Positions 1 through 64,000 of a stretch of 64,000 nucleotides of DNA are shown here, one piece after another. Position numbers and translations under genes: made by a program. The notes beneath the pieces were generated by a model. The model did no database searches and was not told the origin of the DNA. It worked only from the letters and a program-made list of their open reading frames with translations. Source of the DNA: Planctomycetales bacterium (lineage in GTDB: Bacteria; Planctomycetota; Planctomycetia; Isosphaerales; Isosphaeraceae). Location of the stretch: positions 62,001 through 126,000 of the forward strand of contig DAIDHX010000311.1 in the NCBI GenBank assembly GCA_027451885.1. Direction: 5' to 3'. How positions within the stretch are numbered: the first letter of the stretch is position 1; the number at the start of each line of letters is the position of its first letter.

Positions 1-945
1 GCGAAACAGGGCGTAGAGGTTTTGCCCGGGCGTTTCGATGGGATCGAAGGCGTCGAGAAGCTCCTTGAAGAGGGGCTGGACGAGCGCGACCTTGACGAGG
101 GCAGAGGCGGCGGTTGGTCCGCCCGCGATGGCGGCCGCGCTGCGATCCGCGCGGGTTTCTTGCCCCCAGGCCACGGGTTCGATCAAGGCCGCGGCCTGGC
201 CGTAGAGAAACCTGGCCCAGAAGCCGAGCGGTCCGTGAACGGCCTTCGACCGCTCGAGCTCGAGTCCAAGCGTCTCGACGAAGCGCGCGGAGCGGGCCGC
301 GCGAGTCGCGTCCCCCCGCGCCAGGTGCGCTAGCTCGTGCGCCACGACTGCGCGCAGCTCACGCTGGGAGAGCACGCGAAAGAGCGGCAGGCCAATCAAA
401 AGCGCCCGTGAGCGCCGCCAGGCCACCACTCCGCAGCACGGCAGATAGGTCAGCCGGATCTGGCCAGGCGGCTGAACCCCCAGCCGGCGGCCGACCGCGT
501 CCACCGTGGCAAAAAGCATGGGCGCGTCCACCCGCGCCAGCACAGGCCCCAGGTCGCTATCCGGATCGATCGCGCTGACCCGAAACCAGATCCCGCCCAG
601 GCTCGAGACCACGTCCGCCCAGCTTGAAAGCTCGTTGCGCAGCCAGGCTCGCGCCACCGGCACAAAGCCGCCGCACACCAGCATGGCAACCGCGCCGGCG
701 AACGTTCCAGTCCAGAAAACCAGCTCGATGAGCCGCAGGATCCAGCCACGCCAGATGAGCCCCAGATGTCCGATGGAAGGGCTGCCTGCACGCTCGCTGG
801 AATACGCGTGCGGGTCGTCCAGCTCCGCGCCGCAGCGGTCGCAAAGGGACCCGCCGTCGCCTCGAAGCGCGGACTCAAGCCCGAGCGCGTGGGCGCACTC
901 GAGGCAAAGCACGCTCGTCGAGGTCCAGGCAGCGGCTCTTCCCAT
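1..945 (-). CDS. M48-family zinc metallopeptidase, membrane-anchored, 3' end cut by window
   Basis: This is a probable integral-membrane zinc endopeptidase of family M48 (HtpX/Ste24-like), acting in membrane-protein quality control. Reading from the ATG at 945, 315 codons stay open to the window edge. Residues 14-17 and 35-38 are two CxxC pairs, a small N-terminal zinc ribbon. A hydrophobic membrane segment covers about 70-94. HELAH at 203-207 is the HEXXH zinc site, and ETRAD at 263-267 fits the ExxxD third-ligand motif. A GGGAG ribosome site precedes the start. The C-terminus lies outside the window. The zinc ribbon in front of an M48 domain is uncommon but seen in planctomycetes. The family is clear from the motifs; the substrate is unknown. 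Confidence 0.85.
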   Translation of the reverse strand, partial: MGRAAAWTSTSVLCLECAHALGLESALRGDGGSLCDRCGAELDDPHAYSSERAGSPSIGHLGLIWRGWILRLIELVFWTGTFAGAVAMLVCGGFVPVARAWLRNELSSWADVVSSLGGIWFRVSAIDPDSDLGPVLARVDAPMLFATVDAVGRRLGVQPPGQIRLTYLPCCGVVAWRRSRALLIGLPLFRVLSQRELRAVVAHELAHLARGDATRAARSARFVETLGLELERSKAVHGPLGFWARFLYGQAAALIEPVAWGQETRADRSAAAIAGGPTAASALVKVALVQPLFKELLDAFDPIETPGQNLYALFR

Positions 946-1116
946 CGTGGCTCCCTGGCTCGTTTCTGCAATTCATCACGCCGGAGCGAAGCGCCTTTGC
1001 GCACCCTCTACTCTGAATTAGCGTCGATTACGCAGCTCACGAGCCCTCAATGCCTTTCTCAGTCAGCCCGCCAACCGCCCCAGCGGTGCGGCGGCGGGCT
1101 TGCCTCATCGACCAAA

Positions 1117-1596
1117 TCAATCCTTCTTCAGAAGGTTTTCCGCCTTCTGCTCAAGGCTCTTGAGCTCGCCAGCCGCCTTCTCCTTGACGTCCTTCAGCTT
1201 CTCGCCCGCCTTCGATTCCACCTCCTTCAGCTTCTCGCCCGCCTTCGATTCCATCTCCTTCAGCTTCGTGCCCGCCTTGTCCACCGCCTGGCCCACGCTC
1301 TTGCCGGCTTCCTTCACCTTCTCGCCCGTCTTATCGAGCACTTCCTTCGTCTTCTCACCCCCCTTTTCAACGACCGCACCCGTGGTCTCCGCGGCCTTTT
1401 CAAGCTTCGTATCCTTGCCGGCTTCCTTGATCTTCTCACCCGCCGCCTTGCCCGCCGATTCCGCCGCCGCGCCCGCCTTCTTCAGACCCGTGGCAGTCGC
1501 CTCGGCCCCTGATTCAACCTGCCCGCTGTCGCATCCCCACGCCGCAACCGCAAGGGATGAGGCCGCTGCCAGGGCCAGAACTCGCTGATTCCACAC
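1117..1596 (-). CDS. LEA-like amphipathic repeat protein, probable lipoprotein
   Basis: This 159-residue protein has an N-terminal hydrophobic signal ending in a lipobox-like AAWGC, with Cys at 22. Almost all the rest is alanine-, lysine- and glutamate-rich sequence with repeated units such as KAGEKLKEVESKAGEKLK. This composition and near 11-residue periodicity are those of group 3 late-embryogenesis-abundant proteins and related apolipoprotein-like helices, which protect membranes or proteins under drying or osmotic stress. The lipobox is imperfect (Trp at -2), so the lipid anchor is tentative. It is a lone gene, transcribed in the same direction as its neighbours. It lies in the same part of the window as the prkA stress module, which suits a stress role, but that is inference. 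Confidence 0.7.
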   Translation of the reverse strand: MWNQRVLALAAASSLAVAAWGCDSGQVESGAEATATGLKKAGAAAESAGKAAGEKIKEAGKDTKLEKAAETTGAVVEKGGEKTKEVLDKTGEKVKEAGKSVGQAVDKAGTKLKEMESKAGEKLKEVESKAGEKLKDVKEKAAGELKSLEQKAENLLKKD

Positions 1597-1847
1597 GGTG
1601 TCGACTCCTCGTTAGATAGGAATTCGGGTCAGGGACGTCTCGAACGTACCCTCGAACGAATGTGATACGGAGAACCCGCGGACGCCCGCTTGGGAATTCG
1701 AGCGTCCCCTCGTGATTATTAGCATGGAGTCCCAGGAGCCGGCCGATTTCAGCCAGCAACGCACGTGCCGCTTACAACCGTCACACACGAGGCTAGCAAA
1801 CCCCGATCCGACTTGCCTAGGGGAAGACCGGTATTGCCCGAACGGAT

Positions 1848-2864
1848 TCAGGGCTTACGCGCTAGCAGGGCATCCAGGGGAGCCGCGACCGTACGCTGCT
1901 CGATATTCCGGAACCCCGCTTGCTCCAGGAGCTTGCGGTATTCCTCGAAGGTGCGTTCCCGGCCTTCGGTATAGAGCAGCATTCCCAGGTCCTGCATCGA
2001 TGCCCAGGTGGGTCCGGAGCGGTCCGCCGTGAGCAGCTTTTCCGCAACCAGAAGCGCCCCGCCGGAAGGCAGTTTGTCAAGAATCTTGTCGAGGAGCAGG
2101 ACAGCCTTGTCTTCGCTCCAGTCGTGCAGGATTCGGCCAAGGCTGTAGAGATCCGCGTCGGGCAACGGGTCGGCGAAAAAGTCGCCGCCAATGACCTCAA
2201 CCCGATCATTCATGCCCGAGGCGTCAACGTACTCACGCGCCAGTGGGAGCGCCCTGGGGAGGTCGAACACCGCGGCCTTTAACTGGGGATAACGCTTGCA
2301 GGCCGCGACCGCCAGATGGCCTGTCGCACCGCCGAGATCGACCAGCCGGCGAAACGGGGCCAGGTCGAACGCCTCGACGACCCTGGGCGAGCTCAGGAGT
2401 CCCTGGCCGTGCATGCCGAGCAGAAACTCCCGAAGCGCCTCCTCGCTCCGAAAAAAGCTCGAAAAGATCGGCTCATCCCAGCCATAAACCTGCTGCCAGC
2501 GGTGTGTTCCTTCACGCACGGCGTCTTCGAGAACCGCCCAGAGCTTCCAGAGCACGTCGTTGGAATACTTGATGTATCCCGTGAGCTGGCTATCGCTTTG
2601 CGGGCGCAAATAGGCGCTCGCGGTGGGGGTGTTGCGATACGTCTCGCCCACGCGTTCGAGGAGGCGGATCGCCACGCAGGCTTCGAGCAGGCGGCTGAGG
2701 GCGCTGGGCTCCAGGCTCAGCCTGGTGGCAAGCGCGGGCGCGGACAGGGCGCCTGGCTCGAGGGTTTCAAAGATCCCCAGCGATACCGCGGCGAACATCG
2801 TCTTCGAGCGGCGAAAAGCCTCGATCAAATCCATGACGAGGTCGGGATCAGGCGCAGCGGGCAT
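1848..2864 (-). CDS. SAM-dependent O-methyltransferase, acetylserotonin/hydroxyindole-OMT type
   Basis: This 338-residue protein has the layout of the plant/bacterial class I O-methyltransferases (Methyltransf_2). Residues about 10-100 form a winged-helix dimerisation domain, followed by a Rossmann fold. The SAM loop is VDLGGATGH and the acidic strand end is VFDLPRA. The motif ILHDWSEDKA carries the histidine that serves as catalytic base in this family. The usual targets are phenolic or indolic hydroxyls of small molecules. The substrate cannot be read from sequence. No biosynthetic neighbours are present, so it may act alone. The start ATG gives a length typical of the family (330-350). Confidence 0.85.
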   Translation of the reverse strand: MPAAPDPDLVMDLIEAFRRSKTMFAAVSLGIFETLEPGALSAPALATRLSLEPSALSRLLEACVAIRLLERVGETYRNTPTASAYLRPQSDSQLTGYIKYSNDVLWKLWAVLEDAVREGTHRWQQVYGWDEPIFSSFFRSEEALREFLLGMHGQGLLSSPRVVEAFDLAPFRRLVDLGGATGHLAVAACKRYPQLKAAVFDLPRALPLAREYVDASGMNDRVEVIGGDFFADPLPDADLYSLGRILHDWSEDKAVLLLDKILDKLPSGGALLVAEKLLTADRSGPTWASMQDLGMLLYTEGRERTFEEYRKLLEQAGFRNIEQRTVAAPLDALLARKP

Positions 2865-2959
2865 GGCGGGTCTCGCGGGGGATTGACTGGTCGAGCCACG
2901 AACCGACTCATCTTAACCAGCCTCCGCCCCGGCCGCGACGATCGCGCGCCTGGGTGGCC

Positions 2960-3439
2960 CTAGCGGCAGACCGCGGCGAGGTCGTCCACCAGCCGCTCGA
3001 GCACCTCGCGCGTGAACTGGCAGGCGATCTGCGACCTCGACCGGCTGGCCTCGTCATAGGCGAAACGCACCATCGAGAGCCCGCCGTCGCGCTCGAGCAG
3101 AATCTCGTAATAGCTCCGCTTCTCGGCTCGGGTCGTGGGGGCGTCGCTGCGAATTTGCAATTGCCCCTCGGGGGCGAGCTCGAGCACCCGCAACGGCTCC
3201 ATCAGATACGTGACCTTGCTGGAAATCGCCTGCCCCCGGCGCGCGAGCTCGGCGGGCGCGTGCTCCGCCTTCACCACATTTGAAAGCGAGAGCCGCTCAA
3301 ACGCCAGGCCCACGCCGTCAAGCGCGGTAAGATCAAGCGCCAGACGCAGACGCTCGTCCTCCACCGACACCCGCGCGGGTAAATTGAGCGCGCGCGTGTT
3401 TTCATCAAGCGCGGCGGCGATCCTTGTGCTCAGACTCAT
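2960..3439 (-). CDS. Conserved-looking protein of unknown function, overlapping the spoVR end
   Basis: This 159-residue soluble protein starts at the ATG at 3439, inside the last 35 bases of spoVR in another frame. The overlap suggests translational coupling and makes it the last gene of the stress cluster. I do not recognise a family. It is an alpha/beta protein without signal peptide or membrane segment. The C-terminal half has a helical stretch rich in Arg/Ser, then a final helix LERLVDDLAAVC. An upstream in-frame extension to 3676 exists but lies wholly within spoVR coding sequence, so the shorter start is preferred. Because of its position a role with SpoVR/YhbH/PrkA is plausible. Confidence 0.7.
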   Translation of the reverse strand: MSLSTRIAAALDENTRALNLPARVSVEDERLRLALDLTALDGVGLAFERLSLSNVVKAEHAPAELARRGQAISSKVTYLMEPLRVLELAPEGQLQIRSDAPTTRAEKRSYYEILLERDGGLSMVRFAYDEASRSRSQIACQFTREVLERLVDDLAAVCR

Positions 3440-4967
3440 GGGACGAGCCTCCCAGGGGACGAATGGTGTGATCGGTTCCGTCAAACGACAAAAGAGTTGA
3501 CCGCCCATCGACGCTCGTCTCGAGATGAACCGGACGCGTCCAGAGACGGTGCAGGTGCCGCAGGGTGTCTTGCGCGTGGTCAATCCGCAGATCCACGCCA
3601 AAATGCTCGTGCTCGAGATACATCTCGCCCCGGTTGCGATGGTTGCCGTCCTTGACCCGGATGATCGGCTGGCCAAAGTTCGTCAGATTAAAAAGCAAAC
3701 GCTCCTTGATCTTCTTGAATTCTCGGCTCTCGATTTCGTAAAGATCGCTCTGGTCGTTGTGCCGGAAGCTGAAAAGGCGGTAGCGGCGGCAAAAATCCAC
3801 GCTGAGGAACGTGTCGATGAACGTCACGTCGTTGTGCACCTTGCGCACTTCGAAAATCTTCTGGCGCCCCAGGCCGAGCTCCTTGTTCCAGCGGCGGCGG
3901 GCGTCGTAATCATCGCATTCTTCCCATTCGGGGCCGAACTGCCCCTTGTTCCAGCGCTCCTCGATGTCGCGCAAAAGCTCGATGCCCAGCTTGTACGGGT
4001 TGAGCCGGCCCGGCTGCACCGCCATCGTGCCCGAATGATGATCGGCGTAATCGACAAGCTCCGAAGGCGACATGGTCTTCTGCGTCATGATGGTCGAGTG
4101 CCAGAACGACGCCCAGCCCTCGTTCATGATCTTGGTCTGCCCCTGGGGAGCGAAGTAATACGCCTCCTCGCGGACGATCGCCAGCACGTCGTGCTGCCAG
4201 GCCTTGAGCGGCGCATGCTCAAGTAAAAACAAAAGCACGTCCCGTTCCGGTCGTTCCGGAATCGAGGCTGGCTTGGAACGCTCCTTGTCGCGCTCGCTTT
4301 CGCGCTTTTTCGCCTCCGCCTTGAGCACCGCAGGCGGATTCACGAAGGCGTCCATGTAGTCCTTGCTCTGGAACTTCGAGGGGTTGCCCTGGTCGGGCTC
4401 GCCATCCCCCACGAAGTCGTAGCGATCGATCTCGTCCCGCCGCTTGATGAACGGCGAGTAGATGTCGATCAGGTTCTCGAGCGAAAGGCAGCTATCGATG
4501 AAGCTTTCGACCACGTCCTCGCCGAACCGATCCATGTAGGACCGGATGCGGTTGCCGTGGTTGGCGGTCTCGTCCATCATTTTGCGGTTCGTCTGGCTGA
4601 ACCACACGTTGTTCTTGAAGAAGTCGTTGTGGCCGTAGACGTGGGCCATGACCAGCTTCTGGTCCACGAGCTGATTACACCGCAGGAGATAGGCATAGCA
4701 CGGGTCGTTGTTGATGACCATTTCGTAGATCTTCTGGAGCCCGTAGCGGTAGCCCTTGGAGAGCTGCTGGTACTCCATGCCGAACCGCCAGTGGGGATAG
4801 CGGTTTGGAAAGCCGCCGAAGGCCGCGATCTCGGAAAGCTCGTCGTAGTCGAGCACCTCGAAGATCGTGTCGTAAAAGTCGAGGCCGTACGCCCGGGCGT
4901 GGGCCTCGGTCTCGAGCTGGATCGCCCGCAGGTCGTCGGGCAGGTTGTGGGTGTTGACGATCGACAT
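3405..4967 (-). CDS. spoVR: SpoVR / YcgB family protein
   Basis: This 520-residue protein matches the SpoVR/YcgB family in length and in motifs such as HWRFGMEYQQL, CYAYLLRCNQ, GHNDFFKNN and NEGWASFWH. In E. coli ycgB and in spore formers spoVR accompany prkA and the DUF444 gene; the biochemical role is not settled. In Bacillus it is needed for a normal spore cortex, while in non-spore-formers it is linked to stationary phase and stress. Here it lies 29 bases after yhbH in the same direction and probably shares its transcript. The N-terminal MSIVNTHNLP start is typical, with no alternative needed. There are no catalytic residues I can assign with confidence. Confidence 0.95.
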   Translation of the reverse strand: MSIVNTHNLPDDLRAIQLETEAHARAYGLDFYDTIFEVLDYDELSEIAAFGGFPNRYPHWRFGMEYQQLSKGYRYGLQKIYEMVINNDPCYAYLLRCNQLVDQKLVMAHVYGHNDFFKNNVWFSQTNRKMMDETANHGNRIRSYMDRFGEDVVESFIDSCLSLENLIDIYSPFIKRRDEIDRYDFVGDGEPDQGNPSKFQSKDYMDAFVNPPAVLKAEAKKRESERDKERSKPASIPERPERDVLLFLLEHAPLKAWQHDVLAIVREEAYYFAPQGQTKIMNEGWASFWHSTIMTQKTMSPSELVDYADHHSGTMAVQPGRLNPYKLGIELLRDIEERWNKGQFGPEWEECDDYDARRRWNKELGLGRQKIFEVRKVHNDVTFIDTFLSVDFCRRYRLFSFRHNDQSDLYEIESREFKKIKERLLFNLTNFGQPIIRVKDGNHRNRGEMYLEHEHFGVDLRIDHAQDTLRHLHRLWTRPVHLETSVDGRSTLLSFDGTDHTIRPLGGSSHESEHKDRRRA

Positions 4968-4996
4968 CGGTTAGACCCTCGTGGAGCGAGGCGGCC

Positions 4997-6100
4997 TTAG
5001 CGCCCGCGGCCCAGGAATTCCTTGATCGAGTCGTAGATGCCTTCCTTGTTGCGGATTTCGGAAAGCGCCATGTTTTCCTGATCCTCGAACGCCTCCTCGA
5101 GCTCGCGGTAGAATTCGCCCGAGCCATACGGGCTCTCGACCTGGCCGTAACAAAACAGGTTGCACTTGGGCAGGAGCTGGTCGCGCAGCAGACTCACGCA
5201 GTGGCGGTTGTCCTCGCCCCAGTTATCGCCGTCGGAGAAATGGAACAGGTAAATGTTCCAGTCGATGGGCGGGTGTTCCTCGTCGATGATCTTGTTGGCC
5301 AGGTTGTAGGCGGAGCTGATCCGCGTGCCGCCGCTTTCTCGTGTGTGATAAAAGGTGTGCTCGTCGACCTCGCGGGCGACGGCGTCGTGGATGATGTAGC
5401 GGGTGGTGACGCCGTCGTACTGGCTTTTGAGCCAGGCGTCGATCCAGAACGCCTCCGCGCGGACGATTTCCTTCTGGTCGTCGGTCATCGAGCCTGAGAC
5501 GTCCATCAGATAGAAGATCGCGGCATTGAAGCGCGGCAGTGCGATCGGGTTCCAGGAGCGGTAGAGCTTGTCCTCGCGAATGGGGATGACGAGTGGTTCG
5601 CGGGGGTCGTAGGAATTCGAGGCGATCTGCCGCTTGAGGGCTTTTTTGTAGGTGCGCTTGAAGTGCCGCAGGCTCTCCGGCCCAGTCTGTCGGATGCCGG
5701 TATAGCGATCCTTTTCTTCGATGATATTGGCGCGGCCCTTGGGCTCGATATTGGGCAGGGCGAGCTCCTCGCCCAGGATCTGGGCCAGGTCGTCCATGGT
5801 GAGCTCGACTTCGAGGATATGCTCGCCGGGCGAATCCCCCGCGCCGGGGCCGGGCTCGCCGTCCCCCGCGCGGCCGATCGGTGTGCCCACGTCGCCGGGG
5901 CCTTGCCCCACGCCGCCGCGGTTCTTGCTGCCGTAGCGGAACTCCGGGATCTCAATCTGCGGCAAAGGGATCGAAACGAACTCGCCCCCCGTGCGCCCAA
6001 TCAGCTCGCCGTGGGTGATGTACTTGCGCAGGTCGGACTTGATCTTCCCCCGCACGATCTGCTTGAAGCGGTTGGCGTCCCGGTCGATTTTGCGTACCAC
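4997..6100 (-). CDS. yhbH: YhbH/YeaH family protein (DUF444, von Willebrand A-like)
   Basis: This 367-residue DUF444 protein is a partner of PrkA and SpoVR. The C-terminal half has a von Willebrand factor A-like fold with the metal-site motif MDVSGSM (DxSxS). Further family motifs are TRISSAYN and [13 protein letters not shown]. The N-terminal third is basic, and around 60-95 there is a Gly/Pro-rich linker. In B. subtilis and E. coli these genes are expressed under starvation and cooperate with the PrkA kinase. It lies between prkA (376 bases upstream) and spoVR (29 bases downstream), the order seen in many bacteria. The role is inferred from family and context. Confidence 0.95.
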
Positions 6101-6476
6101 GGCGTTTTCGCCCTCTTATGCAGACCCTTGCCTGGCCCACCCGAGCGCGCCCGGGGCGCACTCTTGCCCTGTCGCGCGGCAATCACGGCGACGACCCGGG
6201 CAACCGACTGGGCCGAAGTGCAAAAGATCGATGGATCCGCCCCTGGAGAAGACCCCCTGCGCCCTGCTGGTCTCCCCCTTCACGCCCGATCCCGTCCCGG
6301 ATCGGACGCGCCTCACACCATTACCCAAGCAAATTGTATTCCTCGACCCCAAACTCTCCAAGCCGGATTGGCCGCGAGCCCCTCCCGCCCCAGCGCGGCC
6401 GGGGGCTCGCGTTGCCGCGCAGCCCCCAGGCTCTCCCGCCGTTGCAACATCCCATCACTACCTCGCGGCCCACCCC
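6101..6476. other. Intergenic stretch between prkA and yhbH
   Basis: The 376 bases contain no reading frame with convincing codon bias. It probably holds the prkA transcript end or a separate yhbH promoter. I see no clear terminator with a T tract and no near-consensus promoter. Confidence 0.5.
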
Positions 6477-8537
<2,061 letters not shown>

Positions 8538-9049
8538 GGGGCGTGTCTCTCCTGTTCGAGGCTGTCCGAGGTGCATTCGGGCCAGGCGTTTGCGCAGCCG
8601 CGCTCGAGCGGGAGCATGGCCGAGCCCAGCCGAACGCGGGCTCGGGCGACCGTCTACTCCGCGCTAGGGCTTGCGATCAGATGTCAATGCCGCGCTGCGA
8701 CGAAAGGGAATGCTGAATGTTCGAGGCGACGATCCGTGGGACGGCTGTCGATGAGTCCGGGAGAGCGGACCAGGAAGTCGAGCGGCTCGTACGCTGGATG
8801 CCTCGTCGAGCCTGTTCCGACCACCACGTCGTTCGCCATTACACCCCCAGCTCTCTCCGCCTGTCAAGCGAAGCAGCAACCGGGTGTGAGGCCGCCTGGG
8901 ACGCATGTCTCCAGGCTCATGCCTGCGAGCGAACACGGCCTTCCAATTCATTGTACGTGCGGGATCGCCGCGGTGGACGGATTTCGCCTGGATTTTTTTG
9001 GGACTTGACCGCGGCGACGGGCCCTCCGAGCGGAAGCCGCCCCGCCCGG
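8538..9049. other. Intergenic stretch upstream of prkA
   Basis: The 512 bases must hold the prkA promoter. On the minus strand a TTGACA (8682-8687) is a possible -35, but no good -10 follows at 16-18 bases, so I do not call a promoter. No credible gene is seen. The long plus-strand frames here are antisense shadows of prkA and of the SEC-C gene. Confidence 0.4.
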
Positions 9050-11281
9050 CTACTGCCCGGGAAGGATCAGCCGGGGCTTTTCACCCGCGGGAGCGCCCTG
9101 ATCGGGAGTCCAGATCGCTGCGCCGGCCCCGACCTGCGATTCCGGGGTCCAGAGCCGCTCGCCGGCGTCCGCCGCGCCCAGGCGGCCGTCGGCCGTCGTG
9201 ATCCGCGGGCCAAACTGCGCCAGGAGCGCCTCCAGGGTCGCGATGTCGAGCGTGATCCGCCCGGTTCCGCCTGGATCGGGCCTGGCCTCGACGAGCCCGA
9301 TTTCGACCAGTTTGCCCAGCATCCGCGTGTTGAGACGCTGGTCCGGGCGGCAGCGTTCGAGCAAACCGGCCAGGAACGGCACCCACTGCTCAGCCGGCTC
9401 GTCCACCATGCGGATGTCGAGCTCGAGGAATTCCCAGGCGAGCGGGTCGCGGGTGCGCCTGGATCGATCCCATTCCCGCCCGCGCGCCAGCCACTCGTCA
9501 GCCTGCGCGCGATCCCCCTGCGACGCGGCGTCTCGCCCCAGGATCATGTACAGGACGACCGGGTCGATCTTGTGTTTTTCAACGACGTCGGGCCGATCCA
9601 CCAGCATTCTGGCCGCGCGGCGGAGGACGGAGCGAAGCCCATATTCCATCCCAAGGCGCAAGGTCAGCACCAGCGCGTCATCGCCAAGCTGCTCGATCGG
9701 CGCCAGGATGAGGCGGCAAATGTGCGCCGAGGCTGGGTCGAACGTGGCGGGATCGATCGTGGGCTCGGGCTCGATGCCGTGGTCGCGGCGGATCGCCGCG
9801 AAGTCGACCAGTTCGGTCCATGGCTCCTCGGACGCTTCCATCATGAGCATGGCAGCGCGGAGCGCGACCCGGAGCTCAGGCAGCGTGCCAGCCTCGCGCG
9901 GAGTCCGCCAGTCGAGCGAAGGATGCGGCGTGTCGAACCAGAGGGTGCGGAAGGAATGGGCAGACGCCTCGGCCTGCAGCCTGCGCCTCGTCGCCCGATC
10001 CACCCCCGGCGGAATGCAGATCGGACGCTGAAGCTTGACCATGTATTTCTGGTCCCGCGCCACGACCTTCGTCCGCGGATGCGCGGGAGGGATCGCACGC
10101 CCCGCCAGCGACACCACCCGGTCCGTCAGCCGGTCCAGCCGGCCGTCGTCATGCGCCTCGAGCACCAGCGTGTCGCCCGCGACGATCAACACCCCCTCGA
10201 CATCGGGAAGATCCTCGATCGTCACCGCCGCGTCCGCCGTCCCCAGCTCGTGCGTGAGCAGGTGATAAAGCTCGCCGATGGGCGAATTCTCCTCGTCCTT
10301 GCGCACCTGCCGCTTGCCGCCCGCGATCACCCCCTTGTTGCCCGCGAGCGCCGCCGCCAGCGCGTCCCGGTCGCGGATCGGCCACGAAAGCTGAACCACG
10401 TCCACCGATTCGCCCGGCGGCACAATATCAAGCTGCTGGCAAAGCGCCTCCAGCTCGACCACATCGGCCGAGACCGGCGTCCGCGCGATGTACCGCCTGA
10501 GCGCCTGGAGCGCTTCTTCCTCGCGCGCCAGCCACAGCAGGCAAATGCCGCGATTCCGCTCCGCCCAGATCCCCGCGTGCGAGCCCGCCGCCAGCAGCGC
10601 GAAGGCCGCTTCCGCCGCGCTCAATTGCCCACTCTCAGCCCACTTGAGCGCATTCGCGAACGAGGCGCGGAACTCCGCCGAGGCGGATTCCGGCGCAGGG
10701 GCGAGACGGTACCGGTTGCGCTCCCAGATCGAGATCCGACGGCTCCGCGAGACCTCCCCGATGAGCTGCCTCGCCTCACGCTGAATGGCCTCCTCGGCCA
10801 CTCCAAGCGCAAGCTCCGCATGCTTCCGCGCAGCCAGGTAAAAACCCATCTGTCCCAGGGCGCCCGCCAGCGTGTACGTAAGCTCGCCAAGCTCCGCCGG
10901 GTGCATCTCCTGAAGCGCGGGCAGGCTCCGCTGATATTGCTCCGCAGCCTCGACCGGACCCTCCTCCAGAAGCACCGACCGCACCAGCAATATCGCGCCG
11001 AGGGGATTCTTCGGCTGCCTCGCCGTCAGCTCCTCGGCCACCTTCCGAGCCAGGTCGAACCGCTCCAGCTTGCTGAGCACAATCGCCTTGCGAATCAACA
11101 GCCCTGGGCTGTCAGGCGCCTTCAAAAGCCCCTCGTCGAGGGTCTTTATCGCGGATTCAAGCTGCCCGCTTTCCTCCAGCCGAGCCGACCGCTCAAGCTG
11201 AGATTCCACCTTCTGGCAGCACCACTTGTATTTTTGCCCACTCCCGCAAAAACACGGTGAGTAGGGATCCATGAGCGACAT
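9050..11281 (-). CDS. SEC-C motif protein with TPR-like repeats
   Basis: This 743-residue protein begins with a SEC-C zinc motif, PCFCGSGQKYKWCC, with cysteines at 10, 12, 21 and 22. The same metal-binding tail is found in SecA and in many small uncharacterised proteins. It is followed by helical tetratricopeptide-like repeats to about residue 260, for example SAIKTLDEGLLKAPD and GQLSAAEAAFALLA. The remaining 480 residues are unrecognised mixed alpha/beta. Start choice: the ATG at 11281 has GAGGAAG 8 bases upstream; the open frame continues to 12304 but that part is antisense to the S1/P1 nuclease. SEC-C modules usually bind nucleic acid, ribosome or SecB-like partners; here the function is unknown. 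Confidence 0.85.
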   Translation of the reverse strand: MSLMDPYSPCFCGSGQKYKWCCQKVESQLERSARLEESGQLESAIKTLDEGLLKAPDSPGLLIRKAIVLSKLERFDLARKVAEELTARQPKNPLGAILLVRSVLLEEGPVEAAEQYQRSLPALQEMHPAELGELTYTLAGALGQMGFYLAARKHAELALGVAEEAIQREARQLIGEVSRSRRISIWERNRYRLAPAPESASAEFRASFANALKWAESGQLSAAEAAFALLAAGSHAGIWAERNRGICLLWLAREEEALQALRRYIARTPVSADVVELEALCQQLDIVPPGESVDVVQLSWPIRDRDALAAALAGNKGVIAGGKRQVRKDEENSPIGELYHLLTHELGTADAAVTIEDLPDVEGVLIVAGDTLVLEAHDDGRLDRLTDRVVSLAGRAIPPAHPRTKVVARDQKYMVKLQRPICIPPGVDRATRRRLQAEASAHSFRTLWFDTPHPSLDWRTPREAGTLPELRVALRAAMLMMEASEEPWTELVDFAAIRRDHGIEPEPTIDPATFDPASAHICRLILAPIEQLGDDALVLTLRLGMEYGLRSVLRRAARMLVDRPDVVEKHKIDPVVLYMILGRDAASQGDRAQADEWLARGREWDRSRRTRDPLAWEFLELDIRMVDEPAEQWVPFLAGLLERCRPDQRLNTRMLGKLVEIGLVEARPDPGGTGRITLDIATLEALLAQFGPRITTADGRLGAADAGERLWTPESQVGAGAAIWTPDQGAPAGEKPRLILPGQ

Positions 11282-11473
11282 CGTGAACCCTTCCTCGGGA
11301 GAACCCGCCCTCTGCATTCGAGTCAGCCAGACTAGCAGACGCCAAGCCGCGGCGTCTATCCTAAGTAGGGCCTTCAAAGTTAAGAATCGTACGGCGACAA
11401 ATCCTTTAAGCGCACGGCCTTCTGCCAAGCGCAAACAAGTCCGGCCGGGGCCGGGTGGGGAGCGGCGGCAGCG

Positions 11474-12328
11474 ATGAGCGGCAAGCGACGAGCCTGGTTG
11501 GTGATGATTTTGGCAGTCTCTCTCGCCCTTGGGCCCGCCCGGCTGGCCTTCGCCTGGGGCCGCATGGCACACAGGGCCTCGGCCAAGCTCGCTGAGTCTC
11601 GGCTCACGCCCCGCACCCTCGAACGCGTTCGACTCCTCCTCGAGCCCGGCGAATCGCTCGCCGACGCCTCCACCTGGGCCGACGAAAACAGTCGCGAGAT
11701 CCCCGGCAGCGCCTCCTGGCATTACGTCAACGTGCCGATCACGCACGAGCGCTATAGCGCCCGCGATTGCCGCAAGAGCGGCTGCGTGGTCTCCAAGCTC
11801 GAGGAATTCCGCGCGATCCTCGCCGATCCACGCTCCAGCCGCGGGGATCAACGCGCTGCACTTCGGTTCGTGATCCACTTCGTGCAGGATCTGCACCAAC
11901 CGATGCACGTCGCCGACCATGACGACCGCGGCGGCAATGCGCTCCAGCTTCGCCTCGGACGGAACGACGCCACCAACCTGCACCAGGTCTGGGACTCGGG
12001 CCTCCTGAGGACCCAGTTCCGCCACGAGGACGACCTCGTTCGCGCGCTCAGGGAGCTCGCCGCCCAGCCGGAGGCCCGACGTTGGCACGGCCAGAACGTC
12101 GAGGACTGGGCGAATGAAAGCTTCACGCTTGGCCGCACGGCCTATCGCGACCCCGAGACAGGAGCCCTGCTCCGCAACGGCAGCGCGATCTCGCGGGCCT
12201 ATGAACGCGTCAACACGCCCCGCGCTGCCTTGCGCCTGGCACAGGCCGGCGTTCGCCTCGCCGACGTGCTCAACGAAGCGCTCGGCGACCGCCCAGGCCA
12301 GCAATCCCCCACCCGCGGATCACGGTAG
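11474..12328 (+). CDS. Secreted S1/P1-type nuclease
   Basis: This 284-residue exported nuclease belongs to the S1/P1 family (zinc-dependent enzymes that cut single-stranded nucleic acid and release 3'-nucleotides). A signal peptide is predicted for 1-27, cleaved in AFA-W so that Trp28 becomes the mature N-terminus. In this family the N-terminal Trp is itself a zinc ligand. Further ligand motifs are WGRMAH (His33), STWADE (Asp70), SWHYVN (His83), HFVQDLHQPMHVAD, and NLHQVWD. The full set of family zinc ligands seems present. It is divergent from the SEC-C gene, with 192 bases between the starts. It likely degrades extracellular or periplasmic DNA/RNA for nutrients. Confidence 0.93.
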   Translation: MSGKRRAWLVMILAVSLALGPARLAFAWGRMAHRASAKLAESRLTPRTLERVRLLLEPGESLADASTWADENSREIPGSASWHYVNVPITHERYSARDCRKSGCVVSKLEEFRAILADPRSSRGDQRAALRFVIHFVQDLHQPMHVADHDDRGGNALQLRLGRNDATNLHQVWDSGLLRTQFRHEDDLVRALRELAAQPEARRWHGQNVEDWANESFTLGRTAYRDPETGALLRNGSAISRAYERVNTPRAALRLAQAGVRLADVLNEALGDRPGQQSPTRGSR

Positions 12329-12711
12329 AATCACTCCGGTATCCACGGTGGCAGCGTGTCCATGAACTCAGGGACAACCCGTCCACAAGGCAGTCACCGT
12401 CCAAACCAGCACAGGCCAACAGGCGCTGGTAGCTCTCGCGGGGCGCGAAGCATGAGCCCGGCGCACCTTGTATCGCGCGGGGCGCACTTCCCGGAGAGTC
12501 GAAAACGCCGCCGTCTCGATTGAAATTCGAAAGCGGAATGATTATCATATGATCTATTTCGAATGTGATGCAGCCTGATGCTCAACAAGCCTCTGGACCA
12601 GATTGACCTCGTCGACATCCAGGAGCTGATCCAGGAGAAGTGGCCCGAGGGCAGGGCTATCGACTACAAGAGGGAAATGTATGGGGTGCCGACTCGGACA
12701 AGAAGGAACTA

Positions 12712-13571
12712 CTAGGCGCTGTTTGAAAACACCAGTCTGAGGGCGCGCTTGATCATAGCTAACTTTATCATGGCCAAGAAGTTGATCGCCAACTTCTCGA
12801 ATCGGGTTCCGATTCGTCGACACTCCTTCAGCCAACCGATGCACTGCTCGACGATGCTCCGTCGCTTGTACGTGTCCTTGTCGAACTTCACCTCAGGATC
12901 ATGGCGGGCCTTCTCGTTGTCCTTGTGCGGAATGATCGGTTCGATGCCGCGATCCTTCAAGAACCCGCGGATGGTCTCGCTGCTATAACCTTTGTCCCCC
13001 GCCAACCGCTTGGGACGACTCTTCGGCCTACCCCGCTTCTGCTTGATGTGCACCTTTTTGAGAATCGGTTCCAGACGCTTCGAATCATGCACCTGGCCCG
13101 CCGTTACTTCGGCTTCGAGCGGCGTGCCGTTGCCTTCGACAAGGAGGTGGATTTTCGTGCCAAAACCGCCTCGCGAGCGGCCCAAGCCGTGGTCCGAGGG
13201 TTCCTCGGGGTGAGAGACGACACCTTTTTTGATGCGCCGGCTGCGGACCGAGTTCCCCGCACCGACGTGCCGTCGATGCACCACAAATCCCAGTCGATTT
13301 TCCCTTGTTGATCCAGTCGCAAATGCAAGGCGTCGATGATCGAATCGAGGAGTCCGTCGGCTCGCCACTTGCGGAAACAGTCGTACACAGTCTCCCAGGG
13401 CCCGAACCGTTCCGGCAGGTCGCGCCACTGAGTGCCTGTTGAGAGTATCCACAGGATGCCGTTGAGCATCTGCCGCCGATCCCGAGGGGGCCGACCTGTT
13501 TTGGCTTCTGATTTTGGAATCAATGGATCGAGAACCGTCCATTCTTCCTCGCTGACTTCGTGCCGCTTCAT
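12712..13571 (-). CDS. IS5/IS427-type DDE transposase made by -1 frameshift (orfA+orfB)
   Basis: orfA starts at the ATG at 13571, preceded by AAGGAA, and carries the N-terminal domain (EEEWTVLDPLIP, GRPPRDRRQMLNGILW) and the first catalytic Asp in WCIDGTSVRG. After the slippery site at 13224-13230, orfB continues in the -1 frame with the second Asp in LAGDKGYSS and the Glu in the motif Y-K-R-R-S-I-V-E, followed by the Lys of the Y-(2)-R-(3)-E-(6)-K signature. The shifted product is 286 residues, the usual size. The stop codon TAG is formed by the last IS bases plus the flanking TA, so it is supplied by the target site. orfA alone runs on to 13104 with no known function. Confidence 0.88.
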
Positions 13572-13631
13572 GTACGGAGTTCCTTGTCCGCACGCAGTTT
13601 ACCAGTTAGCGTCAAGTTCTAAAACAGGGCC
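12715..13631 (-). mobile_element. IS5-family (IS427-like) insertion sequence, 917 bp
   Basis: The element starts with GGCGCTGTTTGAAAAC at 12715 and ends with the inverted copy GGCCCTGTTTTAGAAC (read from 13631 back), 13 of 16 bases matching. A TA dinucleotide lies on each side (12713-12714 and 13632-13633), fitting a TA target duplication. It carries a two-frame transposase on the minus strand that needs a frameshift, the arrangement known from the IS427 subgroup. Both ends and the transposase appear intact, so it may still be active. It interrupts a decayed gene. Confidence 0.9.
13224..13230 (-). promoter_or_regulatory. Slippery heptamer A AAA AAG for -1 frameshift
   Basis: On the minus strand the bases read A-AAA-AAG in the orfA phase (TCA AAA AAG). 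Slipping back one base gives AAA AAA GGT GTC, which joins exactly to the orfB frame and yields conserved sequence (IKKGVVSHPEE). This is a classic bacterial -1 frameshift heptamer. Confidence 0.85.
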
Positions 13632-13767
13632 TAGTAGAACGTGGCTACGTTGACAAGCTGCCTGAAGAGGGAGAGTCGTTTACCGTCACTGCCACCGGGT
13701 ACTCTGCTGCTGATGAGCTTGGGGACACGCGAGTGGTTTAGTGACTCAATTCGCACGCCGATATGAG

Positions 13768-13808
13768 GCAGCATTTCGTGCTGCATCCGATAATCCCCGT
13801 TATCGGAT
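13768..13808. terminator. Two adjacent perfect hairpins between the pseudogene and vapC
   Basis: GCAGCA (13768-13773) pairs with TGCTGC (13779-13784) over a 5-base loop. Directly after it, ATCCGATAA (13785-13793) pairs with TTATCGGAT (13800-13808) over a 6-base loop. The pair sits 40 bases past the vapC stop and 27 bases past the pseudogene stop, so it can serve as a two-way transcript end or RNA stabiliser. There is no long T tract, so termination is inferred from position. Confidence 0.5.
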
Positions 13809-13847
13809 ACAAACGATCAGCAGTCAAGCGTCGGCCTGTAACACGGA

Positions 13848-14267
13848 TCATTGACGCCAATTAACCAAGATCAGCGAGTACCCGAGTTGCTGGATACGCT
13901 GATAATGAGAGGTGTTGCCGGTCACGAGTTCCAATCCCTGATCGATCGCGACCGCGGCTATTATTGGGTCGGCTCGGCCAATGGGCTGGCCAACACGTTC
14001 GAGGTCGCCGGTAATGCGTCCGGCAAGATCAGCGATCGCCGTATCCAGGGGAAAGACCTCTTCCGAGGCGATCGATGCTATGAACGTATTAAGTCGCTGA
14101 AACTGCTGAGCCTTCTGGTACCCACGCACGATCTCAAATACGGTGATCGTGGATAATGAATAATGACCGAAGGCCCGTCGGTAGGTCTTCGCGTTAGCAG
14201 CGACAGTCGAATTGCTGCCCTTGCGGATCTCAGATAGGGTATCCGTGTCGAGTAGTGCTTTATTCAC
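13848..14267 (-). CDS. vapC: VapC-type PIN-domain ribonuclease toxin
   Basis: This 139-residue PIN-domain protein is the probable toxin of a type II toxin-antitoxin pair. Acidic metal ligands are visible in LLDTDTLSEI near the N-terminus, in TVFEIVRGY, and in GRADPIIAAVAI and LVTGNTSHYQRI near the C-terminus, the order typical of VapC. PIN toxins cut tRNA or rRNA in an Mg-dependent way. Its start overlaps the end of the upstream antitoxin gene by 8 bases, the common coupled arrangement that keeps antitoxin in excess. It is less GC-rich than the core genes, which fits transfer with the island. Confidence 0.9.
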   Translation of the reverse strand: MNKALLDTDTLSEIRKGSNSTVAANAKTYRRAFGHYSLSTITVFEIVRGYQKAQQFQRLNTFIASIASEEVFPLDTAIADLAGRITGDLERVGQPIGRADPIIAAVAIDQGLELVTGNTSHYQRIQQLGYSLILVNWRQ

Positions 14268-14526
14268 CGCTGGTTAACCGCCAGGGCTGTTGCTCGCGGT
14301 TCCGCATCGCGTCTTCGACGATTTGATCCATTAATTCGGCATGGTCGCTCGCCGAGCCAAGCAGCGGGTCGGGTGAGGGGGGAATGGTCGGTTGGCGGCG
14401 TTCTTGACGGTGGCGTTGAAACGCCCGCCACGCTTCGGCAAGTGCGGCGTCAACGGAGGCGAATCGGCCGTTCTGGACCTGTGCGAGAATCTCTCGTTCC
14501 ACGTCGTTAGGCAAATGTATCGTCAT
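14260..14526 (-). CDS. Probable antitoxin of the vapC pair (ribbon-helix-helix-like)
   Basis: This 88-residue protein has an N-terminal MTIHLPNDVEREI followed by VQNGRFASVDAALAEAW, the pattern of a ribbon-helix-helix antitoxin (CopG/ParD-like) in which the first strand contacts operator DNA. The charged C-terminal tail would wrap the toxin. The ATG at 14526 is chosen because AAGGAGT lies just upstream; a longer frame to 14640 would cover the promoter. It is read first in the vapBC-like operon, with the promoter at 14548-14576. Autoregulation by the RHH domain is expected from the family but no operator repeat is obvious. Confidence 0.82.
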   Translation of the reverse strand: MTIHLPNDVEREILAQVQNGRFASVDAALAEAWRAFQRHRQERRQPTIPPSPDPLLGSASDHAELMDQIVEDAMRNREQQPWRLTSGE

Positions 14527-14547
14527 TTCGGTATACTCCTTGCCTTG

Positions 14548-14576
14548 AGCATAACACGACACGGGAACTTTGCCAA
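14548..14576 (-). promoter_or_regulatory. Sigma70-like promoter of the toxin-antitoxin operon
   Basis: On the minus strand TTGGCA (14571-14576) is followed after exactly 17 bases by TATGCT (14548-14553), and the antitoxin ATG is 21 bases further on. The spacing and hexamers are close to consensus, unlike most promoters in this GC-rich window. Confidence 0.65.
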
Positions 14577-14616
14577 GCCTTGCAAATCTGCCGACGAGAT
14601 GCCTTAAGACTTTGAT

Positions 14617-14622
14617 TATAAT
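14617..14622 (+). promoter_or_regulatory. Possible -10 box for the HEPN gene
   Basis: A perfect TATAAT with TG nearby upstream (TGAT before the box) lies 95 bases ahead of the GTG start of the HEPN gene and points away from the toxin-antitoxin promoter. No -35 hexamer is recognisable, so this is weak evidence. Confidence 0.3.
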
Positions 14623-14717
14623 AGATTTCGGGCACGGCAATGAAGCGACAACAGACCGGACAATGCGACGCTGCCAATTTTCGGCACAGCTCGCCAGAAT
14701 GCTTGGGAGACCCCGCT

Positions 14718-15383
14718 GTGAACGATGTCGACCAGTTATTTTTGAAGTGGCAGGGATGGATCAAGAACGAGCTATCACGGGAATTCAGTCGCCTGTTACG
14801 AGATCAGCGTATATTCAATGCGTTCCTGGAGAGCTTGAATCCATACGCTGGGCAGCAAGCCGGATCGGAAATCGCCGAATGGATGGGCCTAAACTACTTT
14901 ATTTCCTCGTGCGTGGCGATTCGGCGGCTCGATGATAGGGACAAGCGGACAGTTTCTTTGCGTGTGCTCTTAATAGACCTGCAATCGCATGCGGATATAA
15001 TAACCGAAGCCCAGTTGGCTGCTCATAACTCGATGTTTCGAGTAATGCCGGACCAAAAACAACTTTCCGCAAGTGAAGTCGTCGACCTGCTCAAAAAAGA
15101 AATCGAACTGCTGGATCGATTTGGTCATAAAGTAAAACAATATGTGGACAAATTTGTTGCCCATTCTGACGCCACAAACAGTATCGAGATGATTCCAGAT
15201 ACGTCTGTTCTCGACAAGGCGCTCTTTAGTTTTCATGCGATATTTCGTAAATATGCGTTTCTGATTGCCGGGATTCCATGCGATTTCAAGAATCCGAATC
15301 CAGTTGACCTCATCGGTGCACCGGGCGATGACTATAGGAAGCGATTGACACGGCTGTGGACGGTAAGCCGCGATGACGAATGA
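14718..15383 (+). CDS. AbiU2-like HEPN-domain protein
   Basis: This 221-residue all-helical protein resembles the AbiU2-type HEPN family of abortive-infection proteins: the stretch YFISSCVAIRRLDDRDK, a central helix SLRVLLIDLQ and the final KQYVDKFVAHSD. In active HEPN ribonucleases an R-x4-6-H motif is near the end. Here the His is present in FVAHSD, but the position of the Arg is occupied by other residues, so nuclease activity is uncertain. The GTG at 14718 is preferred because GGGAG precedes it; an ATG at 14640 is possible. The gene is GC-poorer than the core, and is followed 73 bases later by a PD-(D/E)XK gene in the same direction, suggesting a two-gene unit. The family call is by pattern only. 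Confidence 0.62.
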   Translation: MNDVDQLFLKWQGWIKNELSREFSRLLRDQRIFNAFLESLNPYAGQQAGSEIAEWMGLNYFISSCVAIRRLDDRDKRTVSLRVLLIDLQSHADIITEAQLAAHNSMFRVMPDQKQLSASEVVDLLKKEIELLDRFGHKVKQYVDKFVAHSDATNSIEMIPDTSVLDKALFSFHAIFRKYAFLIAGIPCDFKNPNPVDLIGAPGDDYRKRLTRLWTVSRDDE

Positions 15384-15456
15384 CACTGACTAGCCGACGG
15401 TGACATTGCTGGGCGAGGTTTGCTCTGTTACCGCTTGTTAAGACCGAGAATCGCTA

Positions 15457-16851
15457 ATGTCGAAAACGCGTAAAAAGGTCCCCAAGCCGACTAGGCGGGA
15501 GACCTCAGCGGGCCGCACAGCAAACAATGTTCCGGCCGGTAGATCGACCATAGTGTCGATGCCGACTCCCCTGCTAAATGAGGAGAGATTCCATCGTGAC
15601 GTCGTGCCCACGTTCGAGAAGGCACGCGATGAAATCGCCAAAATCGTTGCTAAAGACCAGCGGCTCGCCACAAAGTTGGCCAGTATGCAGCTAGTCATCC
15701 TCGATAACCGGAAAACCGAAAACGTGATGGTCTTCTGGCTAACCGATACGTACAAAAAAAGCTGCTACCTGTATGACCAGCATCAAGGCATGCGGGGCAT
15801 AAGTGGTTATAGCTCGTCGGAAATTAACATGGCTTTGTGTGATCGTTCCCACGTGCTCGATGGATTACGATCAGTGTTTCTAAAAGAGTTGCTGTCGCGG
15901 GCGAAGGCCGAGGATTTGGCGGGATATGTGAAGACATTTCTCCTGTCGAATTACAGGGAAGTCGAGGAACGGCATACTGACAAGTATTATCTATTACGCT
16001 TCGTTAACATTGACTTCGGCATCGAAGGCTGGTTCGCCGTTCTGGCATCTCGTAGAAACGTCATTATACCGATCGCTGCAGAGCTCGACGCGGCGGATAT
16101 TCCGGACGGGGGCGGAGACACCCGGAATGTGGTATTTACAACACGCGAGGATGTGTCGAAATACACGGGATTCGACGCCGTCTTAGACTATTGGGAAGTC
16201 TTCTTTCATTTCAGCATGTTTAAGTTTACTGACGCCGTGCCGTTCTATCAGAAACTTGCTCGCCTCCCGGCATCGGACCTGTATAAGGCTGTGGCGTATC
16301 TTCGGACGACGGGAACGACGGAGATCTTTGATTTAAAGCAAGAATTGGCAACGGTCCCTGTTTCACAAGGTAAGGATTTCGAGCGATGCATTGAACAAGT
16401 GTTAGAAACATGCTTGGGGCCAAGCTACAACATGTTCCATCTTTCAAAACAGGTCGCCAATCGCGGATCGATAACGATCAGAGACTTTATCATCACCAAT
16501 AACGGGAGCACGCACTCGTTCCTGCAGAGACTCGAGACACGGGGGGTCGAACTGCTTCTGGTCGAGGCAAAGAATTACGAGAAACCGCTAACGCCTACCG
16601 CGATTGCAAGATTTCGGACGTATCTGGAAGAGAACCGGGCATTCGGGAATGTTGGTATAATCCTGTGTAAGAAAGGCATTTCAAGAAACTGTTCCGAGGC
16701 ACTTTTCAGGGCAAGCATCGCAACACAAAACCAAATTATTCTGGTTCTCAACGAATCGGATATTTTTGAGATGCTCGACAAGATTGAAGATGGCGGCGAA
16801 GGAGCCGATATTATTCGCGATAAATACTATAAACTGATGATGGAAGCCTGA
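15457..16851 (+). CDS. Protein with C-terminal PD-(D/E)XK nuclease-like domain
   Basis: This 464-residue protein has an unrecognised N-terminal 300 residues (mixed alpha/beta, no signal or membrane segments). From about 305 it has a restriction-endonuclease-like fold: GKDFERCIEQVLE (a helix with the first Glu), IRDFII (Asp at about 342), then LLLVEAKNY with E-x-K at about 369-371. This E...D...ExK pattern is the PD-(D/E)XK core as in Mrr and Holliday-junction-like nucleases. The rest, FRTYLEENRAFGNVGIILCKKG, fits the following strand and helix. It lies 73 bases after the HEPN gene. Its GC content and codon use differ from the core, which points to transfer. A function in phage or plasmid defence is inferred from domain type and neighbours, not shown. 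Confidence 0.65.
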   Translation: MSKTRKKVPKPTRRETSAGRTANNVPAGRSTIVSMPTPLLNEERFHRDVVPTFEKARDEIAKIVAKDQRLATKLASMQLVILDNRKTENVMVFWLTDTYKKSCYLYDQHQGMRGISGYSSSEINMALCDRSHVLDGLRSVFLKELLSRAKAEDLAGYVKTFLLSNYREVEERHTDKYYLLRFVNIDFGIEGWFAVLASRRNVIIPIAAELDAADIPDGGGDTRNVVFTTREDVSKYTGFDAVLDYWEVFFHFSMFKFTDAVPFYQKLARLPASDLYKAVAYLRTTGTTEIFDLKQELATVPVSQGKDFERCIEQVLETCLGPSYNMFHLSKQVANRGSITIRDFIITNNGSTHSFLQRLETRGVELLLVEAKNYEKPLTPTAIARFRTYLEENRAFGNVGIILCKKGISRNCSEALFRASIATQNQIILVLNESDIFEMLDKIEDGGEGADIIRDKYYKLMMEA

Positions 16852-16866
16852 GCCCCGGGGGAATGA

Positions 16867-16920
16867 CCACGCCTGTCCTACATATATGAGGCGTGGGTGC
16901 CGCGGGAAGACCCAGGCACC
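16867..16920. terminator. Two consecutive GC-rich hairpins after the nuclease-like gene
   Basis: CCACGCCT (16867-16874) pairs perfectly with AGGCGTGG (16889-16896). GGTGCC (16896-16901) pairs with GGCACC (16915-16920). The first is 16 bases after the stop codon of the nuclease-like gene, a place suited to transcript end formation. No T tract follows, so a rho-independent function is not certain. Confidence 0.45.
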
Positions 16921-17430
16921 GGGCGGAGTCACCGGGCGTCATGATTAGGATGTTCGCGAGGACCCGCAATCCTTGCAGAGTCAAACCCCATCGAGCAGGA
17001 ATTGGGAGATTCTTGATTCGAGCCGCGCCAACGCGCGTTAGATTCAGGATGAGAAGAACCTCGAACGGCGTCTGAGCCTTTCGTCCTCCACCCTTCACGA
17101 CTCACGCAAAGCACCTCGGCGATTCCCCAGTCGATCAACCCGAAAAGCCAGATGCGGGGCGGGTCTGAGCACCTGGCCGGCAGTTCGTGTTCGTTTTGTC
17201 ACCGGCTGGGCGCCGGCGTTGAGGGGCGGACCTGGCACGAATGCACGCGCGAGCGGACGCGTCGTGGTCGTGTCGGAGGCGCGGACGAGGGGGTTGTTTC
17301 GCGCCAGAAACCGAACCCAATCGCGTCAGAAAGTGAAGCCAGAGCGTGTCAGAAAATGAGGCCACAACCGCTGCGCAGAATTGAGCCGAGGCTCTCCGTA
17401 ATATAAAGCCAGCAAAGGAGAAACGTCGAC

Positions 17431-17502
17431 TGCGAACCGAACCCATTGCGCCCGTGCGAACCGAACCCATTGCGCCCGCGCGGACCGAACCCAACGCGCG
17501 GA
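17431..17502. repeat. First 24-bp tandem array (3 units)
   Basis: Units start at 17431, 17455 and 17479. The first two are identical 24-mers of the form tgcgaaccgaacccattg plus cgcccg; the third diverges. Eight codons per unit explains why frames remain open. Confidence 0.9.
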
Positions 17503-17862
17503 AAAATCGAGTCCGGCTGGGCGCAGGCGATGAGGGGCGGACCTGGCACGAATGCACGCACTTGCTCGCGCGGCGTGCTCGTATCGGAGGCGCGGTCGAG
17601 GGTGTCGTTTCGCGCCGACGAAGCGGCGTTGAGGGGCGGACCGGGCACGAATGCACGCACTTGCTCGCGCGGCGTGCTCGTATCGGATGCGCGGTCGAGG
17701 GTGTTGTTTCGCACCGACGAAGGGAATCCAATCGCGCCAGAAATCGAGCCCGGTCGCGCCAGAAATCGAGCCCAGGCGTGTCAGAAAATGAGGCCACAAC
17801 CGCTGCGCAGAATTGAGCCAGGGAGCTCCGTAATATGAAGCCAGTAAAGGAGAACCGTCGAC

Positions 17863-18053
17863 TGCGAACCGAACCCATTGTGCCCGTGCGAACCGAACCC
17901 ATTGCGCCCGTGCGAACCGAACCCATTGTGCCTGCGCGGACCGAAGCCATCTCGCGGAAAAAGCGAAGCCAGCGGCCCTGCACGAATCGAAGCCAGTGGC
18001 CCTGCGCGGAGCGAAGCCAACGGCCCTGCGCGGAGCGAAGCCAGCGGCCCGGC
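17863..18053. repeat. Second 24-bp tandem array (about 8 units, diverging)
   Basis: Units start at 17863, 17887, 17911 and 17935 and keep the aaccgaacccattg core in the first three. Units from about 17958 change to a gcgaagccagcggccctg form with 21-25 base spacing. Spacing near two helical turns is kept throughout. Confidence 0.85.
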
Positions 18054-18247
18054 GGTTTGCTCCTGGTGCGTGAGAACGAGGGTTTCACGCGGAAGCCGGG
18101 AGGCGAATGCCGGACGTACCATTTCAGGACGGCCGCCGAGGAACCAATCGCGAGCGTGGGGATTTGACGATTCGCCGGTCTCTGTGGAAGGCGCCCACGC
18201 GGCAGCGACGACATGATTTGCCGTCGCACTGCCGGTGTCCCCCTGGG

Positions 18248-19594
18248 TCATGCCGCCGCCGGGCGCAGGAACGGCTGTAGCTTCAAATACGTGAGACTGC
18301 GCCAGACCCACTCGAGCGGCCCGAATAGAAAATACTTCAGCCAGAGCGGGCTCGTGAACAATTGCACGCCCCACACCACGAGCGCGACGAAGTAGATCTG
18401 GTAGTAATCCAGCTCCGCGAAAAAGTTGAACCCGTAGCCGAAGAAGAAAAACGTGCAGACGAGCGAGTGCATGATGTAGTTGGAAAGCGCCATCTGGCCG
18501 ACGGCCTCAAGCCGCCGGAAGAGCTTCTGAGCGTAACCCGCCTGGTAGATCAAAATGATCATGGACACGTGCGCCATGACCAGAAAGATGCGCTGAAAGG
18601 GGTAGATCAGGCTGGTGAACTCGATGGGGACTTGCTCCATTCGGGCGAGCATTGCTTCCACATTCGGTGTATACCGGTAGCTATGGTAGAAGCTATACAT
18701 GGCGAGCGGCAGTCCAATGAGATATCCAGCCGCGGCGACAGTGATGTAAGAACGGGTCGTCCAGCGGCCTGTCAAGAATCCCCACTGGTAGAGTGCAAGG
18801 CCGAGCAGCATGAGAGCGAGCGAGTCCCAGATCTCGAAAGGTAAGAAGATCGTTTGGATTTTCCACGCCAGTGGGCGGAGGTGGCTGGCCACGGTGGCGT
18901 AGTCGGATTTCATCTTGCGGGTGACTTCCTTCGCGCCTTCCTGGTCAGGAAGCCACGATTCCTCGATCTCTTTCCAGTTCTTGAGGGCGTTTTCCTGAGA
19001 CTCGGTGAGTGTTTTGTTCTCGGCCTGTGCGGCCCTGGCGTCGACGTAGGCGATGCGCCTTTCGCGAAAGATGTGGTAGAAGACCGATCCCGCGGTGAAA
19101 TCGCAAAGGGCCACGAGCGGCACGGCCATGACCAGGTAGGCGGGCTTCACCTTGCGGAACAGGTAAACGATCATGCCGCAGAAGCCATAGAGGTAAAGAA
19201 TGTCTCCGATCCAGAGGATGAGGTGTGCGTGAATGAGTCCGAAGAGCACAAGCCAGATCATCCGGCGGTAGTAAAGCGCGGTGGCGGATCGGCCTGCCTG
19301 TTCCTTGCGGGTGGTGAAGAGCAGCACGCCCGCGCCGAAGATCATGCCGAAGAGCGCGCGCATCTTGCCTTCGAAAAAGACCGAGATGACCGCGGAGACC
19401 CAGAAGTTGACGCTCGCTGGGTCCCCCTTGAACGAGTCCGAGAAGTACTTGGGCATCGAGAAGCCCGGGATGTTCATGAGCAGAATGCCGAGCAGGGCGA
19501 CGCCGCGGAGGGCGTCGATCAGCTTGAGCCGGTCGGCGTCGGAGACAGGGGCGACAACGGGTGGGGTGGAGACTTCCGTCAAAATCTCATCCAT
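18248..19594 (-). CDS. DUF418-family multi-pass membrane protein
   Basis: This 448-residue protein has about ten hydrophobic segments. The opening RLKLIDALRGVALLGILLMNI is the hallmark of the YeiB/DUF418 family, and the C-terminal part (QMALSNYIMHSLVCTFFFF, ending in FGPLEWVWRSLTYLK) is the DUF418 domain itself. An unusual long polar loop with about 70 residues (ARAAQAENKTLTESQENALKNW onward, shortened here) lies mid-protein. The function of the family is unknown; some members are linked to membrane or transport roles. The ATG at 19594 is chosen because the frame upstream is rich in non-coding features and the family start matches. It is downstream of the sulfatase gene on the same strand with 162 bases between. 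Confidence 0.88.
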   Translation of the reverse strand: MDEILTEVSTPPVVAPVSDADRLKLIDALRGVALLGILLMNIPGFSMPKYFSDSFKGDPASVNFWVSAVISVFFEGKMRALFGMIFGAGVLLFTTRKEQAGRSATALYYRRMIWLVLFGLIHAHLILWIGDILYLYGFCGMIVYLFRKVKPAYLVMAVPLVALCDFTAGSVFYHIFRERRIAYVDARAAQAENKTLTESQENALKNWKEIEESWLPDQEGAKEVTRKMKSDYATVASHLRPLAWKIQTIFLPFEIWDSLALMLLGLALYQWGFLTGRWTTRSYITVAAAGYLIGLPLAMYSFYHSYRYTPNVEAMLARMEQVPIEFTSLIYPFQRIFLVMAHVSMIILIYQAGYAQKLFRRLEAVGQMALSNYIMHSLVCTFFFFGYGFNFFAELDYYQIYFVALVVWGVQLFTSPLWLKYFLFGPLEWVWRSLTYLKLQPFLRPAAA

Positions 19595-19756
19595 GGGCGA
19601 AGCGACTCGTGGAGAATGAATGTCGTGACCGATGTGGACAGGGGTTTCCGCAAGCGAGCAGCAGACTGCCGCGTGCACGCCATGTCAAGAAGAATCAGGT
19701 GCTTTTGGAATTGGCGCGGGCCTGCGGCAGCGCGGTTTGAGGGCGTGCGCTGGGTG

Positions 19757-21253
19757 TTACGGCCGCGTGGAGCCGGCCGGGCCAGGCGCCCGTCGCGCCC
19801 GCCTGGGCCGTATGCGGTTGGGCAGCGGTTCGCCAGTCTCGCGATCGAATTCGTCGGGCGAGAGCGTTTCGGGCGCGGCGTCGGCTGTCTCGTGTTGCCA
19901 TTTCTCAAGGGTGCGCCGCATGGCGGCCAGCGTCTGCGTGTACTTCGGATCGCCGGCGAGATTATTGAGCTCGTGCGGGTCATGCGCCAGGTCGTAAAGC
20001 TCCTCGCGCGGGCGCGGGGCGATGAAACAGGTGCGCTGTTCTGGCGTGAGCTTGCCGGCGTCCCTGAGCTTGCGCATGGCCACGAACGTGGGGCTGCGGA
20101 CGGCGTCGGCGGGGGGAGTCAGGGGCCGGTCATGATCGTCGTTGAGAATGTACTTGAAGGTCTCGGAGCGTACAGCGCGGGCGCGTGCGGCGTAGTCATG
20201 CCAGTTGCGCTCGGCGTGGATCACGTCGCGGATGCGGGCATCTGGGTTGGTGAAGAGGGGCGAAAAATCCTTGCCCTGGAAGCTTGCCGCGGGCGCGGTC
20301 CCGGCGAGAGCAAGCAGGGTGGGGGCGATATCCACTGTGCTCACCAGGCGCTCGCAGCGGCTGCCGGCGGCGATGCGGGCGGGCCAGCGGGCGATGAGCG
20401 GCGTCCTGATGCCGGAATCGTAGAGGGTGGTCTTGCAGCGCGGGAAGGGGCGGCCGTTGTCGCTCAGAAAGAGCACGAGCGTGTTTTGCGCGATCCCCTG
20501 GCGGTCGAGCTCGTCGAGGACGTCGCCGACAAAATGGTCGAGCCGCGTGATCTCGTCGTAATAGCGTGCGAGATCGGAGCGTACCTCGGGCAAGTCGGGC
20601 AGATAAGGCGGGACGACGGCGTCTTCGGGCCGGTGCGGTGTGGGGATTGTTCCGTCCTGGTAGTCGCGGTGCGGGTCGAACGAGGCCAGCCAGAGGAAGA
20701 AGGGTTTATCCTTCGGCCGATCGCGGAGCACGGGCACCCACTGGTCGCAGCCGCTCTGGATTGCGCCTGGGCCCGCGGCGGTCATCTTGCGTTGCGCGTT
20801 TTTGCCCGTCGCGAGCTGATAACCCGCGGAATTCGCATCGCGGACGAGGTTGAATCGATCCTTGACGGCATTTCCGAGGTGCCATTTGCCGGCGGCCGCG
20901 GTCCAGTATCCCGCGGCCTTGAGCTTTTCCACGAAGGTGACCTGCTCCGCGGGCAAGGGCAAGTGGAGCTCTTCCGCGCCCGTGTTGTGGGGATAGCGCC
21001 CGGTGATGATCGTCGACCGGCTGGGGCTGCACGAGCTGGTGGTCAAGAAGGCCCGGTCGAAGCGCATGCCCGCGTGGGCCAGGCGGTCGATGTTCGGCGT
21101 GCGAATCCGGGGGTGGCCGAACGCGCCCGAGTCGTCCCAGGCCATGTCGTCGGCGATGATGAGCACCACATTGGGGGGCGCGGCGGCCTGGCCGGCTCCG
21201 AGTATCGCCAGAGAAAGAAGCGCCAGCGAAATCGCGGACAATCGCAGACTCAT
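19757..21253 (-). CDS. Exported sulfatase
   Basis: This 498-residue protein has a signal peptide ending near AAA-P at about 25, then the alkaline-phosphatase-fold sulfatase domain: NVVLIIADDMAWDD (metal ligands), the active-site motif CSPSR (Cys to be turned into formylglycine by the FGE enzyme), followed by GRYPHNTG, GKWHLG and FLSDNGR with further metal ligands. It is a type I sulfatase cleaving sulfate esters, probably from sulfated polysaccharides, a typical planctomycete trait. The C-terminal 20 residues are Arg/Pro-rich and may be a tail. The gene is a single one with no sulfatase-maturing neighbour in the window. Confidence 0.93.
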   Translation of the reverse strand: MSLRLSAISLALLSLAILGAGQAAAPPNVVLIIADDMAWDDSGAFGHPRIRTPNIDRLAHAGMRFDRAFLTTSSCSPSRSTIITGRYPHNTGAEELHLPLPAEQVTFVEKLKAAGYWTAAAGKWHLGNAVKDRFNLVRDANSAGYQLATGKNAQRKMTAAGPGAIQSGCDQWVPVLRDRPKDKPFFLWLASFDPHRDYQDGTIPTPHRPEDAVVPPYLPDLPEVRSDLARYYDEITRLDHFVGDVLDELDRQGIAQNTLVLFLSDNGRPFPRCKTTLYDSGIRTPLIARWPARIAAGSRCERLVSTVDIAPTLLALAGTAPAASFQGKDFSPLFTNPDARIRDVIHAERNWHDYAARARAVRSETFKYILNDDHDRPLTPPADAVRSPTFVAMRKLRDAGKLTPEQRTCFIAPRPREELYDLAHDPHELNNLAGDPKYTQTLAAMRRTLEKWQHETADAAPETLSPDEFDRETGEPLPNRIRPRRARRAPGPAGSTRP

Positions 21254-21436
21254 GAGAAATCCTCGGCGATCTTGAGGACGAGCCTGGGCAAGCCGATGCG
21301 GCGCCGCCCCTGCGGAGCCTTATCGTAACAGGCGAGGCGAGCGTGCGAAACGCGCCTGGCCCGCGCGGGTTGACGGCCGTCACACATGCGAGGGAAGATC
21401 AACGCGCTTCCCCACAACCTGCCAGAAAGCAAAATC

Positions 21437-22645
21437 ATGAAGATACGTCGAATTGCAAGCGCTGGGTTTCTGCTCCGGGTTCTTGGGGGCTGGGCGGCGT
21501 GCCTTGCCTGGTTGCAGGCGGGCGCGGAGGGGGGCGACCAGCCGCGCCCGCGTTTCCTGATCGGGTATACCGCGGGTCGAAACGATCTCGCCGGCGGCCA
21601 GTACGCGAACTGGGTGACGCATCGCGCGTATCTGGTGCGGGCGGACGGCGCGGCGAATCGCCAGGTCGCGCCTGAGCTGGCGCACAAGCAGTATTCCTGG
21701 ACTCAGTTCGCCGGCTGGTCTCCCGACGGCAGGACCGCGGTCATCGGCGCCTACTGGGAGAGCCCCGAGAACGCCGCCTGGGAACGCGCCCACAGGACCT
21801 TTCGCATGACCGAGGGCTGGCTGGCGGACGCGTGCCTGCTCGAACTGGCCACGGGCAAGATCCGCAACGTGACCGCCGTTGACCGTGTCAGCATTTACAA
21901 CGCCGCCAGTTTCACCCCCGATGGCAAGGCCCTGCTTTTGACAGCGCTCATCAACGGCGTGTCGAAACCCTTTCTGATGGATCGCGACGGCCGCAACAAG
22001 CGAGACGTCTCCGGTGGCGGAACCGGCTTTACCTATGGCTTCGCCGCCTCGCCCGATGGCGCACGCATCAGCTACCATGAAAACTACCAGGTCTACGTGG
22101 CGAATTCCGACGGTACGGGGAAGACGCGGATCGAGACCGGGAATGCGTTCAACTTCGTGCCGCAGTGGTCGCCGGACGGAGAATGGCTGCTCCTGGTCTC
22201 CGGCACGCATTACAACTGCCATCCATACGTCGTGCGCAAGGATGGCTCGGGGCTGCGCAAGCTTGCCGACCGAGGGGGCTATCGTGGCGTTGTTGAGGTG
22301 CTCAAGCATGCCGATTTTCACAGCGAGAGCAGCGACGTGCCAGTCTGGTCGCGGGATGGCAAGGCGGTCTACTTCACGGCGAAGGCGGGCTCGTGCGTGG
22401 AGCTTATGCGCGTCTCGCTTGAGGGCAAGGTCGAGGCGCTTACGCGCTCCGCGCCGGGTGTTCGGCACTATCACCCCAGGCCGTCGCCCGATGGGAAGTG
22501 GCTCCTTTTTGGGTCGGATCGCAGCGGCGTGATGCAGCTTTACGTGTCGCGCGCGGACGGCACGCAGGCCCTGGCGGTCACGAACGTCCCCGCCGGCTGG
22601 TGCGCAATGCACGGCCACTGGCGGCCGGTTGAGGGTGAGCCGTGA
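21437..22645 (+). CDS. Exported WD40-like/TolB-type beta-propeller protein
   Basis: This 402-residue protein has an N-terminal signal peptide (MKIRRIASAGFLLRVLGGW..., cleaved near AGA-E). The rest shows repeated PD40-like units with the pattern WSPDGRTAVIGAY, FTPDGKALLLTA, ASPDGARISYHEN, WSPDGEWLLLVS and PSPDGKWLLFGSDRSG. This is the beta-propeller fold of TolB and related proteins, a protein-interaction or ligand-binding platform in the periplasm. It has no fused enzyme domain. An earlier in-frame start exists at 21386, but MKIRR gives the signal peptide. It is divergent from the sulfatase gene; a link to sulfated-sugar use is conjecture. Confidence 0.88.
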   Translation: MKIRRIASAGFLLRVLGGWAACLAWLQAGAEGGDQPRPRFLIGYTAGRNDLAGGQYANWVTHRAYLVRADGAANRQVAPELAHKQYSWTQFAGWSPDGRTAVIGAYWESPENAAWERAHRTFRMTEGWLADACLLELATGKIRNVTAVDRVSIYNAASFTPDGKALLLTALINGVSKPFLMDRDGRNKRDVSGGGTGFTYGFAASPDGARISYHENYQVYVANSDGTGKTRIETGNAFNFVPQWSPDGEWLLLVSGTHYNCHPYVVRKDGSGLRKLADRGGYRGVVEVLKHADFHSESSDVPVWSRDGKAVYFTAKAGSCVELMRVSLEGKVEALTRSAPGVRHYHPRPSPDGKWLLFGSDRSGVMQLYVSRADGTQALAVTNVPAGWCAMHGHWRPVEGEP

Positions 22646-22790
22646 GCATGTTGGAACTGAGACCAGGCCGGAATTCACCGCAAAGCGAGCTTCGTCCACA
22701 CCGGGGGCTCTTGACCCGCCCCGCCTGTGCGACGACGATTGTCATGAAGTTTGGCGGGTTCAAGGTTTTGCCGAGCACGGGGGGTTGGGC

Positions 22791-24074
22791 ATGAGCGGGA
22801 CGCCGGACGAGGGAGAATTCCGGAACCCTCCGCGCGCGAAGCCGAGGGCGTCCCGGCCCGCCGAGCCAGGCTCGACGTTCGTGCCCAACCCTGCGCCCCG
22901 AACGCCGGGCGCGGGGAAGTCGAAGCGCAGGGCGGGCGGCCAGAGCCAGGAATTTGAGCCGCCGCCGGAAGGGCGAGAGCGCATCGCGGAATCCCCACGC
23001 TGGTGGGAGCGCATCCTGTTCGGCAGCGTGAGCTCGGGCCAGCTCGCGCAATTCAGCCGCCAGTTCGCGGCCTATCTCCATGCCGGCGTCGACATCACTC
23101 GCTCGCTGGCCAGCCTTGAGGAACAGTTCAAGGGGACAGCACTTGGGCCCGCGCTTGGCCGCATGCGCAACGCCATTCGCAAGGGGCAAACCATCGAAGA
23201 GGCGATGGCCGTTGAGACGCGCATCTTCGGCCCCATGTACCTGAGCATGATGCGCGTGGCCGAGGCGCGGGGCGGCGTTCCCGAGACGCTCAAGATGCTG
23301 GCCCGGCATTACGAATCCAGGCAGCGCCTGATCCGCCAGGCGCGGTCGGCCATGATCTATCCCACCATCGTGATCCTGATGGCCTCCGCGGTCGTCGCCC
23401 TGGTCTCGATCCTGGTTTTGCCGGTCTTCGCCTCGATCCTCAAGGACATCGCCGGGCGCACGCAGCTTCCGCTCGCGAGCCGGGCGCTCATGGCCTTCAG
23501 CGCGTTCATTCAGATGGGAGGCTGGTGGCTGTTCCCGATCGTGATGATCGGCGTGCCCGTCTTCCTCTTCAAGTTCTACGGCATGCCCCGGGGCAAGGCG
23601 CTCATGGATCGCATCGCGCTGCGAATCCCCGTGCTGGGCCAGCTCTGCCGCAAGCTCGACACCGCTCGGTTTTCAAGGACCATGGCCGTGCTGCTGGAGG
23701 CGGGGCTCGACATGGGCTCGACGCTCGATCTCACCGCCGATGTCGTGGTGATGAGCCCCATTCGGGACGCTGTGCGTGGAGCGCGGCCCCAGATTCTCGG
23801 CGGCAAGGAGCTAAGCGCGGTCCTGCGCGGCTCACGCCAGTTCTACCCGGACGTGCTCGCGGTCGTGGCCTCCGGCGAGGAGACGGGCAAGCTCCCCGAA
23901 ACCCTCAACCATCTCGCCGATGATTACGACGAGCAGGTCAGCGTGATGGTGAAGAACCTGGGCCAGCTTGTGCAGCCGCTCGTCATCCTGATGCTGGGCG
24001 CGCTTGTGCTCGTGATCATCCTTGCGGTGTTCCTGCCGATTATTCAGCTCATCTCGAGCCTCGCCAACCCCTGA
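22791..24074 (+). CDS. Type II secretion / type IV pilus F-like inner-membrane protein
   Basis: This 427-residue protein has two T2SSF domains: the first at about 80-190 (QFSRQFAAYLHAGVDITRSL), the second at about 285-400 (DTARFSRTMAVLLEAGLDMG), with three hydrophobic segments. It resembles PilC/GspF, the inner-membrane platform. The N-terminal 70 residues are Pro/Arg/Glu-rich and probably disordered. No ATPase (GspE) or pseudopilin gene is adjacent; in planctomycetes such single F genes are frequent. The ATG at 22791 was chosen because a GGGGGG stretch lies before it and the longer frame overlaps the preceding gene. It is followed by the ceramidase-like gene with a 23-base gap, so the two may be co-transcribed. 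Confidence 0.9.
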   Translation: MSGTPDEGEFRNPPRAKPRASRPAEPGSTFVPNPAPRTPGAGKSKRRAGGQSQEFEPPPEGRERIAESPRWWERILFGSVSSGQLAQFSRQFAAYLHAGVDITRSLASLEEQFKGTALGPALGRMRNAIRKGQTIEEAMAVETRIFGPMYLSMMRVAEARGGVPETLKMLARHYESRQRLIRQARSAMIYPTIVILMASAVVALVSILVLPVFASILKDIAGRTQLPLASRALMAFSAFIQMGGWWLFPIVMIGVPVFLFKFYGMPRGKALMDRIALRIPVLGQLCRKLDTARFSRTMAVLLEAGLDMGSTLDLTADVVVMSPIRDAVRGARPQILGGKELSAVLRGSRQFYPDVLAVVASGEETGKLPETLNHLADDYDEQVSVMVKNLGQLVQPLVILMLGALVLVIILAVFLPIIQLISSLANP

Positions 24075-24097
24075 GCCGACTCTCCAAGGTGCTTGCC

Positions 24098-25483
24098 ATG
24101 ATGGTCTTCGATCGCACTCGGGCCTGTGCGCCCCTGCTGGTTTTCACCCTGGTTGTTCTGGGCGCGCTTCCTGCGCGGGCCCACGCGGACGAGCGCTGGA
24201 AGGCGGGCGTTGCGCGGGCCGTGATCACGCCCCAGGGCCCGCTCTGGATGGCAGGCTATGGCGCCCGCAAGGCGCCCTCGACCGGCGCGATCCATGATCT
24301 CTGGACGAAGGCGGTCGCAATCCAGGATCCCGCGGGCGACAAGGGGCTCCTGATCACGCTCGACATTTGCGGCATCGATCGCGGGACCGCGGGTCGAATC
24401 GCAGCCGCACTCGAGCGCCAGGCCGGCCTGACCCGTGAACGCATCGTGATCGCCTGCTCGCACACGCACTGCGGGCCGGTCGTGGGCGCGAACCTGGAAC
24501 CCATGTATCCCATCGACGCCGCCGAGCGCAAGCGCATCGCCGATTACACGAGCGGGCTCGAGCAAAAGGTCGTCGCGACCAGCCTGCGGGCGCTCGGGTC
24601 GCTCGCGGAGGCGAACCTGGCGTTCGGCACGGGGCGCGCTGGGTTCGCCGTGAATCGCCGTGAAAACCGCGAGGCCGAAGCGCCCGCCAAACGCGCAGGG
24701 CTCGCGCTTGTGGGGCCGGTGGATCACGACGTGCCCGTGCTCAGGATCGAGCGCGCAGGCGGCGGGATGCTCGCCGTGGTCTACGGCTATGCCTGCCATT
24801 GCACAACACTTGATATCAATAAGTTCAGCGGCGATTATGCCGGATTCACGTCGATCGAGCTCGAAAAGGCGTATCCGGGTGCGACGGCGCTTTTCGTCGC
24901 GGGCTGCGGCGCGGATCAGAACCCAATTCCCAGGCGCGCGCTTGCGCTCGCCGAGCGCTACGGCCACGAGCTCGCGGTCGCTGTACGGCAGACGCTCGCC
25001 GGGCCCCTGCGCTCGCTCGAGGGCAAGCTCACCGCGGCCTATCGCGAGGTCCCGCTCGAATTCGCCGCGCTGCCCTCCCGCAGCGATCTGACGCGTGACA
25101 TGGCCTCGAGCAACTTCTACATCGCCAGCCGCGCGAAACTGCTCAATCGCAAGCTCGACGCCGCGGGTTCGCTCGCCGCCGCCTACCCCTACCCCGTCCA
25201 GGCGTGGAAGCTCGGCGAGCTTGACTGGATCTTTCTGGGGGGCGAGGTCGTGGTCGATTACGCGCTCCGCATCAAGCGCAACCTCGACCCCGGCCGCACC
25301 GGGGTCTCCGCCTACTGCAACGACGTGATGGCCTATATCCCCTCGCGCAGGGTGCTCAAGGAAGGCGGATACGAAGGCGGCGGCGCGATGCTCTATTACG
25401 GCTTGCCTTCCCCCTGGCGCGAGAACGTCGAGGAAGCGATCATCGGCACCATCAGCCGCACACTTCAATCAGAAAAGCCGTAA
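24098..25483 (+). CDS. Neutral/alkaline ceramidase-like hydrolase, exported
   Basis: This 461-residue protein has a signal peptide (cleavage near ARA-H). It matches the neutral/alkaline non-lysosomal ceramidase family N-terminal domain: CSHTHCGP (zinc site), GYACHCTTLDINKF, and FVAGCGADQNP. These enzymes hydrolyse the amide bond in ceramide, but many bacterial paralogues have other, unknown substrates. Total length is shorter than that of full ceramidases (about 650-700) since the C-terminal domain is absent. The start ATG at 24098 has AAGG 8 bases upstream; an in-frame GTG at 24089 is possible. It may follow the T2SF-like gene in one transcript. Confidence 0.88.
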   Translation: MMVFDRTRACAPLLVFTLVVLGALPARAHADERWKAGVARAVITPQGPLWMAGYGARKAPSTGAIHDLWTKAVAIQDPAGDKGLLITLDICGIDRGTAGRIAAALERQAGLTRERIVIACSHTHCGPVVGANLEPMYPIDAAERKRIADYTSGLEQKVVATSLRALGSLAEANLAFGTGRAGFAVNRRENREAEAPAKRAGLALVGPVDHDVPVLRIERAGGGMLAVVYGYACHCTTLDINKFSGDYAGFTSIELEKAYPGATALFVAGCGADQNPIPRRALALAERYGHELAVAVRQTLAGPLRSLEGKLTAAYREVPLEFAALPSRSDLTRDMASSNFYIASRAKLLNRKLDAAGSLAAAYPYPVQAWKLGELDWIFLGGEVVVDYALRIKRNLDPGRTGVSAYCNDVMAYIPSRRVLKEGGYEGGGAMLYYGLPSPWRENVEEAIIGTISRTLQSEKP

Positions 25484-25547
25484 CCATGCGTGTGTTTATT
25501 AGCAGAAAGGCCGCAACATGTGCGCCCCTGTTGTGCGCGGCCGGGGG

Positions 25548-26900
25548 TCAGTCGGGTGATTCCGCCGCGCGGGTGTGGACCACGCCTCGGCGCTCGGCGG
25601 CGATTTCCTCAGGCGGAGGCGGGCGGAGCACGCCCGCCGCGCCCGCGACGAGCGCCAGCAAGCCGCACAGCACCGCCGAGAACGCCATCACCCGGGTGAC
25701 CCCCAGCGACTGCGCTGCCCGGCCCGTCCAGAGCGCACCCAGTGGCACAGAGCTCGAAAACATGATCATCCAGATACCCATCACACGCCCGCGGAGCTGG
25801 TCCGGCACGGCAAGCTGGATGATCATCTGAGACGATGAATAAAGCAGCACCGCTCCAAATCCCGCGCCCACCAGGCAGGCCGACGCCGCGGCCAGCCGCG
25901 CGGGCTGAGACGCGGGCGCGGTCCACCAGGGCAAAAGTGCAGCCGATCCCAGAAAGAACGCGAAGATGGCGATCCCGCCGATCGTGAGCCGGTCCTTGCG
26001 GTCGGTCGCGCCTAGCCTGGCGGCCAGCAGCGCGCCCGCCGTGGCGCCAATCGCACCCGCGGCCAGGAGCACGCTGTAGCCTTCCACACCCGAGCCCAGC
26101 ACCTTCGCGGCGAACGCGGGGAGCATCGCGTCATAACCCATGCCCACAAGCCCGAACAGCGCCACGACCAGGAACTGCGCCCGCATGCGCCTGTCCTGCC
26201 TCAGATACCCAAGCCCGGCGAGCGTCTCGCGCGAAGCAAGCGCGGTTTTGCGATGCGGGGCGCGGTCGTCGACCGGGATTGCGGCAATGGCGGCGATGGC
26301 CGCCAGAAAGCTCATCCCATTCAGCAGAAAACAGCCGGCCGCGCCCAGCGCGAGCAAGAGCACGCCCGCGACCGCCTGGCCGATCACGCGCGTGGCGTTG
26401 AACATCCCAGAATTGAGCGCGATCGCATTGGGCAGAATCTCCGACCCGACCATCTCGTAAAAGAACACCTGCCGCGAGGGGAGCTCGAAGGTCACGCACA
26501 CGCGCCCAAGCGCGAGGATGACGATCAACTGCCAGATCTCGATGACGCCGCACCAGACCAGCACGGCGAGCAGGAAGGCAAGCGCCATCTGCCCGCATTC
26601 CATCAGCAGCACCATTCGCCTGGGGGTGATACGATCCGCGAGTATCCCCGCGATCAGGCCGACGAACACGCCGGGCAACAGCGAGGCTGTCTCGACCACG
26701 CCGAGCAGGGTTTCGGACCGAGTCCGCTCGTAGACCACCCAGCGCACGGCGGCGGCCTGGAGCCAGCTCCCCATGAGGCTCACGCCTTGACCACAGAGAT
26801 AGAGTCGAAACGCCTTGTTCGAGAGGGAGGCGAAGGTGCCTGGGCGAGGCGCCCGTCGTCCCTGGACCGTTGTGTCTGCGTCGACCATCACGGTCCCCAC
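25548..26900 (-). CDS. MFS transporter, EntS/DHA3-like
   Basis: This 450-residue protein has about 12 membrane spans. Signatures of the drug/siderophore-exporter branch of the major facilitator superfamily (MFS_3/EntS type) are the N-terminal FRLYLCGQGVSLMGSWLQ, the loop ADRITPRRMVL and the loop RGRVMGIWMIMF. Such proteins usually export siderophores, drugs or lipids by proton antiport; no substrate can be named. The C-terminal tail is about 35 residues and hydrophilic. It is the last of three membrane-protein genes on the minus strand (25548-29785) with gaps of 48 and 29 bases, so probably an operon. Confidence 0.9.
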   Translation of the reverse strand: MGTVMVDADTTVQGRRAPRPGTFASLSNKAFRLYLCGQGVSLMGSWLQAAAVRWVVYERTRSETLLGVVETASLLPGVFVGLIAGILADRITPRRMVLLMECGQMALAFLLAVLVWCGVIEIWQLIVILALGRVCVTFELPSRQVFFYEMVGSEILPNAIALNSGMFNATRVIGQAVAGVLLLALGAAGCFLLNGMSFLAAIAAIAAIPVDDRAPHRKTALASRETLAGLGYLRQDRRMRAQFLVVALFGLVGMGYDAMLPAFAAKVLGSGVEGYSVLLAAGAIGATAGALLAARLGATDRKDRLTIGGIAIFAFFLGSAALLPWWTAPASQPARLAAASACLVGAGFGAVLLYSSSQMIIQLAVPDQLRGRVMGIWMIMFSSSVPLGALWTGRAAQSLGVTRVMAFSAVLCGLLALVAGAAGVLRPPPPEEIAAERRGVVHTRAAESPD

Positions 26901-26948
26901 GGGCCGATGAAGCGTTGCGCGAAGGTGCGCTGGCTCTCATGGCCCGTA

Positions 26949-28352
26949 TTATGGCGCTCGGTGTTTGGTTCTTTGAAGGCCAGTCGCCGCCGCGAGCAGG
27001 CGATGGGCAAGAAAGGCGGTCCAGAATGCGTGGAGCGCGGCGGGCTGAACCCAGTTGCCCAGCGCGGGTTGAACGGCGTCCAGCCCCTCAAGCCCGATGC
27101 CGATCGAGGCCCCCACCGCCCAGGCGATCATCCCCGCGGGCTCGATCGCACGCGGGCGTGGAACACCCCCGGGCGCTGCGATCATGACGGCGATCATCGC
27201 GGCGAACATCGCGCCCAGCGAGGCGCAGATCTCCGTCGTGTTGATGGGCAAGGGCACCGCCGCGAGCAGGAGCACAATCCCCGCGCCAATCCATGGCAGC
27301 CGGCTTTTTCGAGGTTCGATGCGGCTGGCCCGCCATCCCACGGCGAACGCGTGCCCCGCGAAATAGACGGGTGCAACCGCCGCCAGCGCAAGCAGCAAGA
27401 GCACTCCGCCGGCGACTGCTGGAGGCAAGCAGGCGAGCACCCCGGCGCGAAAGGTTGCGGGCGCAGGCGAGATCGACACCCGGGCGATGGACAGATTCTC
27501 ATAACCCCTGGCCGCGCCCAGGATGGCAACCAGCCAGCCGCAGCCCGCCATCGCGAACGCGGGAAGCGGAATCCCCACCACGGCCGCGAGCGCGGCGTCT
27601 TCCCTGCGCTTGAGCCGGGTTCCCCAATCGGCCGCGAAAAGGGCCGCGAGCGCAAAGAGTGAGCCCAGAATGGGAACCGCCGCCAGTGAATAACGCGTCG
27701 CTTCTGGCACGGCCCGCATGCCTGCCTGTCCCCAGAACACGGCCAGGGCCGTGGTGAGAAGAACCAGTACAAAGGCCGAGGGCGAATAGACCCGCATGAG
27801 CGCGGCCACCACGCCGGCAAGCCCGAGCGTCTCCGCCATCCCCGTGATGAAGAGCCAGAACGCGCAGGTGGCGATCACGAGCGGCGGTCGCAGCAAGATG
27901 CCCCCCAGCGTGATCGGCTCGACCTGCTCCGGCCGGATCCATCCCCAGACCACGAGGGCGATCAGACATGTCTCGACCGCGAGCACAAGCCCAATCGCCT
28001 GCACAATCAGGAAGGCCGCGGCCTGTCCGCGCTCAACCAGCCAGGCCGCGCAGGCCGGGCCAAACGCGGCACTCGCAATTGTCTCCCTGCCTTCCCCACG
28101 CTCAAGGCCCCGTTGCGCCAGCCCATGGAAGAACAGGCCCCCGCAGCCGCACGTTGCAAGCAGGACCAGAAAGAATGCACCCCCGCCTACCCCCTCCAAA
28201 CCGGTCCAGGGACCGTCGAGAAAGAGCAGCCAGGTGCAAAGGCCGAGATACGCAATCGAGATCGAGCGCCAGTTGGAGCTCCGCTCGGATGCGCCCGCCG
28301 CCGGATTGCGCGTCCCGGAAGCCCCCTGCGCCGCTTGCTCGCTCATCGACAT
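26949..28352 (-). CDS. Multi-spanning membrane protein of unknown function
   Basis: This 467-residue protein is made of about 12 hydrophobic stretches separated by short loops, rich in Ala, Gly and Leu, with no cysteine motifs or known signatures visible. It has the shape of a transporter or sensor, but I recognise no family. The N-terminal 30 residues are polar (GASGTRNPAAGASERSSNW). The codon use and GC fit the core. It is the middle gene of three on the minus strand and lies between two MFS genes, so it may take part in a shared transport task. Confidence 0.72.
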   Translation of the reverse strand: MSMSEQAAQGASGTRNPAAGASERSSNWRSISIAYLGLCTWLLFLDGPWTGLEGVGGGAFFLVLLATCGCGGLFFHGLAQRGLERGEGRETIASAAFGPACAAWLVERGQAAAFLIVQAIGLVLAVETCLIALVVWGWIRPEQVEPITLGGILLRPPLVIATCAFWLFITGMAETLGLAGVVAALMRVYSPSAFVLVLLTTALAVFWGQAGMRAVPEATRYSLAAVPILGSLFALAALFAADWGTRLKRREDAALAAVVGIPLPAFAMAGCGWLVAILGAARGYENLSIARVSISPAPATFRAGVLACLPPAVAGGVLLLLALAAVAPVYFAGHAFAVGWRASRIEPRKSRLPWIGAGIVLLLAAVPLPINTTEICASLGAMFAAMIAVMIAAPGGVPRPRAIEPAGMIAWAVGASIGIGLEGLDAVQPALGNWVQPAALHAFWTAFLAHRLLAAATGLQRTKHRAP

Positions 28353-28381
28353 CGATCTCGCGATCCCCGCGTGGGCGCTCG

Positions 28382-29785
28382 TTAGTAATCCGAGGCCAGC
28401 TCAGCCGGCGACAGCCCATCACCGCCGAGGACCTCCGGTTTATAGCCGCCGCGTGCCTTGTCGGAAAGCGCGATCGCTCCGAAGATGAGCACGAGCACTA
28501 CCGGCAGCACCGAGACATAGCGGAACGACCACTTCGCTCCCGTTTTCTGAGCGTCCTCGACGGCCGTCCTGTCAGCCGGCTCGAGCTTCTTGACGAGCTC
28601 CTCGTCGATCGCCTTGTTGACCTCGACACGGGCGAGCACCGCCGGGGGAATGTAGTCGCGTGTGATTTGATTGTTCACGCCCCCCATCCAGGGCTGTACC
28701 ACGCCAATGGCCAGGTTGCCCACGCAGCCCATGAGCCCGAGCAGGAACGCGCCTCCCTTGGGGAACCGCTCAGCCGTGACGCCCAGCATCGTCGGCCAGA
28801 AGTAAACGATGCCCAGGCCGTAGATCGTGGCTGCGCCGATCGCCGTGGGGAAGTCGTAGGCGAAGCTCAGGGCGAAGAGGCCGATTCCCGCGAGCACAGC
28901 CGAACCCGTGAGCATGCCGACGGGGGAGAGCTTGTGGGCAATGGGGCCGGCAAAGAAGCGAAGCACGAACATCAGGAAGCTGGCGTAGATCAGGACGTAG
29001 GTGCCGTTCATGTTCGCGGTCTTTTCGAGCACGAGGCTTTGCATGCCCTGGGGCGCGAGCTCGGTCGAGGCCGTGAGCAGCATGCAGAAGGCCCATAGCA
29101 GAAACATCGGCCGAAGTGCTTGCTTGAGCATAACATCATTCGAGATGCCGGAAGCCACGCGCTCGGTGACCGGGAACGATTCGAACAGGAAAAGGGCGCC
29201 GTAGGCGAGCATGGGGAGCAGGATGAGAGCCGTTTTGATTTGCCAGCCGAAGGTTGTCGCGGCCGCGGTTGAGCCTGCGCCGCCGACCTCGAGCCCGAGC
29301 GCATTCGAAAGCAGGAGCGCGATGATGCCGCCGAGCATCAGCCCGCCTGGCCACCAGGCGTGCAGAATGTTGAGCATCTTGGTTTTCGCGGTGGGAAACA
29401 GCGTGGCCGCGAGCGGATTGATGCCGATCTCGACCAGACCGTTCGCGCTGCCGACCAGCAAGGTTGACACGCAGAGCACGATGTACGGGGACAATCCGGC
29501 GGAGGCGAGATACGGGGTGGCGATTGTGCCCAGGGTTCCTGTCAAATGGCAGAGGAACGCGAGCGCGAGCATCGTTTTCATGCCGAGGGCGTCGACGATG
29601 AACGAGCCGATGGCCATCGAGCCGGCCATGCCCAAGAACGCCATGCCGCTGATCACGCCAAGCTGGGCGGGATTGAGCTCGAACGATCGTCCCCAGGCTG
29701 GAAGCACGTCCTGGCGAATCACGAAGGAAAAGGCGGAGGCCACAAGCGCGATGCAGCTAGCGGTGAAGAGACGGCGGGGATTCAT
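28382..29785 (-). CDS. MFS transporter, FucP/FHS sugar-type
   Basis: This 467-residue, 12-span transporter carries the features of the sugar (FucP/FHS-like) branch of MFS: ISGMAFLGMAGSMAIGSF in span 2, GSANGLVEIGINPLAATLF in span 4, HAWWPGGLMLGG, and the GLGIVYFWPTMLGVTAERFPKGG loop. The last two spans are separated by a long polar segment (about 60 residues). Members import hexoses or similar sugars with protons. The ATG at 29785 has GGAG nearby; the frame open to 30391 is antisense to the gene after it. It is the first gene of the three-gene membrane cluster. Confidence 0.9.
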   Translation of the reverse strand: MNPRRLFTASCIALVASAFSFVIRQDVLPAWGRSFELNPAQLGVISGMAFLGMAGSMAIGSFIVDALGMKTMLALAFLCHLTGTLGTIATPYLASAGLSPYIVLCVSTLLVGSANGLVEIGINPLAATLFPTAKTKMLNILHAWWPGGLMLGGIIALLLSNALGLEVGGAGSTAAATTFGWQIKTALILLPMLAYGALFLFESFPVTERVASGISNDVMLKQALRPMFLLWAFCMLLTASTELAPQGMQSLVLEKTANMNGTYVLIYASFLMFVLRFFAGPIAHKLSPVGMLTGSAVLAGIGLFALSFAYDFPTAIGAATIYGLGIVYFWPTMLGVTAERFPKGGAFLLGLMGCVGNLAIGVVQPWMGGVNNQITRDYIPPAVLARVEVNKAIDEELVKKLEPADRTAVEDAQKTGAKWSFRYVSVLPVVLVLIFGAIALSDKARGGYKPEVLGGDGLSPAELASDY

Positions 29786-29935
29786 CCTGCGAAGCTCCAG
29801 GTCACGACCGACGGAGAGGCGCCCAGGATACGCCTGGGACAAGGGCGCGCGAGCATCGTTCATACCCGAGGCGGCGACGCGATGCCAGAGGTTGCTGACT
29901 CGAACCAACATTCTGGCGGAATGCCGGGTCCTCAC

Positions 29936-30349
29936 ATGAAACAGCGCAGGCATGCGGTTGTGCAGCTTTCGCTCTACGCCTGGGCGTTGCCGACGACCTC
30001 GGTGGGGTTGGCGGCTGGTGTTCTCACGCTGGCGACCGGGGGGCGGGCGCAGGTCCGGTCCGGCGCGCTCGAATTCCACGGCGGGTTTTCCCGCGCGGTT
30101 GCGGACCGCGTGGGCTTCAGCGCGATGACGCTCGGTCATGTGATCATAGGACGAGATGCCTGGTCGCTCGATTATTGCCGGGAGCACGAGCAAGCCCACG
30201 TGCGGCAGGTTGAGCTCTGGGGCGCGGCGTTCATCCCGGCGTACCTGGCGGCAAGCGCCTTGGCATGGGCGCGGGGGGGCGATTACTATCTCGACAACTG
30301 GTTTGAGCGCGACGCCCGCCGCGCCTGCGGCGAAGACGAGCCCTTCTAG
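29936..30349 (+). CDS. Small membrane-anchored protein with HEXXH motif
   Basis: This 137-residue protein has one N-terminal hydrophobic segment (about 11-30) and a conserved-looking core with GHVIIGRDAWSLDYCREHEQAHVRQ. HEQAH fits the HEXXH zinc-peptidase pattern. A third ligand could be the downstream Asp/Glu, but is not identifiable. The C-terminus has a second hydrophobic stretch then YYLDNWFERDARR. I do not recognise a family name. The ATG at 29936 is chosen because the region upstream is antisense to the MFS gene; the Shine-Dalgarno is poor. It is 55 bases ahead of the VIT1-like transporter gene on the same strand and may be co-transcribed. Confidence 0.65.
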   Translation: MKQRRHAVVQLSLYAWALPTTSVGLAAGVLTLATGGRAQVRSGALEFHGGFSRAVADRVGFSAMTLGHVIIGRDAWSLDYCREHEQAHVRQVELWGAAFIPAYLAASALAWARGGDYYLDNWFERDARRACGEDEPF

Positions 30350-30404
30350 GCGTGGGCCGATCCGCGGCTCCGCGCAAGCCCATCCCACCAAGGAAACATC
30401 CGAG

Positions 30405-31100
30405 ATGCATCAAGCCGCCCACGAGGAACGCCATTTCACCGCCAGCGAGCTGGTTCGCGACCTCGTCATCGGCATGTCCGACGGACTCACTGTTCCCTTC
30501 GCGCTCGCCGCGGGCCTCTCCGGAACCGACGCCTCGACCACGCTGGTGGTCACCGCGGGTCTGGCCGAGGTCGCCGCCGGCTCGATCGCGATGGGCCTCG
30601 GCGGCTACCTGGCCGCCCGGGGCGATGCCGAGCACTACCACAACGAAAAGCTCCGCGAAGAGCGCGAGATCATCGAGCTGCCCCACGTCGAGCGCGAGGA
30701 GGTCGCCCACGTGTTCCGCGAATACGGCCTCACGGAAGGCCAGATCGAGCCGATTCTCGCCGCGTTTGAGAAGAACCATCCCGCGTGGGTCGACTTCATG
30801 ATGCGCTTCGAACTGGGGCTCGAGGAGCCGGATCCCGGCCGGGCGCTCAAGAGCGCGCTTGCGATCGCGCTTGCCTATATCGCCGGCGGCATGATTCCGC
30901 TCGGGCCCTACATGGTCGCCCATTCCACCCGGGACGGGCTCTTGCTTTCCATCGGCGTGACGCTGGCCGCCCTGCTCGTCTTCGGCTATGTGAAGGGCCG
31001 ATTCACAGGCACGCGGCCGTTCCGATCCGCTGCCCACACCACGCTCATCGGCGGCCTGGCCGCCGCCGCGGCGTTCCTGATCGCCCGGGTGTTTTCCTGA
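30405..31100 (+). CDS. VIT1/CCC1-family iron/manganese transporter
   Basis: This 231-residue protein matches the VIT1/CCC1 family: an N-terminal soluble start, then ELVRDLVIGMSDGLTVPFALAAGLSG (first span with the Met/Asp site), a second span AGLAEVAAGSIAMGLGGYLAARGDAEHY, a charged cytosolic metal-binding domain (about 75-140), then three more spans. Five spans in all. Members export Fe(II) or Mn(II) from the cytosol in exchange for protons. The start ATG has AAGGA 9-13 bases upstream. It follows the HEXXH gene by 55 bases. Confidence 0.93.
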   Translation: MHQAAHEERHFTASELVRDLVIGMSDGLTVPFALAAGLSGTDASTTLVVTAGLAEVAAGSIAMGLGGYLAARGDAEHYHNEKLREEREIIELPHVEREEVAHVFREYGLTEGQIEPILAAFEKNHPAWVDFMMRFELGLEEPDPGRALKSALAIALAYIAGGMIPLGPYMVAHSTRDGLLLSIGVTLAALLVFGYVKGRFTGTRPFRSAAHTTLIGGLAAAAAFLIARVFS

Positions 31101-31130
31101 TCCCAGAGGGCTCGGCGAATTGATGAAGCG

Positions 31131-31841
31131 CTAGCCGCCAATCAGGCTGCGGATCAAACTGGGCGCCCTGGTGCCGGGCACGACCAACCGGTCGCCCGGC
31201 ATGATCTGGTAATTCGTAAGCGTGTCCCCTCGATCCTTGATGCCATGCCAATCGACCGCGTAAACCTGATCCGCAGCACCCAGAAGATGAGGCCGCACCA
31301 GATAGGCCTTCTCGGGCAGACTGTTCGATTTGAGCCCCGCCTGCGTGATCGCGTCGAGAACCGTTTCGTTGCCCGTGATCTTGAATCGCCCGGGCTGATT
31401 CACTGTGCCGAGAACATAATAGTACTTGCTTTGCCCACTCGAGAGCCGGACCGAGACCTTATGCCCCGGCGTGGCCGTGGCGGCGTCGAGCTGTGCGGCG
31501 ATTCTCGCCTCGGCATCCGCCAGAGTCGAACCCGAGACCGTCACCTGTCCCGCGAAGCCCAGGTCGACCGTGCCGTCGGGCTGGACCGTGTATGTATTCA
31601 GCGCGAGGTCGCTGACCGCGGGCCGAGCCTGGATCTCCAGCTCGTCGGGTGCCTCGATCACATAGGGAGGCAGATTGACCTTACGCATCTCAGCCGGCTG
31701 TCCCGCGTCGACCTCGCCGAACTGCGGAATCCGCTGCGCCTCGTGGCTGCGCTGAACCGTCGAGCAGCCGGCGAGCGTAAGACACGCAAGCATGCCGCAC
31801 AGGACGCCCGAGCGCGCGAGATTCGACAGGCGAACGATCAT
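31131..31841 (-). CDS. Polysaccharide export (Wza-like) lipoprotein
   Basis: This 236-residue protein has a signal with lipobox LTLAGC (lipid on the Cys at about 26). It contains a Poly_export domain (LPPYVIEAPDELEIQ... TYTVQPDGTVDLGFAGQVTVSG), followed by a SLBB-type domain (YYVLGTVNQPGRFKITGNETVLDAI) and a final MPGDRLVVPG strand. It is a short, single-SLBB relative of Wza, the outer-membrane channel for exopolysaccharide. No other polysaccharide-export genes are adjacent. The ATG at 31841 gives the lipobox; the longer frame to 31988 lacks support. It ends 31 bases from the VIT1-like gene, in convergent orientation. Confidence 0.9.
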   Translation of the reverse strand: MIVRLSNLARSGVLCGMLACLTLAGCSTVQRSHEAQRIPQFGEVDAGQPAEMRKVNLPPYVIEAPDELEIQARPAVSDLALNTYTVQPDGTVDLGFAGQVTVSGSTLADAEARIAAQLDAATATPGHKVSVRLSSGQSKYYYVLGTVNQPGRFKITGNETVLDAITQAGLKSNSLPEKAYLVRPHLLGAADQVYAVDWHGIKDRGDTLTNYQIMPGDRLVVPGTRAPSLIRSLIGG

Positions 31842-32249
31842 CGGCTCTCCAGTCCGAATCAGGATCCCGGACCCTCGGTTCTCCACGCGCAACCCGCTCC
31901 GCGAAGTCGCCGCGCCTGGCCAAGTGCCCGCAGCATCGAGCCGAGATCTTATCAATGAAGCCGGGGCTGTCAACATAAAGTGAGTCAATCAAAGCGGTTG
32001 CGGTGAATCTTGGAGCAATGCAGGATCTCGCTCATCTCCACTATCGACCCATCCCCCGCGCCGGCTTGAAGAAAGTTTGAGCGGAAATGAGATTTGGCCG
32101 CGACCGATCGGCTTCGAACGTCCGCAGCCGGGGTTGACGGCTCCCTTGTGGGAGGATAGAAAACAGCGGTCATTCGTCGGTCCGAAATGCCCGAACGTGC
32201 GCCGACGTTTAAGGTTTCGTAAAGGGTGAAGGAGTCGCCCGAGGCCGTT
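31842..32249. other. Divergent intergenic region between the export lipoprotein and acpP
   Basis: The 408 bases hold the likely promoter of the acyl carrier protein gene (given separately) and a short unpaired stretch. I see no gene. Confidence 0.5.
32134..32162 (+). promoter_or_regulatory. Possible sigma70-like promoter for the acyl carrier protein gene
   Basis: TTGACG (32134-32139) is followed after 17 bases by TAGAAA (32157-32162), which gives an untranslated leader of about 80 bases. The spacer contains CTCCC-TTGT-GGGAG, a small palindrome. Partial match only. Confidence 0.4.
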
Positions 32250-32501
32250 ATGGAAGACATTGCCAAGGCCGTTCATGGCTTTATCCTCGACGAGTTCCTT
32301 CCTGGCGAGGACCCGGCCGAGCTCACCGCGACGACTCCGCTCATCACGGGCGGGATTCTGGATTCGATCAGCACCCTCAAGCTGGTGGTGTTTCTCGAGG
32401 AGCAGTTCGGCATCACGGTCGAGGCCTACGAGGCCGGGGTGGATCACCTCGACTCGATCCAGGACATCACCTCGTTCGTGCAATCCAAGCGCGCAGCCTG
32501 A
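32250..32501 (+). CDS. Acyl carrier protein
   Basis: This 83-residue protein is an acyl carrier protein. The phosphopantetheine attachment serine is in GGILDSIS (the DSx motif, here DSI where DSL is usual), in the position after helix 1 and the loop. Helices 1, 2 and 4 are visible (EDIAKAVHGFIL, STLKLVVFLEEQFG, DSIQDITSFVQS). As DSI variants are often dedicated to special lipid or peptide pathways rather than fatty acid synthase, a secondary pathway is likely. The GH3-type adenylating enzyme at 34912-36540 could load an acyl group, but no direct link is shown. Start ATG at 32250 with GAGG upstream; a GTG 8 codons earlier is possible. Confidence 0.9.
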   Translation: MEDIAKAVHGFILDEFLPGEDPAELTATTPLITGGILDSISTLKLVVFLEEQFGITVEAYEAGVDHLDSIQDITSFVQSKRAA

Positions 32502-32534
32502 CCGTGCCCTGGGCGCTCGCCCGGCATGCCTTGC

Positions 32535-34193
32535 TCAGGGGTTCCAGCCCGTGAGCTTGCGGATCGCCTGCCACTTGGGCGTGTTCAGGTCGGTCACGTC
32601 TTCCGAAAGCCCCCAGCAGCCGAAGCGGCTGTAGCTACTGCAGTGAGAGAAGTACATATAAATATCGCCTCCCTCATTGAACCAGTTCTGATTCGCGTCA
32701 TAAAGCACCAGGGTTTCCATGCGCGGATCGCGGTTGGCGCGGATGCGATTGGCGATGTTATGGGTCTTGCCTCCGCCGTTGTCCGGTCCCACCTCGTATT
32801 GCAGATCCTTGATTCCATAGCTCCTGGCGAGCGCGCGGATCAATGCTCTCGGCTTCCCATTGCCATCGCTCGAGTACTTCATCGCGCTGAGGATCTGGGT
32901 TACGCTGGCGGTTGAGGATGCCTTGTTGGCGTTGTAGTACCCGCCGCTTGCCAGCCCGTAGATCAGATCGCGTGGCGGCCCGTAGGTCTTCGCGACCCAG
33001 ACCATCACATTCGTGTAATACGGCTCGGGAAAGATGAGCCAGGAAGCGTAGACCGGCCGAATGCGTCCGGTGGCGGTCTTTTCGCCAAAGACTTCGCGGA
33101 AGATCTTGCCGATCTCGATGAGTCGCTTTGCGTGTCTGCGCCTGGCCCAGATTTCCTGGTCTCGCGAGTCATCCTGATTGAGGGTGGACTTGCCGCGCTT
33201 GACCTCCTCGATGGCCGCGAGCTTGTTGTAGATGTACTGGGGGAAGCCGTAGTTCCAGACTTCGTTGGAATGCTCGATATAGAGGGTAAGGTTGGGCTTG
33301 AGCTCAGCCTTGAGCATTTTGGCGAGAGTGCGGATGTAATCGTCGGTGGCAGCGACGGGGATGTTGATCCAGAGATCTTTCCCGGTCTGGTTTGCGAGTG
33401 CGACGACATGTTCCCAGGCCACTCCGTAGCGGTCGTGATGGGAAACCTGGGTGGCGTCATCGGGCCGTCTGCGCCCGGACCATTCGAGAGCGTGGTGCCC
33501 CTTGTCGCCGTGGAAGCCAGGGTTATGGTTGGTGTCGAGCCAGTCCATGTAGCGCAGGATTGCGAACGGTTCGAGCGACTTCAGGAACTCATTGGTGAAG
33601 AGCTGTTTGGAATCGGGCGGATAACCTGGGCGGATGACGCGCAGGTCGGTGAATCCGCTGCCGGCGGGATCGTTGGGTGCGCGCCTGGTCTCCGTGAATT
33701 TAAGGACGACGATTCCGACCCCCTTCGGCACGACCAGGCGCGCGTGCGTGAGGTTGGTTTTGGAGTCATATGTTTGATTTTCGATCTTGCAGGAGCGATC
33801 CTCGGTGGCCTCGATTTTGGCCTGGCCGCGGAGCGAGACGGAGTAAGTTCCGCTCCAGTCGGGCTGGAAGCGATCGGGATCGTCGATCGGAGGCGCCCAG
33901 GCGAAGGCCGGCCGGATGTCGAACATCACCGAGACGGCGTCGGATCTGGGCCAGTCGTGCTCATCGAGCGGGACTTCCTGTTTGCCGTCGAGCGACACCC
34001 AGGGTCTGAGGGTGCGTGCCACGTCAACGAACGGGCGCTCGCGTGAGCCGTCCGAGAGGCCGTCGAGCTCAACCCCGATCTGGTGCGCGTGGGGTGGGCG
34101 GTCGTTCGCGGCCGCCAGGGGCGCGGCGGCGAGCGCAGCCAGCCAGCAGACGGGCCAGGTCAAAGTCCCGATGATCATTCGCGTGCGCAGCAT
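32535..34193 (-). CDS. Exported TIM-barrel glycosidase-like protein
   Basis: This 552-residue protein has a signal peptide (MLRTRMIIGTLTWPVCWLAA, cleaved near AAA-N). An N-terminal beta-rich domain to about 170 is followed by a TIM-barrel-like domain with KDLWINIPVAATDDYIR, LTLYIEHSNEVWN and a C-terminal FNEGGDIYMYFSHC. The SNEVWN motif is seen in bacterial proteins annotated as cellulose-binding or related to clan A glycosidases. The glutamate in it would be the acid/base in a glycosidase. A function in plant or algal polysaccharide use is likely but unproved. The ATG at 34193 is preferred over a TTG at 34211, with GGAG upstream. Confidence 0.72.
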   Translation of the reverse strand: MLRTRMIIGTLTWPVCWLAALAAAPLAAANDRPPHAHQIGVELDGLSDGSRERPFVDVARTLRPWVSLDGKQEVPLDEHDWPRSDAVSVMFDIRPAFAWAPPIDDPDRFQPDWSGTYSVSLRGQAKIEATEDRSCKIENQTYDSKTNLTHARLVVPKGVGIVVLKFTETRRAPNDPAGSGFTDLRVIRPGYPPDSKQLFTNEFLKSLEPFAILRYMDWLDTNHNPGFHGDKGHHALEWSGRRRPDDATQVSHHDRYGVAWEHVVALANQTGKDLWINIPVAATDDYIRTLAKMLKAELKPNLTLYIEHSNEVWNYGFPQYIYNKLAAIEEVKRGKSTLNQDDSRDQEIWARRRHAKRLIEIGKIFREVFGEKTATGRIRPVYASWLIFPEPYYTNVMVWVAKTYGPPRDLIYGLASGGYYNANKASSTASVTQILSAMKYSSDGNGKPRALIRALARSYGIKDLQYEVGPDNGGGKTHNIANRIRANRDPRMETLVLYDANQNWFNEGGDIYMYFSHCSSYSRFGCWGLSEDVTDLNTPKWQAIRKLTGWNP

Positions 34194-34364
34194 GCTCTCG
34201 ACTCCACTCAATCACGCCGGTCTTGCCTGGATTCTTCTCACTGCCGGCGAGGTCGGTTACCATCCCAGTTGACGCCCGTTTCGCGGATCGAATCCCTATC
34301 TTCACGGATGCGCCGGGCGATGTCGAGAATCCTGAGACCATGATCCACGGTGGGAGCCAGAGCC

Positions 34365-34937
34365 ATGCGAAAGCTCACTCGCGCAAGCTTGATCATGCTC
34401 ATCGTGCTTGCCTCGTGCGGTCGACCCTCGACGGAGGCGCTCATGTCCAACCTGCCCAGCACGGAGTCGATCCATCTCGAGAGCTCGGCTTTTGAGGAGG
34501 GGGGCTCGATCCCGAAACGGTATACCTGCGACGGCGATAATCTGTCGCCGCCGCTCGCGTGGTCCCGCATTCCGCCGGCAGTGCGGTCGCTCGCGCTCAT
34601 CGTGGAAGATCCTGACGCACCTTTGGGCACGTTCACGCACTGGGTGCTTTACGCCATTTCGCCCGAGGTCCACGCGCTCGCGGCCGGCGTTGCCAGCCTG
34701 GACCGGGTCGAGCTTCAGCCGGGTCAATCCGCGCTTCAGGGCAAGAACGATTTTGGCAGGCCTGGATACGGCGGACCATGCCCGCCCAGCGGCACCCATC
34801 GCTATTTCTTCCGCCTGTTCGCGCTTGATCGGGAACTCGCGCTCCAGCCTGGGTCTGACGTCTCCGCGCTTTTGAAGGCGATGAAGGGGCATGTGCTGGC
34901 AACGGGCGAGCTCATGGGGAAATACAGGCGGTCGTGA
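34365..34937 (+). CDS. PEBP / YbhB-YbcL family lipoprotein
   Basis: This 190-residue protein is a phosphatidylethanolamine-binding-protein-fold protein: VEDPDAPLGTFTHWVLYAI and PPSGTHRYFFRLFAL are the two conserved ligand-site segments. It has a lipobox-like start (LIVLASC, Cys at about 18), so it is a lipoprotein in the outer or inner membrane. Bacterial members bind small phospho-ligands; the function is unknown. The ATG at 34365 is used; a GTG at 34350 is possible. Its 3' end overlaps the end of the GH3-type gene (convergent) by 26 bases. Confidence 0.9.
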   Translation: MRKLTRASLIMLIVLASCGRPSTEALMSNLPSTESIHLESSAFEEGGSIPKRYTCDGDNLSPPLAWSRIPPAVRSLALIVEDPDAPLGTFTHWVLYAISPEVHALAAGVASLDRVELQPGQSALQGKNDFGRPGYGGPCPPSGTHRYFFRLFALDRELALQPGSDVSALLKAMKGHVLATGELMGKYRRS

Positions 34938-36540
34938 TCGGTGGGTGATCGGCTGGCTCGATCCGATGCTCGATGCCGGCGGTGCGTTCGAGAAAGGCGA
35001 CCAGTTCGTGTGTGAGAGTTCCCGCGGGGTCCATCCGCGGCACCTTGTGCTGGCCGCCGAGCTTTCCTCGCGCCCGCATCCAGCTTTCAAAGCCTCCCGC
35101 GCGGGGGATGACGAGTGCGGGTTTGGGCATTCCGACGCCGGGAGCTCGGTGCGCCTGGTAATCGGCGTTGAGCTCCGCGAGGCGTGCGTCGAGCAGGTTG
35201 CGAAAGTGCTCGGGCTGGTCGGGGGGTGACTGGAATTCAACGACGTACTGGTGATAGCCGAGCCGCCCGGCGAACACAGGGCCCACGTGCCAGTCGCGCA
35301 CGCGGGCGCCTGTGCGCTCGGCCGCGTGGGCAAGCGCGTGCTCGACCTCGTCGGAAATCAGGTGCTCGCCGAAGGCCGAAAGTGCGTCCCTGGTGCGGCC
35401 GATGAAGCGAAAGAGCGGCGGCCCTTGACGCTCGAAGCGAACCACATCGCCGATCACGTGAGCCCACATCCCCGCGCAGGTCGAGACTGCGATCGCGTAG
35501 TCCACGCCCGGTTCCACATTCCCCAGCCATCGCCTGTCGGGATGGGGCGAGTCGAGCTGGTCGCGGGGAATGAACTCATAAAAAAGTCCATGATCGTGCA
35601 CCAGACGCAGGAGCCCGGTCTCGGGGTCGCCGAAACCGATGAATCCCTCCGAGCAGGGATACGTTTCCTGGAGTCGGATTGTGTTCGAGCCGAGGATCGA
35701 CTGGAAGGCATCGCGATAGGGGTCGAAGCGCACGCCGCCGTGAACCACGAGTTCGAGCGTGGGCCAGACCTCGGCGATGGTGCGCTTGCCGGTGAGGGTG
35801 AGCAGCCGCTCGAAGAGGATGAGCAACCAGGCTGGTACGCCGCCGACCAGGGTGATCGGCAGGTGGCGGCTTTCGTGGGCGAAGCGCTCGAGTTTACGAT
35901 CCCAATCGCTCTCGAGCGCAAGTGCGAGGGGCGGAAAGGTATAAGGTCTTAGCCAGTCGGCGAGCTCGATCGCGGCCACGCCGGAAAGGTCTCCTGCCTG
36001 GACGCCTGGGGCGGGGGTTTCAAGCTGGGTGGAGCCGCCCAGGAAGAAGATGCGCCCATGGAAGAGCCTGGAATCGGGCCGGTTCGCAAGATGGTAGGCA
36101 AGCATTGTGCGGGCGCCCTTGCGATTCGACGCCGCCATTTCGGCCGAGACGGGGATATACTTGGTGGCGCCCCGCGTGGTGCCGCTTGTCAGCGCGAAGT
36201 AGGGGATCCGCCCTGGCCAGAGCAAGTTGTCGAGCACAGGAAAACGATCGCGAATATATTCATCCCAGATCTGCTCGTAGGTTCGGAGCGGCACGCGGGC
36301 CTGGAAGTCGCGTGGAGTGTGGATCTGGTCGAAGTGGTGGTCGCGGCCGAATTGCGTTGCGCGTGCCCGCGTGATGAGGTTGGTAAGCTGCCTGTGTTGT
36401 GCCGCGACCGGATCCGCCGCGGCCAGATTGGCGACGCGGATCCTGGCGTCGAGCTTGAACGCGTGATTCACGACGGCTCGAACGGCTCCCGAGCCCGCGA
36501 CCCGCGCCAGCCAGCCCGCCTGGTCGATGCGCCTGTCCAT
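34912..36540 (-). CDS. GH3-type acyl-adenylating enzyme
   Basis: This 542-residue protein belongs to the GH3 family of adenylate-forming enzymes, first known as plant auxin- or jasmonate-amido synthetases. The ATP-binding motif LTSGTTRGATKYIPVS is clear, followed by a second site FRFIGRTRDALSAFGEHL. Bacterial homologues activate a carboxylic acid with ATP and transfer it to an amine or thiol; the substrates of most are unknown. It is the third gene of a probable operon: hydrolase (37122-38018), methyltransferase (36547-37125), then this gene 6 bases later. An acyl carrier protein gene at 32250 is near and might receive the acyl group. Confidence 0.88.
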   Translation of the reverse strand: MDRRIDQAGWLARVAGSGAVRAVVNHAFKLDARIRVANLAAADPVAAQHRQLTNLITRARATQFGRDHHFDQIHTPRDFQARVPLRTYEQIWDEYIRDRFPVLDNLLWPGRIPYFALTSGTTRGATKYIPVSAEMAASNRKGARTMLAYHLANRPDSRLFHGRIFFLGGSTQLETPAPGVQAGDLSGVAAIELADWLRPYTFPPLALALESDWDRKLERFAHESRHLPITLVGGVPAWLLILFERLLTLTGKRTIAEVWPTLELVVHGGVRFDPYRDAFQSILGSNTIRLQETYPCSEGFIGFGDPETGLLRLVHDHGLFYEFIPRDQLDSPHPDRRWLGNVEPGVDYAIAVSTCAGMWAHVIGDVVRFERQGPPLFRFIGRTRDALSAFGEHLISDEVEHALAHAAERTGARVRDWHVGPVFAGRLGYHQYVVEFQSPPDQPEHFRNLLDARLAELNADYQAHRAPGVGMPKPALVIPRAGGFESWMRARGKLGGQHKVPRMDPAGTLTHELVAFLERTAGIEHRIEPADHPPITTACISP

Positions 36541-36546
36541 GGCGGC

Positions 36547-37125
36547 CTAGATCCCCGGCTTGAGCCCCCGGCAGCGGTAAGCCCCGGCCGGCGGCAGGTT
36601 GCGCGGCTCGAAGAGGAACGCGACCTCGGCGAAATACCTGCGATAGAGCCCCCAGTAGACGAGCGGCAGCTCGGTGATCTGGTGATATCCGCCGCCCTCG
36701 CGCAGGATCGACTTGACCCCACGGAAAAGCGTGCGCTGAAGATCCTTTGGAAAGGACGGGACGGGCAGGCCGGAGACGATTTCGTCGACCTGCTCGACCT
36801 GGCGTTCGGCAAGAATCGAGGCCAGGTCGCGGACATCGGCGGCGACAATTTCGACGTTGGAGCGGGCGGCAAAGCGGTCGCGGAGCCGCGCCACGAAATC
36901 GGGGTCGCGTTCCACGGCGAGGATGCGGCAGCCCTCAGGCGCGCGCTGGGCAAGCGCGTGGGTGATGGGCCCCGTCCCCGCGCCGAGCTCGAGCACCACG
37001 CGGGCGCGATCCCAGTCGATGCCGGAGATCGTGGTGCGAGCCAGCCACGGGGACGACGGCGCAATGCTGGCGATCGCCGTGCCGTGGCGGAGAAACTTGC
37101 CAAGAAACAGGCCGAAGTCGCTCAT
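36547..37125 (-). CDS. Class I SAM-dependent methyltransferase, phospholipid N-methyltransferase-like
   Basis: This 192-residue protein has SAM motif I VLELGAGTGPITHAL at about 43-57, the acidic loop LAVERDPDF, and the IVSGLPVPSFP region matching the post-motif II NPP-like site. Its size and the N-terminal FLGKFLRHGTAIASIAPSS look like the phosphatidylethanolamine N-methyltransferase (PmtA) and rRNA adenine dimethylase-like group. Specific substrate is not assigned. Its start overlaps the end of the hydrolase gene by the ATGA junction (37122-37125), which couples their translation. Confidence 0.86.
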   Translation of the reverse strand: MSDFGLFLGKFLRHGTAIASIAPSSPWLARTTISGIDWDRARVVLELGAGTGPITHALAQRAPEGCRILAVERDPDFVARLRDRFAARSNVEIVAADVRDLASILAERQVEQVDEIVSGLPVPSFPKDLQRTLFRGVKSILREGGGYHQITELPLVYWGLYRRYFAEVAFLFEPRNLPPAGAYRCRGLKPGI

Positions 37126-38018
37126 GTCGTTGCGATCGAAACGGGCCGCACCGCCGGCCGGCCGGCCTCGCGAAGCGACTCTTGCAGGAGGAACCGCGTT
37201 GCTTCCAGCGACGGCGGGATCGTGCGCAGGTTGTCGCGCAGAAACTTCACCACAAGCTGATTGACCAGCCCCGCCTTCTCGATCTGCGGGGCATGCCCGC
37301 AGCCCGGGATCACGATTTGCCGTGATCGCGGCATCTGCCCCGCCGCGCGAATCGAGCCGGCAACGTCGGTCAGCACCCGGTCGTTCGCACCCCAGATGAG
37401 CAGGCTCTCGCTGGTCACCCGCGGCAAGAACTCCGCCGATGAGTGCCCCACCGTCCCCTTCAGCACCCGCACCACGCCCTTCTTCCAGCGGCGATCCTCA
37501 AACTTGCGCTCGAACGCTTCCACAAGGTCCTCTGACGCGAACCGACCCTGATGAAACACCGAACGCACGAGCTTGTCGTAATCACCCCTGCGCACGCCTT
37601 CAATGACCGGAAGATTTTCACCCCCCGCGAGCCCCGACGCCGCGATTAACACCAGCTTTCCAACCTGCTCGGGCCGCCGGGCCGCAAAAGTGAGCACGAC
37701 CTGGCAACCCAGGCTCGAGGCCACAAGATGATAAGGCGGGCGTTGAACGTACTCGTCCAGGAAGCGCTCAAGCCGATCCGCAAGATAAAAGACCGTGGCT
37801 TCGTTGCCCGCCTCGATCCAGTCGTGCAGCGGGCGGCCGTTGTAAATCAGGATCTCAGGGATTTTGACGTCGAAGTGCCGCGCGAAAGCCGCGCGGTTGG
37901 CAAACCAGCTCTCGGCTTGCTCAGCCAGGCCGTTCACCAGCACAACGGGCGGGCGCCGTTTGTACTTGCCAAATCGGCGCGGGAGATCGAACCAGGTCCT
38001 CATATCGGCGGGCATCAT
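37122..38018 (-). CDS. Alpha/beta-hydrolase fold protein
   Basis: This 298-residue protein shows the alpha/beta-hydrolase layout: the oxyanion VLVNGLAEQAESW segment, the nucleophile elbow ASSLGCQ (family usually G-x-S-x-G, here with Ala/Ser in place of the first Gly), the acid in LLIWGANDRVL, and the histidine in GCGHAPQIEK. It is likely an esterase, thioesterase or lipase acting on acyl substrates. ATG at 38018 is chosen because GGAGG lies 9 bases upstream; a GTG 12 codons earlier and an open frame to 38204 lack a ribosome site. It is first in the operon with the methyltransferase and the GH3-type gene. Confidence 0.85.
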   Translation of the reverse strand: MMPADMRTWFDLPRRFGKYKRRPPVVLVNGLAEQAESWFANRAAFARHFDVKIPEILIYNGRPLHDWIEAGNEATVFYLADRLERFLDEYVQRPPYHLVASSLGCQVVLTFAARRPEQVGKLVLIAASGLAGGENLPVIEGVRRGDYDKLVRSVFHQGRFASEDLVEAFERKFEDRRWKKGVVRVLKGTVGHSSAEFLPRVTSESLLIWGANDRVLTDVAGSIRAAGQMPRSRQIVIPGCGHAPQIEKAGLVNQLVVKFLRDNLRTIPPSLEATRFLLQESLREAGRPAVRPVSIATT

Positions 38019-38379
38019 GGCCAGGTCCTCCAGAGGCGCGGCTACATCGATCACGGCCCAACGCCCACGCCTATCCTGGCGCGAACGTGAACGTACGAGT
38101 CGAGCGAGCCCTGATCGTTCGAATGGTAACACCCGCGAACCCAATGGCCAACAATCGCAGGTGAACTTCATTCGGGTTTCATGGACTCCAAACCCGCGCT
38201 TCAAATACCGCCAGGAACTCTGGGATCAACACGGGAAAGTCACGAAAGCCACACGGGTTCTGCTTGCTTGACGCTCCTTGATGGGGCGCTTAAACATGAA
38301 GCAGGTTGTGATCCGGAATCCAACCATCGTCTTCCCTGTTGTTCGCTCGCCAATGCCTTAGATTGGGTTCGGAGCCGCG
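38019..38379. other. Intergenic region between the hydrolase operon and the epimerase gene
   Basis: The 361 bases contain divergent promoters by position. I see no strong hexamers and no gene. Confidence 0.4.
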
Positions 38380-39387
38380 ATGCGTGTTTTGATAACCGGT
38401 GGATCGGGGCTGATTGGCCGAACGCTGGCTCGGGCGCTCCATGCGTCTGGCGCTGCACCGGTGATTCTCACGCGTGAGCCCGACACATTGCGGCGGCGGC
38501 CGGAATACCGTGCGTACGAGGTTGTAGGGGGCGACCCGACCGTGCCCGGTGCCTGGCAGGAACGAGTCGACGGCTGCGATGCGGTCGTCAACCTTGCCGG
38601 GCACAACATTTTTTCGAAGCGCTGGAACCCCCGGGTCAAGGCGCTGATTCGCGACAGCCGGGTCTACTCTGCGCAGAACCTGGCGGCCGCGGTCAAGCGA
38701 GCGCGATCACGGCCCCAGGTCTTCATTCAGGGTTCGGCGATCGGATATTACGGCCCGCACGGTGATGAGATTCTGGATGAAACGGCGGCGTCGGGCGTTG
38801 ACTTCCTCGCCGTGGTCTGCCGCGAGCTCGAGGAAGCCGCCGCGCCCGTCGCCGAATTGGGCGTGCGGCTCGTTCATGCACGCACGGGGATTGTGCTGGA
38901 GCACGGCGAGGGAGCACTTGGCGTCATGGCGCCGATCTTCCGCATTGCTCCCGGCGCACCGATCGGCAGCGGCGGCGGGCTTCTCGCCACCGGCGGCCAG
39001 TACATGAGCTGGATCCACATTACCGACGAAGTCGGCCTCCTGCGGCTCGCACTCGACGACGCCCGCGCCAGCGGTCCCATGAATCTGGTCGCGCCCCATC
39101 CCGTGACCAATGCCGATTTCTCGAGGATTCTGACAAGCTTGCTCCGCACGCGTGCAACGCCCTGGCGCGTCTTTCTGCCGTACGGACCACCCGATGCCCT
39201 GCTCAAAATCGCGCTGGGAGAGATCGCGAACGTGCTCGCCAGTGGTCAGCGCGTCGTGCCCAGAAAGGCGCTCGAGCTCGGCTACCGCTTCCAGTACCCC
39301 GACCTCGCAGCCGCGCTCGGAGCGATCTTTACGCCCCAGCCGAAGGGCGCTCATTCCCCATCTGTCCAGACGCCGTCTCATCACTGA
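38380..39387 (+). CDS. TIGR01777-family NAD-dependent epimerase/dehydratase-like protein (YfcH/SDR39U1)
   Basis: This 335-residue protein is a Rossmann-fold short-chain dehydrogenase. The cofactor loop GGSGLIGRTLARAL is at 7-20, and GSAIGYYGPHGDEILDE holds the catalytic Tyr region, a family mark, followed by MSWIHITDEVGLLRLAL. The subfamily TIGR01777 (YfcH, SDR39U1) is widely conserved but of unknown function; it is often found with cell division or cell-envelope genes. Start ATG has a GGAGCC-like site close by. Length fits the family (about 300) with a 35-residue C-terminal extension. Confidence 0.92.
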   Translation: MRVLITGGSGLIGRTLARALHASGAAPVILTREPDTLRRRPEYRAYEVVGGDPTVPGAWQERVDGCDAVVNLAGHNIFSKRWNPRVKALIRDSRVYSAQNLAAAVKRARSRPQVFIQGSAIGYYGPHGDEILDETAASGVDFLAVVCRELEEAAAPVAELGVRLVHARTGIVLEHGEGALGVMAPIFRIAPGAPIGSGGGLLATGGQYMSWIHITDEVGLLRLALDDARASGPMNLVAPHPVTNADFSRILTSLLRTRATPWRVFLPYGPPDALLKIALGEIANVLASGQRVVPRKALELGYRFQYPDLAAALGAIFTPQPKGAHSPSVQTPSHH

Positions 39388-39409
39388 AATCCCGGCCATC
39401 CCCACATGC

Positions 39410-39438
39410 TTGACAGCCAAAAGTCATCTCTTTAGAAT
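39410..39438 (+). promoter_or_regulatory. Near-consensus sigma70-like promoter of a small transcript
   Basis: TTGACA (39410-39415) and TAGAAT (39433-39438) are separated by exactly 17 bases. This is the best promoter in the window. It lies 23 bases after the epimerase stop codon and points to the short structured RNA at 39445-39531. Confidence 0.75.
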
Positions 39439-39444
39439 CAAAAT

Positions 39445-39531
39445 GTAAGGAATGGCTTTTGTCAGGTCATTCCGAGCTGGCTATGGCGGCCCCGGGCGCG
39501 CGAGCGATCGCGAGCCGTGGGGCTTTTTTTT
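39445..39531 (+). ncRNA. Probable small structured RNA or attenuated leader, about 87 nt
   Basis: The RNA would start near 39445, 6-7 bases after the -10 box. GGAATG (39449-39454) pairs with CATTCC (39468-39473) to make a first hairpin with a 13-base loop. The 3' half is a GC-rich terminator hairpin with an 8-base T tract (39524-39531). It has no good reading frame. The next gene starts at 39724, so this can be an independent sRNA or an attenuator leader. I do not recognise it as a known class. Confidence 0.55.
39489..39531 (+). terminator. Rho-independent terminator of the small transcript
   Basis: GCCCC (39489-39493) pairs with GGGGC (39519-39523), with further pairing of CGCG (39497-39500) to CGCG (39509-39512) inside. 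T8 follows directly (39524-39531). Confidence 0.75.
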
Positions 39532-39723
39532 GCCGATCACGATGTCAGCCGTGGTCGGAGGGCGTGAAGGGACGCCATGCGATCGAGAGGGAAACACGCA
39601 GGCTCATGACCTGGTCGCGAGCCTCGATTTCTCGGACCGTCCTGAGCTTTCCCGCCGTGTGGCGGGGGCCCAAGGTGGTTGCGCGCCTGACTTCATTCAA
39701 CATGAACGAGGAAGGCACGAAAC

Positions 39724-40725
39724 ATGTACACGCGCAACACCAGCAAGGCGAAGTCGGTTCGCAGGTTTCTGCCGGAGCGGCTCCTGCTTGAGGATCGTAC
39801 GACCCCAGTCGTCCAGGGGATCGGAGTGCTTGGCGTCACTCCGGGAGCTGGCGGCGCGGGTAATCTTTCGATCGCGGGCGTGATAGATGAATCGAGCGCG
39901 GCCTCGGCCGCTACACTCACGGTGAGCTATGAGATCAAGGACAGCGTGGGCGATGTGCTGGCTTCCGGCAATCTGACGCCCAGGCTGCTATCGAGCAGAC
40001 TCAACCTTTACGGGGTCAGCCAAACGATCCCGCTTGCACTTGCCCCAGGAAGCACCGAGACGATCATGCTCGTTGGGGCCGATGCCGATTCCGGCGGGAT
40101 GCCGCTTGCCACGGCCGCCCAGCTTGTGGTCTCTGGAAAACCGCATTTGACCTCGCTCGGGCTCTCCTATCAGACTTCGAGCGGTGACAGCTACTCAGGC
40201 GCAGGGTATGGGCATCTCTCGATTGTCCACCAGCCGAGCGGCGGATTTGTGGCCAGGGGGGATGGGATCGCCTATGTGGCGACGAGCCCGAACAATTCCA
40301 ACCTCTGGAACGCGACCACGAAGGGATACTTCACCCTGGGAGTTGGCCCGTTGGGAAATCTCGGTCTCCATGTTTCACAGGGGACGACGACGTTTAACTA
40401 CGGCAGCTACGCGGGCGACACCACGGCTACCGGAGGCATCGGAGCGGTGCTCAAAGGGGGCCTGAGCATCCAGACCTCGGGCGGCACAGCGCTCACGGCG
40501 CATGCGCGTGGCTCGCTTGCGCTGTCGGCGACGTTCCAGGACACGCAGATGCCCGAGGCGCCCGCGGTGGCGCCGACTCCCGCGCCGGCTCCTTCAACGA
40601 TTCAAGCCCGCGCGCAGAACGTGGCGCTTGGCATCATCGTGGATACGAGCGGAAACTTTGTGCTCCATCTTTCTGGAGCACTCAAGGCTACGGGTTACCT
40701 GGGCGCCTTGAACGCGAATGCGTAG
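39724..40725 (+). CDS. Exported protein with planctomycete N-terminal LLLEDRTTP signature
   Basis: This 333-residue protein starts with SVRRFLPERLLLEDRTTPVVQ, an example of the LExLEDRxxP-like N-terminal signature found on many planctomycete secreted or surface proteins, thought to be a sorting or processing mark. There is no classic signal peptide beyond it. The rest is beta-rich, Gly/Ser/Thr-rich and low in charge, with a Pro/Ala linker (APAVAPTPAPAPSTIQ) near 280-295. I recognise no catalytic domain; the sequence suggests a surface or matrix structural protein. A leader of about 190 bases separates it from the small RNA upstream. Confidence 0.8.
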   Translation: MYTRNTSKAKSVRRFLPERLLLEDRTTPVVQGIGVLGVTPGAGGAGNLSIAGVIDESSAASAATLTVSYEIKDSVGDVLASGNLTPRLLSSRLNLYGVSQTIPLALAPGSTETIMLVGADADSGGMPLATAAQLVVSGKPHLTSLGLSYQTSSGDSYSGAGYGHLSIVHQPSGGFVARGDGIAYVATSPNNSNLWNATTKGYFTLGVGPLGNLGLHVSQGTTTFNYGSYAGDTTATGGIGAVLKGGLSIQTSGGTALTAHARGSLALSATFQDTQMPEAPAVAPTPAPAPSTIQARAQNVALGIIVDTSGNFVLHLSGALKATGYLGALNANA

Positions 40726-40744
40726 CTGGGGTGGTGCCACCCTG

Positions 40745-40789
40745 AAAAAGTCGCCCGCGGCGTGTTCCTGCGCGGACCGCTCCGCGGGC
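40745..40789 (-). terminator. Rho-independent terminator after the histidine kinase gene
   Basis: On the minus strand GCCCGCGG (plus 40782-40789) pairs with CCGCGGGC (plus 40753-40760). The run CTTTTTC follows (plus 40744-40750). It stands 54-98 bases after the kinase stop codon. Confidence 0.65.
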
Positions 40790-40842
40790 TCACTGCACGC
40801 AACCGGTGAACCTGCCGTTGCCGGCTGAGTCACCGGCCGAAC

Positions 40843-42624
40843 TCACGCGATCGGGGGCGACCGCCTGCGCGAGAGTACCTCTTCGATCAATGAGAATCGG
40901 ACTGGTTTCGTGAGGTGATAGTCGAATCGAGATTCGTTGCCGGAGTTCACTCGTTCCTCGATGGTGCGCCCGCTGAGCGCAACCAGGAGCGCCTCGCTGG
41001 ATTCAGGATGGCCGCGCAGCCGCGCGGCGACCTCGTAGCCGTCGAGCGTTGGGAGATCAAGATCGAGGAGAACGACGTCGGGATGGAACGACCGGGCGGT
41101 TTCGACCGCCTTGGCGCCGTCGTGCGCCACTTCCACAATGTGGCCGCGAGACTTGAGCAGCATGCCGAAGAGCTCGGTGAAATCCACGCAATCATCAGCG
41201 AGCAGAATGCGGCTGGGCCGGTTTGCGGGTTCAGCCGCTTGCTCAGGTTCTTGCACGCGCACCTGCTCCTGGGCGTCCGCTGGGCAAAGCGGCAGCCGAA
41301 CCGTGAACTCGCTGCCGCTCCCAGGTCCCTCGCTCCTTGCCTGCACGCTTCCGCCCAGCATTTCCACGATCCTGCGCACGACAGCCAGTCCGATCCCCAG
41401 GCCGCTTGAAGGATTCGCCACGTTGCGATCTTCCTGAGTGTAGAGATCAAAGATTCGCGGCAGCATTTCCCGAGCGATTCCCCGCCCCTCGTCCTGAACT
41501 CGAACGACAGCCTCGCCCGCCTCCCGCGTGGCCGAGATCGTGATCTTGTGTCCCGGGGGGCTGTAACGAGAGGCGTTTGACAGCAGGTTGGAAAAGACCT
41601 GCGTCAGTCGCGCACGATCGCCATCCACGAGAAGCGGCACATCCGAAGCCAGGACGTCGATCCTCTGGGCCTGTTTCTGGATCATCGACCGGGTCATCTC
41701 GACCGCGGCGGCAATTGGACTGGAGATGTCGAGGACTTCCTTGCGCAGAACCAGCTTGCCCCGCGCGATGCGCGATGTGTCGAGCAAGTCCTCGACCAGT
41801 CGCGAGAGCTGATGAACCTGCTGCTCGATCACGCCCATGGGATGCTGGAGCGCCTGGTCGCCCGCCCGGTGGGCGCGGATTGAATCGATCGCCGCCTGGA
41901 TCGCCGCGAGCGGGTTGCGCTGCTCGTGCGCCAGGATCGCAAGGAACTCATCCTTGCGCCGATCCGCGTCCTCGAGCGAGCGCGCGCGCACCCGCTCCGC
42001 CACGCCTCGGCTCGCGGCCACGTACAAAAGCCCAATCAAGACAACGCTCGCAAACGCGCCCAGCAGATTTGTAAAGACCGCCGTGGCATAGGCCCCGCGG
42101 GTCGTTTCTGCACGCCTCCGCAAAAGTGCTTCTTCCTCGCCCCGCATCTCGGCGACAATCGCGCGAATCGCGTCCATCTCGCGTTTGCCGTAAGCGCGGC
42201 GGATCATCATGCTCGCTGCTTCGAATCCCTGCTCCCGCCGCGTCTGAATCACCGCGGCAAGATGCTCCATTTTGCGGTCGATACGCTGCTTTAGCTGCTC
42301 GAGACGCGCACGCTGGCCTGGGTTGTCCGCCAGCAAGCCCTCAAGTCGATCAAGCACACGCGAGATGCCGTGAACCGACTCTTCATACGGAACCACGAAC
42401 GAATCCTCGCCCGTGATGACGAAGCCCCGTTCGCCGGTCTCCGCGTCGGTCAACATCTTCATCGCTTCGGTTGTGGTCTCGATCAACTCGTGCACGCGAT
42501 CGAGGAGTTGCTCATTTTCCGAGATCCGCCGCATGCTCCAAAACGCGAGCGCAGTGTTGCCGGCCAGGATCAGCAGGATCAGGAGCGGCCAGAGGCGGAT
42601 GATTTTGGCAGATGGAGATGGCAT
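40843..42624 (-). CDS. Hybrid sensor histidine kinase with CHASE3 and receiver domains
   Basis: This 593-residue protein is an inner-membrane sensor: span 1 at about 10-30, extracellular CHASE3-type helical domain (about 35-175, with EAMKMLTDAETGERGFVITG), span 2 at about 182-205, dimerisation domain with the phospho-acceptor His233 in LAHEQRNPLAA, ATPase domain (N-box FSNLLSNASRYSPP, G-boxes VQDEGRGI and SGLGIGLAVV), and a C-terminal receiver domain with the phospho-acceptor Asp in VVLLDLDLP and the conserved Lys in LTKPVRF. Only the residue after HE (Gln for the usual Leu) departs from the typical H-box. It is a single gene with no neighbouring regulator. Confidence 0.95.
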   Translation of the reverse strand: MPSPSAKIIRLWPLLILLILAGNTALAFWSMRRISENEQLLDRVHELIETTTEAMKMLTDAETGERGFVITGEDSFVVPYEESVHGISRVLDRLEGLLADNPGQRARLEQLKQRIDRKMEHLAAVIQTRREQGFEAASMMIRRAYGKREMDAIRAIVAEMRGEEEALLRRRAETTRGAYATAVFTNLLGAFASVVLIGLLYVAASRGVAERVRARSLEDADRRKDEFLAILAHEQRNPLAAIQAAIDSIRAHRAGDQALQHPMGVIEQQVHQLSRLVEDLLDTSRIARGKLVLRKEVLDISSPIAAAVEMTRSMIQKQAQRIDVLASDVPLLVDGDRARLTQVFSNLLSNASRYSPPGHKITISATREAGEAVVRVQDEGRGIAREMLPRIFDLYTQEDRNVANPSSGLGIGLAVVRRIVEMLGGSVQARSEGPGSGSEFTVRLPLCPADAQEQVRVQEPEQAAEPANRPSRILLADDCVDFTELFGMLLKSRGHIVEVAHDGAKAVETARSFHPDVVLLDLDLPTLDGYEVAARLRGHPESSEALLVALSGRTIEERVNSGNESRFDYHLTKPVRFSLIEEVLSRRRSPPIA

Positions 42625-43379
42625 CAGATGAATCGATATGACGAGCGATTGCCCCAGCCTCGCTGGCTCAGGGGATGGAATTATTCTGAACCCTTGGGAT
42701 CCACTGCCTTCGCCGGGACCTGGTCTACCAGCCGTTCATCTCCTTGAGCTCGGTCTTCCGGAGTCCAGGAAATGCCAGGAAAGCCTGGGTGCATCTCCGA
42801 GCGAGAACGACCCATCTCACCCGGTTCACGTCTCTAGATGCTAGACCACTTGCACCCAGGTTTCCACCTCGCCAGGAATGAAAATCCTCGCGAGAGCACC
42901 GATGTTTCTCAGTTTCGGGGCTTGTTTCGGGGCGTGTTTCGCGGGGGATTCAGCGCAATGGAAGGCGCGCGGGCCAGGCGGCGGCTGGATCGGATGGCGG
43001 TGCTCGATGAGAGGTGGTAAGCGGTGAGAATTGCGCGGCGTGGTGATCTGGCATGTGCGAGTATCGGGAAGTGGAAACGATTCTGAGATATGTAAATAAA
43101 ACGATGTACTGTACCTGCGGAGTTCGATGGGTTAAGGAGCTTGCCTTTACAATGGTTAACGGGAGGTGTTCCAACACCATCGCACCGAGCTGATCCAATT
43201 GGCTGGTCGTCGATTTTCGCTCTCAGGCAACGAGGCTGCTCGAGCTCAACCCGGAGCGAAACGCGGCGAGACTCGGGTTTGATTCAGGCTGCCGGCATGC
43301 TTACTTTGCCTCGGGACGCCACGATCACCTTGCACCTTGATTCGAGCCCTCGACGGTGACGATCGAAAATGAGAAAGCT
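42625..43379. other. Intergenic region with no gene seen
   Basis: About 755 bases upstream of the histidine kinase on the left and up to the terminator of the first PEP-CTERM gene on the right. There are a short TTTCGGGG-type direct repeat near 42905-42945 and an AT-richer stretch near 43075-43150. No frame with a convincing start and codon bias is present. Confidence 0.5.
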
Positions 43380-43419
43380 CCCCTGGCTGCCAACGAGGGT
43401 AATCGCTGCCAGCCAGGGG
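43380..43419 (-). terminator. Terminator after the first PEP-CTERM gene
   Basis: CCCCTGGCTG (43380-43389) pairs with CAGCCAGGGG (43410-43419) without mismatch. On the minus strand the segment after the stem is GAGCTTTCTCATTTTCG, a moderately T-rich tail. Confidence 0.7.
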
Positions 43420-43457
43420 AATGGCTCCGCGGAAGCTCGGCCTTGCCCGGTCCGTAA

Positions 43458-44129
43458 TCAGGCCCGCTTGCGCCGGAAGCGGAGCCAGGCAAGACTGATC
43501 CCGCCCAGACCGCAACCGAGCATCCCAACCGAGGATGGCTCCGGTACCGCCGAGAATGTTCCCCCGACGTTGGACACAAAGCTGGACAACGTTGTGTTCG
43601 TAATCGAGGCAACCGGCGTGACATCCGTGAGCGCGAGCGACATGCCGGTTGGCGGCGCAAGGTGGCCCAGGATCGGAGCGTAGTTCGACGTGAAATTCAA
43701 ATACGAGGATCCCCCGGCCGAACTCGCCGCCAAAGTGAGCGCTGTGCCCGCGCCGAAAACCGTGTCCTGGAACGTGCCCGAGAGATAGTTGGTCCCGGTC
43801 TTGCCCGTTCCGCTGTAGATCGAAAACGACCCCTGGAAATCCTGCGTGATATGCCCGGAGCCGTCGATCGAGGCCGTGGAAATATTGGTTGCAACCAACG
43901 AGAAATACGCCGAGAGGTTGGCGGTTGAGCCAGCCACGTTGGTGATTGTGACTGCAATGTCCGTGGCCGTCAGAACGGTGTTCGTGCCGGACTGGGTTGC
44001 TGTGAAGCCAAGCTGGGTTGTGTCTGTCTGTCCGAAAATGAGAACCGTGCCAGCCCTGGCATCGCCAGCCGAAAGCGCTCCGCACACCAGGCCGACGCCC
44101 AGGACAGAGTAAAGCGCTCGTAAAATCAT
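43458..44129 (-). CDS. PEP-CTERM secreted protein, copy 1
   Basis: This 223-residue protein has a signal peptide (MILRALYSVLGVGLVCGALSAG, cleaved near ARA-G). A beta-rich domain rich in Thr, Ser and Gly follows, then the C-terminal PEP-CTERM sorting signal: VPEPSS, a hydrophobic segment and RFRRKRA. Proteins with this tail are processed by an exosortase (EpsH/XrtA-like), usually in bacteria that make extracellular polymers. The second copy at 44738-45412 shares TGTNYLSGTF, SNVGGTFSAVPEP and SLxFTDVTPV-type segments, so the pair arose by duplication. Start ATG 44129 chosen because of the signal peptide and GAAGGAG upstream. Confidence 0.92.
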   Translation of the reverse strand: MILRALYSVLGVGLVCGALSAGDARAGTVLIFGQTDTTQLGFTATQSGTNTVLTATDIAVTITNVAGSTANLSAYFSLVATNISTASIDGSGHITQDFQGSFSIYSGTGKTGTNYLSGTFQDTVFGAGTALTLAASSAGGSSYLNFTSNYAPILGHLAPPTGMSLALTDVTPVASITNTTLSSFVSNVGGTFSAVPEPSSVGMLGCGLGGISLAWLRFRRKRA

Positions 44130-44673
44130 CCTCGCCACTCCTTCGAAAGGTCTTGGCGAAAGATGCCACGGTAACGACGGGAACCGGGCGTTCATCCACG
44201 TTCGAACTGCGCGAAGCGCTGACCCAATCCTTGCGGTGCCACAGAGAGCGGAACTCTTGATCCCGAGTGGCATCCTCCACGTAACGGCAGATTTCCTCCA
44301 CCACGATGGCAGAGGAGTGTTCATAAAGGTAGCGAAGAGTGCGAGAGGCTGTCAATCGCGGTTTTTCAATTAAGAACGTAATGCCTCTTCTTTGTGCTCA
44401 ACTAGGCGTCTATGACGTTAATGGTCCTTGCGTGTGCCAGGCGAAACAGCCGGATATTCGGCACGATTCCCGTTTTATCCGCAAGTGGGCGAGGAGTTTG
44501 TGCGTTTCCTTGCCGGGTTGCTCAAAAGCAACGGGGAGATGGTTGCTTCGGAGCGTGGCTGGAACGGGTTGGTCTGGTGTTGCAGGGCCTGGGGGGTCTT
44601 GCTGAGCGGGTGCGAGAGGGGGCGCGGGCGGCTTGCACGGCGGGGGTTTTCTCATGTTCCGCGGAACGAAACA
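44130..44673. other. Intergenic region between the PEP-CTERM paralogues
   Basis: The 544 bases before the second gene's terminator hold the upstream region of copy 1. A minus-strand open stretch reads RTLRYLYEHSSAIVVEEICR near 44275-44345, which may be part of a lost gene, but no start or stop context makes it a gene. No promoter was firmly recognised. Confidence 0.4.
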
Positions 44674-44700
44674 GCCCAGGCGCGGGGTTCGCGCCTGGGC
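44674..44700 (-). terminator. Terminator after the second PEP-CTERM gene
   Basis: GCCCAGGCGCG (44674-44684) pairs perfectly with CGCGCCTGGGC (44690-44700) over a 5-base loop. On the minus strand TGTTTCGTTCC follows. Confidence 0.75.
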
Positions 44701-44737
44701 CGGTGCGTGCCTTGGAAATCTGGAACGCGGGGTTTGA

Positions 44738-45412
44738 TCAGCTCACTCGGGCAGCGCGCTTCCGCCACGCGCCCAGGCCAAGCACGGCCGCGCCCATCCC
44801 CAGCATCAGCGCTGAGGTCGGCTCCGGAACGGCGGAGAACGTGCCGCCGACGTTCGAAGTGAATCCGCCGATCGTCGCGGGGTTGCCGGTGGTGGCGTTG
44901 ACGGGTGTCACGTCGGTGAAGGACAGCGACATGCCTCGCGGCGAGGCAAGGTAAGGAATGGCGGCGGAGGTGAACGTCAGCGCTTGCCCAGTGCCGGTCG
45001 AGCTCGCGTTGAAGGTGAGCGAGCTCGCGTTTTCCGCCCCCGACAACGTTCCGGTGAACGTACCCGAGAGGTAGTTCGTGCCCGTCTCGCCCGTTTTGCT
45101 GTAGATCTCAAACGTTCCCTTGAACGACTCAACGATGTAACCGCCCGAAACCGTGGCGGCGCTGACGTTCGTGGCATTGAGATTGAAATAGGCCGGGAGT
45201 GAGGCTCCCACCCCGTTCAGATTGGTCAAATTCACCGCGATATCAGTCGCGGAGAGCGTCGTCGTCGAGCCACTCGCGGTGGCGGTAAACGACGCAGGCG
45301 CCGTGCTCGTTTGGCCGAAGACCAGAATCGTGCCCGCACTCGCCTGGCTGGCGCCAACCAGGCAAGACACAAGGCCAACGCTCAGCAACTTGCAAAACCA
45401 TCGCATGCTCAT
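44738..45412 (-). CDS. PEP-CTERM secreted protein, copy 2
   Basis: This 224-residue paralogue of the neighbouring gene has a signal peptide (MSMRWFCKLLSVGLVSCLVG, cleaved near ASA-G), a Thr/Ser/Gly-rich beta domain, and the PEP-CTERM tail VPEPTSALMLGMG, hydrophobic segment, WRKRAARVS. Both copies share GTILVFGQT/GTVLIFGQT just after the signal and TFSAVPEP before the tail. The ATG at 45412 is preferred. Upstream a perfect palindrome, AGAACATGTTCT, is at 45432-45443. Confidence 0.92.
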   Translation of the reverse strand: MSMRWFCKLLSVGLVSCLVGASQASAGTILVFGQTSTAPASFTATASGSTTTLSATDIAVNLTNLNGVGASLPAYFNLNATNVSAATVSGGYIVESFKGTFEIYSKTGETGTNYLSGTFTGTLSGAENASSLTFNASSTGTGQALTFTSAAIPYLASPRGMSLSFTDVTPVNATTGNPATIGGFTSNVGGTFSAVPEPTSALMLGMGAAVLGLGAWRKRAARVS

Positions 45413-46070
45413 CGAGTAATCTCCGTACTTAAGAACATGTTCTGACAAGAAACAAACCTGCATGCAGCTCAACAAACTCAGGAGCCCTGGCAAACGCGGC
45501 TCTTCTTCATCTCCATCACCGGTGAACCTCTCGATCGGTTTCAATCATCGTACGCAAGGCCGCTCGCGATCTGGACGAAAGAAAGCCGGTTCATATCCGG
45601 AATTCCCACCTGCAGCGGTGTGGCAGGTGTCTTCTGCAATGTCTGCGGGATATTGTAAGGCTCTGAAAAAAAACAGGTTGCGTGTAATCAGCGGGCTGGC
45701 TGAGAGCGGCTTTGAGCGGGGTTTTCAAGGTCGCCTAAAACGGCAACATTGCTGCTTCGAGGCGACGTGACCCTGGCATGTGATGACGCGAGTAAACATG
45801 CGTGCATGGAGAGATGCTCGGCGGTTGCTTCTGGGGGCTCCACGGTACGGGGTGTGCATGTGGGAGGGATGTGTCCGCGAGTCGCCGGGGTGGCGCTCGA
45901 TCATTCGGGGTGAGCGGATGTCTGTCGCGCTGATGAAGGATTTCGTTATTGCCTCTCGATCTGGGGAGGACTATGATCGCGCTATTCCACATTCTGGATG
46001 GGGAGCGGCAAGGGCGCGCTCGGTCTAGATTGGCCTCGCGCCTGGAGCTGGTCTGCACAGGGGTTGTGCC
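45413..46070. other. Intergenic region upstream of the TPR genes
   Basis: The 658 bases hold the palindrome before PEP-CTERM copy 2 and a stretch of eight A near 45665. No gene was recognised; the frames here are short and without codon bias. Confidence 0.5.
45432..45443. promoter_or_regulatory. Perfect 12-bp palindrome before the second PEP-CTERM gene
   Basis: AGAACATGTTCT is self-complementary over its full length and lies 20-31 bases ahead of the start codon, where an operator could act. The first copy has no equivalent site that I can see, so the two paralogues may be regulated differently. Possible operator only. Confidence 0.35.
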
Positions 46071-47009
46071 GTGTGCGGGAGCCTGGCGACGCGAACGGCG
46101 ATCGTCGTTTTGATCCTGGCGGGTGCCGCGACTTCTGCATCCGCCCAGGGGGATTTTCCCGAAGCGTGGGTTGGTAAGCGTGTGATCCTGAAGCTGGGCG
46201 TCTGTCTCACGATCGCGGATCGCCCGGTCGACAGCCACGACATGTATCACGTCTACAGGGTGGTGCGTGCTGAAGCCGGCGTGCTCTGGCTGGAATCCGA
46301 ATATCGCTGGGACGTGAAAGGCTACGCCCAGGCGTGCGATCTCGTGCCCCGGGATGCTGCGATTGCCTATTACACCAGGCTCATTCAGGCCAGGCCGGCC
46401 GAGGCGCAAGCGTATCTCCTGCGCGGGCATCACAGGCGGGTTGATCGCAAGGACCTTCCCGGCGCGATCGAGGACTACACCCGCGCGATCGAGCTGGATC
46501 CGTCGTGGTCATCTGCGCGCGATAGTCGAGGCAACGCGTGGTACGCGCAACACGAATACGATCGAGCCATTGAGGACTATGACGCCGCGATCGCCGTGGC
46601 ACCCGGCGATCTCTGGCCCTACAACAACCGCGGCAATGCCTGGCGCAAGAAGGGAGACTATGCGCGAGCCGTTTCCGACTGGGACGAGGCTGAGCGAATC
46701 GACCCCGACAACCCGCTCCCTTACGCCAACCAAGCGTGGCTCGCCGCGACCTGCCCCGATCCGGCGTTCCGCGACGGCAAGAAGGCCGTGAAGCTCGCGG
46801 CCAGGGCGTGTGCCCTGGCACACGGACGCGACGAATTCTGTGTCGAGGCCCTGGCCGCGGGGTACGCAGAATGCGGCGACTTCGCCCACGCGATTGCCTA
46901 CCAGAAACGCGCGGTCGCTCTCTGCGTGAACAAGCTCGATCGCAAGAACGCCCTGGAACGTCTTGCAGCCTATCGATCGCGGAAACCCTGCCGAGATCGG
47001 GCTTCTTGA
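46071..47009 (+). CDS. Exported TPR-repeat protein, copy 1
   Basis: This 312-residue protein has a signal peptide (to about ASA-Q, residue 26), a small beta domain that contains WVGKRVILKLGVCL, YRVVRAEAGVLWLESEYRWDVKGYAQ, and then tetratricopeptide repeats: AQAYLLRGHHRRVDRKDLPGAIEDY, RGNAWYAQHEYDRAIEDY, RGNAWRKKGDYARAVSDW. The TPR part is a protein-binding scaffold. The GTG start at 46071 (codes MCG-) is supported by the second copy, which begins with ATG-TGT-GGC at the same place. The pair is a tandem duplication with about 240 bases between. Confidence 0.88.
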   Translation: MCGSLATRTAIVVLILAGAATSASAQGDFPEAWVGKRVILKLGVCLTIADRPVDSHDMYHVYRVVRAEAGVLWLESEYRWDVKGYAQACDLVPRDAAIAYYTRLIQARPAEAQAYLLRGHHRRVDRKDLPGAIEDYTRAIELDPSWSSARDSRGNAWYAQHEYDRAIEDYDAAIAVAPGDLWPYNNRGNAWRKKGDYARAVSDWDEAERIDPDNPLPYANQAWLAATCPDPAFRDGKKAVKLAARACALAHGRDEFCVEALAAGYAECGDFAHAIAYQKRAVALCVNKLDRKNALERLAAYRSRKPCRDRAS

Positions 47010-47252
47010 GCCCACCTGCCTGCCCCCTGCGCGGGGCCGTGGCGGCAGGCGCCGCGGCATGACTCCGGATTCTGGCAAAATGAAGGTGTTCGTTCTTGCT
47101 CCGGTTGGGAGCGGGCTCTATCATCGAGATCCGGAAGCGCGTCAATCTGGCCTGATCGATTCCCCCCAGGCAGACCTGCCGGCTGCGACGATTCCCAGCG
47201 GCCGCGGGCGTGAAAGGCCGAGACGAGCACATCGTCCCGGAACCGACCAAAC

Positions 47253-48203
47253 ATGTGTGGCATTCGCTGGTCTCAACTCGCCAGGCGATCGACCCTGGCC
47301 GTGGCGATTGCGCTTACGGCCGCATGCCAGGCCCGTGGCCAGACGCGTTCCGAGGGTTCATGGATTGGGCGAAAGGTGATTACCAAGCTGGGAGTTTCGC
47401 TCCGCGCTGGGAATGGGGTCGTGGACGACCACAAGATTTACCACACGTACAAGATCGTGCGCGTGGAGAACGGTTGGCTCTGGCTTGAGTCGCAGTATCG
47501 GTTCGACGTCAAGGGATATGCCTTGCCTTCGGAGGTCATTCCCCGCGAGTCCGCGCTTGAGTATTACAACTCTGTGATCAAGGCGGAGCCCAGAAACGCC
47601 CGTGCGTATCTGCTGCGAGGCCACCACCTGCGCGTTGATCGGAAGGCGTTTGACGAGGCGATCAAGGACTACGACCGGGCGCTTGAGCTCATGCCGGAAT
47701 GGGCCTCGGCATACAACAGCCGGGGCAACACGTGGTTTGCCAAGCACGAGTACGACAAGGCGATCGAGGATTATGGCCGGGCGATGCAGCTCGCTCCCCG
47801 GGATGTTTGGCCGAGAAACAACCGCGGCAACGCCTATCGCAAGAAAAAGGAATATGCGAAGGCGGTGGACGACTGGCGGGAAGCCCAGCGCATGGATCCC
47901 AAGAATCCGTTGCCTTACGCCAATATCGCCTGGCTTACCGCGACTTGCCCGCTGAAGAAACATCGAGACGGCAAGCGGGCGTTGCGGTTGGCGACACAGG
48001 CGTGCGAGCTTTCTGGCTGGCGAGACGGGTACTGCCTGGGCACGCTTGCCGCCGCGTATGCCGAGCTGGGAGACTTTCGCCGGGCCGTCGCCTATCAGGA
48101 GAAGGCGAATCAGATTTATCCTGGCGAGGTCGACCGCAAGCGCGGGCAAGCGCGGCTCAAGCTTTATCGCGATCAAAAGCCATACCGTGACGAGGAGCCC
48201 TGA
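47253..48203 (+). CDS. Exported TPR-repeat protein, copy 2
   Basis: This 316-residue paralogue of the upstream gene has a signal peptide (MCGIRWSQLARRSTLAVAIALTAACQARG). The beta domain WIGRKVITKLGVSL ... YKIVRVENGWLWLESQYRFDVKGYALP matches copy 1 closely. The TPRs include RAYLLRGHHLRVDRKAFDEAIKDY and RGNTWFAKHEYDKAIEDYGRAMQ, with the C-terminus ...LKLYRDQKPYRDEEP. Copy 2 is more lysine-rich and its signal peptide has a Cys (AACQA), so an alternative lipoprotein start is possible. Function is unknown. Confidence 0.88.
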   Translation: MCGIRWSQLARRSTLAVAIALTAACQARGQTRSEGSWIGRKVITKLGVSLRAGNGVVDDHKIYHTYKIVRVENGWLWLESQYRFDVKGYALPSEVIPRESALEYYNSVIKAEPRNARAYLLRGHHLRVDRKAFDEAIKDYDRALELMPEWASAYNSRGNTWFAKHEYDKAIEDYGRAMQLAPRDVWPRNNRGNAYRKKKEYAKAVDDWREAQRMDPKNPLPYANIAWLTATCPLKKHRDGKRALRLATQACELSGWRDGYCLGTLAAAYAELGDFRRAVAYQEKANQIYPGEVDRKRGQARLKLYRDQKPYRDEEP

Positions 48204-48247
48204 GCCGGCGCTGGGAGGGCCGCGGCCGGGCGCATCCGCCCGTTGAC

Positions 48248-49516
48248 TCAGAAGGCGAGAATGCCAAGCGCGAGACCGGCGCCGAAGAGCCCAAGTCCGG
48301 TCGCCACGGTCGCCGCGAGCGCGATTCCGGGCCTGTTTTCCGCGAGGCGGGCGAAGCCGCGAAACCAACCCGGATAGACCGGCTCGACCTTGATCGTGAT
48401 GGGCGGCGAGACAGAAGCCGGCCTTTCCGCTTCCGCGACGGGCGCTGTGACCACCTGGGCGGGCGCCTTCTGCCGCGGCCTGATCAGGTTCGCGAGCGCC
48501 TCGGCCGCCTCGGCCGCGGTGGCGTATCGTTCCGCCGGCTTGGGCGCGAGCATCCGGTCGAGCACACGCACAAAACTGGTAGGCACGTCGCTCAAGTATT
48601 CCGTGATCGGCGTGTGCCGGCCGCTGATCCGCTTGCCCAGCCGTTCGATGGGCGTTTCACCCGGGAACGGCAGCTTGCCCGTGGCCAGATGATACATCGT
48701 ACAACCGAGGCCGTAGATGTCCGTCCGGCCGTCGACCTCACGCCCGCAAGCCTGTTCCGGCGACATGTAATCGACCGTGCCCACCGCGATGCCGTCCGCC
48801 GTGGCGAACGTCGCCGAGCTATCCGCTTCCATCAGCACCCCAAGACCCAGGTCCAGCACCTTGATCTTGCGGTCGCCCGTCAAAAGCAGATTCGACGGCT
48901 TGATGTCGCGGTGAACAATCCCCTGCCCATGCGCATGCGCAAGCCCCTGGCAGGCCTGAGCCGCGTACTCCACCACCTCGAGCGGCGGCAGCGGCCCCTT
49001 GCGCAGGCGCTCGCCCAGGCTCAAGCCCGGCACATACTCCATCACAATGAAGAGCACCTTGTTCATGCGGTCAGCGTCATACGCCCGCACGACGTTGGGG
49101 TGATCCAGCCGGCCGACCAGCTTCATCTCACGCTGAAAACGCGAAACCACACGCTCATTGGAGGAGATCTCAGGCGCGATGATCTTGATGGCCACCGTGC
49201 GGTCCATCATCATGTGGTGCGCCTTGTAGACCCGCCCCATCGAGCCCGAGCCAATGCGATCCAGGATCACATAACGCCCGACCAGCAAGCCCCCCGGCTT
49301 GTTGTTCAGGAATCGCTTGGCCTGGTACGACGTGATCACATTGTCGTCGACGAGCCTATCCGCCAGCTCGATCGAGTCCATGGGGTAATCCCCCTGGAGA
49401 ATCTTCTGGCGAATGTCCGCGAGCAGCTTTTCGTTGAGGACGCCAGAAGCGCGGATGACCGCCAGCAGATCCAGCGGAGCGCCCGAGGTCGACTTCGACT
49501 TGTCCGCGCTCGCCAT
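48248..49516 (-). CDS. Membrane-anchored Ser/Thr protein kinase
   Basis: This 422-residue protein has an N-terminal helical region (about 1-75), a Hanks-type kinase domain (about 80-345) with GSGSMGRVYKAH, AIKII (catalytic Lys), HRDIKPSNLLL (catalytic Asp) and DLGLG in place of DFG, and SPEQACG. The tail includes a proline-rich linker and a C-terminal membrane span (GIALAATVATGLGLFGAGLALG). It is a typical planctomycete signalling kinase. The substrate is unknown. It is convergent with TPR copy 2. Confidence 0.95.
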   Translation of the reverse strand: MASADKSKSTSGAPLDLLAVIRASGVLNEKLLADIRQKILQGDYPMDSIELADRLVDDNVITSYQAKRFLNNKPGGLLVGRYVILDRIGSGSMGRVYKAHHMMMDRTVAIKIIAPEISSNERVVSRFQREMKLVGRLDHPNVVRAYDADRMNKVLFIVMEYVPGLSLGERLRKGPLPPLEVVEYAAQACQGLAHAHGQGIVHRDIKPSNLLLTGDRKIKVLDLGLGVLMEADSSATFATADGIAVGTVDYMSPEQACGREVDGRTDIYGLGCTMYHLATGKLPFPGETPIERLGKRISGRHTPITEYLSDVPTSFVRVLDRMLAPKPAERYATAAEAAEALANLIRPRQKAPAQVVTAPVAEAERPASVSPPITIKVEPVYPGWFRGFARLAENRPGIALAATVATGLGLFGAGLALGILAF

Positions 49517-49722
49517 TTCCCGCCCCCGACCAGCGCCTTTCCTGGGCGACCCGCGACGGAACCCAGGATTGTGAAACGAGTTTGTTAAAAGAAAGGAGTC
49601 CGCACTAGCAAAGCTGGTTTGACGATACCAGAATGGAAAACCGAGAACAATGAAACAGCGGGTTGAGTGAAACCCTGGGCGGGCGAGGCTGCCCCGCCGC
49701 TGGAATTGCGAGGCGATGATTC

Positions 49723-50625
49723 ATGGCCGAAACCATGTCCGATCCTCAGGCAGCGCTCAAGCAATTTCAGAAGCGCTGCGACTTTCTGGTGGGGATCGAC
49801 TCTGACGGCTGCGCGTTCGACACGATGGAGGTGAAGCACAAGGAGTGCTTTATCCCGAACATCATCAAGTATTATCACCTTGCGAGCGTGTCGCGGTATG
49901 CGCGCGAGACTGCTGAGTTCATCAACCTCTATTCGAATCAGCGAGGCATCAACCGCTTCCCGGGTCTCGTGGCCACGATTGACATGCTCTCCGAGCGCAG
50001 GGAGGTCATTGAGCGGCGGCCCAAATTGCCGTCGCTCGCGGGGCTGCGGGCGTGGCTCAAGCGCGAAACCAGGCTCGCCAACCCAGCCCTGCGCGCTGAG
50101 GCCGCCCGCACCGGCGATATCGACCTGGCGCTCGCCCTCGAGTGGATCGAGGCCGTCAATCGCTCCATCAGCGAAATCGTGCACGACGTGCCGCCATTTC
50201 CTTACGTCCGCGAGTCGCTCGAGAGCCTCGAGGGCAAGGCCGACGTCATGGTTGTCTCCGCAACCCCAGGCGCTGCGCTCGAACGCGAGTGGGCCGAACA
50301 CAGCCTTATCTCCCATGTCAGCCTGATCGCAGGCCAGGAAATGGGGAGCAAAACCGAGCATCTGACCCTGGCCGCGAAGGGCCAGTACGCCCCCGACCAC
50401 GTGCTCATGGTCGGCGACGCGCCAGGAGACCTGGCCGCCGCTCGCGCCTCGGCCTCGCTCTTCTACCCCATCGAGCCCGGACATGAGTCCGAATCGTGGC
50501 AGCGCTTCTTCGAGGAAGGACTGCCCCGATTCCTCAATGGATCATATGCAGGCACCTACATGAGCGGCCTTGTGAACCGATTCGAGAAGCTGCTTCCCGC
50601 AACCCCGCCCTGGAAACTCGCCTGA
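49723..50625 (+). CDS. HAD-superfamily hydrolase
   Basis: This 300-residue protein has HAD motif I VGIDSDGCAFDTMEVKH (Asp nucleophile and Asp+2), a large cap of about 130 residues, motif II VVSATP, a Lys in MGSKTEHL and motif IV VLMVGDAPGDLAAA. It is a phosphatase or phosphoglucomutase-like enzyme; the large cap suggests a specific sugar- or nucleotide-phosphate substrate, not assigned. The gene has its own strong terminator 45 bases after the stop. An in-frame alternative start MSDPQ is 4 codons later. Confidence 0.88.
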   Translation: MAETMSDPQAALKQFQKRCDFLVGIDSDGCAFDTMEVKHKECFIPNIIKYYHLASVSRYARETAEFINLYSNQRGINRFPGLVATIDMLSERREVIERRPKLPSLAGLRAWLKRETRLANPALRAEAARTGDIDLALALEWIEAVNRSISEIVHDVPPFPYVRESLESLEGKADVMVVSATPGAALEREWAEHSLISHVSLIAGQEMGSKTEHLTLAAKGQYAPDHVLMVGDAPGDLAAARASASLFYPIEPGHESESWQRFFEEGLPRFLNGSYAGTYMSGLVNRFEKLLPATPPWKLA

Positions 50626-50670
50626 GAGCCCGCGCGAACCCCCTGTCTCCGCGCCCATGATCGAATGCCT

Positions 50671-50717
50671 GTCTTAAAAGAGAGAGTTCAGCCATTTAAG
50701 ACTTTTCTGGGTTTTTT
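50671..50717 (+). terminator. Rho-independent terminator of the HAD gene
   Basis: GTCTTAAA (50671-50678) pairs perfectly with TTTAAGAC (50695-50702). TTTTCTGGGTTTTTT follows (50703-50717). It is the clearest T-tailed terminator with an AT-rich stem in the window. Confidence 0.8.
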
Positions 50718-50909
50718 CCCTTCGTACTCCTCAAAAAATCGCCGAAAAGCGTCCACGCTGCGCGCGCCAAGCGTATTCTGTTATTTAGAGTAAGCTAAAA
50801 GTCGAAACGTTCGGTCCTGTGCCGTCAGAAGCCAGATCGGCTTCCCTGGCTAACTCTCCAACCCAACGTTCGTGACCTGACTCTCATCGATGCAGAGGAG
50901 GACGTTCAC

Positions 50910-51527
50910 ATGAGCGGGCTTCGTGATCTGCGTTCGGATCGGGTGCGCAAGGCGGTGTTTCTTTCGATGGTGCTGGCGCCCGCGGTTTTGCTGGGCTGGT
51001 TGTGGGCCGCGTCCCACGCGAGAGTCGCGTTCGGCGCGGGGGTTGCCGCTGCGCAGCAGCAACCCCAGTTTCCAGCGCAGCCAGGCAAGGCGATGCCGGC
51101 AGTCGGCCAACTCTTCGCACGCACGGCAGCCGAGTGGGGGGCCCAGGTGATTCTGCCGCAGCAGACCTGGTCTGCCGGTGCACCGTTTGCAGTAGAGCTC
51201 GGATTCACGTTCAAATCGGATCATGATGCCTTTGTGCAGGGCCTCCCGACGACGTCGATCCTCTATCTCTCGGGCGCGGCGGACGTGCAGACGGGGGCTT
51301 TCACGGTGTGGGGCCAGTCGGCTTCTCAGGACAACTCGACTTATGGTGCAAACGGAATTCTGACGGGCGGTTCGATCAAGATCACCTTCAAACCGGTCGC
51401 GCCGGCACTACCAGATGGGACAGGCAGAATTATCGTGATCACGTTGACCACGACTCCGCCTCCGCACGCGAGCAGTACCAACGTTTGGCAGGTCGTCAAG
51501 CAGGCCGTTCAGGAGAAAAAGCCGTAG
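50910..51527 (+). CDS. Secreted or membrane-anchored protein of unknown function
   Basis: This 205-residue protein has an N-terminal basic stretch then a hydrophobic span (AVFLSMVLAPAVLLGWLWAA, about 15-34), a signal anchor or peptide. The rest is Gly/Thr/Gln-rich with a beta pattern (FAVELGFTFKSDHDAFVQGLP, STYGANGILTGGSIKITFKP). I recognise no domain. It sits between the HAD gene and a convergent kinase gene. An ATG at 50910 with AGGAGG 12-18 bases upstream is a fair start. Confidence 0.7.
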   Translation: MSGLRDLRSDRVRKAVFLSMVLAPAVLLGWLWAASHARVAFGAGVAAAQQQPQFPAQPGKAMPAVGQLFARTAAEWGAQVILPQQTWSAGAPFAVELGFTFKSDHDAFVQGLPTTSILYLSGAADVQTGAFTVWGQSASQDNSTYGANGILTGGSIKITFKPVAPALPDGTGRIIVITLTTTPPPHASSTNVWQVVKQAVQEKKP

Positions 51528-51555
51528 GCTGGGAGTGTCGTCGCGCGGCGGTATT

Positions 51556-54264
51556 TCAGGGGCGAGGCGTTCGAGCGTCTTGCCCCTGTTCTGCTTGAAC
51601 GCGCGATTCGATTTCCTGGAGACGCGTCGCAAGCAGATTGAGCTCGGGACTCGTGTCGGACGCGCGTGCGAGTGGTTGCAGGGCTTGCCTGGCTTCATTG
51701 AGATGCTTGCCTGCCTGGTTGCGCGTCTCGCTGGATTCGACTTCAAGCGCGGCGAGCGACAGCAATGCCTGGGCCAGATCCTGGCGAAAAATGGAAATGT
51801 CGGGTTGTGTTGATACGAGTTCACGGAGTCCCTTGACGGCCTGATCGAGCAGGCCAACGGCCGCCGCGTGGCGGCTGGGGTCGATGGCGATGAGCTCGGC
51901 CAGCTTCAGTCGCGAGGAGGCGAGCTGAGCCTTGACGTCCGCGGTTGCCTCCGCGCTGGTTTTGACGCCGGCAAGTCGATCGATCGCCGTGCGGATCGTC
52001 CGTTCGCCTTCGGCTTTACGGCCCTTGCCGGCTTCGGCGAGACCGAGATCCGTGAGCGCCATCGCCAACCGGACGAGCGTTTCGTCGCGCTGGAGCAGCG
52101 CAGAGGGGTCTTCTGAAGCCTGCGCTGCGTTTTCCCGTTTGTTCACGAGCGCTTCGAGAACCCGCGCCGCGTTCTCGGCGTCGCTTGCCGCGGCGTCAAA
52201 GCGTCGTTTTCTCATGTGAATCTCGGAGCGGTTGAGGAAGCAATCCGCCGCGAAGCCCTGGGCCTCGTCCGCCGCCAGATTCGCCCGTTCCTGGGCGATC
52301 CGCTCGAGCGCGGTTGAATACTCCGCGAGCGCGCCGTCGGAGTCGCCGCCGCCATCAAGGACCGTGCCGCGGTCGATGTGGATCTTGATCTCAAGCCGGC
52401 GGGCGCGCGCACGCGCCGAGCTGACATTTTCCAGCGGTCCCAGAAGCGCAAGCGAAGCCTGGTAGTTCGCCAGGGATTCGTCCCTGGACGCGGTGATGCG
52501 CGCCAGGCCCGCGAGCAGGTAGTGCACCTGGGCGGATTCGAAGCGAATTTCAGGATCGGCGGGATACTCCTCGCCAAGCGATTTGTAGGAATTGAGCACG
52601 ATCCGGGCCAGGTCCTCGCGAATCGGTGAGCTGCCGGGGACGGAAGCCAGCCGGATGGCTGAGGTTTGCAGGAGCTCGCGCAGAGCCTGGCGGGTCATGC
52701 CGAGCTGGCGTGCCGTGGCGCGGGTTGCCTGCTGGGCGCGTGCGGATTCAATGCCGAGCGTCCAGTCGTGCCAGGCGAGCGCGACGGCGCCGATTCCAAG
52801 CATCACGGCCGCGGCCGCCACGAGCCGTTTGCGCGTGCGGAGGGCCCGGATCGCACGGGCGGGCAGCGGTTCACGATAGGCGAGGACGGGCTGGCCCGCG
52901 AGGTGCCGCTCGATGTCATCCGCGAGCGCCTGGGCGCTTGCATAGCGCGCCTCGGGTGCATGCGCCATCGCCTTCAGGCAGATTGCCTCGAGCCCTCGGT
53001 CCAGCTCGGGACGGATCGAGCGTGGGTTGGGAAACTCGCCACGCTCCACGCGGGAGCAGACGGCGAAGACGTCGTCCTCGCGGAACGGGCCTCGTCCTGT
53101 GAGCACATAATAGAGCGTTGCTCCCAGGCTGTAGACATCCGAACGCGGACCCACGCGGGCGACGTCGCCGCGCGCTTGCTCGGGGCTCATGTAGGCCGGC
53201 GTGCCGATCCGCGAGCCTGCGAGCGTGGGCTGAAGATCAGAGCCTGACGATGGGTGCAAGGTCTCGCCCGACTGGATGTGTTCCGGCGCATGTTGCAGGG
53301 ATTTTGCCAGGCCCCAGTCGACGACCAGGGTTTCGCCAAATGGGCCGAGGAGGACGTTTCTGGGCTTCAGATCCCGGTGCAAGATGCCGCGGCTGTGGGC
53401 GTATTCCACGGTTTCGCACACGGTCAGAAAGCGCCTGAGGAGCTGGTGGAAGTCCCGGCCGCGGGCGCTGGGGTCGTTCTTCAGAGACGGGCTCGCATGG
53501 TGTGCATCGACCGCGCTCTTCAGGCTGTCGCCACGCACGAACCGCATGGCGTAATAGGGCGAGCCTGCCCGGGAGCAGCCGCGCGAATGCACCGGCACGA
53601 TCCCGGGATGTTCCAGGTTGCCCGTGACCTCCGCCTCGAGCATGAACCGGACCCGGCTTTGCTGATCCCCTGCGTACTCGTCTCGCAGCGTCTTGAGAGC
53701 GACTTCCCGGTTCAGCTCGGCATCGTGCGCCAGGTAGACCTTGCCCAGGCCCCCCTGGTCGTGGAGGCGAATGATTCGAAAGCGATCGGCGGGGCTTGAA
53801 TTGCCGACGCCCCGCGGAGGAGCTGCTTGCTGTGAATCGGGCAGGTCAATGCCATCGGAAGATTCATAGGCCAGGGTGGTCAACTCAGAGGCGCGAGGCC
53901 AGGCGGGGATGGTCAAATCCGGATGGATCGGCGAGGTCTCAAGAGTGCGATCGTCGTCAGGATTCGCCTGCGCGGGCGGGCGGGCGGCTAAGGCAAACGC
54001 CTCGTCCGGCGCGCCCGACGCGGGCGCCCTCTGCGTTGACTCGAGCCCAGTCGGGGTGGATAGCATCTGATCCACAAGCGATTCGATGCGCGCGGGATCG
54101 AGCTCCCAGAGGCCCGATTTCACCAGGTAATCCGAGAGCGATCCGCTCCGCTCGCCGAGCAGCCAGGCCTGCGCCGCCGCGACGAACTGATCGATCCGTC
54201 CAGCGCCTTGCTGGCACGCCAGAAGGCCCACGAGGAAATCGCGATCGTTGATGGACGCCGGCAT
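51556..54264 (-). CDS. Large Ser/Thr protein kinase with TPR-like C-terminal half
   Basis: This 902-residue protein has a helical N-terminal region (about 1-150), a kinase domain (about 165-450) with LHDQGGLGKVYLAHD, VALKTL, HRDLKPRNVLL and DWGLAK instead of DFG, SPEQARGD, and a membrane span at about 480 (RLVAAAAVMLGIGAVALAW). The C-terminal 400 residues are helical tetratricopeptide-like repeats, extracytoplasmic if the topology is as predicted. Such kinase-span-TPR architecture is common in planctomycetes. It is convergent with the unknown gene to its left. Confidence 0.95.
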   Translation of the reverse strand: MPASINDRDFLVGLLACQQGAGRIDQFVAAAQAWLLGERSGSLSDYLVKSGLWELDPARIESLVDQMLSTPTGLESTQRAPASGAPDEAFALAARPPAQANPDDDRTLETSPIHPDLTIPAWPRASELTTLAYESSDGIDLPDSQQAAPPRGVGNSSPADRFRIIRLHDQGGLGKVYLAHDAELNREVALKTLRDEYAGDQQSRVRFMLEAEVTGNLEHPGIVPVHSRGCSRAGSPYYAMRFVRGDSLKSAVDAHHASPSLKNDPSARGRDFHQLLRRFLTVCETVEYAHSRGILHRDLKPRNVLLGPFGETLVVDWGLAKSLQHAPEHIQSGETLHPSSGSDLQPTLAGSRIGTPAYMSPEQARGDVARVGPRSDVYSLGATLYYVLTGRGPFREDDVFAVCSRVERGEFPNPRSIRPELDRGLEAICLKAMAHAPEARYASAQALADDIERHLAGQPVLAYREPLPARAIRALRTRKRLVAAAAVMLGIGAVALAWHDWTLGIESARAQQATRATARQLGMTRQALRELLQTSAIRLASVPGSSPIREDLARIVLNSYKSLGEEYPADPEIRFESAQVHYLLAGLARITASRDESLANYQASLALLGPLENVSSARARARRLEIKIHIDRGTVLDGGGDSDGALAEYSTALERIAQERANLAADEAQGFAADCFLNRSEIHMRKRRFDAAASDAENAARVLEALVNKRENAAQASEDPSALLQRDETLVRLAMALTDLGLAEAGKGRKAEGERTIRTAIDRLAGVKTSAEATADVKAQLASSRLKLAELIAIDPSRHAAAVGLLDQAVKGLRELVSTQPDISIFRQDLAQALLSLAALEVESSETRNQAGKHLNEARQALQPLARASDTSPELNLLATRLQEIESRVQAEQGQDARTPRP

Positions 54265-54402
54265 AACGAGACTCCGAGCAAGCCTCGAAAATCCTGACTG
54301 GGCTCATGCATGTGCGGGAACCGAGCATACTCGGCGAGGAGCGGCGGAACACGAACTTTTTCGATCGAACGCGGGGGCGTCGCGGTCGGGGCGAGCGCGT
54401 TC

Positions 54403-54408
54403 TATAAT
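54403..54408 (+). promoter_or_regulatory. -10 box ahead of gnd
   Basis: A perfect TATAAT lies 39 bases ahead of the gnd start. No good -35 is seen 17 bases upstream, so the promoter may use an activator or another factor. Confidence 0.4.
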
Positions 54409-54446
54409 CGTGCACCTGGGAATACCACCCCACGAACCACGAGGCG

Positions 54447-55919
54447 ATGATGATGTCGAGCGAGGCGCAGAAGGCGGATTTTGGCCTGGTCGGGCTAGCC
54501 GTCATGGGCGAGAACCTGGTCCTGAATATTGAAAGCCGCGGCTATCGGGTTGCGGTTTACAACCGGACGACGTCGAAGGTCGACGCGTTTCTTGAGGGGC
54601 GTGCGAAGGGCAAGAATATTGTCGGCGCGCATACGCCGGCTGCGCTTGCCGCTGCGCTTGCGAGGCCGCGGAAGGTGATGATCATGGTCCAGGCGGGCGC
54701 GCCTGTGGACAAGGTGATCGAGGAGCTGATTCCGGTTCTGGAGCCGGGAGACGTGATCATCGACGGCGGCAACTCGAATCACGCGGATACCACGCGGCGG
54801 GTGCGGGACCTCACCGCGCGGGGGTTCCACTTCATTGGTGCGGGGGTGTCAGGCGGCGAGGAAGGCGCGCTTAAGGGTCCGTCGATCATGCCCGGCGGTG
54901 ACCAGCGCGCGTGGCCGCTCGTCAAGCCGATCTTCCAGGCCATCGCGGCCAAGGTTGAAGACGGCTCCCCCTGCTGCGACTGGGTCGGCCCCGAGGGATC
55001 GGGCCACTACGTGAAGATGGTGCACAACGGCATCGAATACGGCGATATGCAGCTCATCTGTGAAGCCTACCACATCATGAGCGCGGTCCTGGGGATGGAC
55101 GCACCTTCCATCGGCCAGGTCTTCGCGCGCTGGAACAAGGGCCCGCTCGATAGCTTTCTGATCCAGATCACCAGCGAGGCGCTGGCCTATGTCGATCCCG
55201 AAACCGGCAAGCCGCTGGTGGACTTGATCCTCGACAAGGCCGGGCAAAAAGGAACCGGCAAGTGGACGGTGGAGTCGGCCGGGGACCACGGCATCCCGCT
55301 TACCTTGATCGCCGAGGCCGTCTTCGCGCGTTGCCTTTCTGCTCAGAAGGACGAACGTGTTCATGCCAGCAAGCTGATCGCTGGCCCCGCCAGGCCCCCC
55401 GCGCCGGCGGCAGCCGCGCTGGTTGACGCCCTCGAGCAGGCGCTTTATGCCAGCAAGCTTGTCTCCTACGCCCAGGGATTCGCCCTGCTGGACGCGATGG
55501 CGAAGGCATCTCAGTGGGATATCAACAAGGGCGCTGTGGCGCTCATGTGGCGCGGCGGGTGCATCATCCGGAGCGTGTTCCTGGGCAAGATCAAGGACGC
55601 GTTCGACAAGAACCCGTCTCTCGCCAACCTGCTGCTCGATCCCTACTTCACGGGCGAAATCGAACGCTGCCAGCCTGGTTGGCGCAAGGCCGTGCTCACC
55701 GCCATCGAGAACGGCGTCCCCGCGCCGGCGATGTCGTCCGCCCTCGCCTACTTCGACGGCTACCGGTCTGAACGTCTCCCAGCCAACCTGCTCCAGGCCC
55801 AGCGCGACTACTTTGGCGCCCATAACTACGAACGTGTGGACCACCCACGCGGCACGTTCTTTCACACCAACTGGACGGGGCGCGGCGGCTCGACCGCCTC
55901 ATCAACCTACAACGCCTGA
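54447..55919 (+). CDS. gnd: 6-phosphogluconate dehydrogenase (decarboxylating)
   Basis: This 490-residue protein is Gnd, the NADP-dependent enzyme of the oxidative pentose phosphate pathway making ribulose 5-phosphate and CO2. The N-terminal cofactor motif GLAVMGENLVLNI is followed by IIDGGNSNHADTTRR, GAGVSGGEEGALKGPSIMPGG (signature 2) and the helical domain MVHNGIEYGDMQLICEAY, LDKAGQKGTGKWT (active site). Length is normal (about 470-490). The start is a run of three ATG codons; any may be used. It is a single gene. The C-terminal GRGGSTASSTYNA tail is typical. Confidence 0.98.
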   Translation: MMMSSEAQKADFGLVGLAVMGENLVLNIESRGYRVAVYNRTTSKVDAFLEGRAKGKNIVGAHTPAALAAALARPRKVMIMVQAGAPVDKVIEELIPVLEPGDVIIDGGNSNHADTTRRVRDLTARGFHFIGAGVSGGEEGALKGPSIMPGGDQRAWPLVKPIFQAIAAKVEDGSPCCDWVGPEGSGHYVKMVHNGIEYGDMQLICEAYHIMSAVLGMDAPSIGQVFARWNKGPLDSFLIQITSEALAYVDPETGKPLVDLILDKAGQKGTGKWTVESAGDHGIPLTLIAEAVFARCLSAQKDERVHASKLIAGPARPPAPAAAALVDALEQALYASKLVSYAQGFALLDAMAKASQWDINKGAVALMWRGGCIIRSVFLGKIKDAFDKNPSLANLLLDPYFTGEIERCQPGWRKAVLTAIENGVPAPAMSSALAYFDGYRSERLPANLLQAQRDYFGAHNYERVDHPRGTFFHTNWTGRGGSTASSTYNA

Positions 55920-56211
55920 GTCCCGTCCCTTGCCCCGGATCGAAGCCAGCCGCCCGCGCGTGGATTCCACGCCCGGGTGCTGCTGCGCTCTTGCAAGTAC
56001 GGTACAAACGTGCAATAATAATTGCCGTTCGGATGGCCTGGAAGGATTATGCACCAGTTTGCTTGGATTTTCCTAATATATTACTGGCTAATGGGTTCGG
56101 ATCTGATCCGAGATGCTGGAGTCGATTTTCTGGGGTTCCGGCCGAATACTACTAGTGACAAGATTGTACGTGCATGCGGGCGGTGGCCCGTGTTGGTTGA
56201 GTGGAGGATAG
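55920..56211. other. Intergenic region with AT-rich patch
   Basis: The 292 bases have an unusually AT-rich patch near 56005-56100 within GC-rich surroundings. No gene, tRNA or clear promoter was found there. Confidence 0.4.
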
Positions 56212-57591
56212 GTGTTGGACGGTTTTGGGGGAGGGTTGGCGGTGTCGGAGTCAGCGCCTGGGGGCGGATCACGCAAGGGTCGAGCGAGTTTGCGCTCGGC
56301 CCTGGAGGAGACGGTGGTCCAGGTTCCTGGGTCTCGGAGTCGCTCCGCGCGGGAGGCGCGTGCGACCCGAGGGCTTCTGGGTCGGCGGCTGGGGCAGTAT
56401 CGGGTTGAGTCGGTGCTGGGCAAGGGATCGATGGCGGTGGTCTACCGGGCGCGGCATCTGGGTCTGGGTAGGCCGTGCGCGCTCAAGATCATGGATGCGG
56501 GGTTTGACGAGACGCAGCCTGGTCTGCGGGCGCAATTCTGGGCTGAGGCACGCGCGGCGGCGAATCTTGTGCATCCGCACGTGGTGACGATTCATAATCT
56601 CGGCAGCGCGAGCGGCTGGCACTATATCGAGATGGAGTATGTGCCGGGCGGTCAGACGTTGCGTGAGACGCTGGTGAAGGAAGGGCCGCTCGAGCCCTTC
56701 AAGGGTGCGGAGCTGGCCCGGCAGATTTCGCTGGCGCTCGGGGCCGCGCACGATTCGGGGCTGGTGCACCGCGACATCAAGCCGGCGAATGTGCTGCTCA
56801 CCCCGGATGGCAAGGCAAAGCTTGCCGACTTCGGACTGGTGCGCCGGTTCGAGGATCTGGCGAAGGGTTGCGCACCGCTCGCGGGCACTCCCTCGTTCAT
56901 GGCGCCTGAGCTCTTCAAGGGTACGCCCGCCGGTCCGCTGAGCGACATCTACGCCCTCGGGGTTCTGCTGTTTCACTGCCTTTCCGGCCGGTTACCGTTC
57001 TCAGCGGAGAGCGTGGGCGAGCTGATTCAGCTTCATGTCGCACATCCCGCGCCCGATATTCGGGAGCACGCGGAGATTCCCGATTCGCTTGCCGAGATCG
57101 TGACCCGGGCTCTTGCCAAGTCGCCAGGCGATCGATTTGGCTCCGCGGCGGAGCTGGCGCAGGCCCTTGATGCTGCCCTGCACCGGCCGCGCGATACCGA
57201 GAGTCTGGTGCGCGAGGCTGCGTCGGGGCTCGATTGCTTTATCCAGGGGGCGCGAGATACCTTCCGCGTCATCGTGGCGCTGCCCGGCGATCGGCTCCAG
57301 GAGGTTGTAATCGAGGCGACGGACGAGGGCGCAGACGAGCACCAGCTCAGTGTATTCTCCGTCTGCGGTCCCGCTGACCCCAGCTTCTACGCCAGTGCGC
57401 TTGAGCTCAACAACCAGCTCACCTACGGCAGCATCTCGATTCATAATGTCCTGGGCTCGCCCATGTTCGTCATGTCGCGGAACTTCCCGCTCGATGCCGT
57501 CCGCGCGGAAGATGTGCGGGACGCCATGCTCGAGATCGCCCGCCGCTCAGACCACATTGAGAAACGGCTCACGCGTCTCGACCAGTATTAA
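56212..57591 (+). CDS. Ser/Thr protein kinase with C-terminal YbjN-like domain
   Basis: This 459-residue protein has a disordered Gly/Ser/Arg-rich start, a kinase domain (about 62-330) with VLGKGSMAVVYRARHLG, ALKIMD, HRDIKPANVLL and DFGLVRR (normal DFG), GTPSFMAPELFKG, and a C-terminal domain (about 345-459) that lacks the membrane span typical of neighbours. The C-terminal part (GDRLQEVVIEATDE, QLSVFSVCGP, LNNQLTYGSISIH, EDVRDAMLEIARRSDHIEK) resembles the YbjN / type III chaperone-like fold used in sensing or protein binding. Start: GTG at 56212 with GGAGG 5 bases upstream. Confidence 0.85.
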   Translation: MLDGFGGGLAVSESAPGGGSRKGRASLRSALEETVVQVPGSRSRSAREARATRGLLGRRLGQYRVESVLGKGSMAVVYRARHLGLGRPCALKIMDAGFDETQPGLRAQFWAEARAAANLVHPHVVTIHNLGSASGWHYIEMEYVPGGQTLRETLVKEGPLEPFKGAELARQISLALGAAHDSGLVHRDIKPANVLLTPDGKAKLADFGLVRRFEDLAKGCAPLAGTPSFMAPELFKGTPAGPLSDIYALGVLLFHCLSGRLPFSAESVGELIQLHVAHPAPDIREHAEIPDSLAEIVTRALAKSPGDRFGSAAELAQALDAALHRPRDTESLVREAASGLDCFIQGARDTFRVIVALPGDRLQEVVIEATDEGADEHQLSVFSVCGPADPSFYASALELNNQLTYGSISIHNVLGSPMFVMSRNFPLDAVRAEDVRDAMLEIARRSDHIEKRLTRLDQY

Positions 57592-57670
57592 ACAAGCGCG
57601 GTACTCGCTCGAGCACGCGGGGGTCGCTACGATGACCTGGCACGGGACCGGTTGACTCGGAGCGAAGCGC

Positions 57671-58141
57671 ATGGCGCGTGGAAATCTGGCGTCGAGCAGT
57701 ACAATTCTTGCGCTCGCGATTGGCACGTTCGCGCTCTTCCTGGGACTGCGGCTCTGGTACGAGCGCAAGCGCAGGGTGGCGAGCGAGGCGGACCAGGCGT
57801 TCTTTCGTTTCCAGGATGTGCGGCGGCTGCTGGGTCTGGCGGCGATGGCCGGCGCAGCGATTGGCATCGCCTACGGCGGCCAGGTGGGAGCGCGGGCGGG
57901 CGGGCGGCCGAACCCCGCGTTCGCAATTGCCTGGCTGGCTGTCGGCCTGTGCGTGATTCTGATGCTGGGGTTCGCCATCATCGACTGGATGGCAACCTGG
58001 CGCTTTGAGCGCAGGGCGCGAAGGCGCCTGGTGCGGGAACGGGTTGAAATCCTCCGCGACATCCTGGCCGCGACGCACGGCGCCCAGGGCTCCGCGGGTT
58101 CTGACGACGAGAACCTCGATCCTGATCAAGAAACCCTCTGA
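57671..58141 (+). CDS. Small membrane protein of unknown function
   Basis: This 156-residue protein has three hydrophobic segments (about 12-28, 56-72 and 88-108), an Arg-rich loop and a long acidic C-terminus (GSDDENLDPDQETL). I recognise no family. It follows the kinase gene by 79 bases and precedes the DUF1697 gene by 30 bases on the same strand, so it could be part of a small transcript unit. Codon use fits the core. Confidence 0.72.
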   Translation: MARGNLASSSTILALAIGTFALFLGLRLWYERKRRVASEADQAFFRFQDVRRLLGLAAMAGAAIGIAYGGQVGARAGGRPNPAFAIAWLAVGLCVILMLGFAIIDWMATWRFERRARRRLVRERVEILRDILAATHGAQGSAGSDDENLDPDQETL

Positions 58142-58171
58142 TTCGGCAGCCCTCCTGGCGAGGATCATCCC

Positions 58172-58717
58172 GTGCCCGAGACCTACCTCGCGCTTCTACG
58201 TGCCATCAATGTGGGGGGCAAGAACAAGCTGCCCATGAGCGTGCTCGCGGAGCTCTTCGAGGCCGCGGGCTGCTCGCAGGTGCGGACCTACATCCAGAGC
58301 GGCAACGTGGTTTTTCGCGCCTCGCCCGCCGCTGCGAGGTCCGTTCCCGGCAAGGTTGCGAAGCGTATTCGCGAGGAGCTCGGCTTCGACGCGCCCATCG
58401 TCACCCGCTCGCGCGGCGAGATCGATGAAGCCGTGCGCTCGAATCCCTATCTCGCCGCGGGCGCGACCGAGGATTCCCTGTTCATGATGTTCCTGGCGGA
58501 TGCGCCCGCAGGCTCCCTCATTGAGACGCTCGACCCCTTGCGCTCGCCAGGAGACGAGTATCAGGTCCGCGGCCGTGACGTCTTTCTCAGGTTGGGGAAT
58601 TCCGCCGCGGAGACCAAGCTCACGGTGGCTTATTTCGACTCCAGGCTCAAAACCGTCTCCACCTGCCGCAACTGGCGCACGACGCTCAAGCTCCAGGCCA
58701 TGATGGCGGAACTCTAG
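58172..58717 (+). CDS. DUF1697-family protein
   Basis: This 181-residue protein has the DUF1697 layout with ALLRAINVGGKNKLPM at the start, RTYIQSGNVVF, and a C-terminal TCRNWRTTLKLQAM, all hallmark segments. The function of the family is unknown; the fold is a ferredoxin-like alpha/beta. Length is normal (about 170-180). It is 30 bases after the small membrane-protein gene and may be its operon partner. Confidence 0.95.
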   Translation: MPETYLALLRAINVGGKNKLPMSVLAELFEAAGCSQVRTYIQSGNVVFRASPAAARSVPGKVAKRIREELGFDAPIVTRSRGEIDEAVRSNPYLAAGATEDSLFMMFLADAPAGSLIETLDPLRSPGDEYQVRGRDVFLRLGNSAAETKLTVAYFDSRLKTVSTCRNWRTTLKLQAMMAEL

Positions 58718-59044
58718 ACTTCTCCTGATTGCCGTCCAACTTTTCTTACGGGAGTCGAAACATGGCGCACAATCCTAATTGAAGCCGCCTGGACGCATGA
58801 TGGTTTTCCCGCGGCAACATCCTCCGTCACCCCCCTGTGTATTCGTTGACTTGATGTACACAGCGTCTTAATATTCAATGAGCCGATAAAGAAGCCTGGC
58901 CGGCTTGATCGAATCGCACACCAACCTGGCTCGTCGGCCCTGAGCCTCGCGAACCGATGAGCGTTTCGACCCGCGATCGTTTCCCTTCGCTTGCTCGATC
59001 TCTTTGCCCCTTCGTCTGGCTGTCCTCCCGGAGGATGCGCGACC
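58718..59044. other. Intergenic region before the S55 peptidase operon
   Basis: The 327 bases carry a promoter (see 58846-58874) and no gene. The first 120 bases show nothing I can interpret. Confidence 0.5.
58846..58874 (+). promoter_or_regulatory. Near-consensus sigma70-like promoter of the S55 peptidase operon
   Basis: TTGACT (58846-58851), a 17-base spacer and TAATAT (58869-58874) lie about 170 bases ahead of the peptidase start. This gives a leader of about 165 bases. Confidence 0.65.
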
Positions 59045-60958
59045 ATGATTCACGACTGGATTTCGCCGCGGGCTCGAGTGGTTCTGGGCTTGCTGGTGCT
59101 TTTGGGCTGGGCGGATTCGCCGGCGCGTGGGGGCGATCCGGATCCCAAATCGTACTGGGATGTTTCGCAGATTCGGCCTGGGATGAAGGGGACGGGCCGG
59201 ACGGTGATGGTGGGAACGAAGCTCGAGGAGTTTCAGGCCGAGGTGCTGGGTGTGATGAAGGATGTGAGCCCCGGGCGTGACATGGTGCTCTGCCGGTTGC
59301 ACGGTTGCAATCTCGAGCATGCGGGGATCATTCAGGGGATGAGCGGCAGCCCGATCATGATCGAGGGCAAGCTGCTGGGTGCCGTGGCATTTGCGTGGGA
59401 GTTTGCCAAGGACCCGATCGCCGGGGTGACGCCGTTTTCGCAGATGATCCAGTACGTGCGTTCGAGCGACCGCCGGGTGGCGGCGGAGCGTGGGCTTGAG
59501 AAATCGACGGGGCGGGTGTCGACGGGGCTTGCGCCTGTGTTGCCGGTGATCGACGAGGCGTTTGATCCCCATTTGAAGATCGGGTTGCCGGCGGCGTTTG
59601 ATCCCCCTGCTCCGTTATCTGGGGTGCTGGGGGGGATGCGGCCGATCGCGACGCCGCTTGCGGCGCGGGGGTTCAGCCCGCGTTCGCTCGAGGAGCTTGG
59701 CCGCCGGCTGGAGCCCTTTGGCATGGCGCCTGTCTCGGCGGGAGCCGCGCCCGATCGCGTGGTGCGCGAGGCCGGCGACAGGCCGCTTGTTCCTGGCTCG
59801 CCGCTCTCCATCGCACTTGTGATGGGAGACTTCGACATTTCCGGCATCGGCACCGTGACGCACGTCGAGGGGGATCGCGTCTATGGCTTCGGCCATCCCA
59901 TGCTCGGCCTGGGCGCCTGCGAGCTGCCGATGATGACCGGCTACATTCACACGGTCTATCCCCGTGCCTCGGTGAGCATGAAGCTGGGCTCGCCGCTCAA
60001 GGTGGTGGGAGTGATCGATGCCGACGTCAGCACCAGTGTGTCGGGCCGTGTCGGCCCCAGGCCGGATTTGCTGCCGCTTTCGACCAGGGTAAAGACGGGC
60101 CGGTTCGCGGACACCCGCACCTATCGCGTGCAGATCGTGCGCGAACCGAGACTCCTGCCCACGCTTGTGCTCTCCGTGCTCACCAGCGCGATCGACACCG
60201 AGGGCAATTTGCCCGAGGACTTGACCGCTCGCTTCCGGGCGGTGATCGAGCTTGAAGGGCGTGCGCCGATTGTTCTGGAAGACGTCTACAGCGGTCCTCG
60301 GTTCACGGGTGTGATGGGAGCGGCGGCGATGTTCTCGCCCGTTTCTTCGATCGTGGGGATTCTGACGCGGAACCCGGTCGCTCCGGTGCGGATCAAGTCG
60401 ATCGATTGCGATCTGGCGATCGAGCCGGGCCGAACCGTTGCTCGGATCGAATCGGCCCGGCTGGTCTCAGACGTGGTCGAGCCAGGCGGCAAGCTCCGCG
60501 CCGTGATCACCCTCAAGCCGTACCGGGGCGAGCCGCGGCCGCTTGAGATGGAGCTGCCTGTTCCCGCGGATTATCCCGAGGGACCGTCCGAGGTGATCCT
60601 GAGCGATATCTCGGGATCGATTCGGCGCGAGTTTCACAACGACCCGACCATGCTCGAGCCGCGCGATCTGGACGGGCTTTTCCGGGTGATTCGGCTCCAG
60701 GCGGATGCGGTGCGCACCAGTGTGGTGGCGCGGATTCCCTCGCCGGAGAAGGCGGTTTCGGTGCGTGGGCGGAATCTCACCGAGCTGCCTGGCAGTGTCA
60801 GCGCGGTGTTTAGCTCGAAGCGAGACGCGAGCGCAACGCCGCTCCATCGCGATCTGGTGACAACCACGCGCACCGGCTGGGTGATCGAAGGCTCCCAGAC
60901 GCTCCGGTTCAACGTGGTCAAGGACGCCGGCCTGTCGTTATCGTTGCCTGGGAAGTGA
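59045..60958 (+). CDS. SpoIVB-type (S55) peptidase-domain protein
   Basis: This 637-residue protein has a signal peptide (MIHDWISPRARVVLGLLVLLGW..., cleaved near ARG-G). The N-terminal part (YWDVSQIRPGMKGTGRTVMVG, GIIQGMSGSPIMIEGKLLGAVAFAW) and YGFGHPMLGLGACELPM form the SpoIVB/S55 serine peptidase domain; the Ser is in GMSGSP and a His in GFGHPM. The C-terminal 300 residues are beta-rich and unrecognised. SpoIVB cleaves the SpoIVFA regulator in sporulation; here, in a group that does not sporulate, it is a domain used for another cell-envelope task. ATG 59045 is preceded by GGAGG. The next gene follows after 60 bases. Confidence 0.88.
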   Translation: MIHDWISPRARVVLGLLVLLGWADSPARGGDPDPKSYWDVSQIRPGMKGTGRTVMVGTKLEEFQAEVLGVMKDVSPGRDMVLCRLHGCNLEHAGIIQGMSGSPIMIEGKLLGAVAFAWEFAKDPIAGVTPFSQMIQYVRSSDRRVAAERGLEKSTGRVSTGLAPVLPVIDEAFDPHLKIGLPAAFDPPAPLSGVLGGMRPIATPLAARGFSPRSLEELGRRLEPFGMAPVSAGAAPDRVVREAGDRPLVPGSPLSIALVMGDFDISGIGTVTHVEGDRVYGFGHPMLGLGACELPMMTGYIHTVYPRASVSMKLGSPLKVVGVIDADVSTSVSGRVGPRPDLLPLSTRVKTGRFADTRTYRVQIVREPRLLPTLVLSVLTSAIDTEGNLPEDLTARFRAVIELEGRAPIVLEDVYSGPRFTGVMGAAAMFSPVSSIVGILTRNPVAPVRIKSIDCDLAIEPGRTVARIESARLVSDVVEPGGKLRAVITLKPYRGEPRPLEMELPVPADYPEGPSEVILSDISGSIRREFHNDPTMLEPRDLDGLFRVIRLQADAVRTSVVARIPSPEKAVSVRGRNLTELPGSVSAVFSSKRDASATPLHRDLVTTTRTGWVIEGSQTLRFNVVKDAGLSLSLPGK

Positions 60959-61018
60959 GTTCGCGCGCGATCGTTGCGCGGATGCTTCCGCTTGATCTCG
61001 AAACCCAAGAGTGCCGAC

Positions 61019-63202
61019 ATGAGACGCCGAGCGCGCGCCCGGGCCGTGGATCGTTCATGGAAGTCGAGCCGAACGCTCGGCACCAGCGCCCTGGCGGCAG
61101 CCGTGCTATGCGCGGTTGCAAGTGGCTGGGCGAAGGTGGAAACCTGGCGCCAGGAGGGGCCCACCGGCTTCGCCCGGGCGCACCGCGAGGGCGTGACCCT
61201 GTCGGAGGAAGGCCGGGTTCGGCTCGCCCATCCTGTTGTGCCAACCAGGCCGATCACCGCGGAACGAGTGTGGGATCTGGCGCGCACCGACTCGGGAGCG
61301 ATCTGGGCGGCGACCGGCGACTCGGGCAAGGTTTTCAAGCTCGAGCCCCGGGCTGACGCAAGCTGGACGCCCGCGCTTGAGACGCACGATTCGCAGGTGC
61401 TGGCGCTTGCGCACACCCGGGACGAGCATGTGCTCGCGGGGACGGGACCTGGGGGGCTGATTTTCGATCTGGCCGATCCCAAAACGCCTGGCGTTCGCAT
61501 CGCGCCCAGTGTGAAGTACATCTGGGACCTGGCGGTCGATCGAGGCGGCGACGTCTATGCCGCGACGGGTCCGGAAGGCCAGCTTTGGAAGCGGTCGCAC
61601 AGCGACGGGCGCTGGAGCCTGCTCTATGACTCGAAAATGAGTCACCTGCTCTGTGTCGCGGTTGCGCCCGATGGCGCGATCATCGCGGGGAGCGACCGCG
61701 AAGGTTTGATCTACCGGATCACGGCCGCGGGCTCGGCGACGATTGTCTTCGACGCGCCGCAGTCCGAGGTCCGGTCGCTCGTGTGGGGGGGCGATGGTGC
61801 GCTTTACGCGGGAACGGCCGCGGAGGCGGGCCCAGCCGCCCGGACGTCCCCGTTTCTGTCGTTTGAGCCCTCTGCTGGTGCTACGCTTGTGGGCGCCCGG
61901 GTTGCCGCATCCGGGCGCGTGGTCCGCGCCAGTTACGTCCCGGAGCAGCAAACAAGGCCGCAACCCGGGGCACGCTCGAACGTGCCGGGCGGTTCCGCCG
62001 CGCCAAGACCCGCCTCGCCCGGTGAAAATGCGGTCTATCGCTTCGCGGCCGACCTCGTTCCCCGCGAAGTCTTTCGCGTGAAGGGGATGATCCATGCCAT
62101 GGCCTGGTGCCAGGATCGCCTGCTCGTGGGTGTCGCGCCCGATGGCTCGATCCACGAGATCAGGAACGAGGGTGCTGATGTCACGCTGGCGGTGAAGCTC
62201 GATTCGGCCCAGATCCTGGCGCTGCTGGCAGAGCCTGACGGCAACGTTGTGATTGGAACCGGCGATTCCGCCTCGGTGCGCAGGTTGTCGGCGCGTTATG
62301 AATCCTCGGCCCGGTTGGTTTCGGAGGTGAAGGACGCGCGGCTCAAGAGCCGTTTTGGCGGCGTGCGCTGGGACGCCGTGACACCTCCGGGAACGTCGAT
62401 CTCGGTCCAGTGCCGCTCGGGACCGGTCAGCGAGCCCGACGAGACCTGGTCCCCCTGGTCCGCGGCCCAGACAGACCCTGCCCACGCCGCGGCATCCACG
62501 CCGGCAGGCCGATACTTCCAGTACCGGGCCATCCTGGCGACAGGCGATCCCAGGCAAACTCCGGAGCTCCGCTCGATCTCGCTTGCCTACCGCACCATCA
62601 ACCTCGCCCCTGAAATCGCCCGGCTGGATATCCCCGACCTCACCGCGGGCGATGGAGCCGCGCGGCAGGTGCGCCTGAGCGTGCGCTGGGATGCCTCAGA
62701 TCCGAATGAAGATGATCTCTCTTACGCGCTCAAGGTACGCAAGGACGGCTGGCCAGACTGGATCGCCCTGGGCTCCGAGCCCACTCAGGAAAAGTCCTAC
62801 TCCTGGGATACCACGCCGTTTCCCTCCGGCAAATACCGGCTCAAGTTGATCGCAAGCGATCGGCGCTCGAATAGCCCTGAAGAGACGCTCGCCCGCGAGC
62901 GCGAGAGCGTTCCCTTCGTGGTTGATCATGATCCGCCCGCCGTGACCGCGACCGTCCGCGACGGCAAGGCGTCAATTCTGATCAAGGACCAGCTTGTCAG
63001 GATCGCGAGTGCGGATTATTCCCTGGATGGAGCGACCTGGACGCCGATCTTTCCCGATGATCGGCTGTTCGATGCGCTCGAGGAGCGGGTGACGCTCGAT
63101 CTGAAGGGGCTTAAACCGGGGGTGCATGTGTTGATGGTTCGCGCGGTGGACGCGGCAGGGAACACCGGCTCTGGTGATGTGCTCGTTGAGTCACGGCCAT
63201 GA
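61019..63202 (+). CDS. Large exported beta-propeller protein with C-terminal Ig/FN3-like region
   Basis: This 727-residue protein has a signal peptide (ALAAAVLCAVASGWA), then repeats that suit a beta-propeller of the NHL/PQQ-like type (ERVWDLARTDSGAIWAATGDS, YIWDLAVDRGGDVYAATGPE, SLVWGGDGALYAGTAAE, ILALLAEPDGNVVIGTGDS), and a C-terminal region of FN3/Ig-like domains (PEIARLDIPDLT..., DDLSYALKVRKDGWPDW, YSWDTTPFPSGKYRLKLIASD). The mix suggests a periplasmic or surface scaffold. It lies between the S55 peptidase gene (60 bases upstream) and the pseudopilin gene (overlap ATGA at 63199-63202), so the three probably form one operon. Confidence 0.82.
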   Translation: MRRRARARAVDRSWKSSRTLGTSALAAAVLCAVASGWAKVETWRQEGPTGFARAHREGVTLSEEGRVRLAHPVVPTRPITAERVWDLARTDSGAIWAATGDSGKVFKLEPRADASWTPALETHDSQVLALAHTRDEHVLAGTGPGGLIFDLADPKTPGVRIAPSVKYIWDLAVDRGGDVYAATGPEGQLWKRSHSDGRWSLLYDSKMSHLLCVAVAPDGAIIAGSDREGLIYRITAAGSATIVFDAPQSEVRSLVWGGDGALYAGTAAEAGPAARTSPFLSFEPSAGATLVGARVAASGRVVRASYVPEQQTRPQPGARSNVPGGSAAPRPASPGENAVYRFAADLVPREVFRVKGMIHAMAWCQDRLLVGVAPDGSIHEIRNEGADVTLAVKLDSAQILALLAEPDGNVVIGTGDSASVRRLSARYESSARLVSEVKDARLKSRFGGVRWDAVTPPGTSISVQCRSGPVSEPDETWSPWSAAQTDPAHAAASTPAGRYFQYRAILATGDPRQTPELRSISLAYRTINLAPEIARLDIPDLTAGDGAARQVRLSVRWDASDPNEDDLSYALKVRKDGWPDWIALGSEPTQEKSYSWDTTPFPSGKYRLKLIASDRRSNSPEETLARERESVPFVVDHDPPAVTATVRDGKASILIKDQLVRIASADYSLDGATWTPIFPDDRLFDALEERVTLDLKGLKPGVHVLMVRAVDAAGNTGSGDVLVESRP

Positions 63203-64000
63203 TCGCGTTGCGAGCGCGCGTCGCGCGGCGGCCGGGTGCATTCAAGGTGATCGACGCGGTCGTGATCGCGGTCCTTGTCAGCGTGGCGGGGCTGATTGCG
63301 CTCATGGCTTTGCCGCGCGCGCGCGAACACGCGCGAACCGCGTCCTGCCAGAAGAACCTGGGGCAGATCGGTCTTGGCCTTGCGCTCTTTGACGAGCTCA
63401 CCGGCAAGCTGCCTTCGATCGATTTCCCCCCTGCCGTGGACGCGAAGGCCGAATCAGCGTCCCGCGCGCCGGTCGCGCAGCTTCTGGATTTGCTCAAATT
63501 GCCGGATCTGACTGGCCTGCAGGAGAACGGTCCGCGGCCACAGCCCGGTGGCGCGACCCCGCCTGGCGAGCAGGTGATGCCAGGTCTGGTTTGCCCGAGC
63601 GACCGCGCTGGGATCGAGGCACACCACCTGGGCCCAAACAGCTACCGCGCGTGCGTGGGCTCGGATCCAGAAGGGACGAACGGCGTGTTCGCGTTTCGCC
63701 GCACGCGGAAACTTCGGACGATCCAGGAGTCGGACGGGGTAAGTTACAAGATCGCCTTCGCCGAGCGGCTGCTGGGGGATGGCAGCCAGACCGACTCGCC
63801 GGCCAATTACGAGCTTGTGGGGGACGACGCCGCGGCAGCGCCCGCGCCCTCGGAAGCAAACGCGCGCATCAGGGGCGATGCCGGCGGGCGCTGGTCAATC
63901 GCCGACTATCGCTACACGCTCTATAACCATGCGATCACGCCCGACGCCGCACATTCCTGGGTCGCCTCAAGCGGGCGCAAGGCGAGCTTGAGTGCATCGA
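63199..64000 (+). CDS. DUF1559-type pseudopilin, 3' end cut by window
   Basis: The reading frame from 63199 runs to the window end with at least 267 codons. After a basic N-terminus comes GAFKVIDAVVIAVLVSVAGLIALMAL, a hydrophobic helix, then RAREHARTASCQKNLGQIGLGLALFDELTG, the conserved segment of planctomycete DUF1559 proteins (usual form: SRxxCxNNLKQIGLAxHNY). The prepilin-peptidase site G-F-T-L-I-E is altered to G-A-F-K-V-I-D, with Asp where Glu is usual. The start codon overlaps the TGA of the propeller gene (ATGA), so translation is coupled. The C-terminal DUF1559 part lies beyond the window. Confidence 0.87.
   Translation, partial: MIALRARVARRPGAFKVIDAVVIAVLVSVAGLIALMALPRAREHARTASCQKNLGQIGLGLALFDELTGKLPSIDFPPAVDAKAESASRAPVAQLLDLLKLPDLTGLQENGPRPQPGGATPPGEQVMPGLVCPSDRAGIEAHHLGPNSYRACVGSDPEGTNGVFAFRRTRKLRTIQESDGVSYKIAFAERLLGDGSQTDSPANYELVGDDAAAAPAPSEANARIRGDAGGRWSIADYRYTLYNHAITPDAAHSWVASSGRKASLSAS

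Follow-up and report, generated by a model that had tools for sequence, protein, structure and literature searches.

Two neighbouring genes in a low-GC block raise two questions: whether a HEPN protein and a PD-(D/E)XK nuclease-like protein encoded side by side act together in defence, and whether the HEPN protein, which has lost the arginine of the Rx4-6H motif, is still an enzyme. The window, the whole stretch of 64,000 nucleotides analysed here, is part of one contig (C311) in a genome assembly of 316 contigs. Our verdict is that genes 1 and 2 are horizontally acquired genes for defence-type nucleases; a joint function is possible, and a defence pair is plausible. Of all the claims made here, the one with independent evolutionary support is that the HEPN arginine has relocated; it is also more testable than the defence pair.

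Table 1. Features of the low-GC block and of the two nuclease genes, in window coordinates.
Feature	Coordinates	Strand	Remarks
IS5-type transposase	12712..13593	-	left part of the low-GC block
VapC/PIN toxin gene	13848..14267	-	
ParD-like antitoxin gene	14260..14523	-	start inferred; TIGR02606, weak match
Gene 1, HEPN_AbiU2-like protein, 221 aa	14718..15383	+	PF18734; all-helical model, pLDDT 78
Arg69-Arg70 of gene 1	14922..14927	+	at the C-terminus of predicted helix 2; Arg69 proposed as relocated active-site arginine
Rx4-6H remnant of gene 1, V143-D-K-F-V-A-H149	15144..15164	+	Val in place of Arg
Intergenic gap between genes 1 and 2	15384..15456		73 bp
Gene 2, 464 aa	15457..16851	+	N-terminal part without known family, then PD-(D/E)XK nuclease module
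Residues 42-268 of gene 2	15580..16260	+	alpha/beta, no family assigned; low model confidence (mostly pLDDT <60)
Residues 305-464 of gene 2	16369..16848	+	Mrr-like PD-(D/E)XK module common to the PDC-M36A C-terminus
E370-A-K372 of gene 2	16564..16572	+	ExK of the catalytic motif

Locus layout and origin: The preliminary description had placed two co-directional genes 73 bp apart between a toxin-antitoxin pair on the left and a repeat region on the right, with an insertion sequence close by, and all of this is correct. Gene 1 begins with GTG and has a Shine-Dalgarno-like GGGAG 8 nt upstream, while its longest open frame extends in the same frame to an ATG at 14640, a longer alternative start. 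A sequence scan found no terminator-like site in the gap between the two genes, which are probably co-transcribed from upstream of gene 1. Direct repeats of ~100 and ~300 bp, 82-95% identical, lie to the right of gene 2 at 17202-17925, a region with an AT skew of about +0.2.

Three lines of evidence indicate that the block is foreign and, at the level of the genus, a recent arrival. First, as had been noted from the letters alone, the pair is less GC-rich than the flanking core: GC is 0.476 in gene 1 and 0.495 in gene 2 against 0.63 in the window. GC3 is 0.52 in gene 1 and 0.58 in gene 2, whereas the SEC-C, S1/P1-nuclease and sulfatase core genes on the flanks have ~0.82. The adjoining vapC, parD-like and transposase genes have GC3 values of 0.60-0.64. 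Second, the DNA alignment with two same-genus genomes runs to window position 12292 and ends there. Third, gene 1 was not found in two genomes of the genus or in 42 others of the family, nor was gene 2 found in the remaining 178 genomes of the class sample. Comparing the right flank with sister genomes yielded no border for the insertion, as the DUF418 gene has matches of only 36-37% in them. The block carrying genes 1 and 2 is horizontally acquired and accessory, a mosaic of an insertion sequence, toxin-antitoxin genes and the two nuclease genes. A surrounding defence island was considered and rejected: a PADLOC scan of the rest of the window detected no defence genes of other kinds around the block, and its matches there are mostly to protein-kinase models, in keeping with three Pkinase proteins.

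Gene 1 and its missing arginine: Whether a HEPN protein counts as active or as dead is usually decided by its Rx4-6H motif, and this motif is absent throughout the gene 1 protein. The protein nevertheless scores above the Pfam cut-off for HEPN_AbiU2 (PF18734; 30.8 versus 26.8 bits), and its predicted model has no significant match in the PDB. Both the assignment to AbiU2-like HEPNs and the loss of the usual arginine before the final histidine had been recognised in the preliminary description. The presumed catalytic histidine, H149, is kept, and the position after the missing arginine still holds a polar residue.

The pattern that may explain this loss was first noticed in an alignment of 16 AbiU2-like HEPNs and was then checked on sequences fetched later. 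In the initial set, helix 2 ends in two arginines, corresponding to R69-R70 of the gene 1 protein, wherever the motif arginine is missing, and the other HEPNs have at most one there. L074-L079, fetched after the rule had been seen, all fit it, including L074, which lies within the arginine-less clade and has the motif arginine together with a serine at column 69. Three relatives of the lone arginine-less outlier, L020, also fit (L080-L082). Across the 27 proteins, every one of the 11 that are devoid of the motif arginine has Arg69, as against 0 of the 16 others (Fisher p 7.7e-8, a figure that ignores relatedness), and among well-filled columns only 69 and 143 predict the arginine state perfectly. 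A maximum-likelihood tree computed without columns 69 and 142-144 requires three state changes, and its starred branches by themselves force three. Columns 69 and 143 were swapped jointly at least three times.

This covariation suggests that the active-site arginine has apparently moved from Rx4-6H to R69 in helix 2, which accounts for the odd absence that the preliminary description had remarked upon. With the arginine apparently relocated, the gene 1 protein is probably still an RNase. More broadly, we think it on balance probable that a clade of AbiU2-like HEPNs including gene 1 has replaced the Rx4-6H arginine with one in helix 2, in at least three joint exchanges, and that HEPNs called inactive for want of Rx4-6H may be active. 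If so, plasmid- and chromosome-borne HEPNs that are read as inactive today become candidate RNases. The preliminary description had suggested that the HEPN is perhaps a sensor or regulator. That a catalytically dead HEPN senses for the nuclease or regulates it, a reading for which the missing arginine speaks, we consider improbable. The loss recurs in a HEPN clade found in other contexts, where it is matched one for one by an arginine at column 69; H149 is retained in such proteins, as is usually a polar residue behind the site of the lost arginine. A parallel comes from the Parep1/8 family, in which H is present and R absent, as in the gene 1 protein, and for which other basic residues were proposed to substitute for R (Anantharaman et al. 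2013, PMC3710099, section 6). Parep1/8 is a different HEPN family from AbiU2, however, and that section reports no site-for-site exchange; an example of the proposed replacement that holds site for site is given by the AbiU2 data. Lactococcal abiU2 by itself was not among the growth inhibitors in one E. coli screen (PMC3985639), so a toxic readout may require a trigger.

Gene 2 nuclease module: The C-terminal part of gene 2 is, by sequence, the PD-(D/E)XK module of the candidate defence family PDC-M36A. The PADLOC model of that family (PDLC04597) aligns through its C-terminal part, profile 302-449, with residues 306-458 (E 2.8e-9), and the module also matches phrog_31260, a phage protein family without assigned function (E 9.4e-9). 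The catalytic residues are E309, D343, E370 and K372. D343, E370 and K372, present in every relative, are conserved along with N373 and Y374 in distant relatives fetched from other genomes, and E309 is present also in the two closest relatives. These matches and conserved residues uphold the earlier assignment to PD-(D/E)XK nuclease-like proteins; the E...D...ExK core described then is real, but the positions given for its last two residues, E369 and K371, were off by one. Against Pfam Mrr_cat (PF04471) the protein stays under the cut-off (13.2 versus 21 bits). The predicted model is confident chiefly in its C-terminal half. Foldseek returned restriction and nicking endonucleases among its top matches with probabilities of 0.98-1.00, only one of them at E <0.001; the best match in the viral library is annotated 'Restriction endonuclease' (E 1.5e-4), and the PDB matches include the nicking endonuclease Nt.BspD6I (probability 0.98).

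Profile searches with gene 2 reached only the C-terminal module in its relatives. The same module has other fusion partners elsewhere: the PDC-M36A N-terminal domain in L003, L043 and L072, a P-loop ATPase-like region in L039, and other REase-like domains in L048 and L049. It is a mobile building block. In translations, PDC-M36A-type genes are seen within type I R-M loci, by hsdS/hsdM-like genes (L035:4123-9394, L033:3-1819). In gene 2, the module that this candidate defence family from type I R-M loci also has is combined with an uncharacterised N-terminal domain.

Gene 2 N-terminal part: The roughly 300 unrecognised residues that had been described in front of the nuclease core are indeed so, residues 1-293 having no Pfam family match at E<=1. 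The only full-length relative of gene 2 that tblastn recovered from phages, plasmids, viral contigs, genome contigs and 294 phylum and 179 class genomes was gene 2 itself. PDC-M36 as the entire system was rejected: the N-termini of gene 2 and PDC-M36A give no convincing alignment, the match being limited to residues 306-458, and none of the PDC-M36 models recognised gene 1. A rewired RnlA/RNase LS, in which the gene 2 N-terminus would match RnlA in forming a tandem TBP-like region and the HEPN domain would sit in a separate gene, we regard as very improbable. RnlA structures do recur among the Foldseek matches of the model (E 0.03-0.2), and a viral 'RNaseLS-like' protein is matched with a probability of 0.85. 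The model, however, has low confidence in the matching region (pLDDT ~35-64), and hhalign with an RnlA alignment gave a probability of 0.2%, within the range of shuffled controls. Homology to RnlA, hinted at by Foldseek and left without support by the profile comparison, was accordingly rejected.

The pair as a possible system: Our tentative reading, to which we give somewhat less than an even chance, is that the acquired block carries two nuclease genes, for an AbiU2-family HEPN RNase and an Mrr-like endonuclease, that act together in defence. In such a scheme the N-terminal part of gene 2 (~290 residues) would sense or bind a target, gene 2 would most likely identify and cleave invading DNA, and the gene 1 HEPN would cleave RNA using R69 and H149 as a growth-arresting second line. 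What the data show directly is the arrangement of the genes, their foreign composition, the two domain types at sequence level and the covariation of the arginines; joint transcription, both activities and their targets, any cooperation and a part in defence are inferences from these. The preliminary description proposed one undescribed or variant two-gene system, which the neighbour comparison does not support. Relatives of gene 1 and gene 2 were never found adjacent outside the window, in either direction, in a test limited to the C-terminal module on the gene 2 side; since the searched data held no full-length gene 2 homologue, this non-recurrence is weak evidence against joint function. 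Two unrelated cargo genes, an orphan AbiU2-like HEPN and a solo PD-(D/E)XK fusion nuclease lying side by side with no joint function, are a realistic possibility, though one that we would not call probable. It fits the mosaic make-up of the block and the neighbour counts, in which no AbiU2-like HEPN adjoins the relatives of the nuclease module and no nuclease relative occurs at the 24 HEPN loci compared with the window (25 loci with it). The shared strand, the short gap and the similar composition of genes 1 and 2 speak against it, as does the recurrence of HEPN and PD-(D/E)XK neighbours in other forms at L017, L074 and L072.

At two of the 24 other loci, the AbiU2-like HEPN has an adjacent PD-(D/E)XK gene over the Pfam cut-off: an HSDR_N gene on the same strand at a distance of 32 bp (L017) and a convergent Mrr_cat gene at 15 bp (L074). 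Neither nuclease matches the profiles of the gene 2 module. The HEPN and PD-(D/E)XK combination recurs loosely, in agreement with the published survey of HEPN genes in R-M operons (PMC3710099), and this specific pair does not. At L072 (1605-3948), a gap of 19 bp separates a PDC-M36A gene from the gene behind it, which encodes 296 aa with RDTLAH in the C-terminal part; the product of this second gene looks HEPN-like by eye and has no Pfam or PADLOC match, and an integrase-like gene lies further downstream.

AbiU2-like HEPNs were also noted at three further loci. L041 (2-2040) has three HEPN-type genes in a row: an AbiU2-like gene, one for a PF05168 HEPN (E 9.9e-8), and one that contains RDKQFAH and matches AbiU2 weakly. 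On Pseudomonas aeruginosa plasmids (L075:2654-5847), an arginine-less AbiU2-like HEPN belongs to a set of three closely spaced genes, of which the other two encode an AAA ATPase and an unknown protein of 365 aa. On a Bradyrhizobium plasmid (L080:1-3223), a PrlF/YhaV toxin-antitoxin pair immediately precedes an AbiU2-like HEPN and an N-6 DNA methylase lies close by, a context that resembles the toxin-antitoxin plus HEPN arrangement of the window.

Comparison with known systems: The gene 1 protein resembles the AbiU2 HEPN family (PF18734; Lactococcus AbiU) in its score over the cut-off, its all-helical model, its final histidine and the R/D of helix 2. It departs from the family in having an arginine at column 69 in place of that of Rx4-6H; a survey from 2013 counts the latter among the conserved residues of AbiU2 (PMC3710099). 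Gene 2 matched no AbiU model in PADLOC. With PDC-M36A it shares the C-terminal nuclease module; the N-terminal domain of that family (profile ~8-250) is missing from gene 2, whose residues 1-293 differ. Gene 2 is like Mrr-type restriction endonucleases (PF04471) in its E, D and ExK residues, their order and, tentatively, the predicted fold, and unlike them in falling below the cut-off, in being joined to an unassigned N-terminal part and in having no methylase identified nearby. The combination of an AbiU2-like HEPN without Rx4-6H and a PDC-M36A-type module was found neither described nor in the other genomes searched. In its general form the arrangement is familiar: HEPN families including AbiU2 are reported in R-M operons and as REase fusions, so that a HEPN RNase beside a restriction-type nuclease has already been described (PMC3710099).

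Follow-up and report, generated by a model that had tools for sequence, protein, structure and literature searches.

What kind of unit is encoded by the genes that close a 64,000-nt stretch of a Planctomycetales bacterium genome (Isosphaeraceae; GCA_027451885.1, contig DAIDHX010000311.1, positions 62,001-126,000; hereafter the window)? A first-pass annotation had read them as a promoter-led operon of a SpoIVB-type peptidase, an exported propeller and a pseudopilin, and had suggested envelope assembly or secretion as their role. The order is S55-type peptidase (longest frame opening at TTG 58991), a 60-base gap, propeller, an ATGA overlap (ATG of the third gene at 63199, propeller TGA at 63200-63202) and a DUF1559 gene (Table 1), and a fourth, HAD-like gene starts 21 bases after the third, outside the window. 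The peptidase, propeller and DUF1559 genes look co-transcribed. The TTGACT-17-TAATAT promoter placed at their head, like the gap and overlap, was confirmed: a consensus scan found a single site, matched in two registers, where shuffling expects 0.5 +/- 0.6 sites. Since this site sits within a conserved island common to three congeners and has a counterpart upstream of the S55 gene in 24/26 loci (TTGAC-N18-TANNNT, invariably with a 17-base spacer, against a background of 1-2 sites on the same strand per 5-20 kb), it is more than a chance match. Spacer position 3 is A in 23/23 tabulated sites. The pattern TTGACNNNATGN12TANNAT occurs at two places in the whole genome, the operon promoter included; a promoter-sharing regulon was considered and dropped, the second site lying ahead of a short frame that looks helix-turn-helix-like by eye and of one that looks integrase-like.

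Table 1. Features of the peptidase-propeller locus, in window coordinates
Feature	Position	Strand	Basis or detail
Promoter TTGACT-17-TAATAT	58846..58874	+	TTGACT 58846-58851, 17-base spacer, TAATAT 58869-58874
Permuted S55 peptidase, 637 aa	59045..60958	+	PF05580 match; N-terminal hydrophobic, probable export signal
Serine half, residues 36-146, GMSGSP	59150..59482	+	hhalign to SpoIVB Ser half; Ser100 codon 59342-59344
Low-confidence linker between halves, about residues 150-198	59492..59638	+	pLDDT <50 at 152-198; alignment gaps
Histidine half, residues 247-345, GIGTVTHVEGDRVYGFGHP	59783..60079	+	His284 codon 59894-59896; Asp327 codon 60023-60025
C-terminal beta-rich region of peptidase	60080..60955	+	Secondary structure of predicted model
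Probably exported beta-propeller protein, 727 aa	61019..63202	+	Reg_prop match; AlphaFold2 pLDDT 85.7
Predicted seven-bladed propeller, about residues 63-434	61205..62320	+	VIA-align on predicted model
C-terminal beta-sandwich-like region, about residues 438-725	62330..63193	+	Strands in model; weak Y_Y_Y and Big_13, below cut-off
DUF1559 (SBP_bac_10) pseudopilin-like gene	63199..64000	+	PF07596 81.1 bits; continues 128 bases past the window

The name SpoIVB-type peptidase holds for the first gene only in part. Peptidase_S55 (Pfam PF05580) scores 43.6 bits against a cut-off of 25, at residues 53-129 only, covering model positions 127-203 of 210 and hence the C-terminal half of the model alone, and the SpoIVB equivalog TIGR02860 is missed by far (34.7 bits against 305.25). 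Both half-domains of SpoIVB (S55, Bacillus subtilis, PDB 9LNF), with the serine in GMSGSP and the histidine in LGH/FGH, are recognisable, but their order is reversed, so that the Ser half (GMSGSP, S100) precedes the His half (FGHP, H284). Compared half by half in hhalign, a profile of the permuted family (74 sequences) matched a SpoIVB profile (4 sequences) with a probability of 98.9 and a score of 96.7 for the Ser halves, and with a probability of 92.1, a score of 40.8 and P 6.4e-7 for the His halves, for which 200 column shuffles reached at most 21.2. H284 was aligned with SpoIVB His236, and hhalign gave no match for the cross pairs (Ser half against His half) between the permuted family and SpoIVB. 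Because each half aligns with the matching half of SpoIVB and not with the other, a circular permutant of a SpoIVB-like fold is a well-supported interpretation of these alignments. Once the SpoIVB halves were swapped by script, the two aligned collinearly in a single stretch of 240 columns with a score of 133.4, as against 62 columns and 106.3 in the native order; the best of 100 random swap points reached 124.0, with cuts near 153-159, which leaves the exact border of the permutation undefined.

The His-half match emerged only with larger profiles on both sides. A small His-half profile (A2) retrieved nothing from PDB sequences by hmmsearch, the isolated His half retrieved nothing in Pfam scans, and hhalign of the A2 or A3 profile with one SpoIVB sequence aligned the Ser half at best, leaving the His half unaligned. 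With the PDZ domain removed, swapped SpoIVB aligned over the Ser half only in local mode (105.9, 62 columns) and over 194 columns in global mode. The middle region of the permuted family did not match the SpoIVB PDZ alone and is covered when swapped SpoIVB is aligned collinearly; this regulatory domain may be absent from the peptidase or too diverged to recognise. The linker between the halves varies in length among relatives, as judged by alignment gaps. The peptidase further differs from SpoIVB in its propeller partner and in a long beta-rich C-terminal part, for which a Pfam scan gave no match and no family was found. Residual duplication was rejected as the origin of the permutation: downstream of the His half, residues 356-365 resemble the Ser half over 10 columns (P 0.05). 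No SpoIVB relatives were found in viral contigs, and the peptidase had no match in plasmid records. Planctomycetes and Acidobacteria are not listed among carriers of SpoIVB-type PDZ proteins in Table 1 of PMC6411480.

Structure prediction (AlphaFold2) places a PA-clan Ser barrel at about residues 35-146. VIA-align matched it to SpoIVB (9lnf; Z 6.1, 109 aligned, 3.8 A) and to DegS/HtrA-type proteases (Z up to 8.3; 5ilb, 101 aligned, 2.8 A), in rows that span residues 34-146 only and are uninformative on the His barrel. Foldseek gave a probability of 1.00 for the peptidase model against 9lnf; it returned nothing at E <0.001 from the PDB, where the top rows were unrelated small beta proteins of low probability and high rmsd, and likewise nothing at E <0.001 from a viral library. 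The fold searches matched the serine barrel only, and the histidine barrel is recognised by sequence alone. HtrA and DegS resemble the peptidase in the serine barrel and in what would be the export of a protease belonging to that fold class, whereas the peptidase is permuted, is nearer to S55 in sequence and has no detected PDZ. Hydrophobic N-termini in 62/67 peptidases and 65/67 propellers (h-region KD 2.6 in the peptidase described here) suggest that both proteins are probably exported.

The residues of the putative active site are strongly conserved. In 80 sequences (79 distinct S55 loci, with duplicates removed by sequence, plus the window peptidase), S100, H284 and D327 are invariant (80/80) and D262 is present in 79/80. 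Asp327 lies 43 residues after His284; in chymotrypsin, the corresponding distance from His to Asp is 45 residues. Asp327 is the likely third catalytic residue, and the peptidase would be catalytically active. Alternatively, the peptidase might have kept its fold as a pseudo-protease or structural protein, within a unit that forms a surface or envelope scaffold. The large beta-rich tail would suit such a function, as would the loss of the third residues proposed for SpoIVB: the position of Thr393, counted from Ser378, is Ala115 here and Ala in 70/80 sequences. However, an SGSP motif kept in full and a serine and histidine invariant over so long an evolutionary span would be unusual for a dead enzyme, and we consider the scaffold improbable. 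The third catalytic residue of SpoIVB itself is described as unsettled in PMC12502668.

The second protein is predicted to be a seven-bladed beta-propeller. Reg_prop scores 26.8 bits against a cut-off of 20.4, and VIA-align of the predicted propeller returned many similar matches, including 5yzv (Z 33.8, 273 aligned, 2.1 A) and the likewise seven-bladed virginiamycin B lyase (2z2o; Z 33.6, 289 aligned, 2.4 A). A Reg_prop propeller followed by beta-sandwich-like domains is also found in Bacteroides hybrid two-component sensors (BT4663, BT4673); here, in contrast, there is one seven-bladed propeller on a separate, probably exported protein, and a Pfam scan of its 727 aa revealed neither kinase nor receiver domains.

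Are the two genes bound to each other beyond this locus? Scattering of the gene families in related genomes had been named as grounds for abandoning the operon reading, and the peptidase-propeller pair is not scattered. Among 79 distinct loci, counted after removal of duplicates because many loci of two retrieval sets were the same records (a further set comprising 40 of 92 matching genomes, hand-picked down the score list), a propeller lies near the S55 gene on the same strand in 72 and within 500 bases in 67; the two genes overlap by 4 bases in nine loci. The propeller is absent nearby in six loci, and one further locus is cut by a contig end. In a set of 40 genomes, three of family f4 and the others Isosphaeraceae, all 27 S55-positive genomes carry the propeller, and 11 of the 13 S55-negative genomes lack it. 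In phylum and class samples, it is present in 39/40 S55-positive and 0/50 S55-negative genomes, hand-picked from those with and without an S55 match and searched with the same profile, the positive set serving as control for the negative set, which holds no positive genome. Exceptions include one genome with a protease and no propeller match (G237) and one with a propeller and no protease (G019). Gene distances of peptidase and propeller correlate (r 0.92, with 40/64 splits shared; label permutation maximum 0.18), a correlation to which shared species history also contributes. The pair spans Planctomycetota and occurs also in some Acidobacteriota, with Singulisphaera acidiphila, Aquisphaera insulae, Paludisphaera soli and Edaphobacter modestus among its named carriers.

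Inherited synteny of functionally unrelated neighbours could in principle produce such adjacency, since synteny in Isosphaeraceae extends to gnd, STPK and HAD genes on the flanks. Yet the pair persists in four distant loci (L118, L124, L125, L127) amid flanking genes unrelated to those of the window, and genomes nearly always have both genes or neither, including some in which they are no longer neighbours (G014, G021, G113, G216), which makes mere synteny very hard to believe. A scan of the flanking genes in the same four loci found no third constant member. Adjacency and co-occurrence therefore uphold the proposal of a conserved, probably exported unit, and the peptidase-propeller pair is well supported by these gene comparisons as its stable core.

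The pseudopilin does not share this standing. The third gene (309 aa in full, L002:7199-8128) clears the PF07596 cut-off of 23.3 for DUF1559/SBP_bac_10, while the DUF1559 H-X9-DG model scores 12.3, below its cut-off of 19. By eye, its N-terminus, GAFKVIDAVVIAVLVSVAGLIAL, is pilin-like, with D in place of E5 of what we take to be the pilin motif. An envelope assembly or secretion unit with the pseudopilin as a working part alongside peptidase and propeller would account for the ATGA overlap, for gaps of 0-4 bases before the DUF1559 gene in several relatives, and for its retention after the pair in 15/20 Isosphaeraceae loci with room (L073, with 1.4 kb of room only, is counted; L094, which nearly duplicates L065, is not). 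Against it stand the Isosphaeraceae loci L064, L073, L074, L075 and L081, where no DUF1559 gene directly follows, the fetched loci from other families, none of which has one directly after the pair, and the large DUF1559 paralogue family in the genome of the window (72 matched stretches). With nothing found that points specifically to assembly or secretion, we regard such a unit as decidedly improbable. The pseudopilin was accordingly rejected as a core member: judged by its distribution, it is a later addition to the pair, in Isosphaeraceae only, distinct among planctomycete DUF1559 paralogues as the positional neighbour of the pair. Planctopirus limnophila is reported to have 68 DUF1559 paralogues, two of them essential (PMC10632474).

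We propose, with about an even expectation of being right, that the pair comprises a PA-clan-type serine protease that is exported and works together with a dedicated propeller of seven blades, its substrate receptor or regulator. The peptidase would have the chymotrypsin/HtrA/SpoIVB fold in permuted order, as a serine barrel, flexible linker, histidine barrel and beta-rich tail, and its two barrels would be expected to pack as in SpoIVB, bringing Ser100 to His284, with Asp327 as the likely third residue of the site. The propeller would be made from the same mRNA, would contact the peptidase and would act outside the cytoplasm; in Isosphaeraceae, the DUF1559 protein and the HAD-like hydrolase would have joined the operon. 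By analogy only, as protease folds and adaptors differ, CtpA-LbcA and Prc-NlpI are described as envelope proteases with a dedicated non-protease partner. The partnership could also run the other way, with the propeller a substrate or zymogen-like ward that is clipped or released by the permuted S55 enzyme rather than guiding it. SpoIVB cleaves a partner and thereby triggers signalling; a common operon, compartment and one-to-one pairing would fit a substrate, and the propeller is similar to the sensor portion that hybrid two-component systems expose in the periplasm (Reg_prop; Foldseek matches 4a2m and 3ott) while being a separate protein. The propeller region of its model, however, is compact and confident save for one low-confidence stretch at 273-326, and we hold the substrate reading to be possible but unlikely.

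The first-pass annotation had not recognised the three-gene combination as a named system; none was found for the peptidase-propeller pair, nor was a published description of the unit in the literature searched. Because S55 models cover only half the length of these proteins, the label "SpoIVB peptidase S55" hides both a swapped domain order and a constant partner. We suggest, tentatively, a natural circularly permuted chymotrypsin-fold family with a full Ser-His-Asp site (D327) seemingly absent in SpoIVB and an obligatory exported propeller partner. In Planctomycetota and Acidobacteriota, such a family and its partner may form a two-component device, shared across phyla, for proteolytic signalling or quality control beyond the cytoplasm. 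Were the enzyme active, the chymotrypsin-type fold would be seen to tolerate natural circular permutation, the family would offer a second view on the third catalytic residue of SpoIVB that PMC12502668 treats as unsettled, and the pair would provide two defined genes to target genetically in the named carrier species.

The first-pass annotation placed a promoter-like site, two genes in full and the first part of another at the end of the window, and re-reading of the sequence bore out these positions. The two complete genes encode an S55-type peptidase (637 aa) and a beta-propeller protein (727 aa).

Features of the operon, its surroundings and compared loci (no prefix, window; L002, own locus continued past the window end)
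Feature	Coordinates	Remarks
gnd, kinase and membrane-protein-like block	54447-58141	upstream of operon
Ser/Thr kinase gene	56212-57591	
Small membrane-protein-like frame	57671-58141	
Promoter site	58846-58874	TTGACT-17-TAATAT
Spacer ATG	58854-58856	
S55-type peptidase gene	59045-60958	
Propeller gene	61019-63202	60 bases after peptidase gene
Third gene (DUF1559)	63199 to L002:8128	own ATG overlaps propeller TGA
HAD-like hydrolase gene	L002:8150-8785	21 bases past third gene, beyond window; Pfam Hydrolase 58.9 bits
Subtilase-like very long frame, over 1631 aa	L002:9297-14189	downstream of HAD-like gene; by eye
Second copy of extended promoter pattern (L171)	G000:C182:586-614	own genome
Short divergent pair (L127)	L127:8953-12371	uncultured bacterium
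Short divergent pair (L124)	L124:3163-6912	uncultured bacterium

Relative to SpoIVB, the peptidase is very probably circularly permuted, its serine half (residues 36-146) preceding its histidine half (247-345). Pfam and NCBIfam cover only the N-terminal residues 53-129, which correspond to the final portion of those S55 models, and in phmmer this stretch pairs with the catalytic-serine-bearing residues of SpoIVB. The histidine motif lies 184 residues C-terminal to the serine; SpoIVB has the opposite order, histidine half before serine half, in its sequence and in the structure as described in PMC12502668. When the halves were compared as profiles (74 permuted-family sequences versus 4 SpoIVB sequences), the serine halves matched each other with prob 98.9 and the histidine halves with prob 92.1 and a score of 40.8, against no more than 21.2 in 200 column shuffles, while serine-versus-histidine cross comparisons with the same profiles gave no convincing match. 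Smaller profiles did not detect the histidine-half match, which therefore depends on profile depth. Swapping the SpoIVB halves by script yielded a single collinear alignment of 240 columns, scoring 133.4 versus 106.3 in the native order. Cuts at 100 other random points reached at best 124.0 (median 106.7), the high scores arising near 153-159 because those cuts also place the serine half first.

Ser100, His284 and Asp327 are present in 80/80 sequences and Asp262 in 79/80. Asp327 lies 43 residues C-terminal to His284 and the corresponding spacing in chymotrypsin is 45; judged by this similar spacing, Asp327 is the most likely candidate for the third catalytic residue. For SpoIVB, the accessible part of the structural report describes the earlier candidate Asp363 as displaced by ~24 Å and proposes Thr393 instead (PMC12502668). 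The equivalent position in the permuted family is Ala in 70 of the 80 sequences. In the AlphaFold2 model of the peptidase (pLDDT 80.2), a six-stranded serine half matches HtrA-type and SpoIVB serine barrels (Z 8.3 to 6.1, ~92-109 aligned), and a low-confidence linker leads to an eight-stranded histidine-half region.

The predicted model of the second gene product contains a confident seven-bladed propeller (residues ~63-434) followed by beta-sandwich-like domains. Both proteins are probably exported, since by a simple hydropathy test nearly all members have a hydrophobic N-terminus (62/67 peptidases, 65/67 propeller proteins).

In all likelihood the two proteins are functionally linked. Of 79 distinct peptidase loci, 72 have a propeller gene within the sequence fetched, in every case on the strand of the peptidase gene; it is within 500 bases at 67, with a 4-base overlap at nine. 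Among the other loci, one is truncated where its contig ends, and at six no propeller gene is nearby. Genome-wide follow-up of these six, covering all but the genome of L116, found the propeller elsewhere in G014, G021, G113 and G216, and in G355 a second peptidase copy adjoining a propeller gene on another contig. The propeller occurs in 27/27 peptidase-positive relatives and is absent from 11 of 13 negatives; the exceptions are G019, with a strong match, and G027, where the match is weak and partial. Across the phylum sample, where 92/392 genomes carry the peptidase, the propeller profile matched 39/40 chosen positive and 0/50 chosen negative genomes. Over 67 pairs, the distances among peptidases correlate with those among propeller proteins (r 0.92; 40/64 splits in common), as joint inheritance would predict, though shared species history contributes. 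In the acidobacteria Edaphobacter modestus (L125) and strain KBS 146 (L126) the genes are ~1.2 kb apart, and in L125 an alcohol-dehydrogenase-like gene sits between them. The short divergent pairs are preceded by a nitroreductase gene and a signal-peptidase-like frame in L127 and by a ThiN frame in L124.

The stable unit is the peptidase-propeller pair, and the neighbouring genes checked at four distant loci are unrelated. The DUF1559 third gene is a family-level addition, because it follows the pair only in Isosphaeraceae (15/20 loci with room, own locus counted) and its domain has 72 matched stretches across the genome. Elsewhere, none of the fetched loci has it directly after the pair; weak matches occur at a distance in L157 and L164 and upstream in L121. 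The HAD gene is kept in 14/20 Isosphaeraceae loci with room, own locus again counted. The subtilase-like frame is also syntenic with the operon in this family, and the upstream block is kept in many of its members.

A single consensus promoter site in 7 kb is, taken alone, weak evidence; conservation of the site makes the evidence strong. The block GTATTCGTTGACT is unchanged across three congeners amid diverged flanking sequence, and TTGAC with a 17-base spacer and TANNNT precedes the peptidase gene in 24 of 26 loci, mostly as the only such site on its strand across the whole locus; it is absent upstream of the gene in L083 and L084, both of family f4. Within the spacer, an ATG is conserved over 23 sites (A 23/23, T 19/23, G 20/23); an ordinary sigma-70 promoter would not be expected to carry such a feature. 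The extended pattern TTGACNNNATGN12TANNAT has two occurrences in the whole genome of 6.18 Mb (reversed control, 0). Its other copy lies upstream of two frames, one short and helix-turn-helix-like, the other integrase-like.

Our searches of the open-licence PMC literature turned up no description of a permuted S55 enzyme or of this peptidase-propeller pair. The available text of PMC8841776 has S55 peptidases widely detected in acidobacteria, and that of PMC6411480 lists no PDZ-SpoIVB proteins for Planctomycetes or Acidobacteria. We read the operon core as an S55-like serine protease in circularly permuted form, constantly accompanied by an exported propeller protein. Chances are about even that the full mechanism is that of a permuted, exported serine protease for which the propeller would act as substrate receptor or regulator.
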